From: Streptomyces canus
Lineage (GTDB): Bacteria; Actinomycetota; Actinomycetes; Streptomycetales; Streptomycetaceae
Length of the DNA stretch: 64,000 nt
Assembly (NCBI RefSeq): GCF_041435015.1
Contig: NZ_CP107989.1
Span: forward strand, 9,362,001 to 9,426,000
Direction of reading: 5' to 3'
Shown: one piece after another, positions 1-64,000 of the stretch
Layout: each line of letters starts with the position of its first letter
Position numbering within the stretch: the stretch's first letter is position 1
The notes under the pieces: generated by a model
Seen by the model: only the letters and a program-made list of their open reading frames with translations
Databases searched by the model: none
Told to the model about the DNA's origin: nothing
Program-made: the position numbers and the translations under genes

Positions 1-30
1 CCGGCCCCCTACTCCTGGGTCGAGGATTCT

Positions 31-471
31 CTACGGCTTGGGTGCGCTCTTCGCCGCCGTGACGGTGCACATCAGCCCCAGGATCACCGCGAGGGCGCCG
101 ATGATGATGTTGTTCAGCGCCACACCGGCGTCGGGGCTCTCGCCGACGACCCAGGGGGCGATGATCATCCAGATGCCGACCGCGCAGAAGGCCCAGCTGA
201 GGCCGTACATGCGCTCAGGGGTCTGGGTGAATCCGAGGGCCAGCAGACCGGTCGCTATGCCCACGATGAGGTTGTGGGTCACGAGGGCGGGCTGGCTCGT
301 CGTGTAGTGGAGTATCCAGGGGGACACGGCGCAGTACAGACCGAGCAGGAACACCGGTCCGTCCACGAGCGCCACATCACGACCGCCGAGCATGCGGGCG
401 TAGCGTTCCCGCATTTCTGGAGCGTCAGGGTGGCTGGTGATGTCACCTCTGGTGTGCGAGACGTTGGCCAT
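31..471 (-). CDS. SPW repeat membrane protein
   Basis: This is a 146-residue integral membrane protein of unknown role. The name comes from two copies of the SPW motif: SPWILHYT near residue 50 and the related APWVVGES near residue 105. Each lies in one half of an internally duplicated domain, and about four hydrophobic helices are visible (around residues 38-52, 65-80, 90-108 and 118-140). The N-terminal 30 residues are polar and probably cytoplasmic. SPW proteins are common, uncharacterised and often stress-induced in actinomycetes. The gene stands alone, with an AT-richer upstream stretch around 540-570 that probably holds the promoter. Family assignment is firm; function is unknown. Confidence 0.85.
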   Translation of the reverse strand: MANVSHTRGDITSHPDAPEMRERYARMLGGRDVALVDGPVFLLGLYCAVSPWILHYTTSQPALVTHNLIVGIATGLLALGFTQTPERMYGLSWAFCAVGIWMIIAPWVVGESPDAGVALNNIIIGALAVILGLMCTVTAAKSAPKP

Positions 472-604
472 GACTCGTCTCCTTTGACTTGCTGGCCTGA
501 CCGCGTCTGGTGCGGTGTGCGGTAAGCGCCGCCTGCATACATTCTGCGCTTATTTTCCCTTTATGTGTAGAGGTGGCGGCCCGTCTCCCGGTTCCCGGCC
601 GACC

Positions 605-1978
605 TCAGTCACGGCCCCGGGCCCGCTTGAAGCGGGCGAGTCCCTCGGGCAGCTCCACGATCGGATCCGGATAGTCGAGCGCGGCGCGGTCCAGACCCCG
701 CAGCTTCCACGGCTCGTGCACCACGGGCCCCCGCAGCGCGGCCAGTTCGGGCACCCAGCGGCGGACGTAGGCGCCGTCGGGGTCGTAGCGCTTGGCCTGG
801 GTGACGGGGTTGAGGACGCGGTGGGGCCGGGTGTCGGTGCCGGTACCCGCCATCCACTGCCAGTTGAGCTGGTTGTTGGCGAGGTCGCCGTCGACCAGCA
901 GATCCAGGAAGTGCCGGGCACCGACGCGCCAGTCGACGTACAGCGTCTTGGTGAGGAAGCTCGCCGTCAGCAGCCGGCCACGGTTGTGCATCCACCCCTC
1001 GTGGCGCAGCTGGCGCATCGCCGCGTCGACGATCGGGTAGCCGGTGCGGCCTTCCTTCCACGCCGCGATGTCCTCGGCGGCGGCCCGCCCGGAGCGCCAA
1101 CGGTCGTGTCGGGTGCGGTAGTCGGTGGCGGCCGCGGCAGGGCGTGCCGCGAGCACCTGCCGGTTGAAGTCGCGCCAGGCGAGCTGCCGTACGAAGGCCT
1201 CGGCGCCCGGACCGCCTGCCCGGCGCGAGCGGTGGACGAGTTCGACGGGGGAGAGGGTGCCGAAGTGAAGGTGCGGGGAGAGCCGGGAGGTCGCGTCGCC
1301 GGCCAGGTCGTCATGGTGGTCCTCGTACGCGGTCACGCCCGCCCGCAGCCACGTGGTGAGCTGCTTGCGGCCCTCCGTCTCACCGCCGGCGGCGAGTCCT
1401 TCCGAGAGTCCGGACAGCTCGTCACGGGACGGCAGGAGCTCGGACCCGACGCCGTCAGGGACCCGCACGGTCCGCGGGGCGGCGAGCGGGTCCCGCAGCC
1501 GCTCCTGGGACCAGCGCCGGAAGTAGGGAGTGAAGACGGCGAAATGGTCCGAGGCTGCCGGGACCACCGAGCCGGGAGCGACGGCCGTGGTCACCGTGTC
1601 GTGAACGTGCAGCCGTACGCCCTCCGCCTCCAGGGCCCGGCGCAGCCGCTCCTCCCGCCGGTGGGCGTGGGCGCTGACGTCGGACGCCATGTGCACCTCG
1701 TCGGCGTCCGCCTCGGCGGCGACCTTGCACACCTCCTCGACGAGGCTGCCGTGGCGCACGACCAGCCGGCCGCCCCGCTCGCGCAGACCGGCGTCGAGGT
1801 CACGCAGACAGTCGGCCAGGAACGCCAGCCGGTTGGGGGCGGCGAATCCGGCGGCGTCCACGGCCTGGTCCCGCACGAACAGCGGGACGACCTGCTCGGT
1901 GCCGTCCAGGGCGGCTCGGAGCGGCGGGTGGTCGTGCAGGCGCAGGTCGCAGGTGAACAGGACGACCGAGATGCTCAT
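605..1978 (-). CDS. phr: Deoxyribodipyrimidine photolyase
   Basis: This 457-residue flavoprotein belongs to the cryptochrome/photolyase family, which repairs UV-induced cyclobutane pyrimidine dimers using blue light. The N-terminal Rossmann-like antenna domain starts with VVLFTCDLRLHDHPPL. The C-terminal FAD-binding domain includes the family signature WMHNRGRLLTASFLTK near residue 325, followed by NNQLNWQWMAGTGTD and a carboxy-terminal NPVTQAKRYDPDG block. Length is normal for class I CPD photolyases. It starts 36 bp downstream of the epimerase gene in the same direction, so the two are probably cotranscribed. Streptomycetes often keep photolyase genes in light-induced sets, but no LitR/CarH gene is visible here. 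Confidence 0.93.
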   Translation of the reverse strand: MSISVVLFTCDLRLHDHPPLRAALDGTEQVVPLFVRDQAVDAAGFAAPNRLAFLADCLRDLDAGLRERGGRLVVRHGSLVEEVCKVAAEADADEVHMASDVSAHAHRREERLRRALEAEGVRLHVHDTVTTAVAPGSVVPAASDHFAVFTPYFRRWSQERLRDPLAAPRTVRVPDGVGSELLPSRDELSGLSEGLAAGGETEGRKQLTTWLRAGVTAYEDHHDDLAGDATSRLSPHLHFGTLSPVELVHRSRRAGGPGAEAFVRQLAWRDFNRQVLAARPAAAATDYRTRHDRWRSGRAAAEDIAAWKEGRTGYPIVDAAMRQLRHEGWMHNRGRLLTASFLTKTLYVDWRVGARHFLDLLVDGDLANNQLNWQWMAGTGTDTRPHRVLNPVTQAKRYDPDGAYVRRWVPELAALRGPVVHEPWKLRGLDRAALDYPDPIVELPEGLARFKRARGRD

Positions 1979-2014
1979 GGTGCGTACTCCGGGATGCAGA
2001 GAGGAGCCGGGAGG

Positions 2015-3541
2015 TCAGGGGGCAGGGGTGTGCTGCGGATCGCGGGCCGTCGAACCCGCCGCTGTCCGGGCGATGTTGCGGGCCATGCCACCGAAGACGA
2101 TCGCGTGGAAGGGGGAGACGCTCCACCAGTAGGCGTGGCCGAGCAGACCGTGCGGATGGAACAGGGCGCGCTGCCGGTAGCGGGTGCGGCCGTCCTCGTC
2201 CGTGACCGCGCCCATCTCCAGCCAGGCCAGGCCCGGCAGCCGCATCTCGGCCCGCAACCGCAGGAGCCGGCCGGGCTCGATCGCCTCGACCCGCCAGAAG
2301 TCCAGCGAGTCGCCGACCCGCAGCCGGGCCGCGTCCCGGCGCCCCCGGCGCAGTCCGACCCCGCCCACCAGCCGGTCCAGCCCGCCCCGCACCGCCCAAG
2401 CGAGCGGGAAGGAGTACCAGCCGTTCTCGCCGCCGATGCCCTCGATGACCCGCCACAGCGCCTCCGGCGAGGCGTCGACACGGAGCTCCCGGTGGTCGCT
2501 GTAGAGACTTCCGCCCGCCCAGTCGGGGTCGGTGGGCAACGGATCGCTGGGGGCGCCCGGCACCGAGGCAGACGACCACCGCGTCGTGACCCGCGCCTCC
2601 CGCACCCGCTGCAGCGCCAGTCGTACGGCCTCGTCGAAGCCGATCGGACGACCGGGCGGGCCGGGGAGATGGCGGGCGATGTCGTGCTCGCGGCAGACCA
2701 CCTCGTGCCGCAGCGACTCGGTCAGCGGCCGGGCGATCGAGGCGGGCACCGGTGTCACCAGGCCCACCCAGTGGCTCGAGAGCCCGGGGGTGAGCACCGG
2801 CACCGGAAGGATGATCCGGCGCGGCAGTCCGGCGACCGCCGCGTACCTGAGCATCATCTGCCGGTACGTCAGCACCTCCGGTCCGCCGATGTCGAAGGCC
2901 CGGTTGACGTCCGACGGCATGCGGGCGCTGCCGACGAGGGCCCGGAGCACATCGCGGACCGCCACGGGCTGGATGCGGGTGTGCACCCAGCTCGGGGTGA
3001 TCATCACGGGAAGGCGTTCGGTCAGGTACCGCAGCATCTCGAAGGACGCGGAACCCGAGCCGATGACGACGGCCGCCCGCAGGACCGTGGTCGGGACCTC
3101 GGAATCGAGCAGGATGCGGGCCACCTCGGCACGGGACCGCAGATGCGGGGAGAGTTCGTGCTCGGGCACGCCCGCCGGGGTGAGCCCGCTGAGGTGCACG
3201 ATCCGCCGTACGCCCGCGATCCGGGCCTGCTCGGCGAAGATCAGCGCCGCCCTGCGGTCGGTCTCCTCGAAGTCCTTGCCGGAGCTCATCGTGTGCACCA
3301 GGTAGTACGCCACATCCATCCCGGCCAGTGCGCGGGCGACGGATGCGGCGTCGGTCACGTCACCGGCCACCACCTCGGCACGGTCGGCCCAGGGATGGTC
3401 GCGCAGCCGGTCGGGGGAGCGGGCCAGACAGCGCACCCGGTGTCCCGCCGAGAGGAGTTCGGGGACGAGCCGGCCGCCGATGTACCCCGTGGCGCCGGTC
3501 ACCAGGCAGCGCAGTCCCTCTCGCGTGTCGTCGTGCTCCAT
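2015..3541 (-). CDS. NmrA/SDR-type epimerase with C-terminal DUF2867 domain
   Basis: The 508-residue protein begins with an NAD(P)-binding Rossmann motif, TGATGYIGGRLVPELL, near residue 16. This is typical of extended short-chain dehydrogenases acting as nucleoside-diphosphate-sugar epimerase-like or NmrA-like proteins. Residues 1 to about 300 form this oxidoreductase domain. The rest (about 345-500) resembles DUF2867, a lipid-binding-like fold often fused to it. The substrate is unknown. It is the first gene of a probable two-gene unit with the photolyase. In several actinomycetes this family sits next to photolyase genes, which hints at a light or oxidative stress role, but that is inference. 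Confidence 0.85.
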   Translation of the reverse strand: MEHDDTREGLRCLVTGATGYIGGRLVPELLSAGHRVRCLARSPDRLRDHPWADRAEVVAGDVTDAASVARALAGMDVAYYLVHTMSSGKDFEETDRRAALIFAEQARIAGVRRIVHLSGLTPAGVPEHELSPHLRSRAEVARILLDSEVPTTVLRAAVVIGSGSASFEMLRYLTERLPVMITPSWVHTRIQPVAVRDVLRALVGSARMPSDVNRAFDIGGPEVLTYRQMMLRYAAVAGLPRRIILPVPVLTPGLSSHWVGLVTPVPASIARPLTESLRHEVVCREHDIARHLPGPPGRPIGFDEAVRLALQRVREARVTTRWSSASVPGAPSDPLPTDPDWAGGSLYSDHRELRVDASPEALWRVIEGIGGENGWYSFPLAWAVRGGLDRLVGGVGLRRGRRDAARLRVGDSLDFWRVEAIEPGRLLRLRAEMRLPGLAWLEMGAVTDEDGRTRYRQRALFHPHGLLGHAYWWSVSPFHAIVFGGMARNIARTAAGSTARDPQHTPAP

Positions 3542-3903
3542 CGGCCCTCGGTCCTTCGTCCAGGTCCCCCCTGCTGATCACTTCCGTGGCGTGGCTCGCT
3601 CCGGATGCGGTGCCGCGTGAACTCATCGGCGGGGCCACCACGCCGCCCGGCGCACGCGACCGCCCCGACCGCCCTGAGCCCGCTGCCCCTGGCACGCTCC
3701 GGAACCGGAACCGGAACCTGAACCGGGACGGGAGCAGGCGCGGGGCGAGCAGTGGCCGGGACGCGTTCGTGACCATGCTGCGCCGGCACCGGTTCCTGCC
3801 GACGGCCGACGCCCGTGGACGAAAACGCGGGCTCGGGAACATGATCGCGCCCATCGCGGGAAGCCGCACTCGTACGGAACAGGACGGTTCGAGTCGTACA
3901 TCG

Positions 3904-4092
3904 ATGCTGGAGGTGTTCGCCGCTATGGGCGCGAAGGTGTTGGAGCGGTTTCCAGCGGGAGCTCCTCGCGGATCGTGGCCGGCGGAGGAGTACGCGGCGG
4001 AGCGACGAGCCAAGGGTGAGCCGGCGACCGTCGTGATGGATCTGAAGTCGGACGCGTTCCTCGTGGTCGTCCCGGGGCGAGACGAGGACTGA
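3904..4092 (+). CDS. Small hypothetical protein
   Basis: The reading frame ends with a compact, well-formed sequence of about 62 residues: MLEVFAAMGAKVLERFP, then WPAEEYAAERRAKGE and TVVMDLKSDAFLVVV. It has a predicted helix followed by beta strands and ordinary Streptomyces codon use. The start is uncertain: in-frame ATGs lie at 3841 and 3775, and none has a strong ribosome binding site. I chose 3904 because conserved-looking sequence begins there. No function is assigned. The gene is convergent with the LysR gene, and a hairpin between them could terminate both. Confidence 0.5.
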   Translation: MLEVFAAMGAKVLERFPAGAPRGSWPAEEYAAERRAKGEPATVVMDLKSDAFLVVVPGRDED

Positions 4093-4100
4093 ACGGGGCA

Positions 4101-4117
4101 CGCTCCTCCCCGGAGCG
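4101..4117. terminator. Candidate bidirectional terminator
   Basis: A perfect 6-bp stem (CGCTCC/GGAGCG) with a 5-nt loop lies in the 27-bp gap between the convergent small gene and the LysR gene. There is no U-tract, which is common for Streptomyces terminators. Confidence 0.4.
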
Positions 4118-4119
4118 GC

Positions 4120-5040
4120 TCAGTCGGGCGGGGTGAGCGTCCCGCCCAGGTGCCGGGCCCTGCGGACGAACACCTCGTGCAGGTCCCGGGCCGCCCGCGG
4201 CACGGACTCGGCCCTGCGGCGCTGAAGCATCAGCAGCACCCGGGTCGTGTCGCCCTCGATCGGCCGGTGGGTGATCGTGCCCTGCCGCTCCAGCGGATCC
4301 CCGACCACGCTGAAGTCGGGCAGCACGGTCACCCCCAGCCCCTCGGCCACCATCAGCTTGCCCATCTCGGCGCCGTCGGTGGAGTACGCGAAGGACGTGC
4401 CGTGGTGGCCCAGCAGCCGGTGGACGAAACGGTGCATGACATAGCCGGTGCGCATCGCGATCAACGGCTGGGTGAGCAGGTCGTCCACCGACACACCGGT
4501 CCGCGCGGCCAGCGGACTGTCCGGGCGCAGGCACACCACCGGCCGCCCCCGCAGCAGCTGAGTGGACTCGAATCCCGCCGGCGTGTCGTCGCCGTCGAGG
4601 TGATTGACCAGACCGAGGTCGAACCCGCCCTCGGACAGGGCCCGGTGGATGTCCGTCTGCTGCGCGCCGACCACCTCGACCTGGGTGACCGGATGAGCGG
4701 CCCGGAAATCCTCGACCGCCGGAATGAGCAGCGGCACGGTCGCCGCGTTCACCGTCCCGACCCGGACCATCCGGCTGATGCGGTGCTGCTCGCCCGCCGC
4801 CGCCCGCAGCCGGTCCACCGCCTCCAGTACGCCGACGATGTGCGGAAGCAGCTCCCGGCCCTCCGCGCTCATCGTGGCCCCGGACCGCTTGCGCTCCAGC
4901 AGATCGACCCCGAGCTCCCGCTCCAGGTTCCGCACGGTCTCGCTCAACGCGGGCTGCGACAGGCGCAGTTCGTCCGCCGCCCGGCGCAGTGAGCCGAGCC
5001 GGGTCACCGCGGCGATGTATTCCAGCTGTTCCGTCCGCAT
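4120..5040 (-). CDS. LysR-family transcriptional regulator
   Basis: The 306-residue protein has an N-terminal winged helix-turn-helix (RRAADELRLSQPALSETVRNLE, residues 17-38, summarised by its AADELRLSQPALS core) and a C-terminal LysR substrate-binding domain. The start is taken at MRTEQLEYIAAV because that is where LysR proteins normally begin; an upstream in-frame ATG at 5157 would add 39 atypical residues. The gene is divergent from the organosulfur operon that begins with the leader peptide at 5178. A CysB/Cbl-like role controlling sulfonate use is therefore likely by position, although the ligand cannot be read from sequence. Confidence 0.88.
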   Translation of the reverse strand: MRTEQLEYIAAVTRLGSLRRAADELRLSQPALSETVRNLERELGVDLLERKRSGATMSAEGRELLPHIVGVLEAVDRLRAAAGEQHRISRMVRVGTVNAATVPLLIPAVEDFRAAHPVTQVEVVGAQQTDIHRALSEGGFDLGLVNHLDGDDTPAGFESTQLLRGRPVVCLRPDSPLAARTGVSVDDLLTQPLIAMRTGYVMHRFVHRLLGHHGTSFAYSTDGAEMGKLMVAEGLGVTVLPDFSVVGDPLERQGTITHRPIEGDTTRVLLMLQRRRAESVPRAARDLHEVFVRRARHLGGTLTPPD

Positions 5041-5177
5041 GCCCGCAGAATGCGGGTCATTTCCCGCCCGGTTCAAGGGTTTCCCTGTCACACGTTCGTG
5101 AAATTCAATGGTCCGCGATACGAGACCGGTCGGGTTTACCTTGACGCCTCTCGCCACCGGCTGTCACGATCGACGAC

Positions 5178-5261
5178 ATGAAGATGCGACTGGACCTCAC
5201 GCGGCGACGCCATGTCGACCTCGCGCGCGTCTCCAGTGCCTCCTGTTGCGCCGCGGCCTGA
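5178..5261 (+). CDS. Cysteine-containing leader peptide ahead of sulfur genes
   Basis: A 27-codon open frame begins at ATG 5178 and ends at TGA 5259-5261. It encodes a basic N-terminal part (TRRRHVDLARVSS) and ends ASCCAAA with two adjacent cysteines. The RRRHVDL-RVSSA-C pattern is the one seen in actinobacterial putative leader peptides upstream of sulfur-assimilation genes. Cysteine-rich upstream ORFs in mycobacteria mediate cysteine-responsive attenuation. It lies 121 bp before the SfnG-like start, in the divergent gap with the LysR gene. The likely role is cis-acting: ribosome behaviour on the paired Cys codons would report cysteine supply. Translation is not shown directly. Confidence 0.75.
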   Translation: MKMRLDLTRRRHVDLARVSSASCCAAA

Positions 5262-5382
5262 TCAACCTCCTGTGATCCGCCGCGCTTTCCCTCTTTCCGA
5301 GGCTTTCCCCGCCTGAATTCCTTGTGCCCGCGCACCTCTTGAATTCGGCGTGCCCGAAAACATTCCGCAACAGGAGTCACGC

Positions 5383-6483
5383 ATGCCTGCCGCGCCCGTG
5401 AAATTCGCCTACTGGGTCCCCAACGTCAGTGGGGGACTGGTCACCAGCAAGATCGAGCAGCGCACCGACTGGGGCTACGACTACAACCGCGAACTCGCCG
5501 TCCTCGCCGAGAACAACGGCTTCGACTACGCCCTCAGTCAGGTCCGCTACATGGCCAGCTACGGCGCCGAGTTCCAGCACGAGTCGACCAGCTTCAGCCT
5601 CGCCCTGCTGCTCGCCACCCAGCGTCTGAAGGTCATCGCCGCCGTCCACCCCGGCCTGTGGCACCCGGGCGTCCTCGCCAAGCTCGGCGCCACCGCCGAC
5701 CACCTCTCCAAGGGCCGCTTCGCCGTGAACGTCGTGTCGGGCTGGTTCAAGGGTGAGTTCACCGCCCTGGGCGAGCCCTGGCTGGAGCACGACGAGCGCT
5801 ACCGCCGCTCCGAGGAGTTCATCACCGCCCTGCGCAAGATCTGGACCGAGGACCATGCCGAACTCGGCGGTGACTTCTACCGGTTGCGGGACTTCTCCCT
5901 CAAGCCCAAGCCCCTCAACACCGAGGATCGGCCGCACCCGGAGATCTTCCAGGGCGGCAACTCCAGCGCCGCCCGCGCCATGGCGGGCCGGGTCTCCGAC
6001 TGGTACTTCTCCAACGGCAAGGACTTCGACGGAGTCGTCGAGCAGATCACCGACGTCCGCAAGTCCGCCGCCGAAGTCGGGCGCACGGCACCGAAGTTCG
6101 GCCTCAACGGCTTCCTCATCGCTCGGGACACCGAGGCCGAGGCCCGCGAGACGCTGAGGGAGATCGTCGCCAAGGCCGACACGGAGGCCGTCGAGGGATT
6201 CGGCGCGGCCGTGAAGCAGGCCGGACAGTCCACCGGCGACAAGAAGGGCATGTGGCAGGACTCCACCTTCGAGGACCTCGTCCAGTACAACGACGGCTTC
6301 CGCACCGGTCTCATCGGCACGCCGGAGCAGATCGCCGAGCGGATCGTCGCCTACAAGAAGCTCGGCGTGGACCTCCTGCTTCTCGGTTTCCTGCACTACC
6401 ACGAGGAGGTCGAGTACTTCGGCAGGCGAGTGCTGCCGCTCGTGCGGGAGCTGGAGTCCCAGCTCCCGGACTCCGACGCCTGA
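5383..6483 (+). CDS. sfnG: SfnG-like FMNH2-dependent dimethylsulfone monooxygenase
   Basis: This 366-residue bacterial luciferase-like monooxygenase most resembles SfnG, which oxidises dimethyl sulfone to methanesulfinate using reduced FMN from a partner reductase. The beta-barrel pattern is typical: FAYWVPNVSGGLVTSKIEQR at the N terminus, LKVIAAVHPGLWHP, then GRFAVNVVSGWFKGEF and EIFQGGNSSAARAMAG, with C-terminal GTPEQIAERI. I chose ATG 5383 because CAGGAG lies 6 bases upstream; an in-frame GTG at 5350 is less likely. It is the first enzyme gene of the organosulfur operon, downstream of the leader peptide. The exact substrate is inferred from family resemblance. Confidence 0.82.
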   Translation: MPAAPVKFAYWVPNVSGGLVTSKIEQRTDWGYDYNRELAVLAENNGFDYALSQVRYMASYGAEFQHESTSFSLALLLATQRLKVIAAVHPGLWHPGVLAKLGATADHLSKGRFAVNVVSGWFKGEFTALGEPWLEHDERYRRSEEFITALRKIWTEDHAELGGDFYRLRDFSLKPKPLNTEDRPHPEIFQGGNSSAARAMAGRVSDWYFSNGKDFDGVVEQITDVRKSAAEVGRTAPKFGLNGFLIARDTEAEARETLREIVAKADTEAVEGFGAAVKQAGQSTGDKKGMWQDSTFEDLVQYNDGFRTGLIGTPEQIAERIVAYKKLGVDLLLLGFLHYHEEVEYFGRRVLPLVRELESQLPDSDA

Positions 6484-6511
6484 TCCCCCACCCGCGAAAG
6501 AGGTCATCCGC

Positions 6512-7782
6512 ATGAGCACCGCCACGCCCACCGACTGGCAGACCCGCCCCGTCCCCGAGACCGCCCAGGACTGGATCGCCCGCGCCGCCGAGGTCGCCGC
6601 CGTCCTCGCCACCGACGCCGCCGAACGCGACCACGTGGGTGCCACCCCGTACGCCGAGGTCCATCTCCTCAAGGACGCCGGCCTCGTCACCCTGCTCGGT
6701 CCCACCGAGCACGGCGGTGGAGGCCAGGACTGGCCCACCGCCTACCGGGTGGTCCGCGAGATCGCCAAGGCCGACGGCTCCATCGGCCAGCTCCTCGGCT
6801 ATCACTACCTGTGGTTCTGGGCCGCCCGCCTGGTCGGCACCCGCGAGCAGTGGGAGCACGTCGAGGCCGAGGCGTCCCGCAACCGCTGGTTCTTCGGTGG
6901 CGCGGTCAACCCGCGCGACAAGGACGTCGTGGTGACCGAGGACGGCGACGACCTCGTCTACACCGGCCGCAAGTCCTTCTCCACCGGCAGCAAGGTCTCC
7001 GACGTCACCGTCCTGGAAGGCGTCCTGGAGGGCACCGACCAGCACATCTTCGCGATCGTGCCCTCCGACTCGGAAGGCCTGACCTTCCACGACGACTGGG
7101 ACAACATCGGTCAGCGCCTCACCGAGAGCGGGCGCGTCACCCTCGACGGCGTGCGCACCCCGTGGTCGAGCGCGGCCGGATATGTCGACAAGGTGTTCCA
7201 GCCGCGCGTCTACAACACCCTCAACGTCCCCACCATCCAGCTGGTCTTCGTCAACTTCTACCTGGGCATCGCGGGCGGCGCGCTGGAGACGGCCGCCACG
7301 TACACCCGTGAGAAGTCGCGCTCCTGGCTGCACGGTGGCTACGAGCGAGCGGTCGACGAGCCGTACGTCATCGACATCTACGGCGACCTCACCGCCAAGC
7401 TCTGGGCGGCCGAGGCCCTCGCCGACGCCGTCGCCGCCGAGGGACAGAAGCTCCACGACGACCCCGACGCGGTCACGGATCAGACGCGAGGAGACTTCGA
7501 GGTCCGGGTGGCCGCGGTCAAGGCCCGCGCCACCGACGTGGCCCTGGAGATCTCGAACCGGATCTTCGAGGTGACGGGCGCCCGCTCCACGGCCACCTCC
7601 GAGGGCCTGGACCGCTTCTGGCGCAACGTCCGCACCCGCCCACCCGTCACCCGACCACCGCCCCTCAAAGAGGCGCTTCGCGCCGCACCTTTGGATGCCA
7701 CGACCCGGTCGCGTACAAGCGGCGCGAGGTCGGCCGCTGGGTCCTTGAAGGCGAGCTGCCCGAGCCTACCTGGTACTCCTGA
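6512..7782 (+). pseudogene. DszC/SfnB-like flavin monooxygenase, frameshifted near its C terminus
   Basis: The first 375 residues match the acyl-CoA dehydrogenase-fold flavin monooxygenases (DszC/SfnB group) that act on organosulfur compounds: LLGPTEHGGGGQDWPTAYR, YTGRKSFSTGSKVSDV, DNIGQRLTESGRV and IFEVTGARSTATSEGLDRFW. After RNVRT the frame is lost. The expected tail, HDPVAYKRREVGRWVLEG and ending PEPTWYS, resumes in another frame from 7699 and stops at 7782. Between lie 53 extra bases bounded by CGCACC at 7631 and 7684. The displaced frame runs into the FMN reductase, giving a false fusion. The lost tail normally closes the active site, so the enzyme is probably inactive. Confidence 0.8.
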
Positions 7783-7843
7783 CCGCTTCCCCAGGGGCGC
7801 CCCCTCCCTACCGGGGGCGCCCTCCTCCCCGAAAGAGGACCGC

Positions 7844-8398
7844 ATGGCCACCGTCCTGTCCGTCTCCGGCAGTCCCTCCGCCTCCTCCCGCACCAACCGG
7901 CTGCTGCGCCATCTCGACCGGCGCCTGACCGCGCAGGGCCACGAGGTGATCCCGCTCGACGTCCGCACCGTCCCCGCCGAGGCCCTTCTCGGCGCCGACT
8001 TCAAGCACCCGGCGATCGTCGAGGTGACCGAGCTCTTCGAGCGCGCCGACGGGATCGTCGTGGGTACTCCTGTCTACAAGGCGTCGTACTCCGGTGTCCT
8101 CAAGGCCCTGCTCGACCTGCTCCCGCAGTACGCCCTTCTCGGCAAGACCGTGCTGCCGCTGGCGACCGGCGGCTCCACCGCCCACGTCCTGGCCATCGAC
8201 TACGCGCTCCGTCCGGTCCTCAGCTCCATGGGCGCGGCCCACATAGTGCAGGGCTGGTTCACCCTCGACAAGGACATCTCCGTGCAGGAGGACGGCTCGC
8301 TGATCGTCGCGCCGGCCGCGACCGAGGCGCTCACGCAGGTCGTCGACCAGTTCTCGACCGCGCTGGGACGGCGGCCGGTGCTCGCGGCGGCGGGCTGA
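7844..8398 (+). CDS. ssuE: SsuE-type NAD(P)H-dependent FMN reductase
   Basis: This 184-residue flavodoxin-like reductase supplies reduced FMN to two-component monooxygenases such as SfnG and SsuD. It starts with LSVSGSPSASSRTNRLL, the FMN phosphate-binding loop, followed by GIVVGTPVYKASYSGVLKALLD, the core of the SsuE family, and LPLATGGSTAHVLAIDYALRPVL. The start ATG at 7844 has AAGAGG upstream. The gene is in the same frame as the shifted upstream monooxygenase, so the two could be misread as one 628-residue protein; the internal ribosome binding site and normal length argue for a separate gene. Confidence 0.87.
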   Translation: MATVLSVSGSPSASSRTNRLLRHLDRRLTAQGHEVIPLDVRTVPAEALLGADFKHPAIVEVTELFERADGIVVGTPVYKASYSGVLKALLDLLPQYALLGKTVLPLATGGSTAHVLAIDYALRPVLSSMGAAHIVQGWFTLDKDISVQEDGSLIVAPAATEALTQVVDQFSTALGRRPVLAAAG

Positions 8399-8403
8399 TC
8401 CCC

Positions 8404-9588
8404 ATGACAGCCCATGTGATCGCCGACGACGCGGAGGCCCTCGCGGTCGCCGCGTCGCTGGCCGCGGAGTTCCGCACGGGTGCCTCCGCAAGGGACATCC
8501 AACGCAGGCTGCCGCGCGAGGAGTTGGATCGGCTCTCCGCCTCCGGTCTGCTCGCTGTCACCGTCCCCGCCGAGCACGGGGGAGCGGACGTGAGCGCCTC
8601 CACCCTGGCCGAGATCTTCCGGCTGCTCGCCTCCGCCGACGGAAGCCTTTCCCAGATCCCGCAGAGCCACTTCGCCTACGTCAATGTGATCCGCCGTCAG
8701 GGCACCGACGAGCAGCAAAAGTTCTTCTTCTCCGAGCTGCTGGCCGGCCGCCGCTTCGGCAACGCGCAGTCCGAGGCCGGAACCAAGCACGTCCAGGACA
8801 TCCGCACCCGCCTGCAGCCGGGGCCGGCCGGCTCGTACGTCCTCGACGGCGTGAAGCACTACTCCACCGGCGCCCTGTTCGCCGACTGGATCCCCGTGCT
8901 GGCCCGCGCCGAGGACGACAAACTGCACGTCGCCTACGTCCCCGGCAACGCTCCCGGCCTCACGGTGATCGACGACTGGGACGGACTCGGCCAGCGTACG
9001 ACGGCCAGCGGCACCGTCCGCCTCGAAGGCGTCGAGGTCCCGGCCGACCGGGTCCTGCCCCACCACCTCACCTTCGAGGGACCCCAACTCCACGGAGCCG
9101 TCGCCCAGTTGCTGCACGCCGCCATCGACGCCGGGATCGCCGGGGGAGCGCTCGCGGAGGCCGCGGAGTTCGTCCGGACGAAGAGCCGTCCGTGGTTCGA
9201 GAGCGGAGTCGAGACCGCCGCCGAGGACCCCCTGCTTATCCAGCGCTTCGGCGAACTGGCCATCCAGGCAAGAGCGTCCGAGGCCCTGCTCCGGGAAGCC
9301 GCCCGTGCCGTGGACGCCGCCCGGGCCGACCTCACCGACGACTCGGCGGCCGAGGCGTCCATCGCCGTGGCCGCGGCCAAGGTGTCGGCGGCCCAGGCCG
9401 CGGTGGAGGTCGCGAGCGCCCTGTTCGAGGTGTCCGGAACCCGATCGGCGCTCAACTCCCTCAATCTGCACCGGCATTGGCGCGATGCCCGCACCCATAC
9501 CCTGCACGACCCGACCCGCTGGAAGATCCAGCACATCGGAAGGTACGTGCTCAACGGCACCCGGCCACCCCGGCACGGCCTCCTCTAG
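8404..9588 (+). CDS. sfnB: SfnB-family sulfur acquisition oxidoreductase
   Basis: The 394-residue protein has the acyl-CoA dehydrogenase fold of the SfnB group. Visible blocks are LLAVTVPAEHGGADVSA, FGNAQSEAGTKHVQDI, DGVKHYSTGALFADWIPV, DDWDGLGQRTTASGTV and VSGTRSALNSLNLHRHWRDA, with the C-terminal RTHTLHDPTRWKIQHIG intact. This last block is what the upstream paralogue has lost. The gene starts 5 bp after the FMN reductase stop, so translation is probably coupled. SfnB proteins accompany sulfone and sulfonate monooxygenases and are thought to take part in desulfurisation. Its presence may cover for the broken paralogue. Confidence 0.85.
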   Translation: MTAHVIADDAEALAVAASLAAEFRTGASARDIQRRLPREELDRLSASGLLAVTVPAEHGGADVSASTLAEIFRLLASADGSLSQIPQSHFAYVNVIRRQGTDEQQKFFFSELLAGRRFGNAQSEAGTKHVQDIRTRLQPGPAGSYVLDGVKHYSTGALFADWIPVLARAEDDKLHVAYVPGNAPGLTVIDDWDGLGQRTTASGTVRLEGVEVPADRVLPHHLTFEGPQLHGAVAQLLHAAIDAGIAGGALAEAAEFVRTKSRPWFESGVETAAEDPLLIQRFGELAIQARASEALLREAARAVDAARADLTDDSAAEASIAVAAAKVSAAQAAVEVASALFEVSGTRSALNSLNLHRHWRDARTHTLHDPTRWKIQHIGRYVLNGTRPPRHGLL

Positions 9589-9621
9589 CGAACTGCGGAC
9601 CTTCCAGATCGGAGCCCTCCC

Positions 9622-10767
9622 ATGTCCCTCACCTTCCACTGGTTCCTGCCCACCAACGGCGACAGCCGCCATGTCGTGGGCGGCGGTCACGGCACGCCCG
9701 CCACCGTCTCCGGACGGGACCGGCCGCCGACGGTCGCCTACCTGAGCCAGATCGCCCGCGCGGCCGAGGACCTGGGCTTCGTGGGGGCGCTGACGCCCAC
9801 CGGCGCCTGGTGCGAGGACGCGTGGCTGACCACCGCCATGGTCAGCCAGAACACCGAGCGCCTGAAGTTCCTGGTCGCCTTCCGGCCCGGGTTCGTCTCA
9901 CCCACCCTCGCCGCGCAGATGGCGTCCACCTTTCAGCGGCAGACCGGCGGGCGGCTGCTGCTCAACGTGGTCACCGGCGGGGAGAGCCACGAGCAGCGGG
10001 CCTACGGGGACTTCCTCGACAAGGACGCCCGCTACCGCCGTACCGGAGAATTCCTGGACGTCGTACGGGGGTTGTGGGAGGGCAAGACCGTCGACCTGCG
10101 CGGCGAGCACCTCCACGTCGAGGACGCGAAACTGGCGCGTGTGCCCGATCCGGTGCCCGAGGTGTACTTCGGCGGATCCTCGCCCATCGCCGGGGAGGTC
10201 GCCGCCAAGTACGTCGACGTGTACCTCACCTGGGGCGAGCCGCCCGCGCAGGTCGCCGAGAAGATCGCCTGGATCCGTGGGCTCGCGGCGAAGGAGGGCC
10301 GCACCCTGCGGTTCGGGATCCGCCTGCACGTCATCACCCGGGACACCTCCGAGCAGGCCTGGGCCGAGGCGAACCGTCTCCTGGAGGGCTTCGACCCCGA
10401 GACCGTGAGGTCGGTGCAGGCCGGGCTCGCCCGCAGCGAGTCCGAGGGGCAGCAGCGCATGCTCGCCCTGCACGGCGGCGGCGCTCGCGACGGCCTGGAG
10501 ATCCACCCCAACCTGTGGGCCGGTATCGGCCTGGTGCGCGGTGGCGCGGGAACCGCACTGGTCGGCAGCCACGACGAGGTCGCGGAGCGGATCAAGGAGT
10601 ATCACGCCCTCGGCATCGACGAGTTCGTGCTCTCCGGCTACCCGCATCTGGAGGAGGCCTACTGGTTCGGCGAGGGAGTCCTGCCACGTCTGGCCGCACA
10701 GGGGCTGTGGCAGCACCCGGCCGGTAAGCAGGCCGCGCCCTCGGCGCAGGTGCCGTTCGCGAGCTAG
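9622..10767 (+). CDS. ssuD: SsuD-like FMNH2-dependent alkanesulfonate monooxygenase
   Basis: This 381-residue luciferase-family monooxygenase resembles SsuD, which releases sulfite from alkanesulfonates using reduced FMN. Diagnostic stretches are FHWFLPTNGDSRHVVGG at the N terminus, LVAFRPGFVSPTLAAQMAST, GRLLLNVVTGGESHEQRAYG, VPEVYFGGSSPIAGEVAAKY and LSGYPHLEEAYWFGEGVLP near the C terminus. Length matches SsuD. It starts 33 bp after the SfnB gene and completes a set able to take dimethyl sulfone or sulfonates down to sulfite. No SsuABC transporter genes lie in the window. Confidence 0.88.
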   Translation: MSLTFHWFLPTNGDSRHVVGGGHGTPATVSGRDRPPTVAYLSQIARAAEDLGFVGALTPTGAWCEDAWLTTAMVSQNTERLKFLVAFRPGFVSPTLAAQMASTFQRQTGGRLLLNVVTGGESHEQRAYGDFLDKDARYRRTGEFLDVVRGLWEGKTVDLRGEHLHVEDAKLARVPDPVPEVYFGGSSPIAGEVAAKYVDVYLTWGEPPAQVAEKIAWIRGLAAKEGRTLRFGIRLHVITRDTSEQAWAEANRLLEGFDPETVRSVQAGLARSESEGQQRMLALHGGGARDGLEIHPNLWAGIGLVRGGAGTALVGSHDEVAERIKEYHALGIDEFVLSGYPHLEEAYWFGEGVLPRLAAQGLWQHPAGKQAAPSAQVPFAS

Positions 10768-10824
10768 GCCCTCACCACGTACGCTCACGGGCTCGACCTG
10801 CGCAACCGTCGAGAGGAACAGCCC

Positions 10825-11649
10825 GTGAGCGACTGGCCGTTGACCAGGATCTTCCACAGCAGCTCGGGTGAGGTCCGCTGGGACAGACTCGGAGACCCGG
10901 GCCGGGACCCGGTCGTCCTCCTCCACGGCACGCCCTTCTCCTCCTATGTCTGGCGTGCCGTAGCCCGCGCCCTCGCACGCCGCCACCACGTGTTCGTGTG
11001 GGACATGCCCGGCTACGGGGCCTCGGAGAAATTCGCCGGCCAGGATGTCTCCCTGGCGGCCCAGGGCCGGGTCTTCACCGAGCTGCTGGCGCACTGGGAT
11101 CTCGACCGACCCCGGGTCGTGGCCCACGACTTCGGCGGTGCCGTGTCCTTGCGGGCCCATCTGCTGCACGGTGCCCGCTACGGCTCGCTCGCCCTGGTCG
11201 ACCCGGTCGCGCTGGCCCCCTGGGGATCGCCGTTCTTCCGGCTCGTCGGCAAGCACTCCGACGTCTTCGATCAACTGCCGCCCGCCCTGCACCGGGCCCT
11301 CGTCCGCGAGTACGTCGGCTCCGCCAGCGGCCCCGGCCTGCACCCCACCGTCCTGGACCGGCTGGTCGAACCCTGGCTCGGCGACCCGGGCCAGGCGGCC
11401 TTCTACCGCCAGATCGCCCAGGCCGACCAGCGCTACACCGACGAAGTGCAGGACCGGTACGGTGAGATCGCGATCCCGACCCTGGTGTGCTGGGGCGAGG
11501 ACGACACCTGGATCCCCGTCGACAAGGGGCACGAACTCGTCGCGCGCATCCCGGGCGCACGCCTCGAAACCGTTCCGGGCGCCGGTCACCTCGTCCAGGA
11601 GGACGCCCCCGCCCACCTCACGGCCGCCCTCGTCGACTTCCTGGCCTAG
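10825..11649 (+). CDS. Alpha/beta hydrolase
   Basis: The 274-residue protein has an alpha/beta hydrolase fold with the oxyanion block VVLLHGTPFSSYVWR (residues 28-42). The nucleophile elbow region reads HDFGGAVSLRAHLLHG, where the nucleophile is aspartate as in haloalkane dehalogenases and epoxide hydrolases rather than serine. A late acid lies in WGEDDTWIPVDKGHEL and the catalytic histidine in VPGAGHLVQEDAP. It starts at GTG 10825 behind GAGAGG. Position at the end of the organosulfur operon suggests a downstream or scavenging role. The stop codon lies inside the CTAG that borders the MITE-like element. Confidence 0.82.
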   Translation: MSDWPLTRIFHSSSGEVRWDRLGDPGRDPVVLLHGTPFSSYVWRAVARALARRHHVFVWDMPGYGASEKFAGQDVSLAAQGRVFTELLAHWDLDRPRVVAHDFGGAVSLRAHLLHGARYGSLALVDPVALAPWGSPFFRLVGKHSDVFDQLPPALHRALVREYVGSASGPGLHPTVLDRLVEPWLGDPGQAAFYRQIAQADQRYTDEVQDRYGEIAIPTLVCWGEDDTWIPVDKGHELVARIPGARLETVPGAGHLVQEDAPAHLTAALVDFLA

Positions 11650-11810
11650 GTCCCTTCTGATGGACCTCCGCGGCGTCACGGCGTCCGGCACGCACGCTCG
11701 CCGCACGGCGCAAAGGGACAGGTGGCTCCGCCACATGACCCTTCGCACCGCACGCCGATCGCACGCACCGGACGCCGCTCCTTCCTCCACGGAGATCCAT
11801 CAGAAGGGCC
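11650..11810. mobile_element. MITE-like palindromic element flanked by CTAG
   Basis: The gap between two convergent genes is one long imperfect inverted repeat. The outer ends, CCCTTCTGATGGA (11652-11664) and TCCATCAGAAGGG (11796-11808), are perfect 13-bp inverted repeats. Further inside, CGGCGTCCGG (11679-11688) pairs with CCGGACGCCG (11768-11777), and a central stem of about 14 bp pairs 12 positions. It is flanked by CTAG on each side (11646-11649 and 11811-11814), which fits a 4-bp target duplication of the IS5-like YTAR type. There is no room for a transposase gene. As RNA it would form a strong hairpin and could terminate both genes. Confidence 0.6.
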
Positions 11811-12860
11811 CTAGAGCTGCGCCAGCGCGTCCAGATGGGCGCGGCGCACGTCGGTGGTCTGTCCCTGCACGAGCAGGAACATCCCCTCGCGGAAGAGCCG
11901 TTGGGCCGTACCGTCGAGGCCCATGGCCCGGCCGCCCCCGGCCACGACGGCCGCGGTCGTGGCGGCGCGCATCAGGTCGTACGACCGCGTCTTGAGCGCC
12001 AGCCGTTCGGCGACGCGCTCATGCAGGACGGGGTGGTCGGCCAGGGCGTACACCTGCCCGCGCACCGCGTCGAGGCGGCCACGCAGGGCACCCGCGGTCT
12101 CGGACTCCCCGGCGTCGTCCAGCACTTGGAGCGCCGCGTACGCCACCCCGAAGACGGCGGGGGAGGCGTTGGTGTTGCGGGGCCGGTCCACCAGCGCGAA
12201 CGTCTCCTGCGGAGTGCGGAGCACCACCGCGTCATCGGGCAGCCACAGGCCGTCCAGCTCCAGGGAGACCGTCCGGGCCGCGGTGAGCGCCGCCAGCCGC
12301 ATCGGCTCCGACGCCCGCAGTCCCGGCTGTTCGCGTGCCTCGGTGAACGCGAACACCACCTCGTCCGCCTCGCTCACCCCGGCCAGCAGCATCACGTCGT
12401 TCAGACCCCAGCCGGTGAACCACGGCACCGTCCCGTCGAAGCGCCAGCCGCCTCGCTCGGCCGTCGCCCGCACCGGCACCCGCGGAAAGGCGCGGACGTG
12501 GGCGAACGCGATCCCGGCCAGCAGCTCGCCGGTCGCCAGCGGCCCGAGCAGCCGCTCCCGCACCGGCAGGGCGGACTGCGCGAGCAGCCGCACCGGCGAG
12601 TGGTGCTGGGTCTGCACGAACCACGTGGAGCAGCACGCCCCGGCGAGGATCTCCTGGACCTCCCGCGCCACCGCGTCCGGGGCGCCCGCACCGCCGTACT
12701 CCTTCGGTGCGCTCACCCCGAGCAGGCCCGAGCGCCTGATCGCGTCGAGGTGGCTCGCGGGCACGCCCTCCTGATCGACCCGTGCCGCGTGCGGGGCGAG
12801 GAGGCCGGCCGCGAGGGCGTGGGCGGTGGCGAGGAGCGGGTGCGGTGCGGCGGTGGTCAT
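11811..12860 (-). CDS. Acyl-CoA dehydrogenase family protein
   Basis: The 349-residue protein has acyl-CoA dehydrogenase features: LLGVSAPKEYGGAGAPDAV near the N terminus, WRFDGTVPWFTGWGLNDV in the middle domain, and a C-terminal helical domain containing AATTAAVVAGGGRAMGLDG. It is somewhat shorter than classical members (about 380). The start was placed at MTTAAPHPLL; a further in-frame ATG 32 codons upstream would add an unrelated sequence. The substrate is unknown. It is transcribed towards the organosulfur operon, and its stop codon lies in the right-hand CTAG of the palindromic element. Confidence 0.82.
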   Translation of the reverse strand: MTTAAPHPLLATAHALAAGLLAPHAARVDQEGVPASHLDAIRRSGLLGVSAPKEYGGAGAPDAVAREVQEILAGACCSTWFVQTQHHSPVRLLAQSALPVRERLLGPLATGELLAGIAFAHVRAFPRVPVRATAERGGWRFDGTVPWFTGWGLNDVMLLAGVSEADEVVFAFTEAREQPGLRASEPMRLAALTAARTVSLELDGLWLPDDAVVLRTPQETFALVDRPRNTNASPAVFGVAYAALQVLDDAGESETAGALRGRLDAVRGQVYALADHPVLHERVAERLALKTRSYDLMRAATTAAVVAGGGRAMGLDGTAQRLFREGMFLLVQGQTTDVRRAHLDALAQL

Positions 12861-12954
12861 GGACAAGATTCTCCCGATCGAGTCGCGCGCGGTGTCGATC
12901 CGGGGGTGTGCCGTTCGTGTAGGAGGTGAGACACACGCACAGGAGGAGAGCGAC

Positions 12955-13311
12955 ATGCAGTACTACCTGCTCAACGTCATGCAGCCCGGCTGGGACGAGC
13001 TGCCCGCGCCCGAGGTCCTGGCCGAGATCGGCAAGCGCCTGGACGCCTTCCACCAGGAGCTGCGCGAGGCCGGGGCCTGGGTCTTCGCCGGGGGCCTGCA
13101 CAGCCCCGACTCCTCGACCGTGCTGCGGCCGCGTGACGGCGACGTGCTGATCACCGACGGGCCGTACGCCGAGGGCAAGGAACAACTCGGCGGCCTCTGC
13201 ATCGTGAAGGCGCCCGACCTGGACGCGGCCCTGGAGTGGGGACGCAAGGCGGCCCTGGCCACCACCCTGCCCATCGAGGTGCGCCCCTTCCAGCACCAGT
13301 CCGAGGACTGA
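12955..13311 (+). CDS. YCII/DGPF-domain protein
   Basis: The 118-residue protein has the YCII-related fold and the [15 protein letters not shown] signature of the DGPF family, where a His-Asp pair sits in a small alpha/beta barrel. The start has AGGAGGAG 6 bases upstream. Its TGA overlaps the ATG of the next gene, so the two are translationally coupled. DGPF proteins are the standard partners of ECF42 sigma factors, and some act as chlorohydrolase- or dehydratase-like enzymes, but their biochemical role here is unknown. Confidence 0.9.
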
Positions 13312-14501
13312 TGACCCTGGACATCGAGGGCGTCTTCCGCGAGGAGTACGGCCGCGCGGTCGCGGTCCTGGTCCGCTTCCTCGGCGACATCGACCTCGCC
13401 GAGGAAGCGGTCCAGGACGCCTTCACCACGGCTGTGCGGCGCTGGCCGGAGACCGGTGTGCCGCCCAGCCCGGCCGGCTGGATCATCACCACCGCCCGCC
13501 ATCGCGCGATCGACCGGCTGCGCCGCGAGTCCACCAGGCAGGCCCGCCACGCCGAGGCCGCCCTGCTGCACGCCCCCGACGCACCGCCCGAGGAGGGCCC
13601 CGTGCGCGACGAACGGCTCCGCCTCATCTTCACCTGCTGCCACCCCGCCCTCGCGCCCCAGGCACAGGTCGCCCTCACCCTGCGCCTGCTCGGCGGCCTC
13701 ACCACCGCCCGGATCGCCCGCGCCTTCCTCGTCCCCGAGCCGACCATGGCCCAACGCCTCGTCCGCGCCAAGGCCAAGATCCGCGACGCCCGCATCCCCT
13801 ACCGCGTCCCCCGCGACGCCGACCTGCCCGACCGGCTCAAGGGCGTGCTCGCCGTCGTCTACCTGATCTTCAACGAGGGGTACGGCGGTACAGCCGACCT
13901 GTGCGCGGAGGCCGTACGCCTGGGCCGTGTGCTGGCCGAGCTCATGCCGGACGAACCCGAGGTCACCGGTCTCCTCGCACTCATGCTGCTCGTCGACTCC
14001 CGCCGCGCCGCCCGCACCGATGACAACGGTGAACTCGTGCCGCTGTCCGAGCAGGACCCGGATCGCTGGGACCGCGCGCTCATCGCCGAGGGCCAATCAC
14101 TCGTACGGCGGTGTCTGCGCCGGAACCATCCGGGGCCGTATCAGATCCAGGCCGCCATCCAGGCCGTGCACAGCGACGCGCCCACCGACTGGGGGCAGGT
14201 CCGCCGGCTGTACGACCAGCTGATGGCCGTGGCTCCCAGTCCCGTCGTGGCCCTGAACCGGGCGGTCGCCGTGGCCGAGACCGACGGACCCGCACAGGCC
14301 CTCGCCCTGGTGGACGCGCTGGACCTCGACGACTACCACGTCCTCCACGCCGTCCGGGCCGACCTGCTGCGCCGGCTCGGACGCGACGCGGAGGCCGCGG
14401 ACGCCTACGCGAAGGCCGCGGAACTCACCGAGAATCCGGCGGAGCGTACCTATCTCGAACACCGCCGCCGCTCGCTGTCCCCTCGGCGCGAAAAGTCCTG
14501 A
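13311..14501 (+). CDS. ECF42-type RNA polymerase sigma factor
   Basis: The 396-residue protein has sigma region 2 ([30 protein letters not shown]), summarised by its [10 protein letters not shown] core, and region 4 around [27 protein letters not shown]. It then carries a C-terminal extension of about 200 residues with TPR-like character ([21 protein letters not shown]). That extension defines the ECF42 (DUF6596) group. ECF42 factors lack an anti-sigma factor; the extension and the adjacent DGPF gene are thought to control them. The arrangement here, with a one-base stop/start overlap, matches that family exactly. Confidence 0.92.
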
Positions 14502-14597
14502 CGGCGGCCCGGAATTTACCCGGACGCGAAAAGGTTGCAATATGCATCTGATCGTCGAGACCCGGCCGCAAGGCCCGCCCACCCCAGCGAGGCATCC

Positions 14598-15920
14598 GTG
14601 AACCACCCCGCCCCCGAGCAGCCCGCCGACGTCGTGGCCCGACTGCGCGCCACCTTCCGCAGCGGCCGCACCAAGCCCGTCGCATGGCGTACGACCCAGC
14701 TGCGCCGTCTGCGCGAGATGCTCACGGAGAACGGCACGGAGCTGGCCGCCGCCCTCCACGCCGACCTGGGCAAGAGCTCCACCGAGGCCTTCCGCACCGA
14801 GATCGACTTCACGATCCGCGAGATCGACCACACCCTGGAGCACCTCACCGACTGGCTGCGGCCCGAGTCCGCCCCGGTCCCGGCGCACCTCGGCGCCGAC
14901 GCGAGCGCCCGGACGCAGTACGACCCGCTCGGCGTCGTCCTCGTCATCGCCCCCTGGAACTACCCGGCCCAGTTGCTGCTCGCCCCGGTGGTCGGCGCCC
15001 TCGCCGCGGGCAACGTGGTGGTCGCCAAGCCGAGCGAGCTGGCCCCGGCCACCTCCGCCGCCCTGGCCCGGCTGCTGCCCGCCCACTTGGACACGGACGC
15101 CGTGGCCGTGGTCGAGGGCGGCATCCCGGAGACCACGGCCCTGCTGGCCGAGCGCTTCGACCACATCTTCTACACCGGCAACGGCGCCGTCGGCCGTATC
15201 GTCCTGCGCGCCGCCGCCGAGCACCTGACCCCGGTCACGCTCGAACTGGGCGGCAAGTCCCCGGCGTTCGTCGACCGCGACGCCGACCTCACCGTCGTCG
15301 CGGACCGCCTGGCCCGCGGCAAGTTCCTCAACGCCGGACAGACCTGCGTCGCCCCCGACTACGTCCTGACCGACCCGGAGACGGCGGCCGCCCTGGAGCC
15401 GCTGCTGGCCGGCGCCGTGGAAACGCTGTACGGCAGCGACCCCGCCGACTCCGGCGAGTACGGACGCATCATCAACGAACGGCACTTCGACCGCCTCACC
15501 GGCCTGCTCGACTCGGGCCGCACGGTCGTCGGCGGCGCGAGCGACCGTACGAGCAAGTACATCGCGCCCACCGTCCTCGCCGACGTGGACCCCAAGTCCC
15601 CGGTGATGCAGGAGGAGATCTTCGGTCCGATCCTGCCGATCGTCACCGTCCCCGGCCTCGACGAGGCCATCGACTTCATCAACGACCGGGACAAGCCGCT
15701 CGCGCTGTACGTCTTCACCGACTCCGACACGACACGGCGCCGCATCGCCGACGAGACCTCCTCCGGCGGTCTCGGCTACGGCCTGCCGCTCGCCCATCTC
15801 ACCGTCTCCGACCTGCCGTTCGGCGGCGTCGGGGAGAGCGGCATGGGCAACTACCACGGCCGCTACTCCATCGAGACCTTCAGCCACCGCAAGGCGATCC
15901 TCGAGAAGCCCCTCGGCTAG
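14598..15920 (+). CDS. Aldehyde dehydrogenase family protein
   Basis: The 440-residue NAD(P)-dependent aldehyde dehydrogenase carries the general-base glutamate in VTLELGGKSPAFVD and the catalytic cysteine in NAGQTCVAPDYVL, plus the cofactor block LVIAPWNYPAQLLLAPVVGAL. Length and tail (YHGRYSIETFSHRKAIL) fit the ALDH3-like group. I chose GTG 14598 because GCGAGG lies six bases upstream; the frame opens earlier at 14535. The gene is 96 bp after the sigma factor and may be independent. The substrate aldehyde cannot be told from sequence. Confidence 0.88.
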   Translation: MNHPAPEQPADVVARLRATFRSGRTKPVAWRTTQLRRLREMLTENGTELAAALHADLGKSSTEAFRTEIDFTIREIDHTLEHLTDWLRPESAPVPAHLGADASARTQYDPLGVVLVIAPWNYPAQLLLAPVVGALAAGNVVVAKPSELAPATSAALARLLPAHLDTDAVAVVEGGIPETTALLAERFDHIFYTGNGAVGRIVLRAAAEHLTPVTLELGGKSPAFVDRDADLTVVADRLARGKFLNAGQTCVAPDYVLTDPETAAALEPLLAGAVETLYGSDPADSGEYGRIINERHFDRLTGLLDSGRTVVGGASDRTSKYIAPTVLADVDPKSPVMQEEIFGPILPIVTVPGLDEAIDFINDRDKPLALYVFTDSDTTRRRIADETSSGGLGYGLPLAHLTVSDLPFGGVGESGMGNYHGRYSIETFSHRKAILEKPLG

Positions 15921-16125
15921 GGCGCGTGTCGGGTCGTGATCCATGAGCTCGCGGCCTCCGGCGTGGGTGCCCCGTCCGGGGTGCGGGGCCCGGCGATCTG
16001 CGGCTGCGCCGCGTGGACGCGAATGACCGGAAGCGTTGCCCAAGGCGGGTGGGCAGGCGGGAAGACGGGCAGGCAGGCAGCGGCCGGGGCACGAGGGCCG
16101 CGGCCGCGCGCCCGCCAGGGCGGTG

Positions 16126-16704
16126 TCAGAGCATGGCCAGCCGATCCACCAGCAGCTCCACCCTCGGCTCGGCGTCCTCGGGCAGCAGGCGGCCTGCGCG
16201 GGTCAGGGTCGCAAGGCCGTGCAGCGCCGCCCAGAACGCCTCGGTGAACAGTCCTGGGGGGACGCCGTCGCCGGCGACCTCGCCGAGAGTCTCCAGCAGG
16301 GCGGCGAAGGCGTCCTTGAGGGGCTCGGGGGTGTCCTCCTGTGCGTACGCCAGGCCACCGTCGAGCTGGAACAAGGCGTCGTAGACCGCCGGATTGCGTA
16401 CGGCGAAGTCGAGGTAGGCGCGGGCCAGGGCGACGACCCGGGCGCGGGGGCGGTCCGCGGCGGCGGTCGCTGCCCGCACCGCCGTGGCCAGTTCGGCGGC
16501 CCCCTGAAGGGCGACGGCGCCGATGATCTCGCGCTTGCCCCGGAAGTGGCTGTAGAGGACGGGCTGGCTGTATTCGATGCGCTCGGCGAGCCGACGGGTG
16601 GTGACTGCGTCCCAGCCCTGCTGCTCGGCGAGTTCGCGGGCTGTCGCCACGATGAGGCGCTCGCGCTCCGCCCGTTCGCGCTGCTTGCGTTCCTGTACCG
16701 ACAT
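16126..16704 (-). CDS. TetR-family transcriptional regulator
   Basis: The 192-residue protein has an N-terminal TetR DNA-binding domain (ARELAEQQGWDAVTTRRLA then SQPVLYSHFRGKREII, residues 22-60) and a C-terminal ligand-binding helical domain. It is divergent from the two small membrane proteins at 16795 and 17287. CTAGC-type palindromes in the gap are likely its operators, so it probably represses both itself and those genes. The inducer is not known. Confidence 0.9.
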   Translation of the reverse strand: MSVQERKQRERAERERLIVATARELAEQQGWDAVTTRRLAERIEYSQPVLYSHFRGKREIIGAVALQGAAELATAVRAATAAADRPRARVVALARAYLDFAVRNPAVYDALFQLDGGLAYAQEDTPEPLKDAFAALLETLGEVAGDGVPPGLFTEAFWAALHGLATLTRAGRLLPEDAEPRVELLVDRLAML

Positions 16705-16713
16705 GAATCGATC

Positions 16714-16778
16714 CTAGCACTGCTAGACAATCGAGCGACAGTAGTACTAGCGTTGCCTCATCAGCTAGCAACGCTAGT
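16714..16778. promoter_or_regulatory. Putative TetR operators in a divergent promoter
   Basis: Two dyads lie between the TetR gene and the DUF1772 gene. CTAGCA-C-TGCTAG occupies 16714-16726. A second, larger dyad has perfect 11-bp arms, ACTAGCGTTGC (16746-16756) and GCAACGCTAGT (16768-16778), with an 11-bp spacer. The right arm itself reads CTAGCAACGCTAG (16765-16777), 11 of 13 identical to the first dyad. Confidence 0.65.
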
Positions 16779-16794
16779 TCACGGAGGGATCGTC

Positions 16795-17241
16795 ATGCTC
16801 AACGCACTCGGGGTCGTCACCACCGTCGTCGTCGGCCTGATGGTGGGGGTGGAGTTCTGCGTCGCCTTCATCATGAGCCGGATCCTGGACGCGCTTCCCG
16901 GGGACAGCGGCCAGCTCGGCCACGCCCACGGCGGCCGCATGCTCGGCGCCCTGATGCCGTTCTGGTACATCGGCTCGCTCGTCCTCAGCGCGATCTGGGC
17001 CGTCGCCGGATGGCACCACCACGGCGCCGGACTCGTCGTCACCGCCGCCGGACTGCTGATCGTCAGCGTGGTCATGTCGGTGCTGCTGCTCGTCCCGATC
17101 AACAACCGGAACAAGACCTGGACCCCCGAGAACCGGCCCGCCGACTGGAAGCAGCAGCTGCACCGCTGGGAGCGCTACCACTACGTCCGCGTCGCCGTCA
17201 TCATCGCCGCCTTCGCCCTGCTCGCCTCCGCCCTCGTCTGA
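16795..17241 (+). CDS. DUF1772-type membrane protein
   Basis: The 148-residue protein has four predicted membrane helices: about residues 4-28, 50-72, 78-100 and 130-148. The polar segment PINNRNKTWTPENRPADWK lies before the last helix, the usual signature of DUF1772/anthrone oxygenase-like membrane proteins. A strong GGAGGG lies upstream of ATG 16795. It is divergent from TetR and followed 45 bp later by a DUF4267 gene. Function is unknown; some relatives act as oxygenase-like proteins in polyketide clusters, but no such cluster is present. Confidence 0.82.
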   Translation: MLNALGVVTTVVVGLMVGVEFCVAFIMSRILDALPGDSGQLGHAHGGRMLGALMPFWYIGSLVLSAIWAVAGWHHHGAGLVVTAAGLLIVSVVMSVLLLVPINNRNKTWTPENRPADWKQQLHRWERYHYVRVAVIIAAFALLASALV

Positions 17242-17286
17242 TACCGGCGCCGAGAGAACCGACTAGGTCTCGCAAGGGGGAGAACA

Positions 17287-17712
17287 ATGTCGCTGAACAA
17301 GATCAATACCGTACTGACCACCGCCTTCATCCTCTTCATCCTCTGGTTCGGGACGGAGTTCATCCTGAGCCCGGAGACGACGGCGCCGGGCTTCGGCCTG
17401 CCGAGCCGGCCGTCCGGCGACGGCGGCGGCTTCCTGGTCGTCAAGGGAATCCGCGATGTCGTCCTGGCCCTGGTCCTGGGCGTCCTGCTGGTGACGGGCC
17501 ACCGCCGGGCGCTGGGCTGGGTGCTGTTGGTGGAGGCGCTCGCCGCGTACGGCGACATGACTACGGTGCTGGCCCACCACGGCTCCGTGGCCACCGCGCT
17601 CGGCGTCCACGGCCTGACCGCGACACTGATGGTGGTCAACGGACTGCTGATCATGCGCGAGACCCGCAAGGGCGCGGCCGCTCCGGTCGCGCCCGCCCCG
17701 CGGCCCACCTGA
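17287..17712 (+). CDS. DUF4267 family membrane protein
   Basis: This 141-residue membrane protein has four hydrophobic segments (about residues 8-26, 52-70, 76-95 and 108-124). It contains the block FLVVKGIRDVVLALVLGVLL typical of DUF4267, and a short Ala/Pro-rich tail. AAGGGGGAG lies upstream of ATG 17287. It is probably cotranscribed with the DUF1772 gene under TetR control. No function is known. Confidence 0.8.
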   Translation: MSLNKINTVLTTAFILFILWFGTEFILSPETTAPGFGLPSRPSGDGGGFLVVKGIRDVVLALVLGVLLVTGHRRALGWVLLVEALAAYGDMTTVLAHHGSVATALGVHGLTATLMVVNGLLIMRETRKGAAAPVAPAPRPT

Positions 17713-17798
17713 GGCGCGGACGGGGCGTGATCAATCCGTGGGTTTCGCCCCCGTTCCAGGCGCGGCAGGACGACGAGCCGGTCCGGGTCCACCTCGAC

Positions 17799-17956
17799 CG
17801 GCTTCGCCGCCGCGATCAGGCAGGGCATCGAGCACGCCGGCGTCTCGACCCCGCCCGGCTGGATGCCGCATCGGCGGCGGCTTCGCCGCCGCGATCAGGC
17901 AGGGCATCGAGCACGCCGGCGTCTCGACCCCGCCCGGCTGGATGCCGCATCGGCGG
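17799..17956. repeat. Perfect 79-bp tandem duplication
   Basis: Bases 17799-17877 are repeated exactly as 17878-17956. The unit starts CGGCTTCGCCGCCG and ends GCCGCATCGGCGG. In one plus-strand frame each copy reads as a protein-like piece (FAAAIRQGIEHAGVSTPPGW, then MPHRR), but 79 is not a multiple of three, so no continuous frame survives. The lack of any difference between copies suggests a recent slippage or recombination event in a relic region. Confidence 0.9.
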
Positions 17957-18054
17957 ATCGCCACTCCTTTCGCCCACGGGGACCGCTTGCATCGAGGGCC
18001 ATCGATCGAGTTCGAGCTGGGTGAGCTGGTCAGGACTTGTTCCCCGACGGCCTC

Positions 18055-18792
18055 CTACTGCGGTCGCATCAGGTCCACGTCCTCACCCCAGGCATCCAAT
18101 ACCGCGCCGTGCCCAGCTCGTCGGGCCACTGCCTCGACCCGGGCGAAGAGACGACGCTGTGTCGACACGTCGCCTGTTCCTGTGATGTGGTCCGCGGCGT
18201 CGAGCAGCATGCCAGTCTCCCAGCCAGGCAGCGGGAATCGGGCAAGCTCCCATTCCAGATACTTGTTGTAGGGACGGGGACGACGGTCGAGAGCGAAGAG
18301 CAACTCCAGCAGAAACCGGATGCTGTCGGCGGCATCAAGCCGGGCCGCGAGCGCATGTCCGTCGCGGTCGTTCTTGACCGAGCGGTAGAGGGAGTTGGCG
18401 TAGGCATCGAGCCATTCGCCCGCCTCTCGGAAGGCTTCATCGGTGTCGAGGCGTGCCTTGCCGGCCAAGATCTGGGCGATACCTCCATCGAGCCGGTCGA
18501 GCACGACCCGGGCGCGGGCGAGGGCATACCGCTCGAAGCCGGGCATTCCAGCGGCGCGGAACTCATCCAGGGAGAGGATGACGAGATCGAGTTCCGGGGT
18601 GCGGTGACCCGCAAACCGGGTGAGAGCCGTCGTCGCGCCGGCTTCGAGAACGACGTACAGGTCGTGGTCGGAGTGCTCGGTGGTCATGCCCTCGTGGGCT
18701 CGGGAACCCTTGAGGACAAGGCCTACGACAGCAGAATCAGCGGTGGCGAGTTCGACGAACGTGTCGTAGGTGATGGCCTTCTGAGCAGTCAT
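18055..18792 (-). CDS. Nucleotidyltransferase-fold protein
   Basis: The 245-residue protein carries the nucleotidyltransferase signature GSRAHEGM-EHSDHDLYVV at residues 29-48: the GS motif followed by two metal-binding aspartates in DHD. A third acidic position is in ELDLVIL near residue 72. The rest is helical with LEWELARFPLPGWETGMLL, as in aminoglycoside- or kanamycin-type nucleotidyltransferases and minimal-NT proteins. The substrate could be a small molecule or a protein; no antitoxin-like partner is adjacent. Codon use is less GC-biased than in the neighbouring operons, which is compatible with transfer. Confidence 0.78.
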   Translation of the reverse strand: MTAQKAITYDTFVELATADSAVVGLVLKGSRAHEGMTTEHSDHDLYVVLEAGATTALTRFAGHRTPELDLVILSLDEFRAAGMPGFERYALARARVVLDRLDGGIAQILAGKARLDTDEAFREAGEWLDAYANSLYRSVKNDRDGHALAARLDAADSIRFLLELLFALDRRPRPYNKYLEWELARFPLPGWETGMLLDAADHITGTGDVSTQRRLFARVEAVARRAGHGAVLDAWGEDVDLMRPQ

Positions 18793-19107
18793 TGATGATC
18801 TCCGGTGTTGTGATGACGGGTACGCCAGCCGGGTGGTCCCGAACGCATCGGGGCCACCCGCACCGTCTGCGGCGGCACTTGGCCGCCGCCCGGAAGATCA
18901 ACTCACATGCGGACACTATCGTCCGGCCAGGCGAAAGGTCTCGCATGTGGCCGCACAAGCACGACACGCACGCAGGTCAGTCGTGAGCCCTGGAAATCAA
19001 CGCGCGGCCCAGGTGCGGAGACATAAGCACCCACTTGTGGAATGCGGATCGAGTCGACCGGCCAAGGGCATCATCGGCGCCCGGTAGTCGCCGTCTACGC
19101 TCTTGGC
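18793..19107. other. Intergenic, no supported feature
   Basis: These 315 bp separate the nucleotidyltransferase gene from the next plus-strand gene. They must carry both promoters, but I could not single out convincing -35 or -10 elements. No gene, repeat or convincing relic was recognised. Confidence 0.5.
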
Positions 19108-20106
19108 ATGCAGCGCAGTGATGTCACGCGAGACGACGGCACATGGGTGGGCCTGTCCTTGGACGTACAGCACCGTCACCAGCCGGAACTGTGTGTTTTC
19201 ACTGCTGGGTCACGGCTGCTGATATCCCAGCTGTCGCGGCCTGTGCTGCTCGCCGTCGTCGAAAAGCCCCTCCAGGGCGTGGACTTCTGGCGTACCGACG
19301 AATACCGCTCCTTCGTCCCACCGTTGCGCGCCGACGTGGGGCGTGCCCTGTCGGGCAGCCGGCAAGGTTGGGCTCACCGCTTCGCGCAATACCTCATCGA
19401 CCCGCCGGGCAGCCCGTTGCACGAGGGCCGGTGGCTCCTCTCGTGCGAGAGCCCGCTCCCGCGCTGGCGCCACGCTGCCACTTCGCACGCCGAGTACTGG
19501 AGCTCACTGCTCGTCGAGGGCCATCCGGACGGATACATCGACTGGTTCTTCCACTCCACATCGTTCGAGGTCCTGCCGCTGCGGCCCATGCCCGGCCCCG
19601 GCGACAGCCGAGTCAAGGCGTACCGCAAGCAGGTCCGCGAGGGGACGCTCCCACCCGTTCTGCTGTGGTGGGTCAGTGGCCTGGACTGTCATCTGATCCT
19701 GGACGGTCACGCACGACTCGCCGCGGCGATCGCCGAGTCCGTTGAGCCTCCGCTGCTGCATGTGCACCGCACCGTGCCGCGCGATGACCTGGCCGCACGT
19801 ATCGATGACGCCGTGGGCTTCTATGAGTACGAACTGGCACGCTTCGCCGAACTCCGCGCCATCCACGGTCCCACCGTCCCGGACGGCGCCGCCACAGCCG
19901 GCCCACAGCTCGTCCGCCTCCTCCACGATGTGAACACCGCGGAACAGCCGACCTGGGCCTGGCCCTTGCCCGGAGGGGAAGGCCGGTGGCGTCGCATCGC
20001 ACGCGAGGTGACCGTCGGCAGGGACTGGCTCCGTACCCAAGCCCTGCCGAATCACATTCCCCGACCATCACGTCGGGGCGTACCGCGAGGGACGCTCCAC
20101 CTGTGA
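19108..20106 (+). CDS. Hypothetical protein with a ParB-like ILDGHARLAAA motif
   Basis: The 332-residue protein is not assigned to a known family as a whole. Near residue 215 the sequence VSGLDCHLILDGHARLAAAIA resembles, in its ILDGHARLAAA core, the nucleotide-binding motif of ParB-like and sulfiredoxin-like domains, preceded by a region that could form the domain's first strands. The N-terminal half has DVTRDDGTWVGLSLDVQ and resembles immunity or SUKH-type proteins only loosely. No membrane segment is seen. The ATG at 19108 was preferred to an in-frame ATG at 19042. The gene lies in a relic-rich stretch and could be recently acquired. Confidence 0.6.
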   Translation: MQRSDVTRDDGTWVGLSLDVQHRHQPELCVFTAGSRLLISQLSRPVLLAVVEKPLQGVDFWRTDEYRSFVPPLRADVGRALSGSRQGWAHRFAQYLIDPPGSPLHEGRWLLSCESPLPRWRHAATSHAEYWSSLLVEGHPDGYIDWFFHSTSFEVLPLRPMPGPGDSRVKAYRKQVREGTLPPVLLWWVSGLDCHLILDGHARLAAAIAESVEPPLLHVHRTVPRDDLAARIDDAVGFYEYELARFAELRAIHGPTVPDGAATAGPQLVRLLHDVNTAEQPTWAWPLPGGEGRWRRIAREVTVGRDWLRTQALPNHIPRPSRRGVPRGTLHL

Positions 20107-20169
20107 CGAAGGACTGCTTCTCCCGGGCGCACGAAGCCCTTTCGCCCGGACAACGCGCTGCCCGTCGAC

Positions 20170-20328
20170 ATGACGATCCCGGACGACCCGCTGGTCTGCT
20201 TGATCGGCGCAGCGGGTTCGGGTAGATCGGCGTGGGCTGCCAGCACCTTGCCGACACGCAGGTCCTCGAACTCGACATTCGACGGTGCGCTGGACCTGCT
20301 GAAGGATGTTGACGGAGTCTGCGAGTGA
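20170..20328 (+). pseudogene. P-loop ATPase relic
   Basis: A frame starting at ATG 20170 encodes MTIPDDPLVCLIGAAGSGRS, a clear Walker A-type beginning seen in AAA/polynucleotide kinase-like proteins that normally run past 150 residues. The expected continuation, ADTQVLELD, appears in the neighbouring frame around 20249-20275. The original frame stops at 20328. A frameshift and truncation have therefore destroyed the gene. No downstream part of the kinase was found before the nitrilase-like gene. Confidence 0.6.
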
Positions 20329-20603
20329 CGGCATGATGACCGACTGCGTGGCCTACGCCGAACCTCCCGCGACCGTCCCCAGCACGGTCTCCTGTCGGAG
20401 GCAAAGGGACCAGGGTCTCAGGTCGTTGTTGCAGCCCGATCGCCTCGTGCGAGGTTGCTGGGGAGCCGTCGCTCAAGGCGTGGAAGGCCGCGATGACAGC
20501 CCGTAGGAACTTCAAGAGCCAGGTGCGCGCCCGCGCCGCCAAGACCGGCGAGTCCTACACATCCGCCCTGCGGCACTTCCGTCCGACTCCATCAGGAGAC
20601 GTC

Positions 20604-21512
20604 ATGTCGGAAGCAGGGAATCCCAAGAGCGTGCGGCTCGCCGTAGCGCAGACGCTCGTACGCGATGACCCCCGAGACGCTGAAGCGCTGCGCCAAAGCG
20701 GGCGTGAGGTCCGTGCTCTGATGCGTGAGGCCAGGGCTCAGGGAGCGAGGATCGTGCACTTTCCGGAAGGCGCGATCTGCTTTCCCAGCAAGTTCGTCAT
20801 GTCCGTCGACGGCCCTGACGCGGTCGGCCCGGCGGACTGGGGCCGGTGCCAGTGGCCCGTGCTCCAATCGGAGTTGGCCGCGATCGCCGAACTGGCCCGC
20901 GAGTTGCGGCTGTGGACGGTGATCCCGTCGGTGCACCGCCTGACCGGCCCGAACCGCCCGCACAACAGCCTCTACGTCATCTCCGATCGGGGCGAGGTCG
21001 TCACGCGCTATGACGAGCGCCTGCTGTCGAAGACGAAGGTCTCGTACATGTACTCGCCGGGCGTCTCACCGGTGACGTTCGAGGTCGACGGTGTGCGCTT
21101 CGGCTGCCTGCTCGGCATGGAGATCCACTACCCGGAGTTGTTCGCAGAATACGAGAGGCTGGATGTCGACTGCGTGCTGCTCTCCACCAGCGGCACGCCG
21201 GGCAACTCCACCGCCCCAGCCCAAGTCCAAGGCCACGCCGCGTTCAACAGCTACTGGGTCAGCCTGTCGGGGCCGGCACAGGACAGCGTCACCGCACCGA
21301 CCGGAATCGTCGCTCCCAACGGCGACTGGCTTGCGCGGTGCCCCGCGGACGGGTCGCCGTCGGTAGCCGTCGTGAACCTCGACGACAGCTCCGAGGCCGC
21401 CGCCTCGGCACTGACCTACGCGCGTCCCTGGCGTCGTGAGTCGCGCTCGGGCCTCTACACCGAACACCAGGTGAGCGACCCTCGCAGCGAAGACCGGACC
21501 GCTGCCTTCTAG
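20604..21512 (+). CDS. Nitrilase-superfamily protein lacking the catalytic cysteine
   Basis: The 302-residue protein has the carbon-nitrogen hydrolase fold. The catalytic glutamate is seen in VHFPEGAICFPS and a candidate lysine in ERLLSKTKVSYMYSPG. Where active members have Cys in the pattern G-x-L-I-C-Y-E-I-H-F-P-E, this one reads FGCLLGMEIHYPELF, with Gly at the cysteine position. It may be inactive, may use the nearby Cys two residues before, or may have a different role. I chose ATG 20604 with CAGGAG upstream. The frame opens at 20493 and the extra residues (FKSQVRARAAKTGESYTSAL) look like a fragment of another protein. Confidence 0.8.
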   Translation: MSEAGNPKSVRLAVAQTLVRDDPRDAEALRQSGREVRALMREARAQGARIVHFPEGAICFPSKFVMSVDGPDAVGPADWGRCQWPVLQSELAAIAELARELRLWTVIPSVHRLTGPNRPHNSLYVISDRGEVVTRYDERLLSKTKVSYMYSPGVSPVTFEVDGVRFGCLLGMEIHYPELFAEYERLDVDCVLLSTSGTPGNSTAPAQVQGHAAFNSYWVSLSGPAQDSVTAPTGIVAPNGDWLARCPADGSPSVAVVNLDDSSEAAASALTYARPWRRESRSGLYTEHQVSDPRSEDRTAAF

Positions 21513-21664
21513 CTGTCCGTCCCTCACCTTGGTGAAACCGCTGACGAGCGGAAGGCGCCCTGTACACCGGCTTACGGTCTCACCCGCGATTGAATGTGGC
21601 TGCTGTGCGTTGAGCCCAAGGGTTAGGGTCGTGGCTGACCATTGTCACTGGAGGGGATCCGAGG

Positions 21665-22207
21665 ATGAGCGGGATAGTGGCGGCAGTCAGCAGCAACGGT
21701 GAGTACTCCTTCACCAAGCCGAACCGGGACAGCATCATGCTGCTCGCCGGGCTCGGTGTGGAGGGTGATGTGCATGCCGGCGTGACGGTCAAGCACCGCT
21801 CTCGGGTCGCGCAGGACCCCACCCAGCCGAACCTGCGCCAGGTCCACCTCATCCATGAGGAGCTCTTCGCCGAGGTCAGCGCAGAGGGATTCAAGGTGAG
21901 GCCGGGTGACCTCGGCGAGAACATCACCACCCGCGACATCGATCTGCTGGGTCTGCCGGTCGGCACGCTGCTGAGCATCGGCGACCATGCGGTGCTGGAG
22001 GTGACTGGCCTGCGCAATCCCTGCCTGCAGATCGACAACTTCCAGGATGGGCTGCTCAAGCAGGTTGTCGGCCGCGATGAGGCCGGGAACGTCGTGCGCA
22101 GGGCCGGAATCATGAGCATCGTGAAGCAAGGCGGCCCGGTGGGCCCGGGCGACACGATCAAGGCGGAGCTTCCCAGCGGACCGCACCGGCCTCTGGAGCG
22201 GGTCTGA
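21665..22207 (+). CDS. MOSC domain protein
   Basis: The 180-residue protein is a stand-alone MOSC domain, the sulfur-carrier module related to the C terminus of molybdenum cofactor sulfurase. The conserved cysteine lies in TGLRNPCLQIDNFQDGLL, and LRQVHLIHEELFAEV with VRPGDLGENITTRDID match the family core. It could transfer sulfur to Moco or act on N-hydroxylated compounds, as YiiM and mARC do. GGAGGGG precedes ATG 21665. Neighbours give no specific pathway clue. Confidence 0.88.
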   Translation: MSGIVAAVSSNGEYSFTKPNRDSIMLLAGLGVEGDVHAGVTVKHRSRVAQDPTQPNLRQVHLIHEELFAEVSAEGFKVRPGDLGENITTRDIDLLGLPVGTLLSIGDHAVLEVTGLRNPCLQIDNFQDGLLKQVVGRDEAGNVVRRAGIMSIVKQGGPVGPGDTIKAELPSGPHRPLERV

Positions 22208-22442
22208 CGTCTCCTTTGGGCGAGCCGCGAAGTGGCCTGGGCCGCGCGGGTTCTTGTGGTGTGAACATCAAGCAGGCCCGCGCGCTGTGAGTGCGTCCGG
22301 CATGAACGGCGCCAGGGCAGCCGAGCCGCCAGGCCCCACGGCGCCTATCGCGCGACACCGTGGCCCTCGCCGGCTTCCTCCACGGTCCGGATGTGCCGGG
22401 CGAGCGGGGCCCGCGCCGGAGGCGCTCGCGCATCCGGGCGAC

Positions 22443-22570
22443 GCGCACGGATCTGGGCGGTCACGGTCGGCTGCGGTAGCCCGAGGAGCGGGGCCGCGGC
22501 GGTGAAGGTGCCGGAGCTGTGGACGGCAAGGAAGGTGCGCAGGAGGTTGAGGTCCGCCGTCGGCCGCGCA
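22443..22570 (-). pseudogene. LysR regulator relic (DNA-binding domain only)
   Basis: The minus strand reads ADLNLLRTFLAVHSSGTFTA followed by AAPLLGLPQPTVTAQIRA. This is the recognisable N-terminal helix-turn-helix of a LysR regulator. It breaks off exactly where LERELG-type sequence should follow, no start codon lies at the usual place, and no effector domain is present. The remainder down to about 22340 does not form a plausible protein. Confidence 0.65.
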
Positions 22571-22586
22571 CCTCGTAGAGTTCCAG

Positions 22587-22832
22587 GTGTCGGCTACCGA
22601 GACCGCCTGGACCGTCAGGCGGGACGGCGAGTCCGAGGAGCGGTTCGACGTGCCGCCCGGTCGGCTGGTGGAGGATCTCCCCGGTGGCGGGGTACGCGTC
22701 CCGACGCAGGAGACGCGGATCGGCGAGCCCGCCGCCGCGCCGGCCCAGGAGCGTCCGAACCCGATGCTCAGCAGCCACCGGGCGTGGCTCGACGGACTGA
22801 TCCGCGCCGCTTCCGGCAAGCTCGACGCCTGA
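22587..22832 (+). CDS. Small hypothetical protein
   Basis: This 81-residue frame starts at GTG 22587. The product is acidic and Pro-rich in the middle (RLVEDLPGGGVRVPTQETRI) and ends AWLDGLIRAASGKLDA, a plausible amphipathic helix. No clear ribosome binding site is visible, and it begins where the LysR relic on the other strand ends, so it may itself be part of a decayed gene. It lies 33 bp upstream of the dehydrogenase gene. No family was recognised. Confidence 0.4.
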   Translation: MSATETAWTVRRDGESEERFDVPPGRLVEDLPGGGVRVPTQETRIGEPAAAPAQERPNPMLSSHRAWLDGLIRAASGKLDA

Positions 22833-22865
22833 CCGCACATCCGCACCCCGCAGAGAGTTGACCTC

Positions 22866-23750
22866 ATGACCGACAAGCTCACCGTGAGCGTCCTGGGCAC
22901 GGGCATCATGGGCGCCGCGATGGCCCGCAACCTCGCCCGCGCCGGACACACCGTCCGTGCCTGGAACCGCAGCGCCGCCAAGGCGCAACCGCTGGCCGCG
23001 GACGGCGTCGAGATCGCCGACAGCCCCGCCGAGGCCGTGCGGGGCGCCGACGTCGTCCTGACCATGCTGTACGACGGTCCCGCGGCCCTGGACGTCATGC
23101 GTCAGGCCGCCGAAGGGCTCCGCCCGGGCATCGCGTGGGTGCAGTCGACCACCGCCGGCGTCGAGGGAATCGCCGAGCTGGCCGCCTTCGCCCGCGAGCA
23201 CCGACTGGTCTTCTTCGACGCGCCCGTTCTGGGCACCCGCCAGCCCGCCGAGGCCGGTCAGCTGCTGGTCCTCGCGGCCGGCCCGGTCGACGGCCGCGGT
23301 GCGGTGACCCCCGTCTTCGACGCGGTCGGCGCGCGCACGGTGTGGACCGGCGAGGACGGTGCCGAGGGCAGCGCGACCCGGCTGAAGCTGGTCGCCAACA
23401 GCTGGGTGCTCGCGGTGACCAACGCGGCCGGAGAGGCCCTCGCCCTCGCGAAGGCCCTCGGCGTGGACCCGCAGGGCTTCTTCGACGCCATCGACGGCGG
23501 CCCCCTGGACATGGGCTACCTGCGGGCCAAGTCGGGCCTGGTCCTCAACGACCAGTTGTCGCCGGCCCAGTTCGCGGTCTCCACCGCCGCCAAGGACGCC
23601 CGCCTGATCGTCGAGGCCGGGGAGCGGAGTGGAGTCCGCCTGGACGTGGCCGCCGCGAGCGCCGAACGCTTCGAACGCGCCGCCGCCCAGGGGCACGGCG
23701 ACGAGGACATGGCCGCCGCCTACTATGCAAGCTTCGACGAGAACGCCTGA
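22866..23750 (+). CDS. NAD(P)-dependent beta-hydroxyacid dehydrogenase family protein
   Basis: The 294-residue protein belongs to the 3-hydroxyisobutyrate dehydrogenase/6-phosphogluconate dehydrogenase-like family. The dinucleotide motif is VLGTGIMGAAMARNLARAGH (residues 9-28), followed by WNRS, which suggests NADP preference. The catalytic lysine lies in RLKLVANSW. Substrate-side blocks are VQSTTAGVEG and FFDAPVLGTRQPAEAG. The gene is followed 28 bp later by a flavin-binding oxidase gene. The specific hydroxyacid is not known. Confidence 0.88.
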   Translation: MTDKLTVSVLGTGIMGAAMARNLARAGHTVRAWNRSAAKAQPLAADGVEIADSPAEAVRGADVVLTMLYDGPAALDVMRQAAEGLRPGIAWVQSTTAGVEGIAELAAFAREHRLVFFDAPVLGTRQPAEAGQLLVLAAGPVDGRGAVTPVFDAVGARTVWTGEDGAEGSATRLKLVANSWVLAVTNAAGEALALAKALGVDPQGFFDAIDGGPLDMGYLRAKSGLVLNDQLSPAQFAVSTAAKDARLIVEAGERSGVRLDVAAASAERFERAAAQGHGDEDMAAAYYASFDENA

Positions 23751-23778
23751 ACCCAAGGCTTTCGAGGAGGAACCCTTC

Positions 23779-24201
23779 GTGTCCAAGCCCCCGCTGCCGC
23801 CCGCGGCCGTCGAACTGCTGCGCCGCCCCAACCCCTGTGTCATGGCGACCCTGCGCTCCGACGGAACGCCGGTCTCGACCCCCACCTGGTACCTCTGGGA
23901 GGACGGCCGCGTCCTGATCAACCTGGACGAGGGCCGGATCCGGCTGCAGCACCTGCGCCGCGACCCGCGCGTCACGCTCACCGTCCTGGACGGCGACAAC
24001 TGGTACACACACGTCACGCTCATCGGCCGCGTGACCGAGATGTACGAGGACGAGGGCCTCGTCGACATCGACCGCCTCTCCACCCACTACGGCGGCCGTG
24101 CCTACCCGAACCGGGTCCGGGCCCGCTTCAGCGCCTGGATCGAGGTCGAGCGCTGGCACGGCTGGGGCGAGATGAAGGACAGTGACCAGGCTTCCGGGTG
24201 A
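23779..24201 (+). CDS. PPOX-class flavin/F420-binding oxidoreductase
   Basis: The 140-residue protein has the split-barrel fold of the pyridoxamine 5'-phosphate oxidase superfamily: VMATLRSDGTPVSTPTWYLW, then ILINLDEGRIR-like VLINLDEGRIRLQHLRRDP and HVTLIGRVTEMYED. Such proteins bind FMN or F420 and reduce varied substrates. The start is GTG 23779, with GAGGAGGAA placed well upstream. A cofactor choice cannot be made from sequence alone. It probably forms an operon with the preceding dehydrogenase. Confidence 0.85.
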   Translation: MSKPPLPPAAVELLRRPNPCVMATLRSDGTPVSTPTWYLWEDGRVLINLDEGRIRLQHLRRDPRVTLTVLDGDNWYTHVTLIGRVTEMYEDEGLVDIDRLSTHYGGRAYPNRVRARFSAWIEVERWHGWGEMKDSDQASG

Positions 24202-24210
24202 GGAGACCGC

Positions 24211-24236
24211 GGCGAGGGCGCGACCGCACCCTCGCC
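24211..24236 (+). terminator. Candidate terminator
   Basis: An 8-bp stem (GGCGAGGG/CCCTCGCC) with a 10-nt loop starts 9 bp after the PPOX gene. A second small stem, ACCGAG/CTCGGT, follows. It lies between convergent genes. Confidence 0.4.
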
Positions 24237-24297
24237 CGCCCGTCAGCGGACCGAGCCGGGCCGACTCGGTCTGATGCGGAGTCCCGGCCGCCGGGTG

Positions 24298-25092
24298 TCA
24301 GACGGTGCTGCTCAGCGGGTGGCTGAAGCCCTGGCCGGAGATGAGGCGGGCGCCCTCGGCGAGCTCCGTGGCGAAACGTTCGACGGCCTCGTAGGGGAAC
24401 CGGTGGCTGGGGCCGCTCAGGGAGAGGGAGGCGACGACCTTGCCGGTACGGCCGGTCACGGGCACCGCCACGGCGGTGAGCCCCTCGTCCCACTCGCTGC
24501 TGCTGACGGCGTAGCCGCGTTCGGCCGCCTCCGTGACCCACGCCCGCAGCCGCTCGACGTGTGCCTCGCCCTGCGGTGAGGCCGCCGCGACCCGGAGCAG
24601 GAACACCTCCGAGGCGTCCCGCAGCAGGATCTTCGAGGAGGCGCCGGCCCACAGCGGCTGTTCGTCGCCGACGTCGACGACATGGCGCAGCGGGTGTGGG
24701 CTCTCCTCATGGGCGACGCAGATGCGGTGGACGCCTCGGGCGACGAAGAGATTGACGGTCTCGCCGAGCCGGTCCGCGAGATCGCGCATGACCTTCCGGG
24801 TCTCCTGCGGCACCTCCCACTGGCTGCGCGCGAGATAGGCCCAGCGCCACAGCGCGGGCCCCGCGACGTAGCCGGACGGGTGCGAGCCCAGCAGGCCGGT
24901 CTCCTCAAGGGTCTGGACCAGACGCAGCGCGGTCGTCTTGGCGAGCCCCGTCGACTCGGTGATCTCCCGCAGGGTGATCACGGGCCGGTCCTCGGTGAGC
25001 AGGGTGAGGATCTCGAAGGCCCGCCGCACACTGCGCACCCCACCCGCCTGCTGATCGGAGTCGCCGCCCGCCCCCGCCTGTCCCTCACTCAC
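24298..25092 (-). CDS. IclR-family transcriptional regulator
   Basis: The 264-residue protein has the N-terminal winged helix of IclR regulators (VRRAFEILTLLTEDRPVITL, then STGLAKTTALRLVQTLEE) and the C-terminal GAF-like effector domain (WAGASSKILLRDASEVFL and YAVSSSEWDEGLTAVAVPV). It is divergent from the alcohol dehydrogenase relic and the dehydroshikimate dehydratase-like gene. IclR proteins often control aromatic compound catabolism through small acid ligands, which fits. Dyads in the gap are its likely operators. Confidence 0.9.
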   Translation of the reverse strand: MSEGQAGAGGDSDQQAGGVRSVRRAFEILTLLTEDRPVITLREITESTGLAKTTALRLVQTLEETGLLGSHPSGYVAGPALWRWAYLARSQWEVPQETRKVMRDLADRLGETVNLFVARGVHRICVAHEESPHPLRHVVDVGDEQPLWAGASSKILLRDASEVFLLRVAAASPQGEAHVERLRAWVTEAAERGYAVSSSEWDEGLTAVAVPVTGRTGKVVASLSLSGPSHRFPYEAVERFATELAEGARLISGQGFSHPLSSTV

Positions 25093-25148
25093 GCGCTGCC
25101 TCCCCGTACGTTTCCTGCGGCCCTCGGCCGATGTTGTTCCCGACCGTA

Positions 25149-25279
25149 GTCCGCTGTGCGGACCAGGGAAACCGCAAGGCCGAAGAGATCTCGTTCGAGC
25201 GGCTCGACGGGGCCTTGTTCGAGGAGCCCACTCCCTCTAGGCTGACCGCACAGCGGATCAGTAGGACCATCTAGTGGTC
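25149..25279. promoter_or_regulatory. Putative IclR operators
   Basis: GTCCGC-TGT-GCGGAC (25149-25163) is a perfect dyad. A second copy in inverted orientation, GACCGCACAGCGGAT (25244-25258), differs at few positions. A further dyad, GACCA-TCTAG-TGGTC, lies at 25265-25279 just before the relic's start codon. The spacing fits a repressor acting on both divergent promoters. Confidence 0.6.
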
Positions 25280-25293
25280 ACCTTGGAGTCCCA

Positions 25294-25675
25294 GTGACAG
25301 CTGCAGTCCTCACGGCACCGGAACGCATCGCCACGGTTGAGGCTCGGGCGGAGCCGTTCTGCGGACCGGGCGATGTGATCGTGGAGAGCACGGAGTCGGG
25401 CTGTGCGGCACGGACTTGGCGGTGTTCCACGGCAAGCGGGACGCCCCGGCCCTGCGTCCCGCCGTGGACCGGGCCGTGCCCGGAGCCACGGTGGTGCTGC
25501 GCGGGTCGAGGATCTACGACCACCTCGGCGACTTCAGCGCCGCCATGACCGAACTGCCCGCGGTCCGGCTTCCCGCGCGCGGGCGCAGGAGGCCGGGGCC
25601 GCCGGACGGGCCGGGAAGACCTGGATCGACCTCGGGAGCGAGTATGCGCACGACCACGGGAGCGAGTATGCGTAA
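25294..25675 (+). pseudogene. Zinc-type alcohol dehydrogenase relic
   Basis: Translation from GTG 25294 gives TAAVLTAPERIATVEARAEP and GDVIVESTESG, the start of a medium-chain dehydrogenase. The expected zinc site CGTDLAVFHGKRDAPAL follows in another frame because one C is missing near 25402. Most of the protein, including the cofactor domain, is absent. A C-terminal-like piece ending RAGKTWIDLGSEYA appears in a third frame and stops at 25675. The gene is therefore broken by frameshifts and a large internal deletion. Its promoter now probably serves the downstream gene. Confidence 0.7.
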
Positions 25676-27455
25676 GTCCATCGCCACCGTCTGCCTCAGC
25701 GGCACCCTCACCGAGAAGCTGACGGCCGCCTCACGGGCCGGCTTCGACGGCGTCGAGATCTTCGAGAACGACCTTCTGGCGAGCCCGCTCGCCCCCGAGG
25801 AGATCGCTGCCCGCACAGCCGACCTGGGCCTGAGTATCGACCTTTACCAGCCGATGCGGGACATCGAGGCGGTCCCGGAAGAGATCTTCGCCCGCAACCT
25901 CAGGCGCGCCCGGCGCAAGTTCGAGCTGATGCGCAGGCTCGGCGCCGACACCGTCCTCGTCTGCTCCAGCGTCGCCCCACAGGCCGTGGACGACGACGCC
26001 CTCGCGGCCGAGCAGCTGAGCCGACTCGCCGACCTGGCCCAGGAGTTCGGCATCCGGGTGGCCTACGAGGCACTCGCGTGGGGGCGGCACGTCAGCACGT
26101 ACGGCCACGCCTGGCGGATCGTCGAAGCCGCAGACCATCCTGCGCTCGGCACCTGCCTGGACAGCTTTCACATCCTCTCCCGGGCTTCCGGACCCGAGGA
26201 CCTCAAAGGCATCGCGGACATCCCCGGCGACAAGATCTTCTTCCTCCAGCTCGCCGACGCCCCCTTGATGGCCATGGACGTCCTCCAGTGGAGCCGCCAC
26301 TACCGCTGCTTCCCCGGGCAGGGCGGCTTCGACGTGGCCGGACTCCTCCGTCACGTCCTGAACGCCGGATACGACGGCCCCCTGTCCCTGGAGGTCTTCA
26401 ACGACGTCTTCCGCCAGGCGGACGCGGGCCGCACCGCGCTGGACGGGCTGCGCTCCCTGCTCGCCCTCGAGGAGAACGCCGGCGTCTCCCCGCTCCCGGC
26501 TCCGGTGATCCCCTCCGGCGTGGCCTTCGCGGAACTCGCCACCAGCGACCCCGAACCCGTCGGCGAACTCCTCTCCGCTCTCGGCTTCACCCGCACCGCC
26601 CGTCACCACGGCAAACCGGTCGACCTCTGGGAGCAGGGTACGGCCCGGGTCCTGGTCAACACGGGTGCCGCCGGCCGCCGTACCGACACCACCCTGGCCG
26701 CCGTAGGCCTGGAGACGGCGGATCCGGCGGCCTCCGCCCGCCGCGCGGAAGCCCTGCTCGCACCCGCCCTGCCCAAGCGCCGTGCCGCCAGGGACGTTCC
26801 GTTGGAGTCGATCGCGGCCCCCGATGGCACCGAGGTCCTCTTCTGTGCGACCAGCCGTCCCGAACTCCCCAGCTGGACCGACGACTTCACCTGCACGGCC
26901 GAGAACGGACCCGGGGACGCCATGGTCATCGACCACCTCGCGCTGACCCAGCCGTGGCACCACTTCGACGAATCGGTGCTCTTCCACCGCACGGTACTGG
27001 GCCTCAGCCCGCACGAGACCGTCGAACTCGCCGACCCCTATGGCCTGTTCCGCAGCCGAGCCCTGTCGGCCTCGACCGACGGGCCCCGGCTGGTCCTCAA
27101 CCTCGCGCCCGCTCCGGAGGATGGCGGCGAAACCCGAGCCCGGCACGTGGCGTTCGCCGTCGACGACATCGTCGCCGCGGTGCGCCGCTTCCGGGCGGCC
27201 GGGGCAGGGCTGCTGCGCGTCCCGGCGAACTACTACGACGACCTCGATGCGCGATTCGATTTCGCCGAGGGGGAGTTGGAGACGTACCGCGAGCTGGGCA
27301 TCCTCTATGACCGTGACGAGCGGGGCGGCGAGTTCCAGCACTGCTACACCGAGACGGTCGGCCACGTCTTCTTCGAGTTCGTGCAGCGGACCGGCGGTTA
27401 TTCGGGGTTCGGCGCGGCGAACGCGCCCATCCGGCTGGCCGCGCAGCGAAGGTAG
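25668..27455 (+). CDS. Dehydroshikimate dehydratase-like sugar isomerase/HPPD fusion
   Basis: The 595-residue protein has two domains. Residues 1 to about 270 form a TIM barrel of the xylose isomerase-like/AP endonuclease 2 family (LSIDLYQPMRDIEAVPEE, GTCLDSFHILSRAS, IFFLQLADAP, GPLSLEVFNDVFRQ). Residues 290-595 resemble 4-hydroxyphenylpyruvate dioxygenase and retain the metal triad positions His in VIDHLALTQP, His in RARHVAFAVDD and Glu in GHVFFEFVQR. This layout matches QsuB/QuiC-type dehydroshikimate dehydratases, which convert 3-dehydroshikimate to protocatechuate. The start was set at ATG 25668; a 24-bp duplication supplies a second in-frame ATG and ribosome site at 25644. Confidence 0.83.
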   Translation: MRKSIATVCLSGTLTEKLTAASRAGFDGVEIFENDLLASPLAPEEIAARTADLGLSIDLYQPMRDIEAVPEEIFARNLRRARRKFELMRRLGADTVLVCSSVAPQAVDDDALAAEQLSRLADLAQEFGIRVAYEALAWGRHVSTYGHAWRIVEAADHPALGTCLDSFHILSRASGPEDLKGIADIPGDKIFFLQLADAPLMAMDVLQWSRHYRCFPGQGGFDVAGLLRHVLNAGYDGPLSLEVFNDVFRQADAGRTALDGLRSLLALEENAGVSPLPAPVIPSGVAFAELATSDPEPVGELLSALGFTRTARHHGKPVDLWEQGTARVLVNTGAAGRRTDTTLAAVGLETADPAASARRAEALLAPALPKRRAARDVPLESIAAPDGTEVLFCATSRPELPSWTDDFTCTAENGPGDAMVIDHLALTQPWHHFDESVLFHRTVLGLSPHETVELADPYGLFRSRALSASTDGPRLVLNLAPAPEDGGETRARHVAFAVDDIVAAVRRFRAAGAGLLRVPANYYDDLDARFDFAEGELETYRELGILYDRDERGGEFQHCYTETVGHVFFEFVQRTGGYSGFGAANAPIRLAAQRR

Positions 27456-27507
27456 GAGTTCGGAAACTGCCGACGGTGGTGGGCCGGAGGTGTGTCATCA
27501 TCCGCCG

Positions 27508-28413
27508 ATGACCTCCGAAACGATCACCGCGGACGCGGCAGGCACTTGGACACTCGGCGATCTCACCGTCAACCGCGTCGGCTTCGGCGCGATGCGGCTG
27601 ACGGGCAGCGCGGCCTTCCACTTCGGCACCCCGAGCGACCGGCAGCGGTCGATCGCCGTGCTGCGCAGGGCGATCGAGCTCGGCGTGAACCACATCGACA
27701 CGGCCGCCTTCTACTTCTCCTCGCTGCGCTCCGCCAACGAGATCATCAACAGCGCACTGTCCCCGTACCCCGACGACCTCGTCATCGCCGCGAAGGTCGG
27801 GCCCTTCCGGGACTACACGGGCGAGTGGGGCACCTCGGCCCGACCGGAAGACCTGCGCGGTCACGTCGAGGAGAACCTCCGTCAGCTCGGCCGCGACCAC
27901 CTCGACCTGGTGTATCTCCGCCGGATGCGCCAGGACTCGGTCGCCGCGCACTTCGGGGCCCTCGCCGAACTGCGCGACAAGGGGCTGATCCGGCACCTCG
28001 GCATCTCCGACGTCGAGCCCCGGCACCTTGCCGAGGCGCAGGCCATCGCGCCGGTGGTGTCCGTGCAGAACCGCTTCGGGCTCGACTCCCGCAACCGGGT
28101 CACCGACGACATGGTGCGGATCTGCGGCGAACAGGGCATCGCCTTCGTGCCGTTCTTCGCGATCGCCGGGGACGCCGGAGCCGAGGGCGCCACCACCGCT
28201 CACGACGAGGCGGTGCTCGCCGTCGCACGGGCGCACGACGCGACCCCCGCCCAGGTCCGGCTCGCCTGGACCCTCGCCCAGGGCCCGCACGTCCTGGCGA
28301 TCCCCGGCACCTGCAACCCCGACCATCTCGCCGAGAACATCGCGGCCGGCGCGCTGAGGCTCACCGACGGCGAGCTGGAGATCCTGAACTCACTGCATCA
28401 GAAAGCCGGTTGA
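27508..28413 (+). CDS. Aldo/keto reductase
   Basis: The 301-residue protein is an NADPH-dependent aldo/keto reductase. It shows GFGAMRLTGS, the catalytic Asp-Tyr region (HIDTAAFYFSSLRSANEII), a lysine in VIAAKVGPF, and the C-terminal cofactor block VLAIPGTCNPDHLAENIAA. At the position of the usual catalytic His there is DLVYLRRM, where the His is replaced by Arg (typical members read DLVQLHR or DVYQLHN). Activity may therefore differ from standard members. It is 52 bp downstream of the dehydratase-like gene. Confidence 0.85.
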   Translation: MTSETITADAAGTWTLGDLTVNRVGFGAMRLTGSAAFHFGTPSDRQRSIAVLRRAIELGVNHIDTAAFYFSSLRSANEIINSALSPYPDDLVIAAKVGPFRDYTGEWGTSARPEDLRGHVEENLRQLGRDHLDLVYLRRMRQDSVAAHFGALAELRDKGLIRHLGISDVEPRHLAEAQAIAPVVSVQNRFGLDSRNRVTDDMVRICGEQGIAFVPFFAIAGDAGAEGATTAHDEAVLAVARAHDATPAQVRLAWTLAQGPHVLAIPGTCNPDHLAENIAAGALRLTDGELEILNSLHQKAG

Positions 28414-28417
28414 TAGA

Positions 28418-28873
28418 TCAGACGGCCCACACGCCGTCCTGCATGACGTGCCGCCCGCGCATCTCGTGCTGCCCGTGAAGGGCCTGCACCGTGCGCGGGC
28501 GCACCTGGAAGAAGGCGTAGGAGGCACTGTCGAGGCGCGGGTCCCAGCCCGTCTTCGCCAGAAAGACGTCGATCGCCCCGGGCGGCACGTCCTCCCCGCT
28601 ATAGGTCCGCACATCCCCGTCGATGAGCACGACGTCCTGGGTGTCCCCGAACGCCAGCCGGGTGCGCCCGCCGTCGCGCAGATTGCGGCCCGTGGGATTG
28701 GTGATCCGCGTGGACAGCCAGACGGACTCGCCGTCCCAGGCGAACCACAGCGCGACCAGACACGGCAGCCCGTCGGCGTCCGCCGAGGCCACCCAGATGT
28801 CCGTCTCGCGCTCCAGCCGGGCCAGTACGTCGCGCTTGCGCTGTTCGGGGGTGCGGCTCTCGGTGATCGTCAT
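28418..28873 (-). CDS. PPOX-class flavin-binding protein
   Basis: The 151-residue split-barrel protein shows ETDIWVASADADGLPCLVAL, then WLSTRITNPTGRNLRDGGR and LAFGDTQDVVLIDGDVRTY, a pattern common to pyridoxamine 5'-phosphate oxidase-like FMN or F420 proteins. It is convergent with the aldo/keto reductase, with 4 bp between the stops. Function is unknown. Confidence 0.8.
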   Translation of the reverse strand: MTITESRTPEQRKRDVLARLERETDIWVASADADGLPCLVALWFAWDGESVWLSTRITNPTGRNLRDGGRTRLAFGDTQDVVLIDGDVRTYSGEDVPPGAIDVFLAKTGWDPRLDSASYAFFQVRPRTVQALHGQHEMRGRHVMQDGVWAV

Positions 28874-29059
28874 GGCCGGGACGCTACCGGCCGCCTCGCC
28901 CCGGCGCCTCGGTCCGGGGCCCTACGACCGCCGCCCGAGGCGCCGCCCACCCGCGGAGTCCGACAGGCAGTCCCGCCTCACTTCCGGCAGCGTTGACGTC
29001 ACCGTCCCCACCTGCGGGCTCGCTCGAGCGGGAACCCCTCGGCAGGCGTCCCGCCCGCC

Positions 29060-29390
29060 GCCACAGGCTCCTCCGCCGTGCGGCCGCGCGCACTGGTCCG
29101 GCCCGTAGCCGATCGGGCAGGCCGTCGTCATGGGCTCCTCGTTGTGCGGCTGGGCCCACGGGTCCCGCCTGAGTCGGTCGGGCAGGCCGCCGTTATGGGC
29201 TTTCCGTTGTGCGGTTGGGCGCAGTGGTCCGGCCTGAGTCGGTCGGGTCGGCCGCCGTTATGGGCTTTCCGTTGTGCGGTTGGGCGCAGTGGTCCGGCCT
29301 GAGTCGGTCGGGTCGGCCGCTGTCATGGGCTTTCCGTTGTGCGGCTGGACGCACCGGGCCGTGCCCGTCTCAGTCGGCCGGGCAACAACG
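29060..29390. repeat. 65-bp tandem repeat, about five copies
   Basis: A 65-bp unit recurs with strict period. The block ATGGGCT starts at 29130, 29195, 29260 and 29325, and a degenerate copy aligns at 29065. The middle copies differ at only a few bases; the outer ones are worn. Core sequence: GTTGTGCGGTTGGGCGCAG, then GGTCCGGCCTGAGTCGGTC and GGGTCGGCCGCCGTT. Because 65 is not divisible by three, no reading frame continues across copies. There are no unique spacers, so it is not a CRISPR. The whole 744-bp gap (28874-29617) holds no gene. Confidence 0.9.
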
Positions 29391-29617
29391 TTGATCGCCG
29401 CAGCCCTGATCCGTGCTGGGGCACCCCGCTTCGCAGCCGGTCCGGTCCGGACCGTCGCGGAGCGTCTGAGCTTTGGAGCGGGCCGAGCCGCCCCAGGGCA
29501 CCCGCGCCGTGCAAGCAGCCCAGAGCCACCACGGGGCGCCCGCGCCGTGCAGCCGGTCCGATCCGTCGCAGTGCACCCCGCCGTGCAGTCCAGCCGCCCT
29601 GCTCCTCAGCGCAACCC

Positions 29618-30325
29618 CTAGCCCAGCCGCTCGTGCAGGAAGGGCACCGTGCTCTCCCATGCGCGGGTGGCGGACTCGGCGTCGTAGACCGGGCGGCCGT
29701 CGTTGAAGAAGGCGTGGTTCGCCGGGTAGAGGCGCAGGTCCGGGGTGATGCCCGACTGCTGCCGGACGGCCGCGCGCAGAGCGTCGAGGCTCTTCGCCGG
29801 GATGCTCTCGTCGAGCTCGCCGTAGTGGCCCAGGATCTCCGCCTTCAGGCCCGAGAAGTCGGGCAGCTCGCCCTGGATCACGCCGTAGAACGGCACCGCG
29901 GCGCTCACCCGGGGGTCGGCCGCCGCCAGGTAGAGGACGAAGCCGCCGCCCATGCAGAACCCGACCGCGCCGACGGTGTCCGAGGTGACCTCGTCCAGCG
30001 ACAGCAGATGGTCGACCGCGCCGGAGAGCAGTTCCACACCCCGCGAGACCGGGAGGTCCTGCATCATCCGCAGGGCCTCGGCGCTCTCGTGGGCGACATT
30101 GCCGCCGTACAGGTCGGGGGCGAGGGCCACGAAGCCCGCCGCCGCCAGCCGGTCGGCGACGTCGGCGATGTGGTCGGTCAGGCCCCACCACTCCTGGATG
30201 ACGATGACGCCCGGCCCGCTCCCGGACGGCGGCAGCGCCAGATAGCCGTGCGCGGTGGTGCCGCCGCTCGGGAAGGTGACGTTCTGGCGGGCGGGAGCTC
30301 CAGTCGACTTCGGCAGTTCTGTCAT
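29618..30325 (-). CDS. Dienelactone hydrolase family protein
   Basis: The 235-residue alpha/beta hydrolase has the dienelactone hydrolase signatures: VIVIQEWWGLTDHIADVADR, the cysteine nucleophile elbow VGAVGFCMGGGFVLYLA, the acid in ILGHYGELDESIPAKS, and the histidine in LYPANHAFFNDGRP. Family members hydrolyse dienelactone or related cyclic esters in aromatic breakdown. The start was set at MTELPK because upstream in-frame residues are not conserved-looking. Nearby dehydroshikimate and oxygenase genes make an aromatic role possible. Confidence 0.88.
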   Translation of the reverse strand: MTELPKSTGAPARQNVTFPSGGTTAHGYLALPPSGSGPGVIVIQEWWGLTDHIADVADRLAAAGFVALAPDLYGGNVAHESAEALRMMQDLPVSRGVELLSGAVDHLLSLDEVTSDTVGAVGFCMGGGFVLYLAAADPRVSAAVPFYGVIQGELPDFSGLKAEILGHYGELDESIPAKSLDALRAAVRQQSGITPDLRLYPANHAFFNDGRPVYDAESATRAWESTVPFLHERLG

Positions 30326-30531
30326 GGTGCTCGACTCCTGTGCGGCAGTCCGGTCATGGGGCGCCGGAGCCGTGACCCCGGCGGTGATCACCAGCCTGTC
30401 ACGCGGCACACGGCCCACGCACAGGAGCCCCGGCCGACCCGACTGGCGCCGACAACGTTTTACGTATAACCTCTCCCGTCAACCACCCGCTACCAGCCGT
30501 AAAGCAGCCGCCCCGAGAGGACGTCGTTCCG

Positions 30532-30924
30532 ATGAGACGCGTCGCCCTGGTCACCCTCGTCGTCGACGACTACGACGAGGCGATCCGCTTCTACACCGAA
30601 GCCCTCGGCTTCCGGCTCGTCGAGGACACGCCCCGCTCCGACGGCTCCCGCTGGGTCGTCGTACGGCCGGACGACCGCGAAGGCGGCACCGACCTGCTGC
30701 TCGCCCGCGCCAAGGGTGAGGCTCAGCGGACTCGGGTGGGGAACCAGACCGGCGGGCGCGTCGGCTTCTTCCTGCACACCGACGACTTCGCCCGCGACCA
30801 CGCCCGCATGCTCGGCGCGGGCGTGACCTTCCTGGAGGAGCCGCGCCACGAGCCCTACGGCTCGGTCGCCGTCTTCCAGGACCTCTACGGAAACCGCTGG
30901 GACCTGCTCCAGCCCGCCGACTGA
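30532..30924 (+). CDS. VOC/glyoxalase family protein
   Basis: The 130-residue protein has one vicinal-oxygen-chelate module. The N-terminal half is ALVTLVVDDYDEAIRFYTEA and the C-terminal half GVTFLEEPRHEPYGSVAVFQ followed by DLYGNRWDLLQP. The metal-ligand glutamate of glyoxalase I is not clear. AAGAGG-like sequence precedes ATG 30532. It lies 42 bp ahead of the adenosine deaminase gene and may be cotranscribed. Confidence 0.85.
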   Translation: MRRVALVTLVVDDYDEAIRFYTEALGFRLVEDTPRSDGSRWVVVRPDDREGGTDLLLARAKGEAQRTRVGNQTGGRVGFFLHTDDFARDHARMLGAGVTFLEEPRHEPYGSVAVFQDLYGNRWDLLQPAD

Positions 30925-30966
30925 CCTTCACGACACCCCTGTTCGAAGTCCGAGGAAGACCCCGCC

Positions 30967-32031
30967 ATGACCGCTACGCGCGTAGACACCGAACTGATCC
31001 GCCGCCTCCCCAAGGCCGTCCTGCACGACCACCTCGACGGCGGCCTGCGCCCCGCCACCGTGGTGGAACTCGCGGCGGAGATCGGCCACACCCTGCCCAC
31101 CACCGACCCGGACGAGCTCGCCGCCTGGTACTTCGAGGCCGCCAACTCCGGCGACCTGGTGCGCTACATAGCCACCTTCGAGCACACCCTCGCCGTCATG
31201 CAGACGCGTGAGGGCCTGCTGCGCACGGCCGAGGAGTACGTCCTCGACCTGGCCGCCGACGGGGTCGTGTACGGCGAGGTGCGCTACGCCCCCGAGCTGA
31301 ACACCGACGGCGAACTGACCATGGCCGAGGTCGTCGAGACGGTCCAGGAGGGCCTGGCCGCCGGCATGGCGAAGGCCGCCGCCGCCGGCACCCCGGTACG
31401 GGTCGGCACGCTGCTGTGCGGGATGCGGATGTTCGACCGGGTGCGCGAGGCCGCCGACCTGGCCGTGGCCTTCCGGGACGCCGGTGTCGTCGGCTTCGAC
31501 ATCGCCGGCGCCGAGGACGGCTTCCCGGCCGCCGACCACCGGGACGCCTTCGAGCACCTGCGCCGCGAGAACGTGCCGTTCACCATCCACGCCGGTGAGG
31601 CCCACGGCCTGCCCAGCATCCACCAGGCCGTGCAGGTGTGCGGCGCCCAGCGCCTCGGCCACGGCGTGCGGATCACCGACGACATCGTCGACGGCAAGCT
31701 CGGCCGGCTCGCGGGCTGGGTCCGGGACCGCCGTATCGCGCTGGAGATGTGCCCGACCTCCAACCTGCAGACCGGCGCCGCCACCTCGATCGCCGAGCAC
31801 CCGATCACGGCCTTGAAGGACCTGGGCTTCCGGGTCACCCTCAACACCGACAACCGACTCGTGTCCGGTACGACGATGACCCGGGAGATGTCCCTGCTGG
31901 TCGAGGACGCGGGCTGGACGGTCGAGGACCTGCGCACCGTCACGGTGAACGCGCTCAAGAGCGCCTTCATCCCGTTCGACGAGCGCAAGGCCCTCATCGA
32001 CGACGTCGTCCTGCCGGGCTACGCGCTCTGA
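30967..32031 (+). CDS. add: Adenosine deaminase
   Basis: The 354-residue enzyme converts adenosine to inosine in purine salvage. Zinc ligands are in [12 protein letters not shown] (residues 18-29). The catalytic block is [13 protein letters not shown] with His and Glu. A further His is in QRLGHGVRI, and the zinc aspartate lies in [18 protein letters not shown]. Length is normal. The C terminus overlaps the tail of the DinB gene by 13 bp on the opposite strand. Confidence 0.93.
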
Positions 32032-32528
32032 AGCAGCCCCCGCACATAGGCGGCCTGTCCGACGTGCTGGAGATCGTCGGACAGGACGCTGATCAACCGG
32101 ACCCCCAGGGTGACCGGCGGATCCCAGTTCTCGTCCACGACCCGGTCCAGGTCCGCGGCCGTCAGCCCGCGCAGGGCTTCGAGGCTCTGGGCGTGCACGG
32201 CGTCGTAGTAGCCGGTCAACAGGTCGGCGGAGTCGACCCGCACCTTGGCGACCTGCGCGGAGGTGTGGCCGTACCCGATGTCATGGGGCTTCAGGTCCAG
32301 GCCGAAGCGCTTCTCCCAGTCCTGGGTCAGCCAGACCTGGTCGAGGTCGAGGGCGCCGGCCACGTGGTCGTCCTGGACCCGGGTGAGATGCCAGACCAAC
32401 CAGGCGACGGAGTTGGCGTCGGGAGCGGGGCGACGGTGGAGGTCGTCGAGGGTCAGTCCCTCGACGGCCGCGTGGACCTCTTCCTGGATGCGGGTGTACG
32501 CGTCGATGAGGATGTCCTTTGCATGCAT
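32019..32528 (-). CDS. DinB/DUF664 family protein
   Basis: This 169-residue four-helix protein belongs to the DinB superfamily, which includes mycothiol- and bacillithiol-dependent enzymes. The metal-binding histidine pair is seen in [18 protein letters not shown], with a third expected in [17 protein letters not shown] 32528 ([11 protein letters not shown]) was preferred to ATG 32540. In a mycothiol-producing actinomycete a thiol-transferase role is likely but unproven. Confidence 0.85.
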
Positions 32529-32556
32529 GGTCTCCACCATCGCGCATCGCGCCGCG

Positions 32557-34053
32557 TCACGCGTCGGGAATCCAGCTCCCGTGGAAGCCCAGCGGCACCC
32601 GCCCCGGCAGATGGATCCGGGCGACCGGCTCGCCGCTGAAGTCCTGGGCCGCGAGAATCACCAGGTCCGAGGCGCCGCGATCGGGGTTGTGCACATACGC
32701 GATCGCGTACCCGTCGTCCTCCGCGGCCCGCTCGTCGCAGGGGTCGGACGGCACGAACACGGCCTCGCTCGCCGCCGCTCCCCGGGGCAGCCGGTGCACC
32801 TGCGAGGTGCCGCGCAGCAGGTCGTGCTTGATGAGCGCGTTGCTGAACGCCCGGTCGGGCGGGTTGCCGTCGACCGCCTGATAGGCCAGCGCCATCTCCG
32901 CGGCCGCCGCCGAGTAGCCGTAGCGGTGCCGGCGGGACACCAACGCCTCGTTGACGCGTGGGAATTCCTGAGGGCGGTCGTCGAGGGTCCGGGTCCGTAC
33001 CCGCCCCTGACGCAGGTCCACCGTCCAGCGGTCCAGCCGGGGGGTGCCCGCTCCGTACGGCCCTCCCGAGCCGTTGCCCGCCACGAGGAAGGGCGCGTCG
33101 AAGTTCGTCATGTCGATGACCAGGTTCGGGCCCTCCTCGTACGCGTTGAGGGTGTGCGAGTAGTACACCGGGTCGACCTCGAACCAGCGGACCGCGCCCC
33201 CGGCGCGAGGCAGCACGCCGACCCGTGCCGGATGCCGGTCGTTCCAGACGTACGGCACGATGTCGCCGCGCTCGGCGCCCGCCGCGTCGAAGGTGACCGG
33301 CATGTCGAGGATCACCACATGGTTCTCGGTGAGCGCGAAGTCATGGATCATCGGCGCGTCCGCCACCGGGATCCGTGTGCTGCGCGAGACGCGGCCCGCC
33401 GCGTTCACGACCAGGTGCCGCACATGGTCCCAGGTCGGGTAGTAGGCGATCGCGTGCAGTTCATCGGCGTGGACGTCGTACTTGGTGTGCGCCGTGAACG
33501 CGCCCTCCAGGGTGCCCCGGAAGTCGTAGGTGCCCACGGTGTTCAGCTCGTCGTCGAGTTCGTACGGCAGCGGCCCGCTCTCCTGGAGCGCCAGGATCCG
33601 CCCCCGGTACGGGATCACGTGGGTGTTGCAGGGGAAGTCGTCCGGCGGCACCGGGCCCGGGTAGGGCTCGCCGAGCTTCTTCGCGACCTGGGACGAGCGC
33701 ACCCAGCGGTTGCGGTACCACTCCGCGCGGCCCTCGCGCAGCCGGACGCCGTGCACCATGCCCTCGCCGAGCATCCAGTGGTGGGCGCGCGGGTCCTCAA
33801 GGCCCAGAGCGTTGGGGCCGTTGCGCAGATAACGGCCGTTGAGCTCGCGCGGGATGCGGCCGGTGACCGGCAGGTCGAAGGCCGTCAGCTCCTCGGTGAC
33901 CGGCTTGAAGGCGCCCTCCAGGAAGGGGAAGCGGCGCGCTGTCCGGGGAGCCGCAGCGGCGGGCAGCGCGCCCGCCCCGGTGCCGACGAGCGCGCCGGCC
34001 GCCGTGATCGCCGCCGCGCCGCGCAGTACGTTCCGTCGTGTCGGGTCCGTCAT
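32557..34053 (-). CDS. Carotenoid oxygenase family protein with Tat signal
   Basis: The 498-residue protein is a carotenoid cleavage/lignostilbene dioxygenase-like enzyme. The N terminus has a twin-arginine signal, TRRNVLRGAAAITAAGALVG, so it is probably exported folded. The beta-propeller iron-binding histidines appear in DPRAHHWMLGEGMVHGVRL, TAHTKYDVHADELHAIAYYP, APMIHDFALTENHVVI and LGFHGSWIP. The substrate could be a carotenoid or a stilbene-like phenolic. The divergent arrangement with LysR is broken by only 62 bp on the same strand; LysR lies upstream and reads in the same direction. Confidence 0.88.
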   Translation of the reverse strand: MTDPTRRNVLRGAAAITAAGALVGTGAGALPAAAAPRTARRFPFLEGAFKPVTEELTAFDLPVTGRIPRELNGRYLRNGPNALGLEDPRAHHWMLGEGMVHGVRLREGRAEWYRNRWVRSSQVAKKLGEPYPGPVPPDDFPCNTHVIPYRGRILALQESGPLPYELDDELNTVGTYDFRGTLEGAFTAHTKYDVHADELHAIAYYPTWDHVRHLVVNAAGRVSRSTRIPVADAPMIHDFALTENHVVILDMPVTFDAAGAERGDIVPYVWNDRHPARVGVLPRAGGAVRWFEVDPVYYSHTLNAYEEGPNLVIDMTNFDAPFLVAGNGSGGPYGAGTPRLDRWTVDLRQGRVRTRTLDDRPQEFPRVNEALVSRRHRYGYSAAAAEMALAYQAVDGNPPDRAFSNALIKHDLLRGTSQVHRLPRGAAASEAVFVPSDPCDERAAEDDGYAIAYVHNPDRGASDLVILAAQDFSGEPVARIHLPGRVPLGFHGSWIPDA

Positions 34054-34115
34054 CTTCCCTACTCCTGACCGTGGTTGTTCTCGGGAACGGTCATGAGTCT
34101 GGTGCGCGGGACGGA

Positions 34116-35039
34116 TCAGGTCACGAGGGGTGGACCCCCGTCGGGGGGTGTACTCAGACCCCCTGTTTCCAGCAGCGCCATCAGCGCCCGCGCCGCCGGA
34201 CTCGTCGCCTGCGAGGGCGGCAGCAGGGCGACCGTCTCGTACACGGTCTCGCCGGTGCCCTTGACCGGCAGAGCCGTCAGCGACGACCGCTTGTGCCGGA
34301 AGTGCTGGGGCACGACGGCCACGCCGAGGTTCTCGTCCACGAGGTCGAGGAGACTGTGCACGTCGTTGACCTCCAGCGCGACGTTGCGACGCAGTCCCGC
34401 GGCGGCGAAGGCGGCGTCGGTCGTGCGGCGCGGGCCCCAGTCGGGATGGAAGTCGACGAAGACCTCGCCGCCCAGATCCTCCGGTGTCACGGCCGCGCCG
34501 ACGGCCGCGAGCCGGTGGCTGGGGTGGCACAGCACGGTCATGGGCTCGCTCGACAGCGGTACGACGCGCAGCTGGTCGGTGTCCTGTTGCGCCGCCCGGA
34601 CGGCGAAGGCCAGATCGAGCCGTCCGGCGGCGACCTCCTCGGCGAGGGCGGCGGACCCCGCCTGGCGCAGACAGATCTCGACGTCCGGATGCTGGCGCCG
34701 GAACGCGGCGAGCAGCCCCGCCACGTGCAGCCCGGCGATGCACTGCTCGGAGCCCAGCGCGAGCATCCCGCGCAGCACCCCCTGCACGGCCGCCACCGCC
34801 TCGTGGGCCGCGCGCACCTGTGCGAGGATCCGCTCGGCCTCGCCGAGCAGTGCCCGCCCCGCCGGGGTGAGCGTCACCCGGCGCGTGGTCCGCACGAACA
34901 GCGGGGTCTGCAGCTCCCGCTCCAGCGCCCGGATGGACGCGGACAGTCCCGACTGGGACACCAGGAGCCGCTCGGCGGCCCGCGTGAAGTGCTGGTCCTC
35001 GGCGACCGCCACGAAGTGTTGGAGATGGCGCAGTTCCAT
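34116..35039 (-). CDS. LysR-family transcriptional regulator
   Basis: The 307-residue protein has the winged helix-turn-helix FTRAAERLLVSQSGLSASIR (residues 18-37) and the LysR effector domain. The start at MELRHLQHFVAVAED is canonical. It is divergent from the aldo/keto reductase at 35164 and may regulate that gene. The dioxygenase gene follows 62 bp downstream in the same direction. Confidence 0.9.
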   Translation of the reverse strand: MELRHLQHFVAVAEDQHFTRAAERLLVSQSGLSASIRALERELQTPLFVRTTRRVTLTPAGRALLGEAERILAQVRAAHEAVAAVQGVLRGMLALGSEQCIAGLHVAGLLAAFRRQHPDVEICLRQAGSAALAEEVAAGRLDLAFAVRAAQQDTDQLRVVPLSSEPMTVLCHPSHRLAAVGAAVTPEDLGGEVFVDFHPDWGPRRTTDAAFAAAGLRRNVALEVNDVHSLLDLVDENLGVAVVPQHFRHKRSSLTALPVKGTGETVYETVALLPPSQATSPAARALMALLETGGLSTPPDGGPPLVT

Positions 35040-35163
35040 GATTGAGAAGCCTATCCGCTGAATTCCATCGGATTCTTCTGTTGGACCAATGCCCCCAGGT
35101 CGCGAAAGAGTGGATACAGGTTCAAGACCCTGGTTCCACCGTGCCAACCCCTCTGGAGTCGCG

Positions 35164-36159
<996 letters not shown>

Positions 36160-36197
36160 CCGGCGCGGCCGTCATGGCCGCGGGAGGTTGAACGGAC

Positions 36198-36222
36198 GGG
36201 CACCGGCTTCAGGCCGGTGCCC
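36198..36222 (+). terminator. Candidate terminator
   Basis: A perfect 10-bp stem (GGGCACCGGC/GCCGGTGCCC) with a TTCAG loop lies 39 bp after the aldo/keto reductase stop. Confidence 0.6.
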
Positions 36223-36256
36223 GGGCTCGTTGCGCCTGGCGTGCCCATGGCCACAG

Positions 36257-36395
36257 GGTGACCCGACCCGGGGCGGCGGCCTGCACGCGGTCGAGGCGGC
36301 GCTGCGAGTCGCCCGTCACGTCACCGGCCGCTCCGGTGTCGTCGGGGGGCACGGTCGTTTCCAGGGGCGTACGGCCGCCCCGCGTCGGGGGTCCC
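36257..36395 (+). pseudogene. Class III aminotransferase fragment
   Basis: The plus strand reads GLHAVEAALRVARHVTGRSG and then VVGGHGRFQGRTAA. This closely follows the conserved block of class III pyridoxal-phosphate aminotransferases (typically SGTEAVEAALRLARHVTGR...FHGRT). Only about 45 residues remain; the lysine-bearing half is absent and no start or ribosome site is seen. It is a short relic left between two intact genes. Confidence 0.6.
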
Positions 36396-36410
36396 GTGGG
36401 GCAGGCCTGA

Positions 36411-36695
36411 TCAGCCGGTTCGCTCCTCGATCCGCACGGTGACCGTGTCCCCGGCCTCCTTCCCGATGGCCTTTCGCACGTCGGCCTTCACCGGCAGCAT
36501 GTGGGTGCCGTCCCCGAGCGCCATGAAGGAGCTCCGGAAGGGGTGCCCGTCGATCGTCCCGCGGACCTTCACCAGTCCGCGGGTGCCGAAGAACTCGACG
36601 GAGGCGGGCCAGTGGACACAGGTCCAACTGCCTTTCTCCGGTTTCCTGCTGAGGACCGCGGTGAATTCCGCGTCCACTTCCCCGGTAGTGGCCAT
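36411..36695 (-). CDS. DUF1905 domain protein
   Basis: The 94-residue protein is a single DUF1905 beta-barrel domain: [20 protein letters not shown], then [20 protein letters not shown] and [20 protein letters not shown]. Function is unknown; some homologues are fused to YdeI-like domains. The start ATG 36695 follows GGGAGA, which overlaps the 3' arm of a strong hairpin, so translation could be controlled by RNA structure. It lies 71 bp downstream of the NTF2-like gene. Confidence 0.82.
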
Positions 36696-36703
36696 GAGGG
36701 TCT

Positions 36704-36744
36704 CCCTCGCCGGTGGCTTCTCTCCAGGAGACCACCGGCGAGGG
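36704..36744 (-). promoter_or_regulatory. Hairpin overlapping the DUF1905 ribosome binding site
   Basis: A perfect 13-bp stem, CCCTCGCCGGTGG (36704-36716) with CCACCGGCGAGGG (36732-36744), encloses a second stem TCTCC-A-GGAGA (36721-36731). On the transcribed strand the 3' arm ends GAGGG directly before AGACCCTCATG, so it includes part of the Shine-Dalgarno. It may also terminate the NTF2-like gene transcript, whose stop lies 23 bp before it. Confidence 0.6.
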
Positions 36745-36766
36745 GAAAACTCATCGCGGCCGTCGC

Positions 36767-37150
36767 TCACGCCCCGTCCGGAACCCGGTCGAGAAATCCG
36801 AGCACGGTCCTGATCCGGCCGTCACCGGCCAGCGTGATCACGTCGGATCCGGCGACGGGCGCCGAACCGTCGACCTCGCTCACGAGTTCCCAGGAGAACC
36901 GCGCGGTGTCGTGATGCCCGTCGACGGCGCCGGTGAGCCGGAACGCGAAACCGGGGAACTGCTCGTGGGCCGCCGCGATGACCCCGGCGATCTGCTCGTG
37001 GCCGACCACGTCGGCGAGCGGGTCGGTGTAGCCGCCGCCCACCGCCCAGGCGGCCGCCACGGCTTTCGTACGCGCCTTCGGCTCCCTGGCGTTCCAGGCT
37101 TCGAAGTAGCGGCTGACGGCGTTCTCGTAACGATCTGTGTTCGCGGGCAT
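36767..37150 (-). CDS. SnoaL/NTF2-like family protein
   Basis: The 127-residue protein has the nuclear transport factor 2-like fold: [40 protein letters not shown], and a C-terminal strand [20 protein letters not shown]. Proteins of this type act as small cyclases, isomerases or binding proteins. No pathway context is present. It lies upstream of the DUF1905 gene in the same direction. Confidence 0.83.
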
Positions 37151-37296
37151 GGGTGATCAGCCTCCGTCGAGGTCGTCTGTGCTGGTGGGACCTGATACCG
37201 CAACCCTGCCCGCGCCCCTCGGAACCGTCGATTACTTCCCGGGTAATGACGTTTGAGTGTGTACCCGTCAGATTTCGGCCAGGAGGGCGGGCGAAT

Positions 37297-37359
37297 ATGC
37301 CAGGAGACTGGCCAAAAAGATGTGGTGACAGTGTTTCAGTAGTGAACATACTCGACTGA
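37297..37359 (+). CDS. Possible 20-residue small ORF
   Basis: In the 330-bp gap between the NTF2-like gene and the next gene, ATG 37297 opens a frame reading MPGDWPKRCGDSVSVVNILD. AGGAGGGCGG lies 8-17 bases upstream. GGCCAG and CTGGCC around the start could pair. Nothing else was recognised in the gap, which must hold promoters for both flanking genes. Evidence for translation is weak. Confidence 0.2.
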   Translation: MPGDWPKRCGDSVSVVNILD

Positions 37360-37480
37360 CAGGTCTTCACATCGAGCGAAGAGTCCGTCACGTACAGCAC
37401 GGAGAACCGCGTACCGCGCATGAGCCGCACGAAAGCGAGGCCCTGCCGCCAGGTGAACGGAGCAAGCGGGGGAGTGGATC

Positions 37481-37891
37481 GTGCACGACGAATTCCTGTG
37501 CCATGTCACGGGGTACGGCATCTGCGACGGGCGGCGCATCGGCGTACCGCTCGGAACCTATCGCGCACCCACCCTCGCCCTCGCCCTGTGGTGGTTACGT
37601 GACCGGGCCTCGTGGATCGCCGACCGATTAGACCCCCAGCCCGAGGCCGAGTACTTCCCGGCGGGCGCCCTCGCCCCCGTCGCCGGCACCGTGCGCGACG
37701 TGCCCGCCGTCATGCGGGCCTGGTGTGCCGACCTGTACCAACAGGATCTGGTCGCCGACGAGTTGGCGGCCGGCCGGCTGGTCCGGATCGCCGCCAGTGA
37801 CGACACCACCGAGTACGAACTGCTCGCCGAGTCCGTGGACGCGGTGAGAATGCACCGGATGGCCTCGGCGCTCTTCACACCGGTCGCCTGA
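37481..37891 (+). CDS. Hypothetical protein
   Basis: The 136-residue product starts at GTG 37481 with GGGGGAG seven bases upstream. It begins HDEFLCHVTGYGICDGRRIG and has VMRAWCADLYQQDLVADELA in the middle. It is soluble, slightly acidic and without signal peptide or membrane helices. No family was recognised. It lies 79 bp ahead of the FHA-ABC transporter gene in the same direction and may share its promoter. Confidence 0.65.
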   Translation: MHDEFLCHVTGYGICDGRRIGVPLGTYRAPTLALALWWLRDRASWIADRLDPQPEAEYFPAGALAPVAGTVRDVPAVMRAWCADLYQQDLVADELAAGRLVRIAASDDTTEYELLAESVDAVRMHRMASALFTPVA

Positions 37892-37970
37892 GCCGGGCCG
37901 ACGCCCTCTGTGCGCGGCGCCCGAACCGTGCCGCCAGGCGGCAAAGGTGGTGAATCGGTAGAATTCTGGC

Positions 37971-40304
37971 ATGGCGGAGCGGCCGGTTGCACCGACGGCG
38001 CCCGAGCTCGTCCTGGAGACCGACACCGGCTCCACGGTGATGAGCCCGGGCCACGACTACCACGTGGGGCGCGACCCGTTGAGCGACATCGTCATCGACG
38101 ATGCCCGGGTCTCCTGGCACCACGCCGTGCTGCGACCCGACACCGACCACTGGACCCTCGAGGACGAGAACAGCACCAACGGCACCTACGCCGACGGCCG
38201 CCGCGTCCGCGAGTGGGACGTCGGCCCCGGCAGCGTGATCCACTTCGGCAGCCCCGCCGACGGCCCCTGCGCGGTCCTGCTGGGGCGCCTGGCCCCCGAG
38301 CGCCCTTCCGCCGTCTCGATGCCGGGCCTGACCGGCACCTTCCGGCGGCCCACCGCCGTACGCCCGCTGCCCACGCGCACGGTCCGTATCGGCCGCGCCG
38401 ACGACAACGACCTCGTCATCGACGATCTGGTCGTCTCCCGCCACCACGCCGAGCTGCGCGCCCTGCCCGACGACAGCTACGAGATCGCCGACCTCGGCAG
38501 CCACAACGGCACCTATCTCAACGGTCGGCCCGTCACCGGCGCCGCCATCGGCCCCGGTGACATCGTCGGCATCGGCCACTCGGCGTTCTGCCTGGTCGGC
38601 GACACGCTCCAGGAGTACGTCGACACCGGCGAGGTCTCCCTCGACGTCCAGGACCTCACGGTCGCCGTCGACCGCGGCCGCAAGACCCTGCTCGACCACG
38701 TGTCCTTCCCGGTGGGGGAGAAGTGCCTGCTCGCGGTCGTCGGCCCGAGCGGCGCCGGAAAGTCCACCCTCCTGAACGCCCTCACCGGACAGCGCCCCGC
38801 CGACCACGGCACCGTCCTCTACGACGGCCGCGACCTCTACCGCGACTACGCCGAGCTGCGCCAGCGCATCGGCCTGGTCCCGCAGGACGACATCCTGCAC
38901 GCCCAGCTCACCGTCCGCAGCGCCCTGTCCTACGCCGCCGAACTGCGCTTCCCGCAGGACACCGCCAAGTCCGAGCGCCGGGCCCGGGTCGACGAGGTCA
39001 TCCGGGAACTCGGCCTGGAACAGCGAGCCGCCCAGCCCGTGCACAGCCTGTCCGGCGGCCAGCGCAAGCGGGTCAGCGTGGCCCTGGAGCTGCTGACCAA
39101 GCCCTCCCTGCTCTTCCTCGACGAACCGACCTCCGGCCTCGACCCCGGCATGGACCGCTCGGTGATGCACATGCTGCGCGGCCTCGCCGACGACGGCCGC
39201 ACCGTCATCGTCGTCACCCACAGCGTCCTGAGCCTCGACGTCTGCGACCGCCTCCTCGTCCTCGCGCCCGGCGGGAAGATCGCCTACTACGGCCCGCCCG
39301 AGGACGCCCTCGCCTACTTCGGTTTCGCGCAGTGGCCGGAGGCCTTCGAGGCCTTCGAACGGGACCAGGACCGGGACTGGTCCGGCGACTTCCGCACCTC
39401 GCCCTTCCAGCACCAGTACGTCGCCGAGGCCACCGCACAGCCCCGGATGCCCCGCTCCGAGCCGGTCATCATCGCGCCCCCTCCCAGGCCCCGCAGCCGC
39501 GGCGCCCAGCTCGGCACCCTGATCCGCCGCTACGGCGCCGCTCTCGGCGCCGACCGCACCTTCCTCGTCATCATGATCGCCCTCCCCTTCGTCATGGGCG
39601 CCATGGCCCGTGCCCTCGCGGGCAGCCAACTCACCCGCGACACCGCGATGAACGCCCTGCTCATCCTGTGCGTCGGAGGAGTCCTCACCGGCGCCGCGAA
39701 CGCCGTGCGCGAGCTGGTGAAGGAGCGGGTCATCTACCAGCGCGAACGAGCCGTGGGCCTCTCCAGATCGGCGTACCTGATGTCCAAGGTCGTCGTGCTG
39801 GGCACGATCACCGTCGTGCAGGCGGTGGTCCTGACCCTGGTCGCCCTCCTCGGGGTCGACCTCAACGCGCCCGGTGGCGAAGGTGTGTTGATGCCGCCCC
39901 TTGCCGAGATCACGATCGCTGTCGCCCTTCTGGCGTTCACGGCGATGATGCTCGGTCTGCTCGTGTCCGCGCTGGTGCGCAAGGAGGAGGTGACGATGCC
40001 GCTGCTCGTGCTGCTCGCCATCGTCCAGGTCGTCTTCTGCGGGGCCTTGCTGAAGCTCGACGGTGTGCCCGGCCTGGAACAGCTGTCCTGGCTGGTGCCC
40101 TCGCGCTGGGCGCTCGGAGCGATGGCCGGCACGATCGGCCTCGCCCGGATCGTGCCGGGCGACCTCACCGGCGATCCTCTGTTCAAACACTCGGCGGGGG
40201 TGTGGCTGCTGAACATCGGCATGCTCGTCGTCCTCTCCGTGCTCTTCGGATACGTCGTCTCGCGGCTGCTGCGCCGCCACGAACCCGCGGTCATGCGGAA
40301 GTAG
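37971..40304 (+). CDS. FHA-domain ABC transporter (ATPase-permease fusion)
   Basis: The 777-residue protein has two N-terminal FHA domains: YHVGRDPLSDIVIDDARVS with LEDENSTNGTYADGRRV, and VRIGRADDNDLVIDDLVVSR with IADLGSHNGTYLNGRPV. An ABC ATPase follows, with Walker A GPSGAGKSTLLNAL, signature LSGGQRKRVS and Walker B LLFLDEPTSGLDP. Last comes an ABC-2 permease with about six helices (roughly 525-770). FHA domains bind phosphothreonine, so the kinase encoded just downstream probably signals to this transporter. The substrate is unknown. Relatives such as Rv1747 in mycobacteria are regulated in this way by Ser/Thr kinases. Confidence 0.92.
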   Translation: MAERPVAPTAPELVLETDTGSTVMSPGHDYHVGRDPLSDIVIDDARVSWHHAVLRPDTDHWTLEDENSTNGTYADGRRVREWDVGPGSVIHFGSPADGPCAVLLGRLAPERPSAVSMPGLTGTFRRPTAVRPLPTRTVRIGRADDNDLVIDDLVVSRHHAELRALPDDSYEIADLGSHNGTYLNGRPVTGAAIGPGDIVGIGHSAFCLVGDTLQEYVDTGEVSLDVQDLTVAVDRGRKTLLDHVSFPVGEKCLLAVVGPSGAGKSTLLNALTGQRPADHGTVLYDGRDLYRDYAELRQRIGLVPQDDILHAQLTVRSALSYAAELRFPQDTAKSERRARVDEVIRELGLEQRAAQPVHSLSGGQRKRVSVALELLTKPSLLFLDEPTSGLDPGMDRSVMHMLRGLADDGRTVIVVTHSVLSLDVCDRLLVLAPGGKIAYYGPPEDALAYFGFAQWPEAFEAFERDQDRDWSGDFRTSPFQHQYVAEATAQPRMPRSEPVIIAPPPRPRSRGAQLGTLIRRYGAALGADRTFLVIMIALPFVMGAMARALAGSQLTRDTAMNALLILCVGGVLTGAANAVRELVKERVIYQRERAVGLSRSAYLMSKVVVLGTITVVQAVVLTLVALLGVDLNAPGGEGVLMPPLAEITIAVALLAFTAMMLGLLVSALVRKEEVTMPLLVLLAIVQVVFCGALLKLDGVPGLEQLSWLVPSRWALGAMAGTIGLARIVPGDLTGDPLFKHSAGVWLLNIGMLVVLSVLFGYVVSRLLRRHEPAVMRK

Positions 40305-40311
40305 GCCGCCG

Positions 40312-40860
40312 ATGACGACACCCGACTTCCGGCCCACCCACGTCGTGCCCGGCCAGGGCATGCCCGCCTGGGACGCCCCCGACCCGGCCCGCCCCACCGT
40401 CCCCCTCGACCCGCTCCTGCCCGTCCAGCTCTCGGAGCGACGCGGCGACTGGGCCCACGTCCTGTGCGCCAACGGCTGGTCGGCCTGGGTCGACGGCCGC
40501 CACCTGGTCGCCGTACCGCAGGATCCCCCCGCCCCCGACAGCCCGCTCACCCGCGCCGCCGACCCACGCCCCCTGCTGGCCCGCGCCGACGAGACCCTCG
40601 CCCGCTACCGGGCCGCGGTCGAGGAGCTGGCCGGCGGCGGCCTCGACGGGGAGGCGTTCCGCGGCCGCACGCGGGGACTGCGGATCGGTGTGGTCGTCGA
40701 CGGGGAGCACGTGTGGCTGTACGACGCCCAGCACGGACGCTGGGTGTACGCGGACGGGACCCGGCTGAACACCTACGCCACCGATGACGGGCCACAAGCG
40801 GGCGGGCCTCAAGCGGGCGGACATGCCCCCACCCAGGTCGTGACGCGCGATGGCACGTGA
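40312..40860 (+). CDS. Hypothetical protein with SH3-like region
   Basis: The 182-residue protein has an SH3-like stretch near residues 40-65 (LPVQLSERRGDWAHVLCANG, then WSAWVDGRHLVAVP) and a middle helix (ARADETLARYRAAVEELAGG). A C-terminal strand region, IGVVVDGEHVWLYDAQHGRW, ends in a Gly/Ala/Gln tail. It starts 7 bp after the transporter gene and overlaps the kinase gene by 11 bp, so it must be coexpressed. It is probably an adaptor within this signalling set, although no activity is known. Confidence 0.72.
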   Translation: MTTPDFRPTHVVPGQGMPAWDAPDPARPTVPLDPLLPVQLSERRGDWAHVLCANGWSAWVDGRHLVAVPQDPPAPDSPLTRAADPRPLLARADETLARYRAAVEELAGGGLDGEAFRGRTRGLRIGVVVDGEHVWLYDAQHGRWVYADGTRLNTYATDDGPQAGGPQAGGHAPTQVVTRDGT

Positions 40861-41827
40861 GACCAGCCTCTTCTCCGGCAGCCCCTCCGAACTGGTCGGC
40901 AGACAGGTCGCGAGCTACCGCATCGAGCAGGAGATCGGCCGCGGTGGCATGGCCGTCGTCTACCGGGCCCGGGACCTGCGCCTGGACCGCACGGTGGCGC
41001 TGAAGCTGCTGGCCCCCGAACTGGCCCGCAACGACACCTTCCGCAACCGCTTCAGCCACGAGTCCCGGGTGGCCGCCGCGATCGACCACCCGCACATCGT
41101 CCCTGTCTTCGAGGCGGGCGAGACGGACGGCGTCCTGTACATCGCCATGCGGTACGTCGCCGGCAGCGACCTGCGTCATCTCCTGGACCGCCAGGGCCCG
41201 TTGCCCCTCCCGACCGCCTTGCGGATCGCCGCCCAGATCGCCTCCGCGCTCGACGCGGCCCACGAGCACGGGCTGGTCCACCGGGACGTGAAACCCGGCA
41301 ACATCCTGGTCGCCCGCGGCACCGACAGCGACCACCCCGAGCACACCTACCTCACCGACTTCGGCCTCACGAAGAAGTCCCTGTCGTTGACCGGGTTCAC
41401 GACGGTCGGCCAGTTCGTCGGCACCCTCGACTACGTGGCACCCGAGCAGATCTCGGGCCGCCCGGTCGACGGCCGCTGCGACGTCTACGGTTTCGCCTGC
41501 GTGGTCTACGAATCCCTCACAGGCCACCCGCCGTTCCGCCGCGACGACGACATGGCCCTGCTGTGGGCCCACCAGTACGACGCCCCGCCCGCCCTCTCCG
41601 CGTCCCGCCCCGGCCTCCCCGCGCCACTCGACGCGGTGTTCGCCAAAGCCCTCGCCAAGGCGCCCGACGACCGCCACGACTCCTGCCTGGCCTTCGTCGC
41701 GGCCCTCCGCTCGGCGGCGACGGGCGCTCACCCGCCGACGGAGGTCGCCCTGCCGACCGTGGAACCACCGGAAACCCAGCCCAAGTCCCCGCCCCGCTGG
41801 GCGGAGCCGGTGGTCCGGGGACGGTAG
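40850..41827 (+). CDS. Hanks-type serine/threonine protein kinase
   Basis: The 325-residue protein is mostly a kinase domain: glycine loop IGRGGMAVVYRARD, ATP lysine in VALKLL, catalytic loop HRDVKPGNIL, DFGLTK, activation loop threonines in LTGFTTVGQFVGTLDYVAPE, and YGFACVVYESLTGHPPF. It lacks a transmembrane helix and PASTA or other sensor domains, so it is cytosolic. It overlaps the preceding gene by 11 bp and is the likely modifier of the FHA transporter. Confidence 0.93.
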   Translation: MARETSLFSGSPSELVGRQVASYRIEQEIGRGGMAVVYRARDLRLDRTVALKLLAPELARNDTFRNRFSHESRVAAAIDHPHIVPVFEAGETDGVLYIAMRYVAGSDLRHLLDRQGPLPLPTALRIAAQIASALDAAHEHGLVHRDVKPGNILVARGTDSDHPEHTYLTDFGLTKKSLSLTGFTTVGQFVGTLDYVAPEQISGRPVDGRCDVYGFACVVYESLTGHPPFRRDDDMALLWAHQYDAPPALSASRPGLPAPLDAVFAKALAKAPDDRHDSCLAFVAALRSAATGAHPPTEVALPTVEPPETQPKSPPRWAEPVVRGR

Positions 41828-42047
41828 TCAGCCCAGGCCCAGCCCGTTCAACGGCAGCTTCCGCGCCGGCACCCTGCGGTGGCTGATCCGCCACTGCGCA
41901 CCGACGCGGATCACGGTGTCCTCGTACGTGACCGAGCCGCACGCGCCGTCCGCCATGACGCCGGTCCAGGGCCCGGGCGTCCACCAGGTGTCCGTGCAGC
42001 GCGATCAACTAGGCCACGGCAAGGCGGTCTTCAAGAGCCGACGTCAT
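41828..42047 (-). pseudogene. SnoaL-like protein remnant
   Basis: From ATG 42047 the minus strand reads MTSALEDRLAVA, an in-frame TAG, then LIALHGHLVDARALD, the start of a SnoaL/DUF4440-type protein. After an internal loss, another frame gives CGSVTYEDTVIRVGAQWRIS and ends VPARKLPLNGLGLG at the stop at 41828. Start and end are preserved but most of the middle is gone. The stop lies one base beyond the kinase stop. Confidence 0.7.
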
Positions 42048-42091
42048 GGCATGCCCCTTCCTCGGCTGAGCGCACCCTGCCACGCCCTGCC

Positions 42092-43369
42092 TCACGCGTC
42101 AGCCGGTTTGATCTCTCCTTTGCGCCGCACCGGCCGTGCCAGCAGCGCGCCGAGGAAACCGGTGACCAGACCCCACAGGGCGCCGAGGCCGACCGCCGTC
42201 CAGAGCTCCGGCTCGAGGAACAGCTTTCCGCCCAGGCCGCCCCCGAGGTCGCCGATGCCGAGCACCGACAGTCCGTAGTGGGCGGAGATCCGGCCCATGA
42301 GGCAGATCATGAGAACCGTCAGGGCGAGGGCGACCGCCAGATGCACGGCGTGTCGCCAGGCGCGGACCCGGGCGGGTGAGCGGGCCGCCATCAGGAACGC
42401 CACGGCCAGCAGCAGGACCGCGTCGACGACCACCAGCCACCAGATCCGGCCGTCGTGCTCGGAGAGGGTGTGCAGATCGAGCGTGGCGGTGTCCTTGGAG
42501 CGCAGCACCTCGTCCAGGACGTGCGGCATGGGCAGTCCGAAGGGCCCTTCCACCCGGCCGTTCCAGGTGGCGCCCAGGCCGATGGTCAGAGTGAGCCAGA
42601 CCAGGTTCGGCATGCCCAGCAGGATCACCGCGAGCGTCTCACGCGCATGGCCGCGCGTCGCGGCGACGACCAGGGCGACGAGGGTGCCGAGGACGACGTA
42701 GGCGAGCAGCAGGACGACCATGGCGTGGGCGGCCGGCCGTACCGACTGCTGGAACGGCAGCAGCCGACCGGGCAGCGGAGCCCGGGCCGACACCAGCAGG
42801 GCCAGCACCAGGACGCCGGCCATCCACAGCAGGCCGAACAGAAGGGTCTGCGGTACGTCCGTGGTGAAGCCGACCTCGGGGGAGACACCGAACAGATCCC
42901 CCAGGTCGCTCAGTGTGTCGTCGCCGAGGGAGAGCTTGAACGTCTGGCGGGCCGCGTAGGCCAGGGCGAGGAGCGCCGGCAGCCACAGGACGGCGATCCG
43001 GGCGGCCCATCCGGCGAGCTCCCGGCCGCTCGCGACCGCCCGGTGCCGCAGTGGACGCAGAAAGCCCGCGCCGAGCACCAGCGCACCCGTCAGGGTGACG
43101 GAGAGGGGGATCACGGTGAGCCCGGCCTGGGTGTCGGCGAGCCCTCCCGCGCTTCCCGACAGCTTGATCGTGCCGCCGACGGCGGTGACCACGGCCGCCG
43201 CGACGACCCGGGGGAACGCGTGGTCCGGAAGGTCGGACGCACCCGCCGCCCACAGCCCCAGCGCGGCCACCACCCCCATGGCGCCCAGCGAGACCAGGAC
43301 CGTGGCCACGGCCTGCACCCAGCCGTGGCGGGCGACGACTGCCTGGTCAAAGGGGGGTTGGGGGCTCAC
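42092..43369 (-). CDS. Streptophobe-type integral membrane protein
   Basis: The 425-residue protein has about nine to ten hydrophobic helices, beginning WVQAVATVLVSLGAMGVVAA (residues 17-36). A conserved-looking middle segment is ARQTFKLSLGDDTLSDLGDL, with DVPQTLLFGLLWMAGVLVLA after it. This pattern matches the streptophobe family of membrane proteins, which is nearly confined to streptomycetes and has no known function. It is divergent from the DUF6777-like gene. Confidence 0.75.
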   Translation of the reverse strand: MSPQPPFDQAVVARHGWVQAVATVLVSLGAMGVVAALGLWAAGASDLPDHAFPRVVAAAVVTAVGGTIKLSGSAGGLADTQAGLTVIPLSVTLTGALVLGAGFLRPLRHRAVASGRELAGWAARIAVLWLPALLALAYAARQTFKLSLGDDTLSDLGDLFGVSPEVGFTTDVPQTLLFGLLWMAGVLVLALLVSARAPLPGRLLPFQQSVRPAAHAMVVLLLAYVVLGTLVALVVAATRGHARETLAVILLGMPNLVWLTLTIGLGATWNGRVEGPFGLPMPHVLDEVLRSKDTATLDLHTLSEHDGRIWWLVVVDAVLLLAVAFLMAARSPARVRAWRHAVHLAVALALTVLMICLMGRISAHYGLSVLGIGDLGGGLGGKLFLEPELWTAVGLGALWGLVTGFLGALLARPVRRKGEIKPADA

Positions 43370-43543
43370 CCTGCCACGCTAAGCAGCCCCGGCACGGCGC
43401 GCCCGCCGGGAGGTCCGTCCGCGTCCGCTTGCGGACGGCACAAGGCCGGAGCAGAGAATAGGTACGGAACGTAGAAATGCGGCTGAACCGGGGCAAGCGC
43501 ATCGCGCGCCGCAGGAATCCCGAGTCGGGAAGAAGAAGAGCTC

Positions 43544-44764
43544 GTGAGCGTCGAACCTCCGTCGTCAGGCCGCCCCACCGGGCCACCCTCCGGCCCGCTC
43601 TCGGGCCCCTCGCAGCCGCCTTCGGGCCCGCCCTCGCAGCCCCCGGGCAGCAGCGGCGGGGCATCCGCGCCCGAACCCCGCCGCCCCTGGTGGAGGTCGG
43701 CACCCCGGGTCGCGATGATCGCCACCGCCGTGGTCGCCGCCGTGGTCCTCGCGGTCGTCTTCACCCGCTCCGACGGCGGCTCCACCTCGGCCGGAGGCGA
43801 CGGCGAGGTCTTCCTCCAGGCCGCCGCCAAGACGGGCCCCGACCCCTTCACGGAGTCGACCGCGAAAGACAGCTCAGCCCCACCCGTCTCCGCCTCCCCG
43901 GCGGACACCTCAGAGCCCGCGAACGCCGTACGAGGCGTCGACGGCGGCGCCCCCGGTCTCTACGGCGGCACCCGCAACGTCTCCAGCTGCGACGTCGAGA
44001 AGCAGGTCAAGGCCCTCCAGGCGGACCCGTCGAAGAACAGGGCATTCGCCTCGGTCGCCGGCGTCCAGCCGACCGAGGTCCCGGCCTACCTGCGCTCGCT
44101 CACACCCGTCCAGCTGCGCATGGACACCCGCGTCACCAACCACGGCTACCGCGACGGCGCCGCCACCAGCTACCAGGCCGTCCTCCAGGCCGGCACCGCT
44201 GTCCTCGTCGACTCCCACGGGGTGCCCCGCACCCGCTGCGCCTGCGGCAACCCGCTGACCCCGCCGGTCGCCCAGCAGACCACGCCGAAGCGCACCGGCG
44301 ACTCCTGGCCGTCGTACCGCCCCTCGAACGTGGTCGTGGTCGCGCCCTCCACGACGGTCATCAACATCTTCGTGATCTACGACCCCGACCATCACGACTG
44401 GATCGCCCGGCACCGCGGCGACACCGGGGGCAAGGACCACAAGACCCACCCGCCGGTAAGGCCCTCCCCGTCGGTGAGCGCGTCCACGCTGCCCCCGACC
44501 TCTCCGTCGCCCTGCGTCTCCACGTCCAAGGGAGCCACCGGGACCCCCTCCGGATCGGCGAGCCCTTGCCCGCCGACCTCGACCGCCCCGTCCTCACCGG
44601 CCCCGAAGACGCCCTCGACGAAGCCGCCCACCAGCGAATCCTCGGGTGACGAGTCCGTCACGCCCGACTCCTCGGCACCGCAGTCGCCCCTCGTGTCCGA
44701 CACCACGCCCGGCACCACACAGTCGGCGTCCCTGTCCAGCGGTCCGGTGTCCTGGGTGATGTGA
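43544..44764 (+). CDS. DUF6777-like anchored protein
   Basis: The 406-residue protein has a cytosolic Pro/Ser/Gly-rich N terminus, one membrane anchor (APRVAMIATAVVAAVVLAVV, about 53-72) and an extracytoplasmic domain with four cysteines (NVSSCDVEKQV, RTRCACGNPL). A low-complexity Pro/Ser/Thr tail of about 100 residues follows. The cysteine domain fits the Streptomyces DUF6777 family. The start is GTG 43544 behind AAGAAGAG. It probably sits at the cell surface; its partner is unknown. Confidence 0.75.
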   Translation: MSVEPPSSGRPTGPPSGPLSGPSQPPSGPPSQPPGSSGGASAPEPRRPWWRSAPRVAMIATAVVAAVVLAVVFTRSDGGSTSAGGDGEVFLQAAAKTGPDPFTESTAKDSSAPPVSASPADTSEPANAVRGVDGGAPGLYGGTRNVSSCDVEKQVKALQADPSKNRAFASVAGVQPTEVPAYLRSLTPVQLRMDTRVTNHGYRDGAATSYQAVLQAGTAVLVDSHGVPRTRCACGNPLTPPVAQQTTPKRTGDSWPSYRPSNVVVVAPSTTVINIFVIYDPDHHDWIARHRGDTGGKDHKTHPPVRPSPSVSASTLPPTSPSPCVSTSKGATGTPSGSASPCPPTSTAPSSPAPKTPSTKPPTSESSGDESVTPDSSAPQSPLVSDTTPGTTQSASLSSGPVSWVM

Positions 44765-44775
44765 CGCGTCACCTG

Positions 44776-44800
44776 GACTGCGGCGCGTGGCTCGGGGTAC
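44776..44800 (+). promoter_or_regulatory. SigB-family promoter pattern
   Basis: GACT (44776-44779), 15 bases, then GGGTAC (44795-44800) matches the GNNT-N14-16-GGGTAC consensus of the Streptomyces SigB group. It lies 52 bp before the start of the anti-sigma-type ATPase gene. Confidence 0.6.
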
Positions 44801-44851
44801 GAGGACTGGTGCAGCAGCGTCCGGCCAGTCCGGCTTCCGAGAGAGAAACGC

Positions 44852-45310
44852 ATGATCGAGCACCTGGACGGGGCAGTCATACCGACTGGTTTCGACGTGC
44901 CCGTGGAACCCCTGAGGCAGGCGGCGCACTACACCGGGGAGCCGGGAAGTATCGCCGAGGCGCGGTCGTTCGCCGCGGACTTCCTCGGCAGGCTCAGAAC
45001 CGAGTGGTGTGCCGCCATCGGTGACCGCACCGAGGAGGAGGTCCTCCTCGTGGTGAGCGAACTCGTCACCAACGCCGACCGGCACAGCAACGGGCCCTAC
45101 ATCCTTGAGCTGGAGGGCACCGACGCCACGGTCGCCGTCACGGTCTACGACAGCAGCGCCACCCTGCCCCGCAGGTTCCCGCGGGATCCTGAGCGCGTGG
45201 GGCGGCACGGCCTGGAGATCGTGCACGTCCTGGCGCGCGAGGTCGCGGCGGAACGCGTACCGGTGGGCAAGCGGGTGAGGGCGGTACTGGGCTTCAGCGG
45301 CAAGGAATGA
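44852..45310 (+). CDS. Anti-sigma-type HATPase protein
   Basis: The 152-residue protein is a small GHKL ATPase like RsbW/SpoIIAB and the many Streptomyces anti-sigma kinases. The N box is in EVLLVVSELVTNADRHSNGP and the G1-like region in LPRRFPRDPERVGRHGLEIV. It is convergent with the sigma factor gene and shares a terminator with it. It is a candidate antagonist for that sigma factor, in keeping with the sigL locus in Streptomyces coelicolor. AGAGAG precedes ATG 44852. Confidence 0.85.
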   Translation: MIEHLDGAVIPTGFDVPVEPLRQAAHYTGEPGSIAEARSFAADFLGRLRTEWCAAIGDRTEEEVLLVVSELVTNADRHSNGPYILELEGTDATVAVTVYDSSATLPRRFPRDPERVGRHGLEIVHVLAREVAAERVPVGKRVRAVLGFSGKE

Positions 45311-45334
45311 GCCCGCCCGGTACTCGGGGTAGTG

Positions 45335-45366
45335 CAGCGGGTGCCGTCCCGGGGCGGCACCCGCTG
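45335..45366. terminator. Shared bidirectional terminator
   Basis: A perfect 11-bp stem (CAGCGGGTGCC/GGCACCCGCTG) with a 10-nt loop is followed by CTTT. It lies between the convergent ATPase and sigma factor genes. Confidence 0.7.
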
Positions 45367-45385
45367 CTTTCGCTGTCCGTGTGCG

Positions 45386-46282
45386 TCAGGCGCAGCCCAG
45401 CTCGCCCAGCATGCCCTCGCGCAGCCGAGTGATGATCCGCTTGATCAGCCGGGACACATGCATCTGCGAGCAGCCGAGCCGCTCACCGATCTCCGACTGG
45501 GTGGCCTCCTCCACGAACCGCATGTGGATGATCTGCCGGTCGCGGTCGCTGAGCTCGGCCATCAGCGGGGCGAGTGACTGGAAGTCCTCGACGAGCCGCA
45601 GCCCGTCCTCCTCCACACCGATGAAGTCGGCGAGCACCGCCTCGCCGCCCTCGGGGCCGTCGCCGGTCAGGGCCGCGTCCAGGGACGAGGAGTTGTAGCC
45701 GTTCGAGGCGATCTGTGCCTCGATCACCTCGTTCTCGGAGATGTTCATCAGGGTGGCGAGTTCGGCCACCGACGGGTCCCGGTCCAGACGGCTGGCGAGC
45801 TCCTCGCGCGCCTTGGCCAGCTCGACGCGCAGCTCCTGCAGGCGCCGGGGGACGTGCACCGCCCAGGTGGTGTCGCGGAAGAAACGCTTGATCTCGCCGA
45901 CGATGTAGGGCAGCGCGAACGACGTGAACTCGACCTCGCGGGACACCTCGAACCGGTCGATCGCCTTGATCAGGCCGATCATGCCGGTCTGGACGATGTC
46001 CTCCATGTCGTCCCCGCGGCCCCGGAACCTTCCGGCCGCGAAACGCACGAGCGACATGTTCATCTCAATGAGGGTGTTGCGCGCGTACTGGTACTCGTGC
46101 GTCCCCTCCTCGAGCTCGGTCAGACGGTGGAAGAACTGACGGGACAGCTCCCGCGCGTCCCGCGGTGCGACGGCCCGCGGTTCCTCGACTCCCGGCAGCG
46201 GTGTCTCACCCGTCCTGGTCCCGCTGGCGTGCTCGGTGACCTGTGCCTCCGAACGATTCACGGCGGTGACGACGGTATGCAT
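45386..46282 (-). CDS. sigL: SigB/SigF-family RNA polymerase sigma factor (SigL-like)
   Basis: The 298-residue protein has sigma-70 region 2 (NMSLVRFAAGRFRGRGDDME, then VQTGMIGLIKAIDRFEVSRE), region 3 (VHVPRRLQELRVELAKAREE) and region 4 (FVEEATQSEIGERLGCSQMH, VSRLIKRII). These are typical of the SigB/SigF/SigG stress and development group. Start ATG 46282 has a GGGAG upstream. A SigB-type promoter precedes it. In Streptomyces coelicolor the member next to popR and clpP3-clpP4 is SigL, so that name is likely by synteny. The exact paralogue is inferred, not proved. Confidence 0.85.
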   Translation of the reverse strand: MHTVVTAVNRSEAQVTEHASGTRTGETPLPGVEEPRAVAPRDARELSRQFFHRLTELEEGTHEYQYARNTLIEMNMSLVRFAAGRFRGRGDDMEDIVQTGMIGLIKAIDRFEVSREVEFTSFALPYIVGEIKRFFRDTTWAVHVPRRLQELRVELAKAREELASRLDRDPSVAELATLMNISENEVIEAQIASNGYNSSSLDAALTGDGPEGGEAVLADFIGVEEDGLRLVEDFQSLAPLMAELSDRDRQIIHMRFVEEATQSEIGERLGCSQMHVSRLIKRIITRLREGMLGELGCA

Positions 46283-46368
46283 TACCTCTCCCACGAAAGT
46301 CACGGCTCGACGTCTGCCTCTTCGGCCTGGGTTGTCTCGGGTCCTGCGGATGGTACGCGGTGTGCCGT

Positions 46369-46393
46369 GTACCCGGAACGCGACAACATATGC
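46369..46393 (-). promoter_or_regulatory. SigB-family promoter of the sigma factor gene
   Basis: On the minus strand GCAT (46390-46393), 15 bases, then GGGTAC (46369-46374) matches GNNT-N14-16-GGGTAC. The -10 element is 86 bp upstream of the start codon. The same pattern precedes the anti-sigma-type gene. Confidence 0.65.
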
Positions 46394-46503
46394 GTCCCCG
46401 GCCACCGGCCGACCAATTGCCCGCAGCTCCCTCACCTTGCGCGTACCCGAGGAGTGACGACGCATGCCCGGCATGTGGCCCAGTGGCGCGAAATCGACGC
46501 TGC

Positions 46504-47316
46504 TCAGAGAGCGAGACGGGCCGTGACGATCAGTTCGTGGAGATACCGCTTGGTGACACGGCCGCCATGGCGGGTCTCGATCAGATCCCGGATACAAGCC
46601 AGGAGGCCCTCGCGGCGGGTGCTGTCGAGGGCCCGGTGGCCCGAGTAGGTCAGGAGCACGTCGATGTACTGGTCTGTGGTGTAGGTGATGTCCTGTTCGA
46701 AACGGGTCACCGAGACGGCACCGAAGCGCGGACACCTCTCGAATTCCTCCGTGTCCGAGGTGATCTCCGACGACGGCTGGAGCCGCAGTCCGGGCGGCGT
46801 GGCCGGATCCCAGCGTTCGTAGCAGTCCTGGGCCCGGGCGAAGAAGTCGACGGTGCCGCCCGCCACATGCGAGGTGACGACCACGGCGAGGTGCCCTCCC
46901 GGGCGCAGCGCGTCCGCGGACTTCTCCACGCGGACGGCCGGGTCGAGCCAGTGCCAGGCGGTGGCACAGGCGACCAGGTCGAAGGGCTCGTCCGGCAGGG
47001 TCCAGCCCTCGAAGTCCGCGTGGCGCACCTCGACACGGGGGAACACGCCCAGTCGCCGCCGGGCCACCGCCGCCATCGCGTCGCCCAGTTCCACGGCGGT
47101 GACGTGGCAACCGAACTCGGCCAGGGCGCGGGTGAGCTGGCCGGTCCCGGCGCCCACCTCCAGGACACGGCTCCCAGGGCCGAGGCCCGCCACCTGGGCC
47201 AACTCCGCGACCAGAGCCGGGGGATAGCCCGGCCGCGCCTTGTCGTACAGCTCCGCCGCCTCGTTGAACGTGTCGCGCAGCACCGGTTCCCGCACTTTCC
47301 CGTCGGACGATTCCAC
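46504..47316 (-). CDS. Class I SAM-dependent methyltransferase
   Basis: The 270-residue protein has motif I in VLEVGAGTGQLTRALAEFG, an acidic residue for the ribose in VTAVELGDAM, and a later motif in DLVACATAWHWLDPAVRV. The AWHWLDP sequence is typical of a subgroup of small-molecule methyltransferases. The C-terminal part reads YSGHRALDSTRREGLLACIR. The substrate is unknown. It lies between the sigma gene and the PopR-like gene, divergent from the latter. Confidence 0.87.
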   Translation of the reverse strand: MESSDGKVREPVLRDTFNEAAELYDKARPGYPPALVAELAQVAGLGPGSRVLEVGAGTGQLTRALAEFGCHVTAVELGDAMAAVARRRLGVFPRVEVRHADFEGWTLPDEPFDLVACATAWHWLDPAVRVEKSADALRPGGHLAVVVTSHVAGGTVDFFARAQDCYERWDPATPPGLRLQPSSEITSDTEEFERCPRFGAVSVTRFEQDITYTTDQYIDVLLTYSGHRALDSTRREGLLACIRDLIETRHGGRVTKRYLHELIVTARLAL

Positions 47317-47371
47317 CCAGGGCAGAATGCCGGACCCTTCCCATGGCGGCCACGGAATTTAGGCTGATCCG

Positions 47372-47800
47372 GTGAGCAACGAAGCGCCGAACCAAGCCCG
47401 CGTGATCCCCCTGCGCCCGCAGTCCGTGCGCCCGGGGACCGCCCGCCCAGTGTCCGAACGCCCCGCCACGACCCCGCCCCGGGAGCCCGTCGACAGGCAG
47501 ACCAGGGAACCTCTGTGGCGTGACCTCGTCGGAGACGTCCTGCGCCGCGAGCGTCTCGCCCAGGAACGCACGCTCAAGGACGTGGCCGACGCGGCCAGGA
47601 TCTCGATGCCCTATCTCTCCGAGGTGGAGCGCGGCCGCAAGGAGGCCTCCTCGGAGGTCCTCGCGGCCGCCGCCCACGCTCTGGGCCTCGGCCTCGGCGA
47701 TCTGCTCTCCCTGGCCCAGGGGGAGCTCACCCGGCACTCGGCGCGCAGCCGTCGCGCGGTGCCGGGATCGCCGTACAACGGGATGTGCCTGGCGGCCTGA
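47372..47800 (+). CDS. popR: PopR/ClgR-like XRE transcriptional regulator
   Basis: The 142-residue protein has a Cro/C1 helix-turn-helix (RTLKDVADAARISMPYLSEV, about residues 68-87, then ERGRKEASSEVLAAAAHALG). Its location next to a clpP pair identifies it as PopR- or ClgR-like. These activate clp genes. In Streptomyces lividans PopR turns on clpP3-clpP4 when ClpP1P2 is lacking, and is degraded through its terminal Ala-Ala. Here the protein ends CLAA, which preserves that degron. The N-terminal 45 residues are disordered. Confidence 0.85.
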   Translation: MSNEAPNQARVIPLRPQSVRPGTARPVSERPATTPPREPVDRQTREPLWRDLVGDVLRRERLAQERTLKDVADAARISMPYLSEVERGRKEASSEVLAAAAHALGLGLGDLLSLAQGELTRHSARSRRAVPGSPYNGMCLAA

Positions 47801-47818
47801 GGCGACGGGGCCGGTGCC

Positions 47819-48421
47819 TCAGACCGTCACGAGGCGCCGGCTCACCACCTCGTCGGCCAGCCCGTACTCCACGGCCTCCTCCGCGGTGAACACCTTGTCG
47901 CGGTCCATGTCCGCGCGCAGGGTCGCGATGTCGTGGTGGGTGTGGCGGGCCAGCACCTCCTCGACCTGGGAGCGGATGCGGACCATCTCCTTGGCCTGCA
48001 GGGCGAGATCGGAGATCGCGCCGCGGCTGCCGCCGGAGGCGGGCTGGCCGAGCAGCACGCGCGCGTGCTCGAGCACGAGCCGTCGCCCGGGATCCCCGCC
48101 CGCCAGTAGCACGGCCGCCGTGGATGCCGCCTGGCCCACGCAGAGCGTCGAGATCGGCGCCTGCACATAGGTCATCGTGTCGTAGATCGCCATCAGCGAA
48201 GTGAACGAGCCGCCCGGGGAGTTGATGTAGATCGAGATCTCGTTCTCCGGTGCCGCCGACTCCAGATGCAGCAACTGCGCGATCACGACGTTGGCCACCC
48301 CGTCGTCGATCTCGGTGCCGAGGAAGATGATCCGCTCGGACAGCAGTCGGCTGAACACGTCGGAGGACCGCTCGCCGTGCGCGGTCCGCTCGACGACGTA
48401 CGGAATCGTGTAGTTCGCCAT
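47819..48421 (-). CDS. clpP4: ATP-dependent Clp protease proteolytic subunit (ClpP4-like)
   Basis: The 200-residue serine peptidase has the ClpP fold. The oxyanion glycines lie in [19 protein letters not shown], the expected nucleophile block is [17 protein letters not shown], and the His block reads [20 protein letters not shown]. In that block typical ClpP has MIHQP with catalytic His, but here LLGQP has Gly at the His position. This suggests an altered or inactive subunit within a mixed ring. The catalytic Ser in GQAAST is present. It starts 1 bp after ClpP3. Confidence 0.88.
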
Positions 48422-48422
48422 G

Positions 48423-49046
48423 TCACAGCCCCATCCGTCGCTTCGAGGCGGCCGGGCGGACGTCGGCGAGCGACTCCAGGACCCGGTCCACCATGCCGTA
48501 CTCCCTGGCCTCCTCGGCCGTGAACCAGCGGTCGCGGTCGCCGTCGCGGGCGATGGTCTCCGGTGTCTGGCCCGTGTTTTCGGCGAGGAGCCGCTCCATG
48601 GTCTGCTTGCTGTGGTCCAGGTTCTCCGCCTGGATCAGGATGTCGGCGGTGGTCCCGCCGATGCCCGCGGACCCCTGATGCATCATGATCCGCGCGTTCG
48701 GCAGGGCGTACCGCTTGCCGGGCGTGCCCCCGCAGAGCAGGAACTGGCCCATGCTGGCCGCGAAACCCATGGCGAGCGTCGACACGTCGTTGGGAATCAG
48801 CCGCATCGTGTCGTAGATGGCGAGGCCCGCGTACACGGAGCCGCCCGGACTGTTGATGTACAGGCTGATGTCGGTGCGCGGGTCCTCCGCGGACAGGACC
48901 AGCAGCTGGGAGCAGACGCGGTTGGCGGAGACCTCGTCGACCTGGGTGCCCAGCAGCACGATGCGCTGGGCGAGGAGTTGGGCGGCCAGTTGGTCGTCGA
49001 AGCGGGTGGGAGGGGTGTCGCCCTCCTCGGCCCGGATGGAAGTCAT
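48423..49046 (-). CDS. clpP3: ATP-dependent Clp protease proteolytic subunit (ClpP3-like)
   Basis: The 207-residue serine peptidase has all ClpP hallmarks: [20 protein letters not shown], nucleophile Ser in [15 protein letters not shown], catalytic His in [14 protein letters not shown], and the Asp region [19 protein letters not shown]. It differs from the downstream paralogue in keeping the His. Start ATG 49046 was chosen over an in-frame ATG at 49085. It is the first gene of the two-gene operon and is convergent with the PopR-like gene at its far end. Confidence 0.92.
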
Positions 49047-49117
49047 GGGCTGTCCTCGTGGTCGTAGGGATGCCGTCGGCTCCACTGTTGACCTCGGACC
49101 ATGCCTCGAAGCGGTTT

Positions 49118-49149
49118 CTCTGCCGGTGGCAGATTCGCCACCGGCAGAG
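49118..49149 (-). terminator. Strong hairpin after the epoxide hydrolase gene
   Basis: A perfect 13-bp inverted repeat (CTCTGCCGGTGGC and GCCACCGGCAGAG) with a 6-nt loop lies 18 bp beyond the epoxide hydrolase stop and 72 bp upstream of the clpP3 start. A terminator is the simplest reading; an operator for the clpP3 promoter is the alternative. Confidence 0.55.
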
Positions 49150-49167
49150 CGCGGGCCCAGCGGGCGC

Positions 49168-50379
49168 TCAGTTCTTCTCGCGCAGCTGCCGGAAGAACGC
49201 GCGCACGTCCTCGACCAGCAGGTCCGGCTCCTCCATCGCCGCGAAGTGGCCGCCGCGGTCGAACTCGGTCCAGCGCACGATGTTCTCGGTGCGTTCCGCC
49301 TTGTGCCGCAGCGGGATCTGGATCTCCGCCGGGAAGACGGCGAGGGCGGTCGGCACGGTCGACGGTTCGGTGGGCCGGGCCACCCTCCCGTCCGTGGCGT
49401 GTGCCCGCTCGTAGTAGATCCGGGCGGCCGAACCGGCGGTCCCGGTCAGCCAGTACAGCATCACGTTGGTCAGCAGCCGGTCCCGGTCCACGGCCTCCTC
49501 GGGCAGCTCCGCGGAGTCGGTCCACTCCTGGAACTTCTCGACGATCCAGGCGAGTTGGCCGACCGGCGAGTCGGTGAGCGCGTAGGCGAGGGTCTGCGGC
49601 CGGGTGGAGTGCAGAACGGCGTACCCGGTGCCCTCGCCCGACCAGGCGCTCCACCGGCGCCAGGACTCCAGCGCGCTCTCCCGTTGCTCCGGTGCGAGAG
49701 GAGCGAGTTCCTCCTCGGTCGGTTCGTGCGTCGCCTGCGCGCCCGGCAGCAGGTTGAGGTGGACGCCGATGACCCGCTCGGGGTGGGCGCGGCCCAGCTC
49801 CCGGGAGATCGCCGAGCCCCAGTCGCCGCCCTGCGCGCCGAACCGCTCGTAGCCGAGCCGTGTCATCAGCTCGGCCCACGCGTCGGCGATCCGGCCCGCC
49901 TCCCAGCCCGTGTCGGCGGGCGGCCCGGACAGTCCGAAACCCGGAATACTCGGTACGACGACATGGAAGGCGTCGGCCGGGTCGCCGCCATGGGCCGCCG
50001 GATCGGTCAACGGGCCCACCACGTCCAGGAACTCGACGATCGAGCCCGGCCAGCCGTGCGTGATGACCAACGGGGTGGCGTCCGGCTCGGGGGAGCGGAT
50101 GTGGGCGAAGTGCACGGTCGTCCCGTCGATGACGGTCGTGAACTGCGGCCACTCGTTCAGCCGCGCCTCGGCCGCGCGCCAGTCGTAGGAGTGCCGCCAG
50201 TGGTGCGCGAGCTCGCGCAGATAGCCGGCCGGCACCCCGTACGCCCAGCCGGTGGCCGAGAGGTCGTCGGGCCAGCGGGTGCGGTCGAGCCGGTCGTGGA
50301 GGTCGTCGAGGTCGCTCTGCGGAATGTCGAGGTGGAAGGGCCGGACGAGGTCCGGGTGCTCTGGGGGCGCAGATGTCAT
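49168..50379 (-). CDS. Epoxide hydrolase family protein
   Basis: The 403-residue protein has the N-terminal epoxide hydrolase domain (LDIPQSDLDDLHDRLDRTRW) and an alpha/beta hydrolase core. The oxyanion block is LVITHGWPGSIVEFLDVVGP. The nucleophile Asp is in FGAQGGDWGSAISRELG. The lid tyrosine is in the RIYYERAH region, and the His is in FDRGGHFAAMEEPDLL. This matches microsomal-type epoxide hydrolases that convert epoxides to diols. The natural substrate is unknown. It reads towards clpP3 with a hairpin between. Confidence 0.9.
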   Translation of the reverse strand: MTSAPPEHPDLVRPFHLDIPQSDLDDLHDRLDRTRWPDDLSATGWAYGVPAGYLRELAHHWRHSYDWRAAEARLNEWPQFTTVIDGTTVHFAHIRSPEPDATPLVITHGWPGSIVEFLDVVGPLTDPAAHGGDPADAFHVVVPSIPGFGLSGPPADTGWEAGRIADAWAELMTRLGYERFGAQGGDWGSAISRELGRAHPERVIGVHLNLLPGAQATHEPTEEELAPLAPEQRESALESWRRWSAWSGEGTGYAVLHSTRPQTLAYALTDSPVGQLAWIVEKFQEWTDSAELPEEAVDRDRLLTNVMLYWLTGTAGSAARIYYERAHATDGRVARPTEPSTVPTALAVFPAEIQIPLRHKAERTENIVRWTEFDRGGHFAAMEEPDLLVEDVRAFFRQLREKN

Positions 50380-50502
50380 GCCCGGATGCTAGTTCGCACG
50401 GGTGTATAGGCCACCTGGATTAATCGGCCGTCCGACCGATGAGTTCCACGGCGAGGATCGGTCCACACAGATGACGAACGTTCCCACACCCAGGAGGTAC
50501 GC

Positions 50503-50985
50503 ATGTCCACCGACGGTTTCACCACGTGTCTCTGGTTCGACGGCCAGGCGGAGGAGGCCGCCCACTACTACGTCTCCGTCTTCAAGAACTCCAGCATCGG
50601 CGAGGTCGCCCGCTATCCGGAGGACGCGCCCCAGCCCGCAGGCAGCGTGCTGACCGTCGAGTTCACGGCCAACGGCCACCGGTTCCTCGCGCTGAACGGC
50701 GGCCCCGAGTTCAAGTTCACCGAGGCGGTCTCCTTCATGGTCTTCTGCGAGAACCAGGAGGAGATCGACTACTACTGGACCAAACTCACCGAGGGCGGTG
50801 GCGAGCCCGGCCCCTGCGGCTGGCTGAAGGACAGGTACGGCCTGTCCTGGCAGGTGGTACCGGACCGGCTGCAGGCCATGGTCACCGACCCGGACCCGGC
50901 GAAATCGGCCCGTGTGATGAAGGCGTTCATGGCCATGAGCAAGTTCGACATCGCCGCTTTGGACAAGGCCTACGCGGGCGAGTGA
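50503..50985 (+). CDS. PhnB-like VOC family protein
   Basis: The 160-residue protein is a PhnB-type glyoxalase-fold protein, once annotated as 3-demethylubiquinone methyltransferase. It shows TTCLWFDGQAEEAAHYYVSV, FLALNGGPEFKFTEAVSFMV, EEIDYYWTKLTEGGGEPGPC and the closing GLSWQVVPDRLQAMVTDPDP. CAGGAGG precedes ATG 50503. It is not a methyltransferase; the ligand is unknown. It is divergent from the epoxide hydrolase. Confidence 0.88.
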   Translation: MSTDGFTTCLWFDGQAEEAAHYYVSVFKNSSIGEVARYPEDAPQPAGSVLTVEFTANGHRFLALNGGPEFKFTEAVSFMVFCENQEEIDYYWTKLTEGGGEPGPCGWLKDRYGLSWQVVPDRLQAMVTDPDPAKSARVMKAFMAMSKFDIAALDKAYAGE

Positions 50986-51013
50986 GCGCTCCTCGAACGC
51001 TCTCGAACCGTCC

Positions 51014-51913
51014 TCAGGACGAACCGATCACCCGCGTGATCTCCCGGGCGATCCGCAGGATGCCGGGGGAGCGGGCCGGGCAGGGCCTGGGCGTGGACGT
51101 CGTGGGCGCCAGACAGAAGTGCAGATAGTCCTTGTCGAGGTGCAGGGCGGTGCGGTCGCGGTCCGGCTGGGTGCAGTAGTCGGGATGCTCGTGCTCGTAG
51201 GGGGTGCACGGCAGGTACTGCACCCAGGTGTACCGGGAGCCGGCGGGTGCCACCGTCGCGCCCGCGTCGGCGACGACGTCCCCGGAGGCGGCCGCCTGCT
51301 CCTCGTACAGCTCGTTCACCCGCCGGACCCGGTCGGGGGTGATCGGATCCGGGCCCTGCGCCACCCACACGATCCGCGGCCGCCGCTCACCGCCCGCCGC
51401 CGCGATCTGGTCGGTCAGCCGGCGAAGGTCGGCCCGGTACCTGCTGAAGTACTTCCTTGGCGAGGCGGCATGGCTGATCCCGTCCATGCACCACGTGTAG
51501 CCCCACGCGTTGCCCCAGAACTGCAGCACCACGACGTCCGGGTGCCGCGCGCGGACCAGCGCGGCCGCCTTGTCCCGGTCGGGCACCAGCGACTTCTTCC
51601 CGGTGCCCTCCAGGTAGTCGCACGGTGTGGTCCCCGAGTACGGCGCGCTCGTGTACGTCGCCCGCAGCTCCCGGCGCAGCTCCTGCCCGAGGACCTGCTG
51701 GGCCTCCATGGCCAGCGAGTCGCCGAGATACAGCACACGCGGGGCGGCCACGGCCGTGGAGGCGCTCGGGGAGGCCTGGGCGCGCTGATGCGTGGTGGCC
51801 GCACGGGAGACGTCCGGAGTCGGTGGCGCCGTCTCCGGCCCGTCCGAGGGGTCGCTGCAGGCACCGAGCAGCAGGACTGCGGTCAGTAACCCCACGATCC
51901 ACCTTGTCCGCAT
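51014..51913 (-). CDS. GDSL/SGNH-hydrolase lipoprotein
   Basis: The 299-residue protein has a lipoprotein signal, RTRWIVGLLTAVLLLGACSD, with the lipobox LLGAC, so it should be anchored outside the membrane. A disordered Pro/Thr/Ser linker follows. The SGNH block reads VLYLGDSLAMEAQQVL with the nucleophile serine, then VVVLQFWGNAWGYTWCMDG, with Asn in WGNAW, and a C-terminal catalytic pair in LHLDKDYLHFCL. It may be an acyl hydrolase or O-acyltransferase-like esterase. The start was set at MRTRWIVG by the signal peptide. Confidence 0.83.
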   Translation of the reverse strand: MRTRWIVGLLTAVLLLGACSDPSDGPETAPPTPDVSRAATTHQRAQASPSASTAVAAPRVLYLGDSLAMEAQQVLGQELRRELRATYTSAPYSGTTPCDYLEGTGKKSLVPDRDKAAALVRARHPDVVVLQFWGNAWGYTWCMDGISHAASPRKYFSRYRADLRRLTDQIAAAGGERRPRIVWVAQGPDPITPDRVRRVNELYEEQAAASGDVVADAGATVAPAGSRYTWVQYLPCTPYEHEHPDYCTQPDRDRTALHLDKDYLHFCLAPTTSTPRPCPARSPGILRIAREITRVIGSS

Positions 51914-52037
51914 GCGCGACTCCCGCCCCGGTCGCCGAAAAACGGTTCCCCAGGCAAGCACAGCCGGGCCCGAGGGGGAAGACACGCGGCGTGGCGAGGT
52001 AGGACCGGGGCTCGCGAAACAGCCCCGGTCCTTCCGA

Positions 52038-52916
52038 TCACACGCGGTCGGCAGCGATCAGCAGGTACTGGAAACTGCCGTTCCGGTAGGCGGTGAGAAA
52101 GGTGTCCTCGATTCCCGTGACCAGATGGTCGGCCTCCTTGCGCAGCTCCCAGTAGGGCAGGGCCGCCTCGGTGAGGTCCTCCACGTGCACCGGAACCAGC
52201 CGGTTGCGGGCCATGGCGCGGAAGTACGCCGAGCGGGGATGGATGTCGCAGATGTAGTGGGCGTTGATGAGCGAGACCTCGCGGGATGCCTGCCCGTAGG
52301 TGTCGTTGTAGCAGCCTGTGATCACCACATAGCGTCCGCCCCGGCGCAGCAGCCGCGCGTGCTCCGCGAACAGCAGGTCCAGCTCGACGTACATGGTCGA
52401 CTCGTTGTTCCAGGAGGCCGCGTAGGCCCCGGAGGGCAGCCCGGTGTCGAGCATGTTGCGGTGGTGGTAGCGCACCAGGTCGTCGATGCCCCGCTTGCGG
52501 GCCTGGGCGTTGGCGAACTCCGCCTGCTTCTCGGAGATGGTGACGCCGTCTGCGTGGCAGCCGTGGTGCAGATGCGCCACGACACTGCCGCCGCCGCGCC
52601 CGCACCCCGCGTCGAAGACACGGTCCTCGGGACGGAGCGGGCCGAGCCGGGAGGCGAGGAGTTCGGCCTGGGCGTGTTCGAGGCGGTGCAGTTCGGCGGT
52701 GATCCGCTCCCGCCGCCGTACCGGATCGGGTTCCTCGAGGACGGAGCGGTCGGCCTCTCCGATGCCGTAGTGGTGGTGGTAGAGGTCGTCGAGCCTTCCG
52801 AGTTCGAGGTTGACCGGGTTCTCCTCGGCGTTCCAGTAGTCCGCGACTCGGGTCTGGTACGTCGACTGGGTCGGCACCGGAATGGTCCGGGCGCCGGCGT
52901 GGGGGGCGGTGGTCAA
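52038..52916 (-). CDS. Geranyl diphosphate 2-C-methyltransferase
   Basis: This 292-residue SAM-dependent enzyme makes 2-methyl-geranyl diphosphate from GPP. It shows YHHHYGIGEADR, SAM motif I VFDAGCGRGGGSVVAHLHHG, ASWNNESTMYVELDLLFAEH, YVVITGCYNDTYGQASREVS and the conserved tail GSFQYLLIAADRV. Length equals that of the Streptomyces coelicolor homologue. The start is TTG 52916 behind GAGGAG; an ATG at 52955 would extend it by 13. It is the third gene of the 2-methylisoborneol operon. Confidence 0.93.
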   Translation of the reverse strand: MTTAPHAGARTIPVPTQSTYQTRVADYWNAEENPVNLELGRLDDLYHHHYGIGEADRSVLEEPDPVRRRERITAELHRLEHAQAELLASRLGPLRPEDRVFDAGCGRGGGSVVAHLHHGCHADGVTISEKQAEFANAQARKRGIDDLVRYHHRNMLDTGLPSGAYAASWNNESTMYVELDLLFAEHARLLRRGGRYVVITGCYNDTYGQASREVSLINAHYICDIHPRSAYFRAMARNRLVPVHVEDLTEAALPYWELRKEADHLVTGIEDTFLTAYRNGSFQYLLIAADRV

Positions 52917-52966
52917 CGGTGACTCCTCGTGCTGGTGCGTGTGACGTCCTGTCATGCGAGCGTGCT

Positions 52967-54004
52967 TTACCAGTAGTTGGGCAGGTGATAGCGGTGGCTG
53001 TTGGTGGCGTGCCACTCGTGGTTGCCGGCCACCCAGTCGGACAGGCTCCGGGTGTAGCGCTCCACGAGCGGTGAGGTGGCGGAGAGCAGGGCCGACTCCT
53101 CGTCGAAGGCCTCCATGATCCGGTTGTGGATCTCGACGGCCTTCAGATAAGCGGCCTTGAGCCCGCACCGCTCGTTCGCGGCGATGACCTGGGGCAGGTT
53201 GAGATGGGTGGGGTCGGCCAGTTCCTTGGTGAAGGAGTACAGGTCGTTGACGAGGGTGGTGGCGTTGCCGGCGAGTGCGGTGAGGCGCTGGATCTCGGGG
53301 CGGGCGTACACCACCTCGGGCAGTTCCCAGCCGTCGACCGCGTCGACGATCGACAGACAGGGACGGAAGTTGTTGAACTGCCGCATCACCAGGTACTCCC
53401 ATACCCGGGGCATGTACCGGGTCTCGCCCCAGGCGGCCTCGCCCAGATAGCCGAGGTGGAGCCGGGCGATGTCGTGCAGGAACCGGTCGGTCTGACTGGG
53501 AGTGGCGATGACGGCGTAGTCCTTGAGGGCCCAGTGGTACGACCTGAGCGGCCCGTCGGCCTGCACTCCGCTCAGCCACTGCTCCTGGAGGTCGGGCGGG
53601 CCGTGGTACGGGTCGAGTGCCGCCTGGGCCAGGACCAGCCGTCCGCCGAGGCCGCTGCGCGAACCGCCCTTGTCCTCGTCCTCCTCGCAGTAGCAGTTGT
53701 CGACGATGTTCTCGGCGAGAAGCAGCTTCCCGGCCACGGTGAGGCGTTCCGAATCGGCCGCCTCCGGGTGTTGGAGCACCACGGCCCGGCCGAACTGGAA
53801 CCCCGAGAAGTCCCCGTTCCATGTCTCGGGGAACAGATCCAGGCGCCTGGCCCAGGCTTCCAGCCTGCGGTCGATCTCCGCGGCCTTCACCGGGTCGGCG
53901 GGGGCGACCTTCCGGTACCTCAGACCGGGGATCGCCCCACCGGGCCGGCCGGCGCGCAGGGTGCTCGCGATGTCGGGCGGCCCCGGCAAGGACGGGGTGT
54001 TCAT
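52967..54004 (-). CDS. 2-methylisoborneol synthase (terpene cyclase)
   Basis: The 345-residue class I terpene synthase cyclises 2-methyl-GPP to 2-methylisoborneol. The acidic motif appears as ENIVDNCYCEEDEDKGGSRS, where the usual DDCYCED reads DNCYCEED. The NSE triad is in VNDLYSFTKELAD. The tail is WVAGNHEWHATNSHRYHLPN, ending YW, as in known MIB synthases. The known Streptomyces coelicolor enzyme is about 440 residues with a long disordered Pro-rich N terminus. Here only about 27 residues (including TPSLPGPPDIAS) precede the fold. The start lies 5 bp after the encapsulin stop. Confidence 0.92.
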   Translation of the reverse strand: MNTPSLPGPPDIASTLRAGRPGGAIPGLRYRKVAPADPVKAAEIDRRLEAWARRLDLFPETWNGDFSGFQFGRAVVLQHPEAADSERLTVAGKLLLAENIVDNCYCEEDEDKGGSRSGLGGRLVLAQAALDPYHGPPDLQEQWLSGVQADGPLRSYHWALKDYAVIATPSQTDRFLHDIARLHLGYLGEAAWGETRYMPRVWEYLVMRQFNNFRPCLSIVDAVDGWELPEVVYARPEIQRLTALAGNATTLVNDLYSFTKELADPTHLNLPQVIAANERCGLKAAYLKAVEIHNRIMEAFDEESALLSATSPLVERYTRSLSDWVAGNHEWHATNSHRYHLPNYW

Positions 54005-54009
54005 CGCGG

Positions 54010-55446
54010 TCACTCGGCCGTCCGGCCGATCTGAGCGTTCTCCAGGATCCCGACCGCGTCGGGCACGAGGATGGCCATCGAGTAGTAGGCGGTGACGAGG
54101 TAGCGGATGATCGAGTTGGTGTCGATGCCCATGAACCGTACGTTCAGGCCGGGTTGGTACTCCTCGGGGATGCCGGTCTGGTAGAGCCCGATGGCCCCCT
54201 GGTCGCCCTCCCCGGTGCGCAGCGCGATGATGCTGCTGGTGTGCTGCGGGCTGACCGGGATCTTGTTGCAGGGAAAGATCGGCACCCCCCGCCAGGCGGG
54301 GATCTCGTGCCCCTCGACGCTCGCCGTGCCCGGCACCAGACCGCGCCGGTTGCACTGCCGGAAGAACGCCGCGATGGCCTTCGGATGGGCGAGGAACAGC
54401 TTGGTCTTGCGGCGCATGGCGAGCAGTTCGTCCATGTCGTCGGGGGTCGGCGGCCCGGTGAAGGTGCTGACGCGCTGGCCGTGGTCGGCGTTGTGCAGCA
54501 GCCCGAACTCCCGGTTGTTGACCAGCTCCCACTCCTGGCGCTCGCGGATCTCCTCGATGGTGAGCCGCAGTTGCTGCTCGGTCTGGTCCATCGGGTTGTT
54601 GTAGAGGTCGGCGACCCGGGTGTGGACCCGCAGCACGGTCTGGGTGAGGGACAACTCGTACTCGCGCGGGGCGAGTTCGTAGTCGACATAGCCGCCGTTG
54701 ATTGTCGGCTCCCCGACGTGGCCCGCCTGGACGGGGACGTCGGCCTCGCCCTTGCGGTTCATCGGCAGGCTCTGCCGCCGCGCGTAGGCCTCCAGATGGG
54801 CCGCGAGGGACGGCACCCGCTCCGTGAACTCGGTGACCACCGACCACGGGAGGACCAGCACCACGCCCGCGGTCTCGGCCCGGACCGAGCTCAGCCACAG
54901 CGGATCGGGCTGCCCTATGGCCTCGTCGCCCATCTGGGCGCCGTCGGTGACGACACCGACGATCTCCTCCTCGCCGTACTTGCCCTCGGTGAAGCGGGTG
55001 AAGCGGCCGTGCACGACGAGGTAGGCCTCGGTGACCGGCTGACCGGCCTCGACCAGGACCTGGCCGGCGCGGATCTCCCGGACCCGGAAGCGGGTCGCGA
55101 GCTCTTTGAGGACCTCGGTGTCGGAGTAGCCGCGCAGAGTGGGGAGTTCGGTGAGTGTCTGGGGGATGACCCGGATGTCGTCGGCGCCGTTCTGCTCGAA
55201 CTGCACCCGGCCCCGGCCCACCCGGAGCTGGAGGCGCCGGTTGACCCGGTAGGTGCCGCCCTTCACGTCCATCCACGGCAGCATGCGCAGCAGCCAGCGG
55301 GAGCTGATGGCCTGCATCTGGGGTTCGGACTTGGTGGTGGTGGCGAGTTGCCGGGCGGCCGTGGTGCTGAGGCTGGTGAGCCGGTCTTCGGACGGGGGGT
55401 CGGGTTCGTCGACGGCGGGGCCGGTGGCGCTGTCCGGTGTGGACAC
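54010..55446 (-). CDS. Family 2B encapsulin shell protein (EshA-like)
   Basis: The 478-residue protein has the HK97-type shell fold split by a cyclic-nucleotide-binding domain (about residues 110-225: [35 protein letters not shown]). Shell-forming parts include [20 protein letters not shown] at the N terminus and [20 protein letters not shown], then [20 protein letters not shown] near the C terminus. This is the EshA group, now known as family 2B encapsulins. Terpene cyclases are their typical cargo, and a MIB synthase gene follows at once. A ligand such as cAMP may gate assembly, which is inference. Confidence 0.9.
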
Positions 55447-55604
55447 ATTCCCTCCTGGGAGGTGAGCGGGCTGGCCTTGCGCGAGGACCAGCCAAACAGC
55501 TGGGGCGCCGCCTGATCAGGGCGTGAAGGGGGCGGCTTCACGGTCGGGAAGGTGTAAACCTTGCAGGTGAGGCAGTCGGCGCATCATGAGTGCCCCCGCG
55601 CTCC

Positions 55605-56618
55605 TCAGGACAGGTCGTTCACCAGTACGGCCGCCCCGTCGAAGCGTCCCGCCTTCAGGTCCCGCAGCGCCCGGTCGGCCTCCGACAGCGGATACGTGTG
55701 CGTGGTCGCGCGCACGCCGTGCCGGGCGGCCAGGGTCAGGAACTCCCGGCCGTCCTCACGGGTGTTGGAGGTGACGCTGCGCACCTCCTTCTCGTAGAAC
55801 AGCTCGCTCTCGTAGTGCAGCGCGGGCACGTCGCTGAGGTGGATCCCGGCGATCGCCAGCACCCCGCCCCGGTCGAGAGCCCGTAGTGCCAGGGGGACCA
55901 GGTCACCCACCGGCGCGAAGAGGATCGCGCTGTCCAGCGGCTCGGGAGGCATCTCGTAGGCGTCCCGCGCCGAAGCGGCTCCCAGCTTCAGCGCCAGCGT
56001 CCGAGCGGCCGCACCACGGGTCAGGACGTGCACGGTGGCGCCCTCGGCCAGGGCCACCTGTGCGCACAGATGGGCGCTGCCCCCGAAGCCGTAGAGCCCG
56101 AGGCGCCCGCCCGGTGGCAGCGAGGCCCGCCGCAGCGCCCGGTGGCCGATGATCCCCGCGCACAGCAGGGGAGCGAGCGACACGTCGTCGAGCCCGCCGG
56201 GCAGCCGGTAGGCGAAAGCGGCCGGTACGACCGTGTACTCCGCGTAGCCGCCGTCGGCGTCCCAGCCCGTGTACCGGGAGGCCGGGCACAGGTTCTCGGA
56301 CCCGCGCACGCAGTACGGGCACGTCCCGTCCGTCCGCCGCAGCCAGGCCACCCCCACCCGCTGACCGACCTCGAAGCCGCGCACCGCCGCTCCGAGACCG
56401 GCCACCACGCCGACGACCTCGTGCCCCGGCGTCACCCCCGGCCGGTGCACCGGCAGATCCCCCTCGGTCACGTGCAGGTCGGTGCGGCACACCCCGCACG
56501 CGCGCACGTGCACGAGAAGTTCGTCGTCACCCGGCTCCGGGACCGGCCGTGCGACGAACCGGAGGCCGCCTTCCTCGACCGGTCCCGGAGCCGCCACCGA
56601 CCACGCCCGCATCGTCAT
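55605..56618 (-). CDS. Zinc-dependent alcohol dehydrogenase
   Basis: The 337-residue medium-chain dehydrogenase has the catalytic zinc Cys in [18 protein letters not shown] and [12 protein letters not shown]. The structural zinc cysteines are in [20 protein letters not shown], and the cofactor block is [20 protein letters not shown]. The start at MTMRAWSVA is typical. It is divergent from the VOC protein at 56752. The substrate alcohol cannot be told. Confidence 0.9.
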
Positions 56619-56751
56619 GGGAGTTCCCGCCCTCGCAGAGTGTCCTTTCTGTCCAGTTTGCAGCGGAATCGTCCGTTCGACGCGCGGTCGGGCGCACCCG
56701 TGACTAGCGTGTGGAGTCGGACCGACCACCGATTCGGGAAAGGCCGCGATC

Positions 56752-57552
56752 ATGGCCGTACAACCTGAGGGAACCCCCTGCTGGGCCGATGCGATGTTCA
56801 GCGATGTCGAGGGGGCCAAGAGCTTCTACGGCGACGTCCTGGGCTGGACCTTCGGCGAGGCGTCGTCGGAGTTCGGCAACTACACGCAGGCCTACGCGGA
56901 CGGGAAGGCCGTCGCCGCCGTCGTGCCGCCGATGCCCGGTCAGGAGGGCCATTCGCAGTGGTGCCTGTACCTCGCGTCGTCGGATGCCTCCGCCACCGCC
57001 GGCAAGATCCGTGACAACGGCGGCGAACTGCTCATGGAGCCGATGCAGGTCGGCGACTTCGGCACGATGTGCCTGGCCCGCGACCCGAGCGGCGTCGTCT
57101 TCGGCGTGTGGCAGGCAGGCACCCACGAGGGCTTCGAGGCGCCGCCCGAGCAGACGGGGGCGTACTGCTGGGCCGAGGTCTACACCCGCGAACCCGAGAA
57201 GTCCGACGCGTTCTTCCCGGCCGTCTTCGGCTACAGCGCCCGGCAGATGCAGGACGACGCCATCGACTTCCGCATGTTCAACCTCGGCGACCACACCGTC
57301 CTCGGTCGCATGAAGATGACGGACGACTTCCCGCCCGAGGTGCCGCCGTACATCAACGTCTACTTCAGCGTCGACAGCTGCGACGACGCCGTCGCCCGCG
57401 CCACCAAGCTCGGCGGCGTCCTGCGCTTCGGGCCCATGGACTCCCCGTTCGGCCGGTTCGCCGCCCTCAGCGATCCGCAGGGTGCGAGCTTCTCAGTGAT
57501 CGACGTGACGACGACCCAGGGCGACATGCCCCAGATCTCCGACGTGCCCTAG
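56752..57552 (+). CDS. VOC family protein with two glyoxalase-like modules
   Basis: The 266-residue protein has two vicinal-oxygen-chelate domains. The first begins [20 protein letters not shown] and closes [20 protein letters not shown]. The second begins [20 protein letters not shown] and closes [15 protein letters not shown]. This tandem type occurs in Streptomyces hydroxylase-like and drug-binding proteins. No metal-binding set is obvious. The start ATG 56752 is the clearest choice. Its stop overlaps the converging methyltransferase relic. Confidence 0.85.
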
Positions 57553-58001
57553 CCGCTGCGCACCGCCGTGACCACCACGGTGGTGTAGTGCATCGAGAAG
57601 CTCCCGCCCAGCGCGTCGACGGCGTCGCCCAGGCCGCTGAGCAGGGCGTCGAGCTTCTCTGCGGGCAACTGCCCGTGGCCGCCGAAGGTGGGTACCTGGT
57701 CCAGCCACTCCTCGCGGGTGTAGACCCGGTCCCACTCGAAGCGCCACTGCTCCGGCTCACCGAAAGCGGCCGCCTTCCGGATCCCGTCGGCCGCGGTGGC
57801 GCCGACGCCGGCGTAGGCGTCCGGGCCGGTCATCCGGCGCCAGTCCATCGGCATGCCGGGCACGGCCCGGGCGTACGCCTCGGTGAGCGCCTCGGCCACG
57901 TCGCTCGAGGGCTGGAAGGTGTTCCAGAAGAGGGCCAGCCGGCCGCGCGGCCGCAGCGCCCGGGCCGCCCGGTCCGCACCGGCGACGGGGTCGACCCAGT
58001 G
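57549..58001 (-). pseudogene. Methyltransferase relic lacking its SAM-binding half
   Basis: The minus strand encodes HWVDPVAGADRAARALRPRG, then LALFWNTFQPSSDVAEALTE and a tail ending [15 protein letters not shown]. This is the C-terminal half of a class I SAM methyltransferase of the AWHWVDP subgroup. The entire N-terminal half with the glycine-rich motif I is missing. Homology stops abruptly at about 58001, where the TetR relic on the other strand begins. Confidence 0.75.
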
Positions 58002-58162
58002 CCCAGCGCGATCTGGGGCGCGTCCCGGCCGACGACGACGTGGACCTGCTCGCCCCCGCTCTGATCGGGGCGGCGCGTCTTCTCTTCGCCGACACGGAAG
58101 GGGTGCCACCCGGGGACGGGGAGGCCCGCAGGGTCGTGGTCACGGTGGTCATGGTGGAGTGA
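58001..58162 (+). pseudogene. TetR-family regulator C-terminal relic
   Basis: The plus strand reads AQRDLGRVPADDDVDLLAPA, then LIGAARLLFADTEGVPP and ends VVVTVVMVE at TGA 58160-58162. This is the characteristic end of many Streptomyces TetR regulators. The DNA-binding domain is absent. The relic meets the truncated methyltransferase head to head, as expected if one deletion removed the adjoining parts of two divergent or neighbouring genes. Confidence 0.65.
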
Positions 58163-58197
58163 AGGGGCGTCCCTCCGCTCATGGCATGATCGGGCGC

Positions 58198-58881
58198 ATG
58201 CGTGAACGACTGGTGGCCGCGTGCGACGGCGCTTCGAAGGGAAATCCGGGACCTGCGGCCTGGGCCTGGGTCATCGCCGACGCGTCGGAGACGCCGGACC
58301 GCTGGGAGGCCGGGCCGCTCGGCAAGGCCACCAACAACGTCGCCGAACTCACCGCACTGGAGCGGCTGTTGGCGGCGACCGACCCGGATGTGCCGCTGGA
58401 GATCCGGATGGACTCGCAGTACGCCATGAAGGCCGTCACCACCTGGCTGCCCGGGTGGAAGCGCAACGGCTGGAAGACCTCCGCGGGCAAGCCGGTCGCC
58501 AACCAGGAACTGGTGGTCCGGATCGACGAACTGCTCGACGGGCGTTCGGTCGAGTTCCGTTACGTCCCCGCCCACCAGGTCGACGGCGACCCGCTCAACG
58601 ACTTCGCCGACCGCGCGGCCAGCCAGGCGGCGATCGTCCAGGAGCCCGCGAGCAGCGACCTCGGCTCTCCGCAGCCGCCGCCGTCGCCGGACACCCCCAA
58701 AGCCGACCGCCCCGCCCGGGCCAAGTCGCCCAAGCGGAGCGGCGGTTCGTCTTCTCGTACGATCAAGGCCAAGTTCCCCGGCCGGTGCCTGTGCGGACGT
58801 TCCTACGCGGCGGGCGAGCCCATCGCGAAGAACGCCCAGGGCTGGGGGCACCCGGAGTGCCGTACGGAAGCGGCCGGTTAG
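58198..58881 (+). CDS. RNase H family protein with C-terminal extension
   Basis: Residues 1-140 form a ribonuclease HI domain with the four acidic catalytic residues: Asp in VAACDGASKGNPGPAAWAW, Glu in NNVAELTALERLL, Asp in EIRMDSQYAMKAV and Asp in LNDFADRAA. RNase H cuts RNA in RNA-DNA hybrids. A Pro/Ser/Lys linker follows, and then a small module with CLCGRSYAAGEPIAKNAQGW, then GHPECRTE, resembling a treble-clef zinc site (three Cys plus His). Start ATG 58198 was used; ATG 58186 is possible. Confidence 0.85.
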   Translation: MRERLVAACDGASKGNPGPAAWAWVIADASETPDRWEAGPLGKATNNVAELTALERLLAATDPDVPLEIRMDSQYAMKAVTTWLPGWKRNGWKTSAGKPVANQELVVRIDELLDGRSVEFRYVPAHQVDGDPLNDFADRAASQAAIVQEPASSDLGSPQPPPSPDTPKADRPARAKSPKRSGGSSSRTIKAKFPGRCLCGRSYAAGEPIAKNAQGWGHPECRTEAAG

Positions 58882-58902
58882 GGGCCGGTCGCGACGCGAC
58901 GG

Positions 58903-59355
58903 TCAGATGACCGCCCCGCGCCACTCCCCGGTCTCCTGACCACGCTCCTCGATGAACGTCTTGAAGCGCTCCAGGTCGCCCTTGGTCTGCCGCTTCACGA
59001 ACCCGAGCCTGTCGCCGACCTTCTCGGTGATGCTGTCCGGGTGGAAGTCCATCTGGAGCATCACCTTGGTGTGGGCGTCGTCGAGGCGGTGGAAGGTCAC
59101 CGCACCCGCCTGCTTGGCCTCGCCGGCGATCGTGGTCCACGCGACCCGCTCGTCCGGGATCTGCTCGGTGATCTCCGCGTCGAACTCCCTGTGCACCCCG
59201 TTGACGTTGGTCACCCAGTGCGTGAGCGTGTCGGTGCGCTGTTCGATGCGCTCGACCCCGCTCATGAACTCGGGGAAGGTCTCGAACTGCGTCCACTGGT
59301 TGTAGGCGGTGTGCACCGGCACGCCGACCTCGATGGACTCCTCGACCTGCGACAC
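58903..59355 (-). CDS. SRPBCC/START-like cyclase-dehydrase family protein
   Basis: The 150-residue protein has the helix-grip fold: EESIEVGVPVHTAYNQWTQF at the start, then EFMSGVERIEQRTDTLTHWV and AGAVTFHRLDDAHTKVMLQM, with a C-terminal helix LERFKTFIEERGQETGEW. These polyketide cyclase/dehydrase-like proteins bind hydrophobic ligands and are common stress-related proteins in Streptomyces. It is convergent with the RNase H gene. Confidence 0.87.
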   Translation of the reverse strand: MSQVEESIEVGVPVHTAYNQWTQFETFPEFMSGVERIEQRTDTLTHWVTNVNGVHREFDAEITEQIPDERVAWTTIAGEAKQAGAVTFHRLDDAHTKVMLQMDFHPDSITEKVGDRLGFVKRQTKGDLERFKTFIEERGQETGEWRGAVI

Positions 59356-59436
59356 GGGTGAATCCCTCCTTCGTCTGCTCGGTGTGTACGGCGCGGGTAC
59401 CGCACGACCTGCGGGGCAAACCGGACGAGACGATCG

Positions 59437-60261
59437 TCATTCGCTGTCGAAGGTGTAGTGGCGGGTGTGGTCCAGCAGGTCCGCGGGGCGCTCCTCGTTC
59501 CACGGCCTCATGGGCTCGTCGAGGTCGACGACCTCGGGTGTTCCGCCGGTCGGGACATAGCGGGAGTCCGGATGCCGCCGTTGCCACTGGGCCCACAGCT
59601 TGTCCACGTAGGCGTGGTGGAGCCAGAACACCGGATCGTTGGGGGAGACCCCGGTCGCCATCTGCCCGCCCACCCAGACATGGACCCGGTTGTGCAGATT
59701 GACCCCGCGCCAGCCCTCCAGATGGTTGCGGAAGCCGTCCGACGCGCTGTTCCAGGGCGCCATGTCGTACGTCGCCATGGACAGCACCGACTCCACCTCA
59801 CCGCGGGTCGGCAACTCGCGTACGTTGCTGCCGAGCGAGCGCCGCAGATACGTACGGCCGTCGACCCGCACGCTGATCGGCCAGTTGCCGCTGTCGGCGG
59901 CGAACGGGCCGTCCATCACCCGACCGTCCCGGCTGCGCCCGGTGCCGCCGAGGAAGTCGGGACCCCACAGTGACGCGCGCGGGGAGCGGTCGGTGCTCCA
60001 GTCCCAGTAGGGGAGTGCCACCGAGGCGTCCACCGACTGCAGGGCACGCTCGAAGTCGAGCAGGAATCTGCGGTGCCAGGGCAGGAAGGAGGGCGAACGG
60101 TGGCCGGTACGCTCGCCGTTGTCGGTGTCGGCCATGATGAAGCCGTTGTGCGTGGTGACGAACGCGTCGTAGCGGCCGCTGCGCTTCAGCTCCAGGACGG
60201 CGGCGACGAAACGCCGCTTCTCGTCGGCGGTCAGGGCTGCCTGGTTCTTGCGGACGGTCAT
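59437..60261 (-). CDS. melC2: Tyrosinase MelC2
   Basis: The 274-residue type 3 copper enzyme oxidises tyrosine and o-diphenols to melanin precursors. CuA ligands are His in VTTHNGFIM, GHRSPSF and LPWHRRFLLDFERAL. CuB ligands are the two His in HNRVHVWVGGQM and the one in DPVFWLHHAYVDKLWAQW. Length matches Streptomyces MelC2 (about 273). It has no signal peptide and depends on MelC1 for copper loading and export. It lies 31 bp after melC1. Confidence 0.96.
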   Translation of the reverse strand: MTVRKNQAALTADEKRRFVAAVLELKRSGRYDAFVTTHNGFIMADTDNGERTGHRSPSFLPWHRRFLLDFERALQSVDASVALPYWDWSTDRSPRASLWGPDFLGGTGRSRDGRVMDGPFAADSGNWPISVRVDGRTYLRRSLGSNVRELPTRGEVESVLSMATYDMAPWNSASDGFRNHLEGWRGVNLHNRVHVWVGGQMATGVSPNDPVFWLHHAYVDKLWAQWQRRHPDSRYVPTGGTPEVVDLDEPMRPWNEERPADLLDHTRHYTFDSE

Positions 60262-60292
60262 GTGCGGATGCTCCAAAGAGGCGTACGGAAGG

Positions 60293-60631
60293 TCAGTTGG
60301 CGGGGAACGGCAGCAGCTGTGCGCCCTGGAGCTCGTCCACGGCGGCCCGTGCGGCGGCGCGCGGGGTGGGCACCGGGTCGTAGTGGCTGACGACGCTGAT
60401 CCAGCTGCCGTCGGCGTTGCGCATCACGTGCAGTTCCCTCCCGTCGACCGTCACGGCGTATCCGTGATGACCTCCCGGCCGGCCCTGTATCCGGCGGCCC
60501 TCGTAGACCTCGTCGAAAGCCTCCGGTGCCCCGTGGTGGTGTTCTTCGGCGGACGCCCGCGGGGCGGCGACGGACGCTGCGGCGAGGGCGGCCGTCGCGG
60601 TGAGCGCGGTACGGCGGGTGAGTTCCGGCAT
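60293..60631 (-). CDS. melC1: Tyrosinase cofactor/chaperone MelC1
   Basis: The 112-residue protein is the helper that delivers copper to apotyrosinase and takes it out of the cell. It has a signal with twin arginine, [20 protein letters not shown], and the mature part contains [28 protein letters not shown] and [20 protein letters not shown], as in MelC1 proteins. The start ATG 60631 has CAGGAGG upstream. It is the first gene of the operon, with melC2 next. Confidence 0.95.
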
Positions 60632-60796
60632 GCGGTGAACCTCCTGAGTCGACGGACTCCGCATGCCTATCGGCCCCGCCGAGAGCGGGAGAAATCATCC
60701 GCGACCGGTTGGCTGTGATCCAGACAATTACCACCATGTCGTACAGTGTTGAACAAAGATGATCTTGCTGTGGAGAGGGCTTTCCGAGGCCCGGTC

Positions 60797-60810
60797 GGAG
60801 GAATTCCTCC
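60797..60810. promoter_or_regulatory. Perfect 14-bp palindrome
   Basis: GGAGGAATTCCTCC lies within the 340-bp gap (60632-60971) between melC1 and the FAD monooxygenase gene. It could be a regulator site for either promoter. A TTGTTC-rich stretch upstream of melC1 (about 60740-60760) may belong to the mel promoter. No gene was seen in this gap. Confidence 0.3.
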
Positions 60811-60971
60811 TCGTTCCGAGGGTGATCCCGGTGATCCTTTGCGGGCGGCCCCGCCGCCAGTGGCCCGCCTCACGTGCGGAAAGTGACGTGATCCGGAGCG
60901 CGGGTCACGCATCTCCGGGCTGCTACTCTGCGTTGCCAATCGACCGCTTTGAGTAATTACTAGGGGTGCGT

Positions 60972-62183
60972 GTGAAGGTCGCCTGCGTCGGCGGCGGGCC
61001 CGCCGGCCTGTATCTCTCGATCCTGCTGAAGCGGCAGGACCCGTCCCACGACATCACTGTCCACGAGCGCAACCCGGAGGGCTCGACCTACGGCTGGGGG
61101 GTCACCTACTGGCGCGGGCTGCTCGACAAACTCCACGCCCACGACCCCGAGTCGTCCCGCGCGATCGAGGAGGCCTCGGTCACCTGGAACGAGGGCGAGG
61201 CCCGGGTGCGGGACCTGGTCACCCGGCGCGACAGCGACCCGGGCTTCGGCATCGGCCGCCACCGCCTGCTGGAGATCCTCGCCGAGCGGGCCCGCTCGCT
61301 GGGCGTGCGGCTGGAGTTCGAGAGCGAGATCACCGACGGCAACCTCCCCGAGGCCGACCTCGTCGTGGCCGGCGACGGCGTGCGCAGCGCCCTGCGCACC
61401 GGACAGGCCGACCACTTCGGTGCCGAGACCAAGGAAGGCCGCAACCGCTACATCTGGCTCGGCACCAGCAGGGTCTTCGACTCCTTCACCTTCGCCTTCG
61501 TCGAGACCGACCACGGCTGGATCTGGTGCTACGGCTATCCCTTCAGCCCCGAAGGCAGCACCTGCGTCGTCGAGTGCGCGCCCGAGACCTGGACCGGCCT
61601 CGGCCTCGGCAGTGCGGACGAGGCCGACGGTCTCGCCCTGCTGGAGAAGCTGTTCGCCGAGGTCCTCGACGGCCACCCCCTGATCGGCCGCTCCGCCGGC
61701 GCGGGCAGCGCCCAGTGGCTCAGCTTCCGCACCCTCACCAATCGCACCTGGCACCGCGACAACCTCGTCCTCCTCGGCGACGCCGCCCACACCACCCACT
61801 ACTCCATCGGCGCCGGTACCACCCTCGCCCTGGAGGACGCCATCGCCCTGGCCGACGCCCTGCGCCGGCACACCGAGCTTCCGCAGACCCTCGTCCGCTA
61901 CGAGCGGCAGCGCAAGTCGGAGCTGCTCTCCATCCAGAGCGCGGCCCGCTACAGCGCCCAGTGGTACGAGAACCTGCCGCGCTACATCGGCCTGCCCCCG
62001 GAGCAGATGTTCGCCCTGCTCGGCCAGCGTCACTCGCCGCTGCTGCCCTATGTCCCGCCTCAGCTGTACTACCGGCTGGACAAGGCCGCCGGGCAACTGG
62101 AGGCGCTGCGCAGGATCAAGCGCTGGCTCGGGCCGAAGGTGGCGCGCGGCGTGCACGCACGGGAGCTGGCCTCTCGCAAGTAG
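60972..62183 (+). CDS. FAD-dependent monooxygenase
   Basis: The 403-residue group A flavoprotein monooxygenase has the FAD site VACVGGGPAGLYLSILLKRQ, the DG motif in VVAGDGVRSALR, and the GD motif in LVLLGDAAHTTHYSIGAGTT, then LALEDAIAL. It resembles single-component aromatic hydroxylases, and most of all the flavin part of salicylyl-CoA and aminobenzoyl-CoA hydroxylases. Start GTG 60972 has AGGGG at a good distance; GTG 60966 is an alternative. The substrate is unknown. Confidence 0.85.
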   Translation: MKVACVGGGPAGLYLSILLKRQDPSHDITVHERNPEGSTYGWGVTYWRGLLDKLHAHDPESSRAIEEASVTWNEGEARVRDLVTRRDSDPGFGIGRHRLLEILAERARSLGVRLEFESEITDGNLPEADLVVAGDGVRSALRTGQADHFGAETKEGRNRYIWLGTSRVFDSFTFAFVETDHGWIWCYGYPFSPEGSTCVVECAPETWTGLGLGSADEADGLALLEKLFAEVLDGHPLIGRSAGAGSAQWLSFRTLTNRTWHRDNLVLLGDAAHTTHYSIGAGTTLALEDAIALADALRRHTELPQTLVRYERQRKSELLSIQSAARYSAQWYENLPRYIGLPPEQMFALLGQRHSPLLPYVPPQLYYRLDKAAGQLEALRRIKRWLGPKVARGVHARELASRK

Positions 62184-62208
62184 CTCGGCGGCCGTGGAAA
62201 GGGTATTG

Positions 62209-62248
62209 GGTGAATGGCGATTCACCGCTAAAGTGAATTGTCATTCAC
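62209..62248. promoter_or_regulatory. Two TetR-type operators before the efflux gene
   Basis: GGTGAAT-GGCG-ATTCACC (62209-62226) and GTGAAT-TGTC-ATTCAC (62233-62248) are perfect dyads with identical GTGAAT-N4-ATTCAC cores, 23 bp apart centre to centre. They lie directly before the MFS gene and are likely bound by the TetR protein encoded after it. Confidence 0.75.
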
Positions 62249-62278
62249 CCAGTTTTCCTTATCGAGTCCGGAGCGCCG

Positions 62279-63757
62279 ATGGACCAGCAGGGCCCGATAT
62301 CCCCGCCGCGCGGAGCACGCCTGCGGACCCGGCTCACCGTCCCGGTGCTGGCGATGTGCGGCACGCTCATGGCCGTCATGCAGACCGTGGTCGTCCCGCT
62401 GCTGCCGGACCTGCCCCGGCTGACCCACTCCTCGCCCGGCGCCGTCTCCTGGATGGTCACCGCGACCCTGCTGGCCGGTGCGGTCCTCACCCCGGTGCTC
62501 GGCCGAGCCGGTGACATGTACGGCAAGCGCCGGGTGCTGACCGGCGCCCTCGGCCTGATGACGCTCGGTTCGGTGATGTGCGCCCTGTCGTCCGACATCA
62601 CCGTGCTCATCGCGGCCCGCGCCCTGCAGGGTGCCGCCGCCTCCGTGGTGCCGCTGTCGATCAGCATCCTGCGCGACGAACTGCCGCCGGAGCGCCGGGG
62701 TTCCGCGGTCGCGATGATGAGCTCCACGGTCGGCATCGGCGCCGCGCTCGGTCTGCCGCTGGCCGCGATGGTCGTCCAGTACGCCGACTGGCACACCATG
62801 TTCTGGATGACCAGCGCCCTCGGCGCCCTCGGGGTCGCGGCCGTGTCGTGGGCGGTCCGTGAGTCGCCGGTACGACAGCCGGGCCGCTTCGACGTGCCGG
62901 GCGCCCTGGGATTGGCCGTGGGCCTGGTGAGCCTGCTGCTGGGGGTGTCCCAGGGCGGGCAGTGGGGCTGGGGCGGCCCCAGGGTCCTCGGCCTGTTCCT
63001 GGTGTCCGTCGCCGTCCTGGCCCTGTGGTGGTGGCGCCAACTGCGCACCGACGAGCCCCTGGTCGACCTGCGGCTGGTCACCCGGCCGCGGGTGGGTCTG
63101 TCCCACGTGGCCGCCCTGCTCACCGGCTTCGCGTTCTACGCCAACTCCCTGGTCACGGCCCAGCTGGTGCAGGCGCCGAAGGCCACCGGCTACGGGCTCG
63201 GCCTGTCGATCGTGGCCACCGGCCTGTGCCTGCTGCCGGGCGGAGTCACCATGCTCCTGTTCTCACCGCTCTCGGCCCGGATCTCCGCCTCCCGTGGTCC
63301 GCGCATCACACTCGCCCTGGGCGCCGCGGTCATCGCGTGCGGCTACGCGGTACGCATCGCGGACAGCCGCGATCTGTGGATGATCATCCTGGGCGCGACC
63401 GTGGTGGCCACCGGCACCACCCTCGCCTACTCGGCGCTGCCCACGCTGATCCTGCGCGCCGTCCCGGCCGAGCAGACGGCCTCCGCCAACGGCGTCAACG
63501 TCCTGATGCGCACCATCGGCCAGGCCACCTCCAGCGCGGCGGTCGCGGCGGTACTGGTCCACCACACCAGCCCGGTCGGCGGCGCACTCGTGCCCACCCT
63601 GCACGGCTACCTGATGGCCTTCGCCATGGCGGGCGCGATAGCCCTCGCCGCTTGCGCGGCTGCGCTGACCATCCCCGGCGACTCCACCCCCGACGGGACC
63701 CGCAGGGCCAAGGGCCGCACCCGGGGCGCGCGGGACGGGGCGATGGAGGGAGCATGA
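62279..63757 (+). CDS. DHA2-type MFS efflux transporter
   Basis: The 492-residue protein has about 14 membrane helices, as in EmrB/QacA drug-proton antiporters. It shows LLAGAVLTPVLGRAGDMYGK, then RRVLTGALGLMTLGSVM (motif A) and RALQGAAASVVPLSISILRD (motif B region). The C-terminal tail is short and basic. It probably exports a toxic or signalling compound. The stop overlaps the ATG of the TetR gene by four bases, and two operator-like dyads lie upstream. Confidence 0.9.
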   Translation: MDQQGPISPPRGARLRTRLTVPVLAMCGTLMAVMQTVVVPLLPDLPRLTHSSPGAVSWMVTATLLAGAVLTPVLGRAGDMYGKRRVLTGALGLMTLGSVMCALSSDITVLIAARALQGAAASVVPLSISILRDELPPERRGSAVAMMSSTVGIGAALGLPLAAMVVQYADWHTMFWMTSALGALGVAAVSWAVRESPVRQPGRFDVPGALGLAVGLVSLLLGVSQGGQWGWGGPRVLGLFLVSVAVLALWWWRQLRTDEPLVDLRLVTRPRVGLSHVAALLTGFAFYANSLVTAQLVQAPKATGYGLGLSIVATGLCLLPGGVTMLLFSPLSARISASRGPRITLALGAAVIACGYAVRIADSRDLWMIILGATVVATGTTLAYSALPTLILRAVPAEQTASANGVNVLMRTIGQATSSAAVAAVLVHHTSPVGGALVPTLHGYLMAFAMAGAIALAACAAALTIPGDSTPDGTRRAKGRTRGARDGAMEGA

Positions 63758-64000
63758 GTGCCGTGAGCACACCGCCCCCCACCACGACCGCCCGCCGGGA
63801 CGCCGAGGCTACCAAGGCCGCCATCCTCAGGGCGGCCCGCTATCTCCTGGCCCGCACCCCCCACGCCGACATCACCCTGAAGGCGGTCGCCGAACGCGCC
63901 GGGGTCAGCCCGCCGTTGATCGTGAAGTACTTCGGCAACAAGGACGCGCTCTTCGCCCGCGTGATGTCCTTCGAGTCCGACGCGACGGCCCTGCTCGACG
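63754..64000 (+). CDS. TetR-family regulator, cut by the window edge
   Basis: The visible 82 residues contain a TetR helix-turn-helix: ATKAAILRAARYLLARTPHA, then ITLKAVAERAGVSPPLIVKY and FGNKDALFARV. The rest lies beyond the window. The ATG at 63754 overlaps the MFS stop (ATGA), which ties its translation to the efflux gene. It is the likely owner of the GTGAAT-N4-ATTCAC sites. Confidence 0.92.
   Translation, partial: MSAVSTPPPTTTARRDAEATKAAILRAARYLLARTPHADITLKAVAERAGVSPPLIVKYFGNKDALFARVMSFESDATALLD

Follow-up and report, generated by a model that had tools for sequence, protein, structure and literature searches.

A family 2B encapsulin operon of Streptomyces canus with a short-armed terpene cyclase and a candidate PGPP docking motif

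How might a terpene cyclase be brought into an encapsulin shell without the long N-terminal arm of its relatives? The question is raised by an operon in the window, by which we mean the whole stretch of 64,000 nucleotides analysed (Streptomyces canus, contig NZ_CP107989.1, positions 9,362,001 to 9,426,000). In S. griseus, 2-MIB synthase reportedly loads through its N-terminal arm, according to a preprint by Andreas and Giessen. Cargo recognition in family 2B is still poorly defined. The experimental study of S. griseus is cited as a preprint in PMC12407261; another paper (Andreas and Giessen 2021, PMC8346489) describes 2-MIBS-like cyclases with 100-120 mostly disordered N-terminal residues, carrying the consensus GPTGLGT in most cases. 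The window has the same arrangement as the family 2B systems treated there, with a cNMP-fold shell, a 2-MIBS-like cyclase and a C-methyltransferase in one operon, but those systems have the long GPTGLGT arm and the window's cyclase has a short PGPP arm without GPTGLGT. The long disordered arm is thus missing here, and the "most" of that paper implies that it is not strictly required.

Our reading, which we hold at slightly under an even chance, is that of an intact methylated-monoterpenoid module in which a short PGPP arm would dock the cyclase inside the family 2B shell, with encapsulation, docking and product all deduced from comparison. The methyltransferase would form 2-methyl-GPP, and the cyclase, housed within the shell, would close it, most likely to 2-methylisoborneol (2-MIB). 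In the sub-clade to which the operon belongs, a short PGPP-centred arm has replaced the long disordered GPTGLGT arm, and the shell differs in ancestry from that of the sister clade. The most likely task of this arm, whose PGPP lies about 17-18 residues ahead of the catalytic domain, is docking of the enzyme to the inside of the shell. The features concerned are the following.

54010..55446, minus strand: family 2B encapsulin shell protein, 478 aa, GTG start (NCBIfam encap_f2b, 713.9 bits against a cut-off of 400)
54820..55080, minus strand: cNMP-binding-fold insertion of the shell, residues 123-209 (PF00027, 49 bits)
52967..54004, minus strand: short-armed 2-MIB-synthase-type terpene cyclase, 345 aa (f2_encap_cargo2, NF041167, 407.6 bits against a cut-off of 400)
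53975..53986, minus strand: PGPP, conserved core of the short arm and candidate docking element, cyclase residues 7-10
53675..53701, minus strand: first acidic motif of the cyclase, DNCYCEEDE, read from the sequence
53222..53248, minus strand: second metal-binding motif of the cyclase, NDLYSFTKE, read from the sequence
52038..52955, minus strand: geranyl diphosphate C-methyltransferase (GPPMT_Stmyces, 452.1 bits against a cut-off of 400)

The operon of shell, cyclase and methyltransferase described by an earlier, sequence-only reading of this DNA was confirmed, since all three genes run in the same direction and pass the NCBI curated cut-offs, the cyclase narrowly and the methyltransferase at the equivalog level. 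The shell combines an SrpI-like domain (PF19307, 436.6 bits) with the insertion that matches Pfam cNMP_binding, the mark of family 2B, and the protein matches solved shells such as PDB 9bhu (E 1.1e-175). As for the tight spacing claimed by that reading, the 5-bp gap between shell and cyclase holds when counted from the cyclase ATG (54004), while the 50 bp before the methyltransferase is obtained only from a TTG at 52916 and becomes 11 bp from the ATG at 52955. The cyclase arm may be three residues longer than from its ATG, because a GTG at 54013, overlapping the shell stop by four bases, is in frame and a database relative 97% identical to the cyclase (P0005) has three extra residues at its N-terminal end. 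A missing frame 5′ of the cyclase, as the trace of a lost arm, was ruled out: the shell gene ends directly upstream and leaves no space for a lost extension. Both class I metal-binding motifs are present in the cyclase, the second, NDLYSFTKE, being of the NSE type; D102, the first aspartate of the acidic motif, and N253, D254, L255, Y256, S257 and E261 are invariant in a 36-row alignment (A1). A promoter and terminator scan and PADLOC returned nothing useful.

To place the short arm, 170 loci were compared, comprising 82 short-clade loci (S), 61 canonical loci (C) and 27 others outside the counts. The S set, retrieved through peptides other than PGPP, consists of the best 80 of 144 loci plus two more, one of them a repeat (81 distinct); the C set holds the best-scoring loci of a genome survey plus two further loci, and two C loci that were checked had 3v1x/3v1v as their best match. 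With the upstream-most start chosen, 68 of the 82 S cyclases have at most 363 residues. Among the best 120 of 1206 database relatives, 112 are 340-360 residues long, and identity to the window's cyclase is 76-97%. The survey covered 394 family genomes with at most five candidates scored per genome: 234 have a cyclase relative at E 1e-60, and the short type, defined by at least 72% identity, was counted by hand in 74, a number that takes in the genome of the window itself and one broken copy. Another 20 S-type loci, from other genera, made up a second set, with ten linked to a shell and ten unlinked; three unlinked and one linked locus repeat earlier loci, giving 11 distinct unlinked members overall. 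Judged by these comparisons, shortness of the arm characterises a whole clade, for which 4zq8 is a solved relative, and is not the truncation of one gene that the sequence-only reading had taken for an oddity.

Residues 5-345 of the cyclase align to PDB 4zq8 with 623 bits, against 372 for the 2-MIB synthase 3v1v. The 4zq8 entry, titled "Isoprenoid Synthase" and from what we take to be S. lydicus, contains DNCYCEEDE and LPGPP, as does the window's cyclase; a literature search found no paper naming 4ZQ8 and likewise no encapsulation or product data. The 2-MIB synthase structures 3v1v and 3v1x, which we assume to be from S. coelicolor, belong to the same family with an aligned NDLYS motif, but differ from the window's cyclase in having DDCYCED and a long arm. 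Short arms are already in print: PMC10520479 gives 2-MIB synthase lengths of about 330 to 580 residues, including a Longispora albida enzyme of 329 aa. It also reports that the domain of the S. coelicolor enzyme from residue 115 alone has 238% of the full-enzyme activity.

The arms of the two types differ in their conserved cores. GPxGLG, the pattern of the published GPTGLGT, was found in 59 of the 61 canonical loci against none of the 82 short-clade loci, and PGPP in 82/82 short-clade loci against 9/61 canonical ones, where it was counted anywhere in the arm. The stretch TPSLPGPPD had been thought to be kept from longer synthases; these counts, with no conserved LPGPP in canonical arms, ruled it out as a canonical-arm remnant. 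The significance attributed to the short arm was partly borne out, as PGPP is constant in the S set while its flanks drift freely, yet it was not inherited from the canonical arm. Across the 82 S loci, the amino-acid entropy of PGPP is 0 and that of its third codon positions 0.89-1.83 bits, its distance to the catalytic domain is 17-18 residues in 79 loci, and the residues ahead of it range from 5 to 138. The motif is nearly but not strictly invariant in the clade, because it was found in 115 of the best 120 of 1206 database relatives and in 16/20 loci of the second set; the other five database relatives have PGAP, PGPH, AGPP, PGPS and an arm starting after the motif. In four of the 82 loci (L034, L041, L056 and L070) PGPP occurs two or three times in the arm when the longest reading frames are taken. 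We also considered PGPP as a remodelled GPTGLGT. Scanning with a canonical/sister profile placed the best window in register in 45/82 short arms, and in the reverse scan the in-register window came first in 0/19 sister arms and 5/59 canonical arms. When the GP dipeptides in 61 arms were compared by their flanks, a score over all flanks singled out the GPxGLG site in 26 cases (20.9 expected), the leucine at −2 by itself in 50, and the flanks without this leucine in 15. In a literature search GPTGLGT matched a single paper, PMC8346489, whose main text does not contain PGPP, and LPGPP together with "terpene" gave a lavender paper as its sole match.

The relationship between the two arms was followed in trees. 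A sister clade, B, comprises 27 database proteins and L088; the arms of its members are long, 19/27 proteins show GPxGLG, and six of the eight proteins without it have annotated starts inside or after the motif. In the cyclase tree, support was 100/99 for S, 99/87 for B and 100/99 for S+B. Three-gene trees were built from 34 loci with all genes (15 S including the window, 2 B, 7 of group O and 10 C), five further selected loci being excluded as their shell match was too short. In these trees the cyclases of S and B form one clade (100/100) and the methyltransferases group weakly (87/75). For the shells, S+B is rejected (AU p 0.00086, a grouping named for test after the low S-B shell identity had been seen), and the S shells join four O loci at 100/100. 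On this phylogenetic evidence, the short-clade shell does not share its ancestry with the sister-clade shell, though the cyclases share theirs. The shell exchange could have occurred on either the S or the B lineage, an ambiguity due to there being only two B shells in the comparison. The cyclases of the four O loci with S-like shells have GPTGLGT or near variants; a new shell alone therefore does not force a new arm.

For the first acidic motif, the sequence-only reading had correctly described DNCYCEED but regarded it as a change from DDCYCED. DN proved to be a common natural state: the motif begins with DS in 57 S loci, DN in 20, DD in four and DT in one. Sister clade B has mostly DDCYCED. 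The deepest S row in the tree, P0152, combines PGPP with DDCYCED, which suggests from its tree position that the arm changed before the acidic motif; reversals within S are possible, because the other DD rows are scattered in the clade.

Regarding the product, 2-MIB is most likely, being favoured by the match to the methyltransferase model and by how seldom the short type shares a genome with the canonical one. The canonical type was found in 1/74 S genomes against 138/320 others (hand count by E-value class; Fisher p 9.8e-15, with no correction for relatedness), which is what two ways of making the same product would lead one to expect. Both observations weigh against a C11 terpenoid other than 2-MIB, with the new shell and arm accompanying a new product. 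We hold this alternative to be less likely but quite possible: canonical cyclases share only 50-56% identity with the window's cyclase, and the short type coexists with sister type B in two of six genomes chosen for short-type loci. These two are the genomes of L082 and L084, with short- and sister-type cyclases (L184/L192 and L185/L193), each sister-type locus having a shell of its own.

The role of PGPP was then considered in relation to shell linkage. Of the S loci, 78/82 have an upstream, same-strand shell gene and 82/82 a methyltransferase. "Not linked" denotes no upstream same-strand shell gene in the stretch examined; L163 is so counted though a shell lies nearby in another orientation, as is L203/L068, where the contig extends no more than about 1.6 kb upstream, and "linked" takes in L116 (shell 1.3 kb away) and L168 (32% match). 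PGPP is kept in all 11 distinct unlinked S members (L061 and ten of the second set), seven of which form one group (91/82). Six of the ten linked second-set loci keep it, three others have PRPP, PGPA and PGPQ, and in the last the motif could not be read. The comparison of linked with unlinked loci, which had been put forward as a check, therefore speaks against a simple tag, and on these counts the retention pattern is the reverse of that predicted for a tag of the cognate shell alone. The canonical GPxGLG behaves in the same way (35/36 linked loci, 24/25 not linked).

Because unlinked members keep PGPP while linked loci alter it, an enzyme-intrinsic role is a serious rival, to which we give a sizeable minority of the probability. 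PGPP would be, for example, an active-site cap, a contact between subunits or an aid to solubility, and docking to the shell would be weak or achieved by something else. Synonymous codon changes inside PGPP among the ten unlinked second-set members and the nearly fixed spacing to the domain agree with such a role, as does the influence of the canonical arm on activity and solubility in PMC10520479. In the same paper, however, the arm of the canonical enzyme lowers activity rather than being needed; since the canonical domain alone is more active and PGPP, by alignment, falls before the domain border (S. coelicolor residue 115), the arm motif need not be catalytic, and the remainder of the short arm drifts freely. 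A cyclase that is not encapsulated, next to a shell with another cargo or role, is improbable in our view. The published candidate tag GPTGLGT is indeed absent from the short clade, and 4/82 S loci are without an adjacent shell; against this, the shell adjoins the cyclase in the 78 loci and none of five other tested neighbours, all named by eye, reaches this constancy (of 82 loci, 39 have a dehydrogenase, 32 an SGNH-type hydrolase and 33 an epoxide-hydrolase-type gene, while two opposite-strand genes of glyoxalase type occur in 57 and 47). Docking through PGPP thus keeps about even odds as the best candidate in the short clade from the sequence comparisons, slightly lowered because altered motifs occur in linked and not in unlinked loci.

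Unlinked members could possibly load in trans onto a shell elsewhere. The other 2B shells in their genomes are only 54-57% identical to the window's shell, and a 2B shell elsewhere was found in 33/33 and 7/7 genomes in two counts. This gives loading in trans no support, because genomes without a cyclase match carry 2B shells too (20/20, the listed 20 of 160).

If docking by PGPP is granted, at least two cargo codes may exist in family 2B terpene shells, one written in long arms with GPTGLGT and one in minimal arms with PGPP, with a switch on the lineage where the cyclase-methyltransferase pair joined a shell of other ancestry; we advance this only tentatively. Were it true, no natural loading tag of family 2 would be shorter than PGPP with its linker of ~17 residues, and so small a tag would be convenient for enclosing other enzymes. 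The clade is a natural experiment on cargo recognition, offering the same enzyme type, another shell lineage, an arm of a few dozen residues and a four-residue core, and its members without an adjacent shell are a built-in control for docking versus enzyme function.

Upstream of the operon, in the same direction, lies an alcohol-dehydrogenase-like gene (55605-56819, minus strand, named by eye), probably a neighbour rather than a part of the operon because a homologue is near 39/82 clade loci. The same genome carries a second family 2B shell, 59% identical (C1:3636827-3638194; L176 7819-9225), with a polyprenyl synthetase gene immediately behind it; the arm of this synthetase contains PLHGPAPRSE-like repeats. 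A general L-x-G-P cargo code derived from this arm was rejected, the pattern being present in 0/15 related synthetase arms; these came from 25 further shell loci, 15 with a polyprenyl synthetase by similarity, and three of the arms have fewer than 20 residues with the chosen starts. In another genome (G237; L183/L089), a short-type operon has shell matches in pieces several kilobases apart and a cyclase match ending at residue 221, and is apparently a decaying locus.
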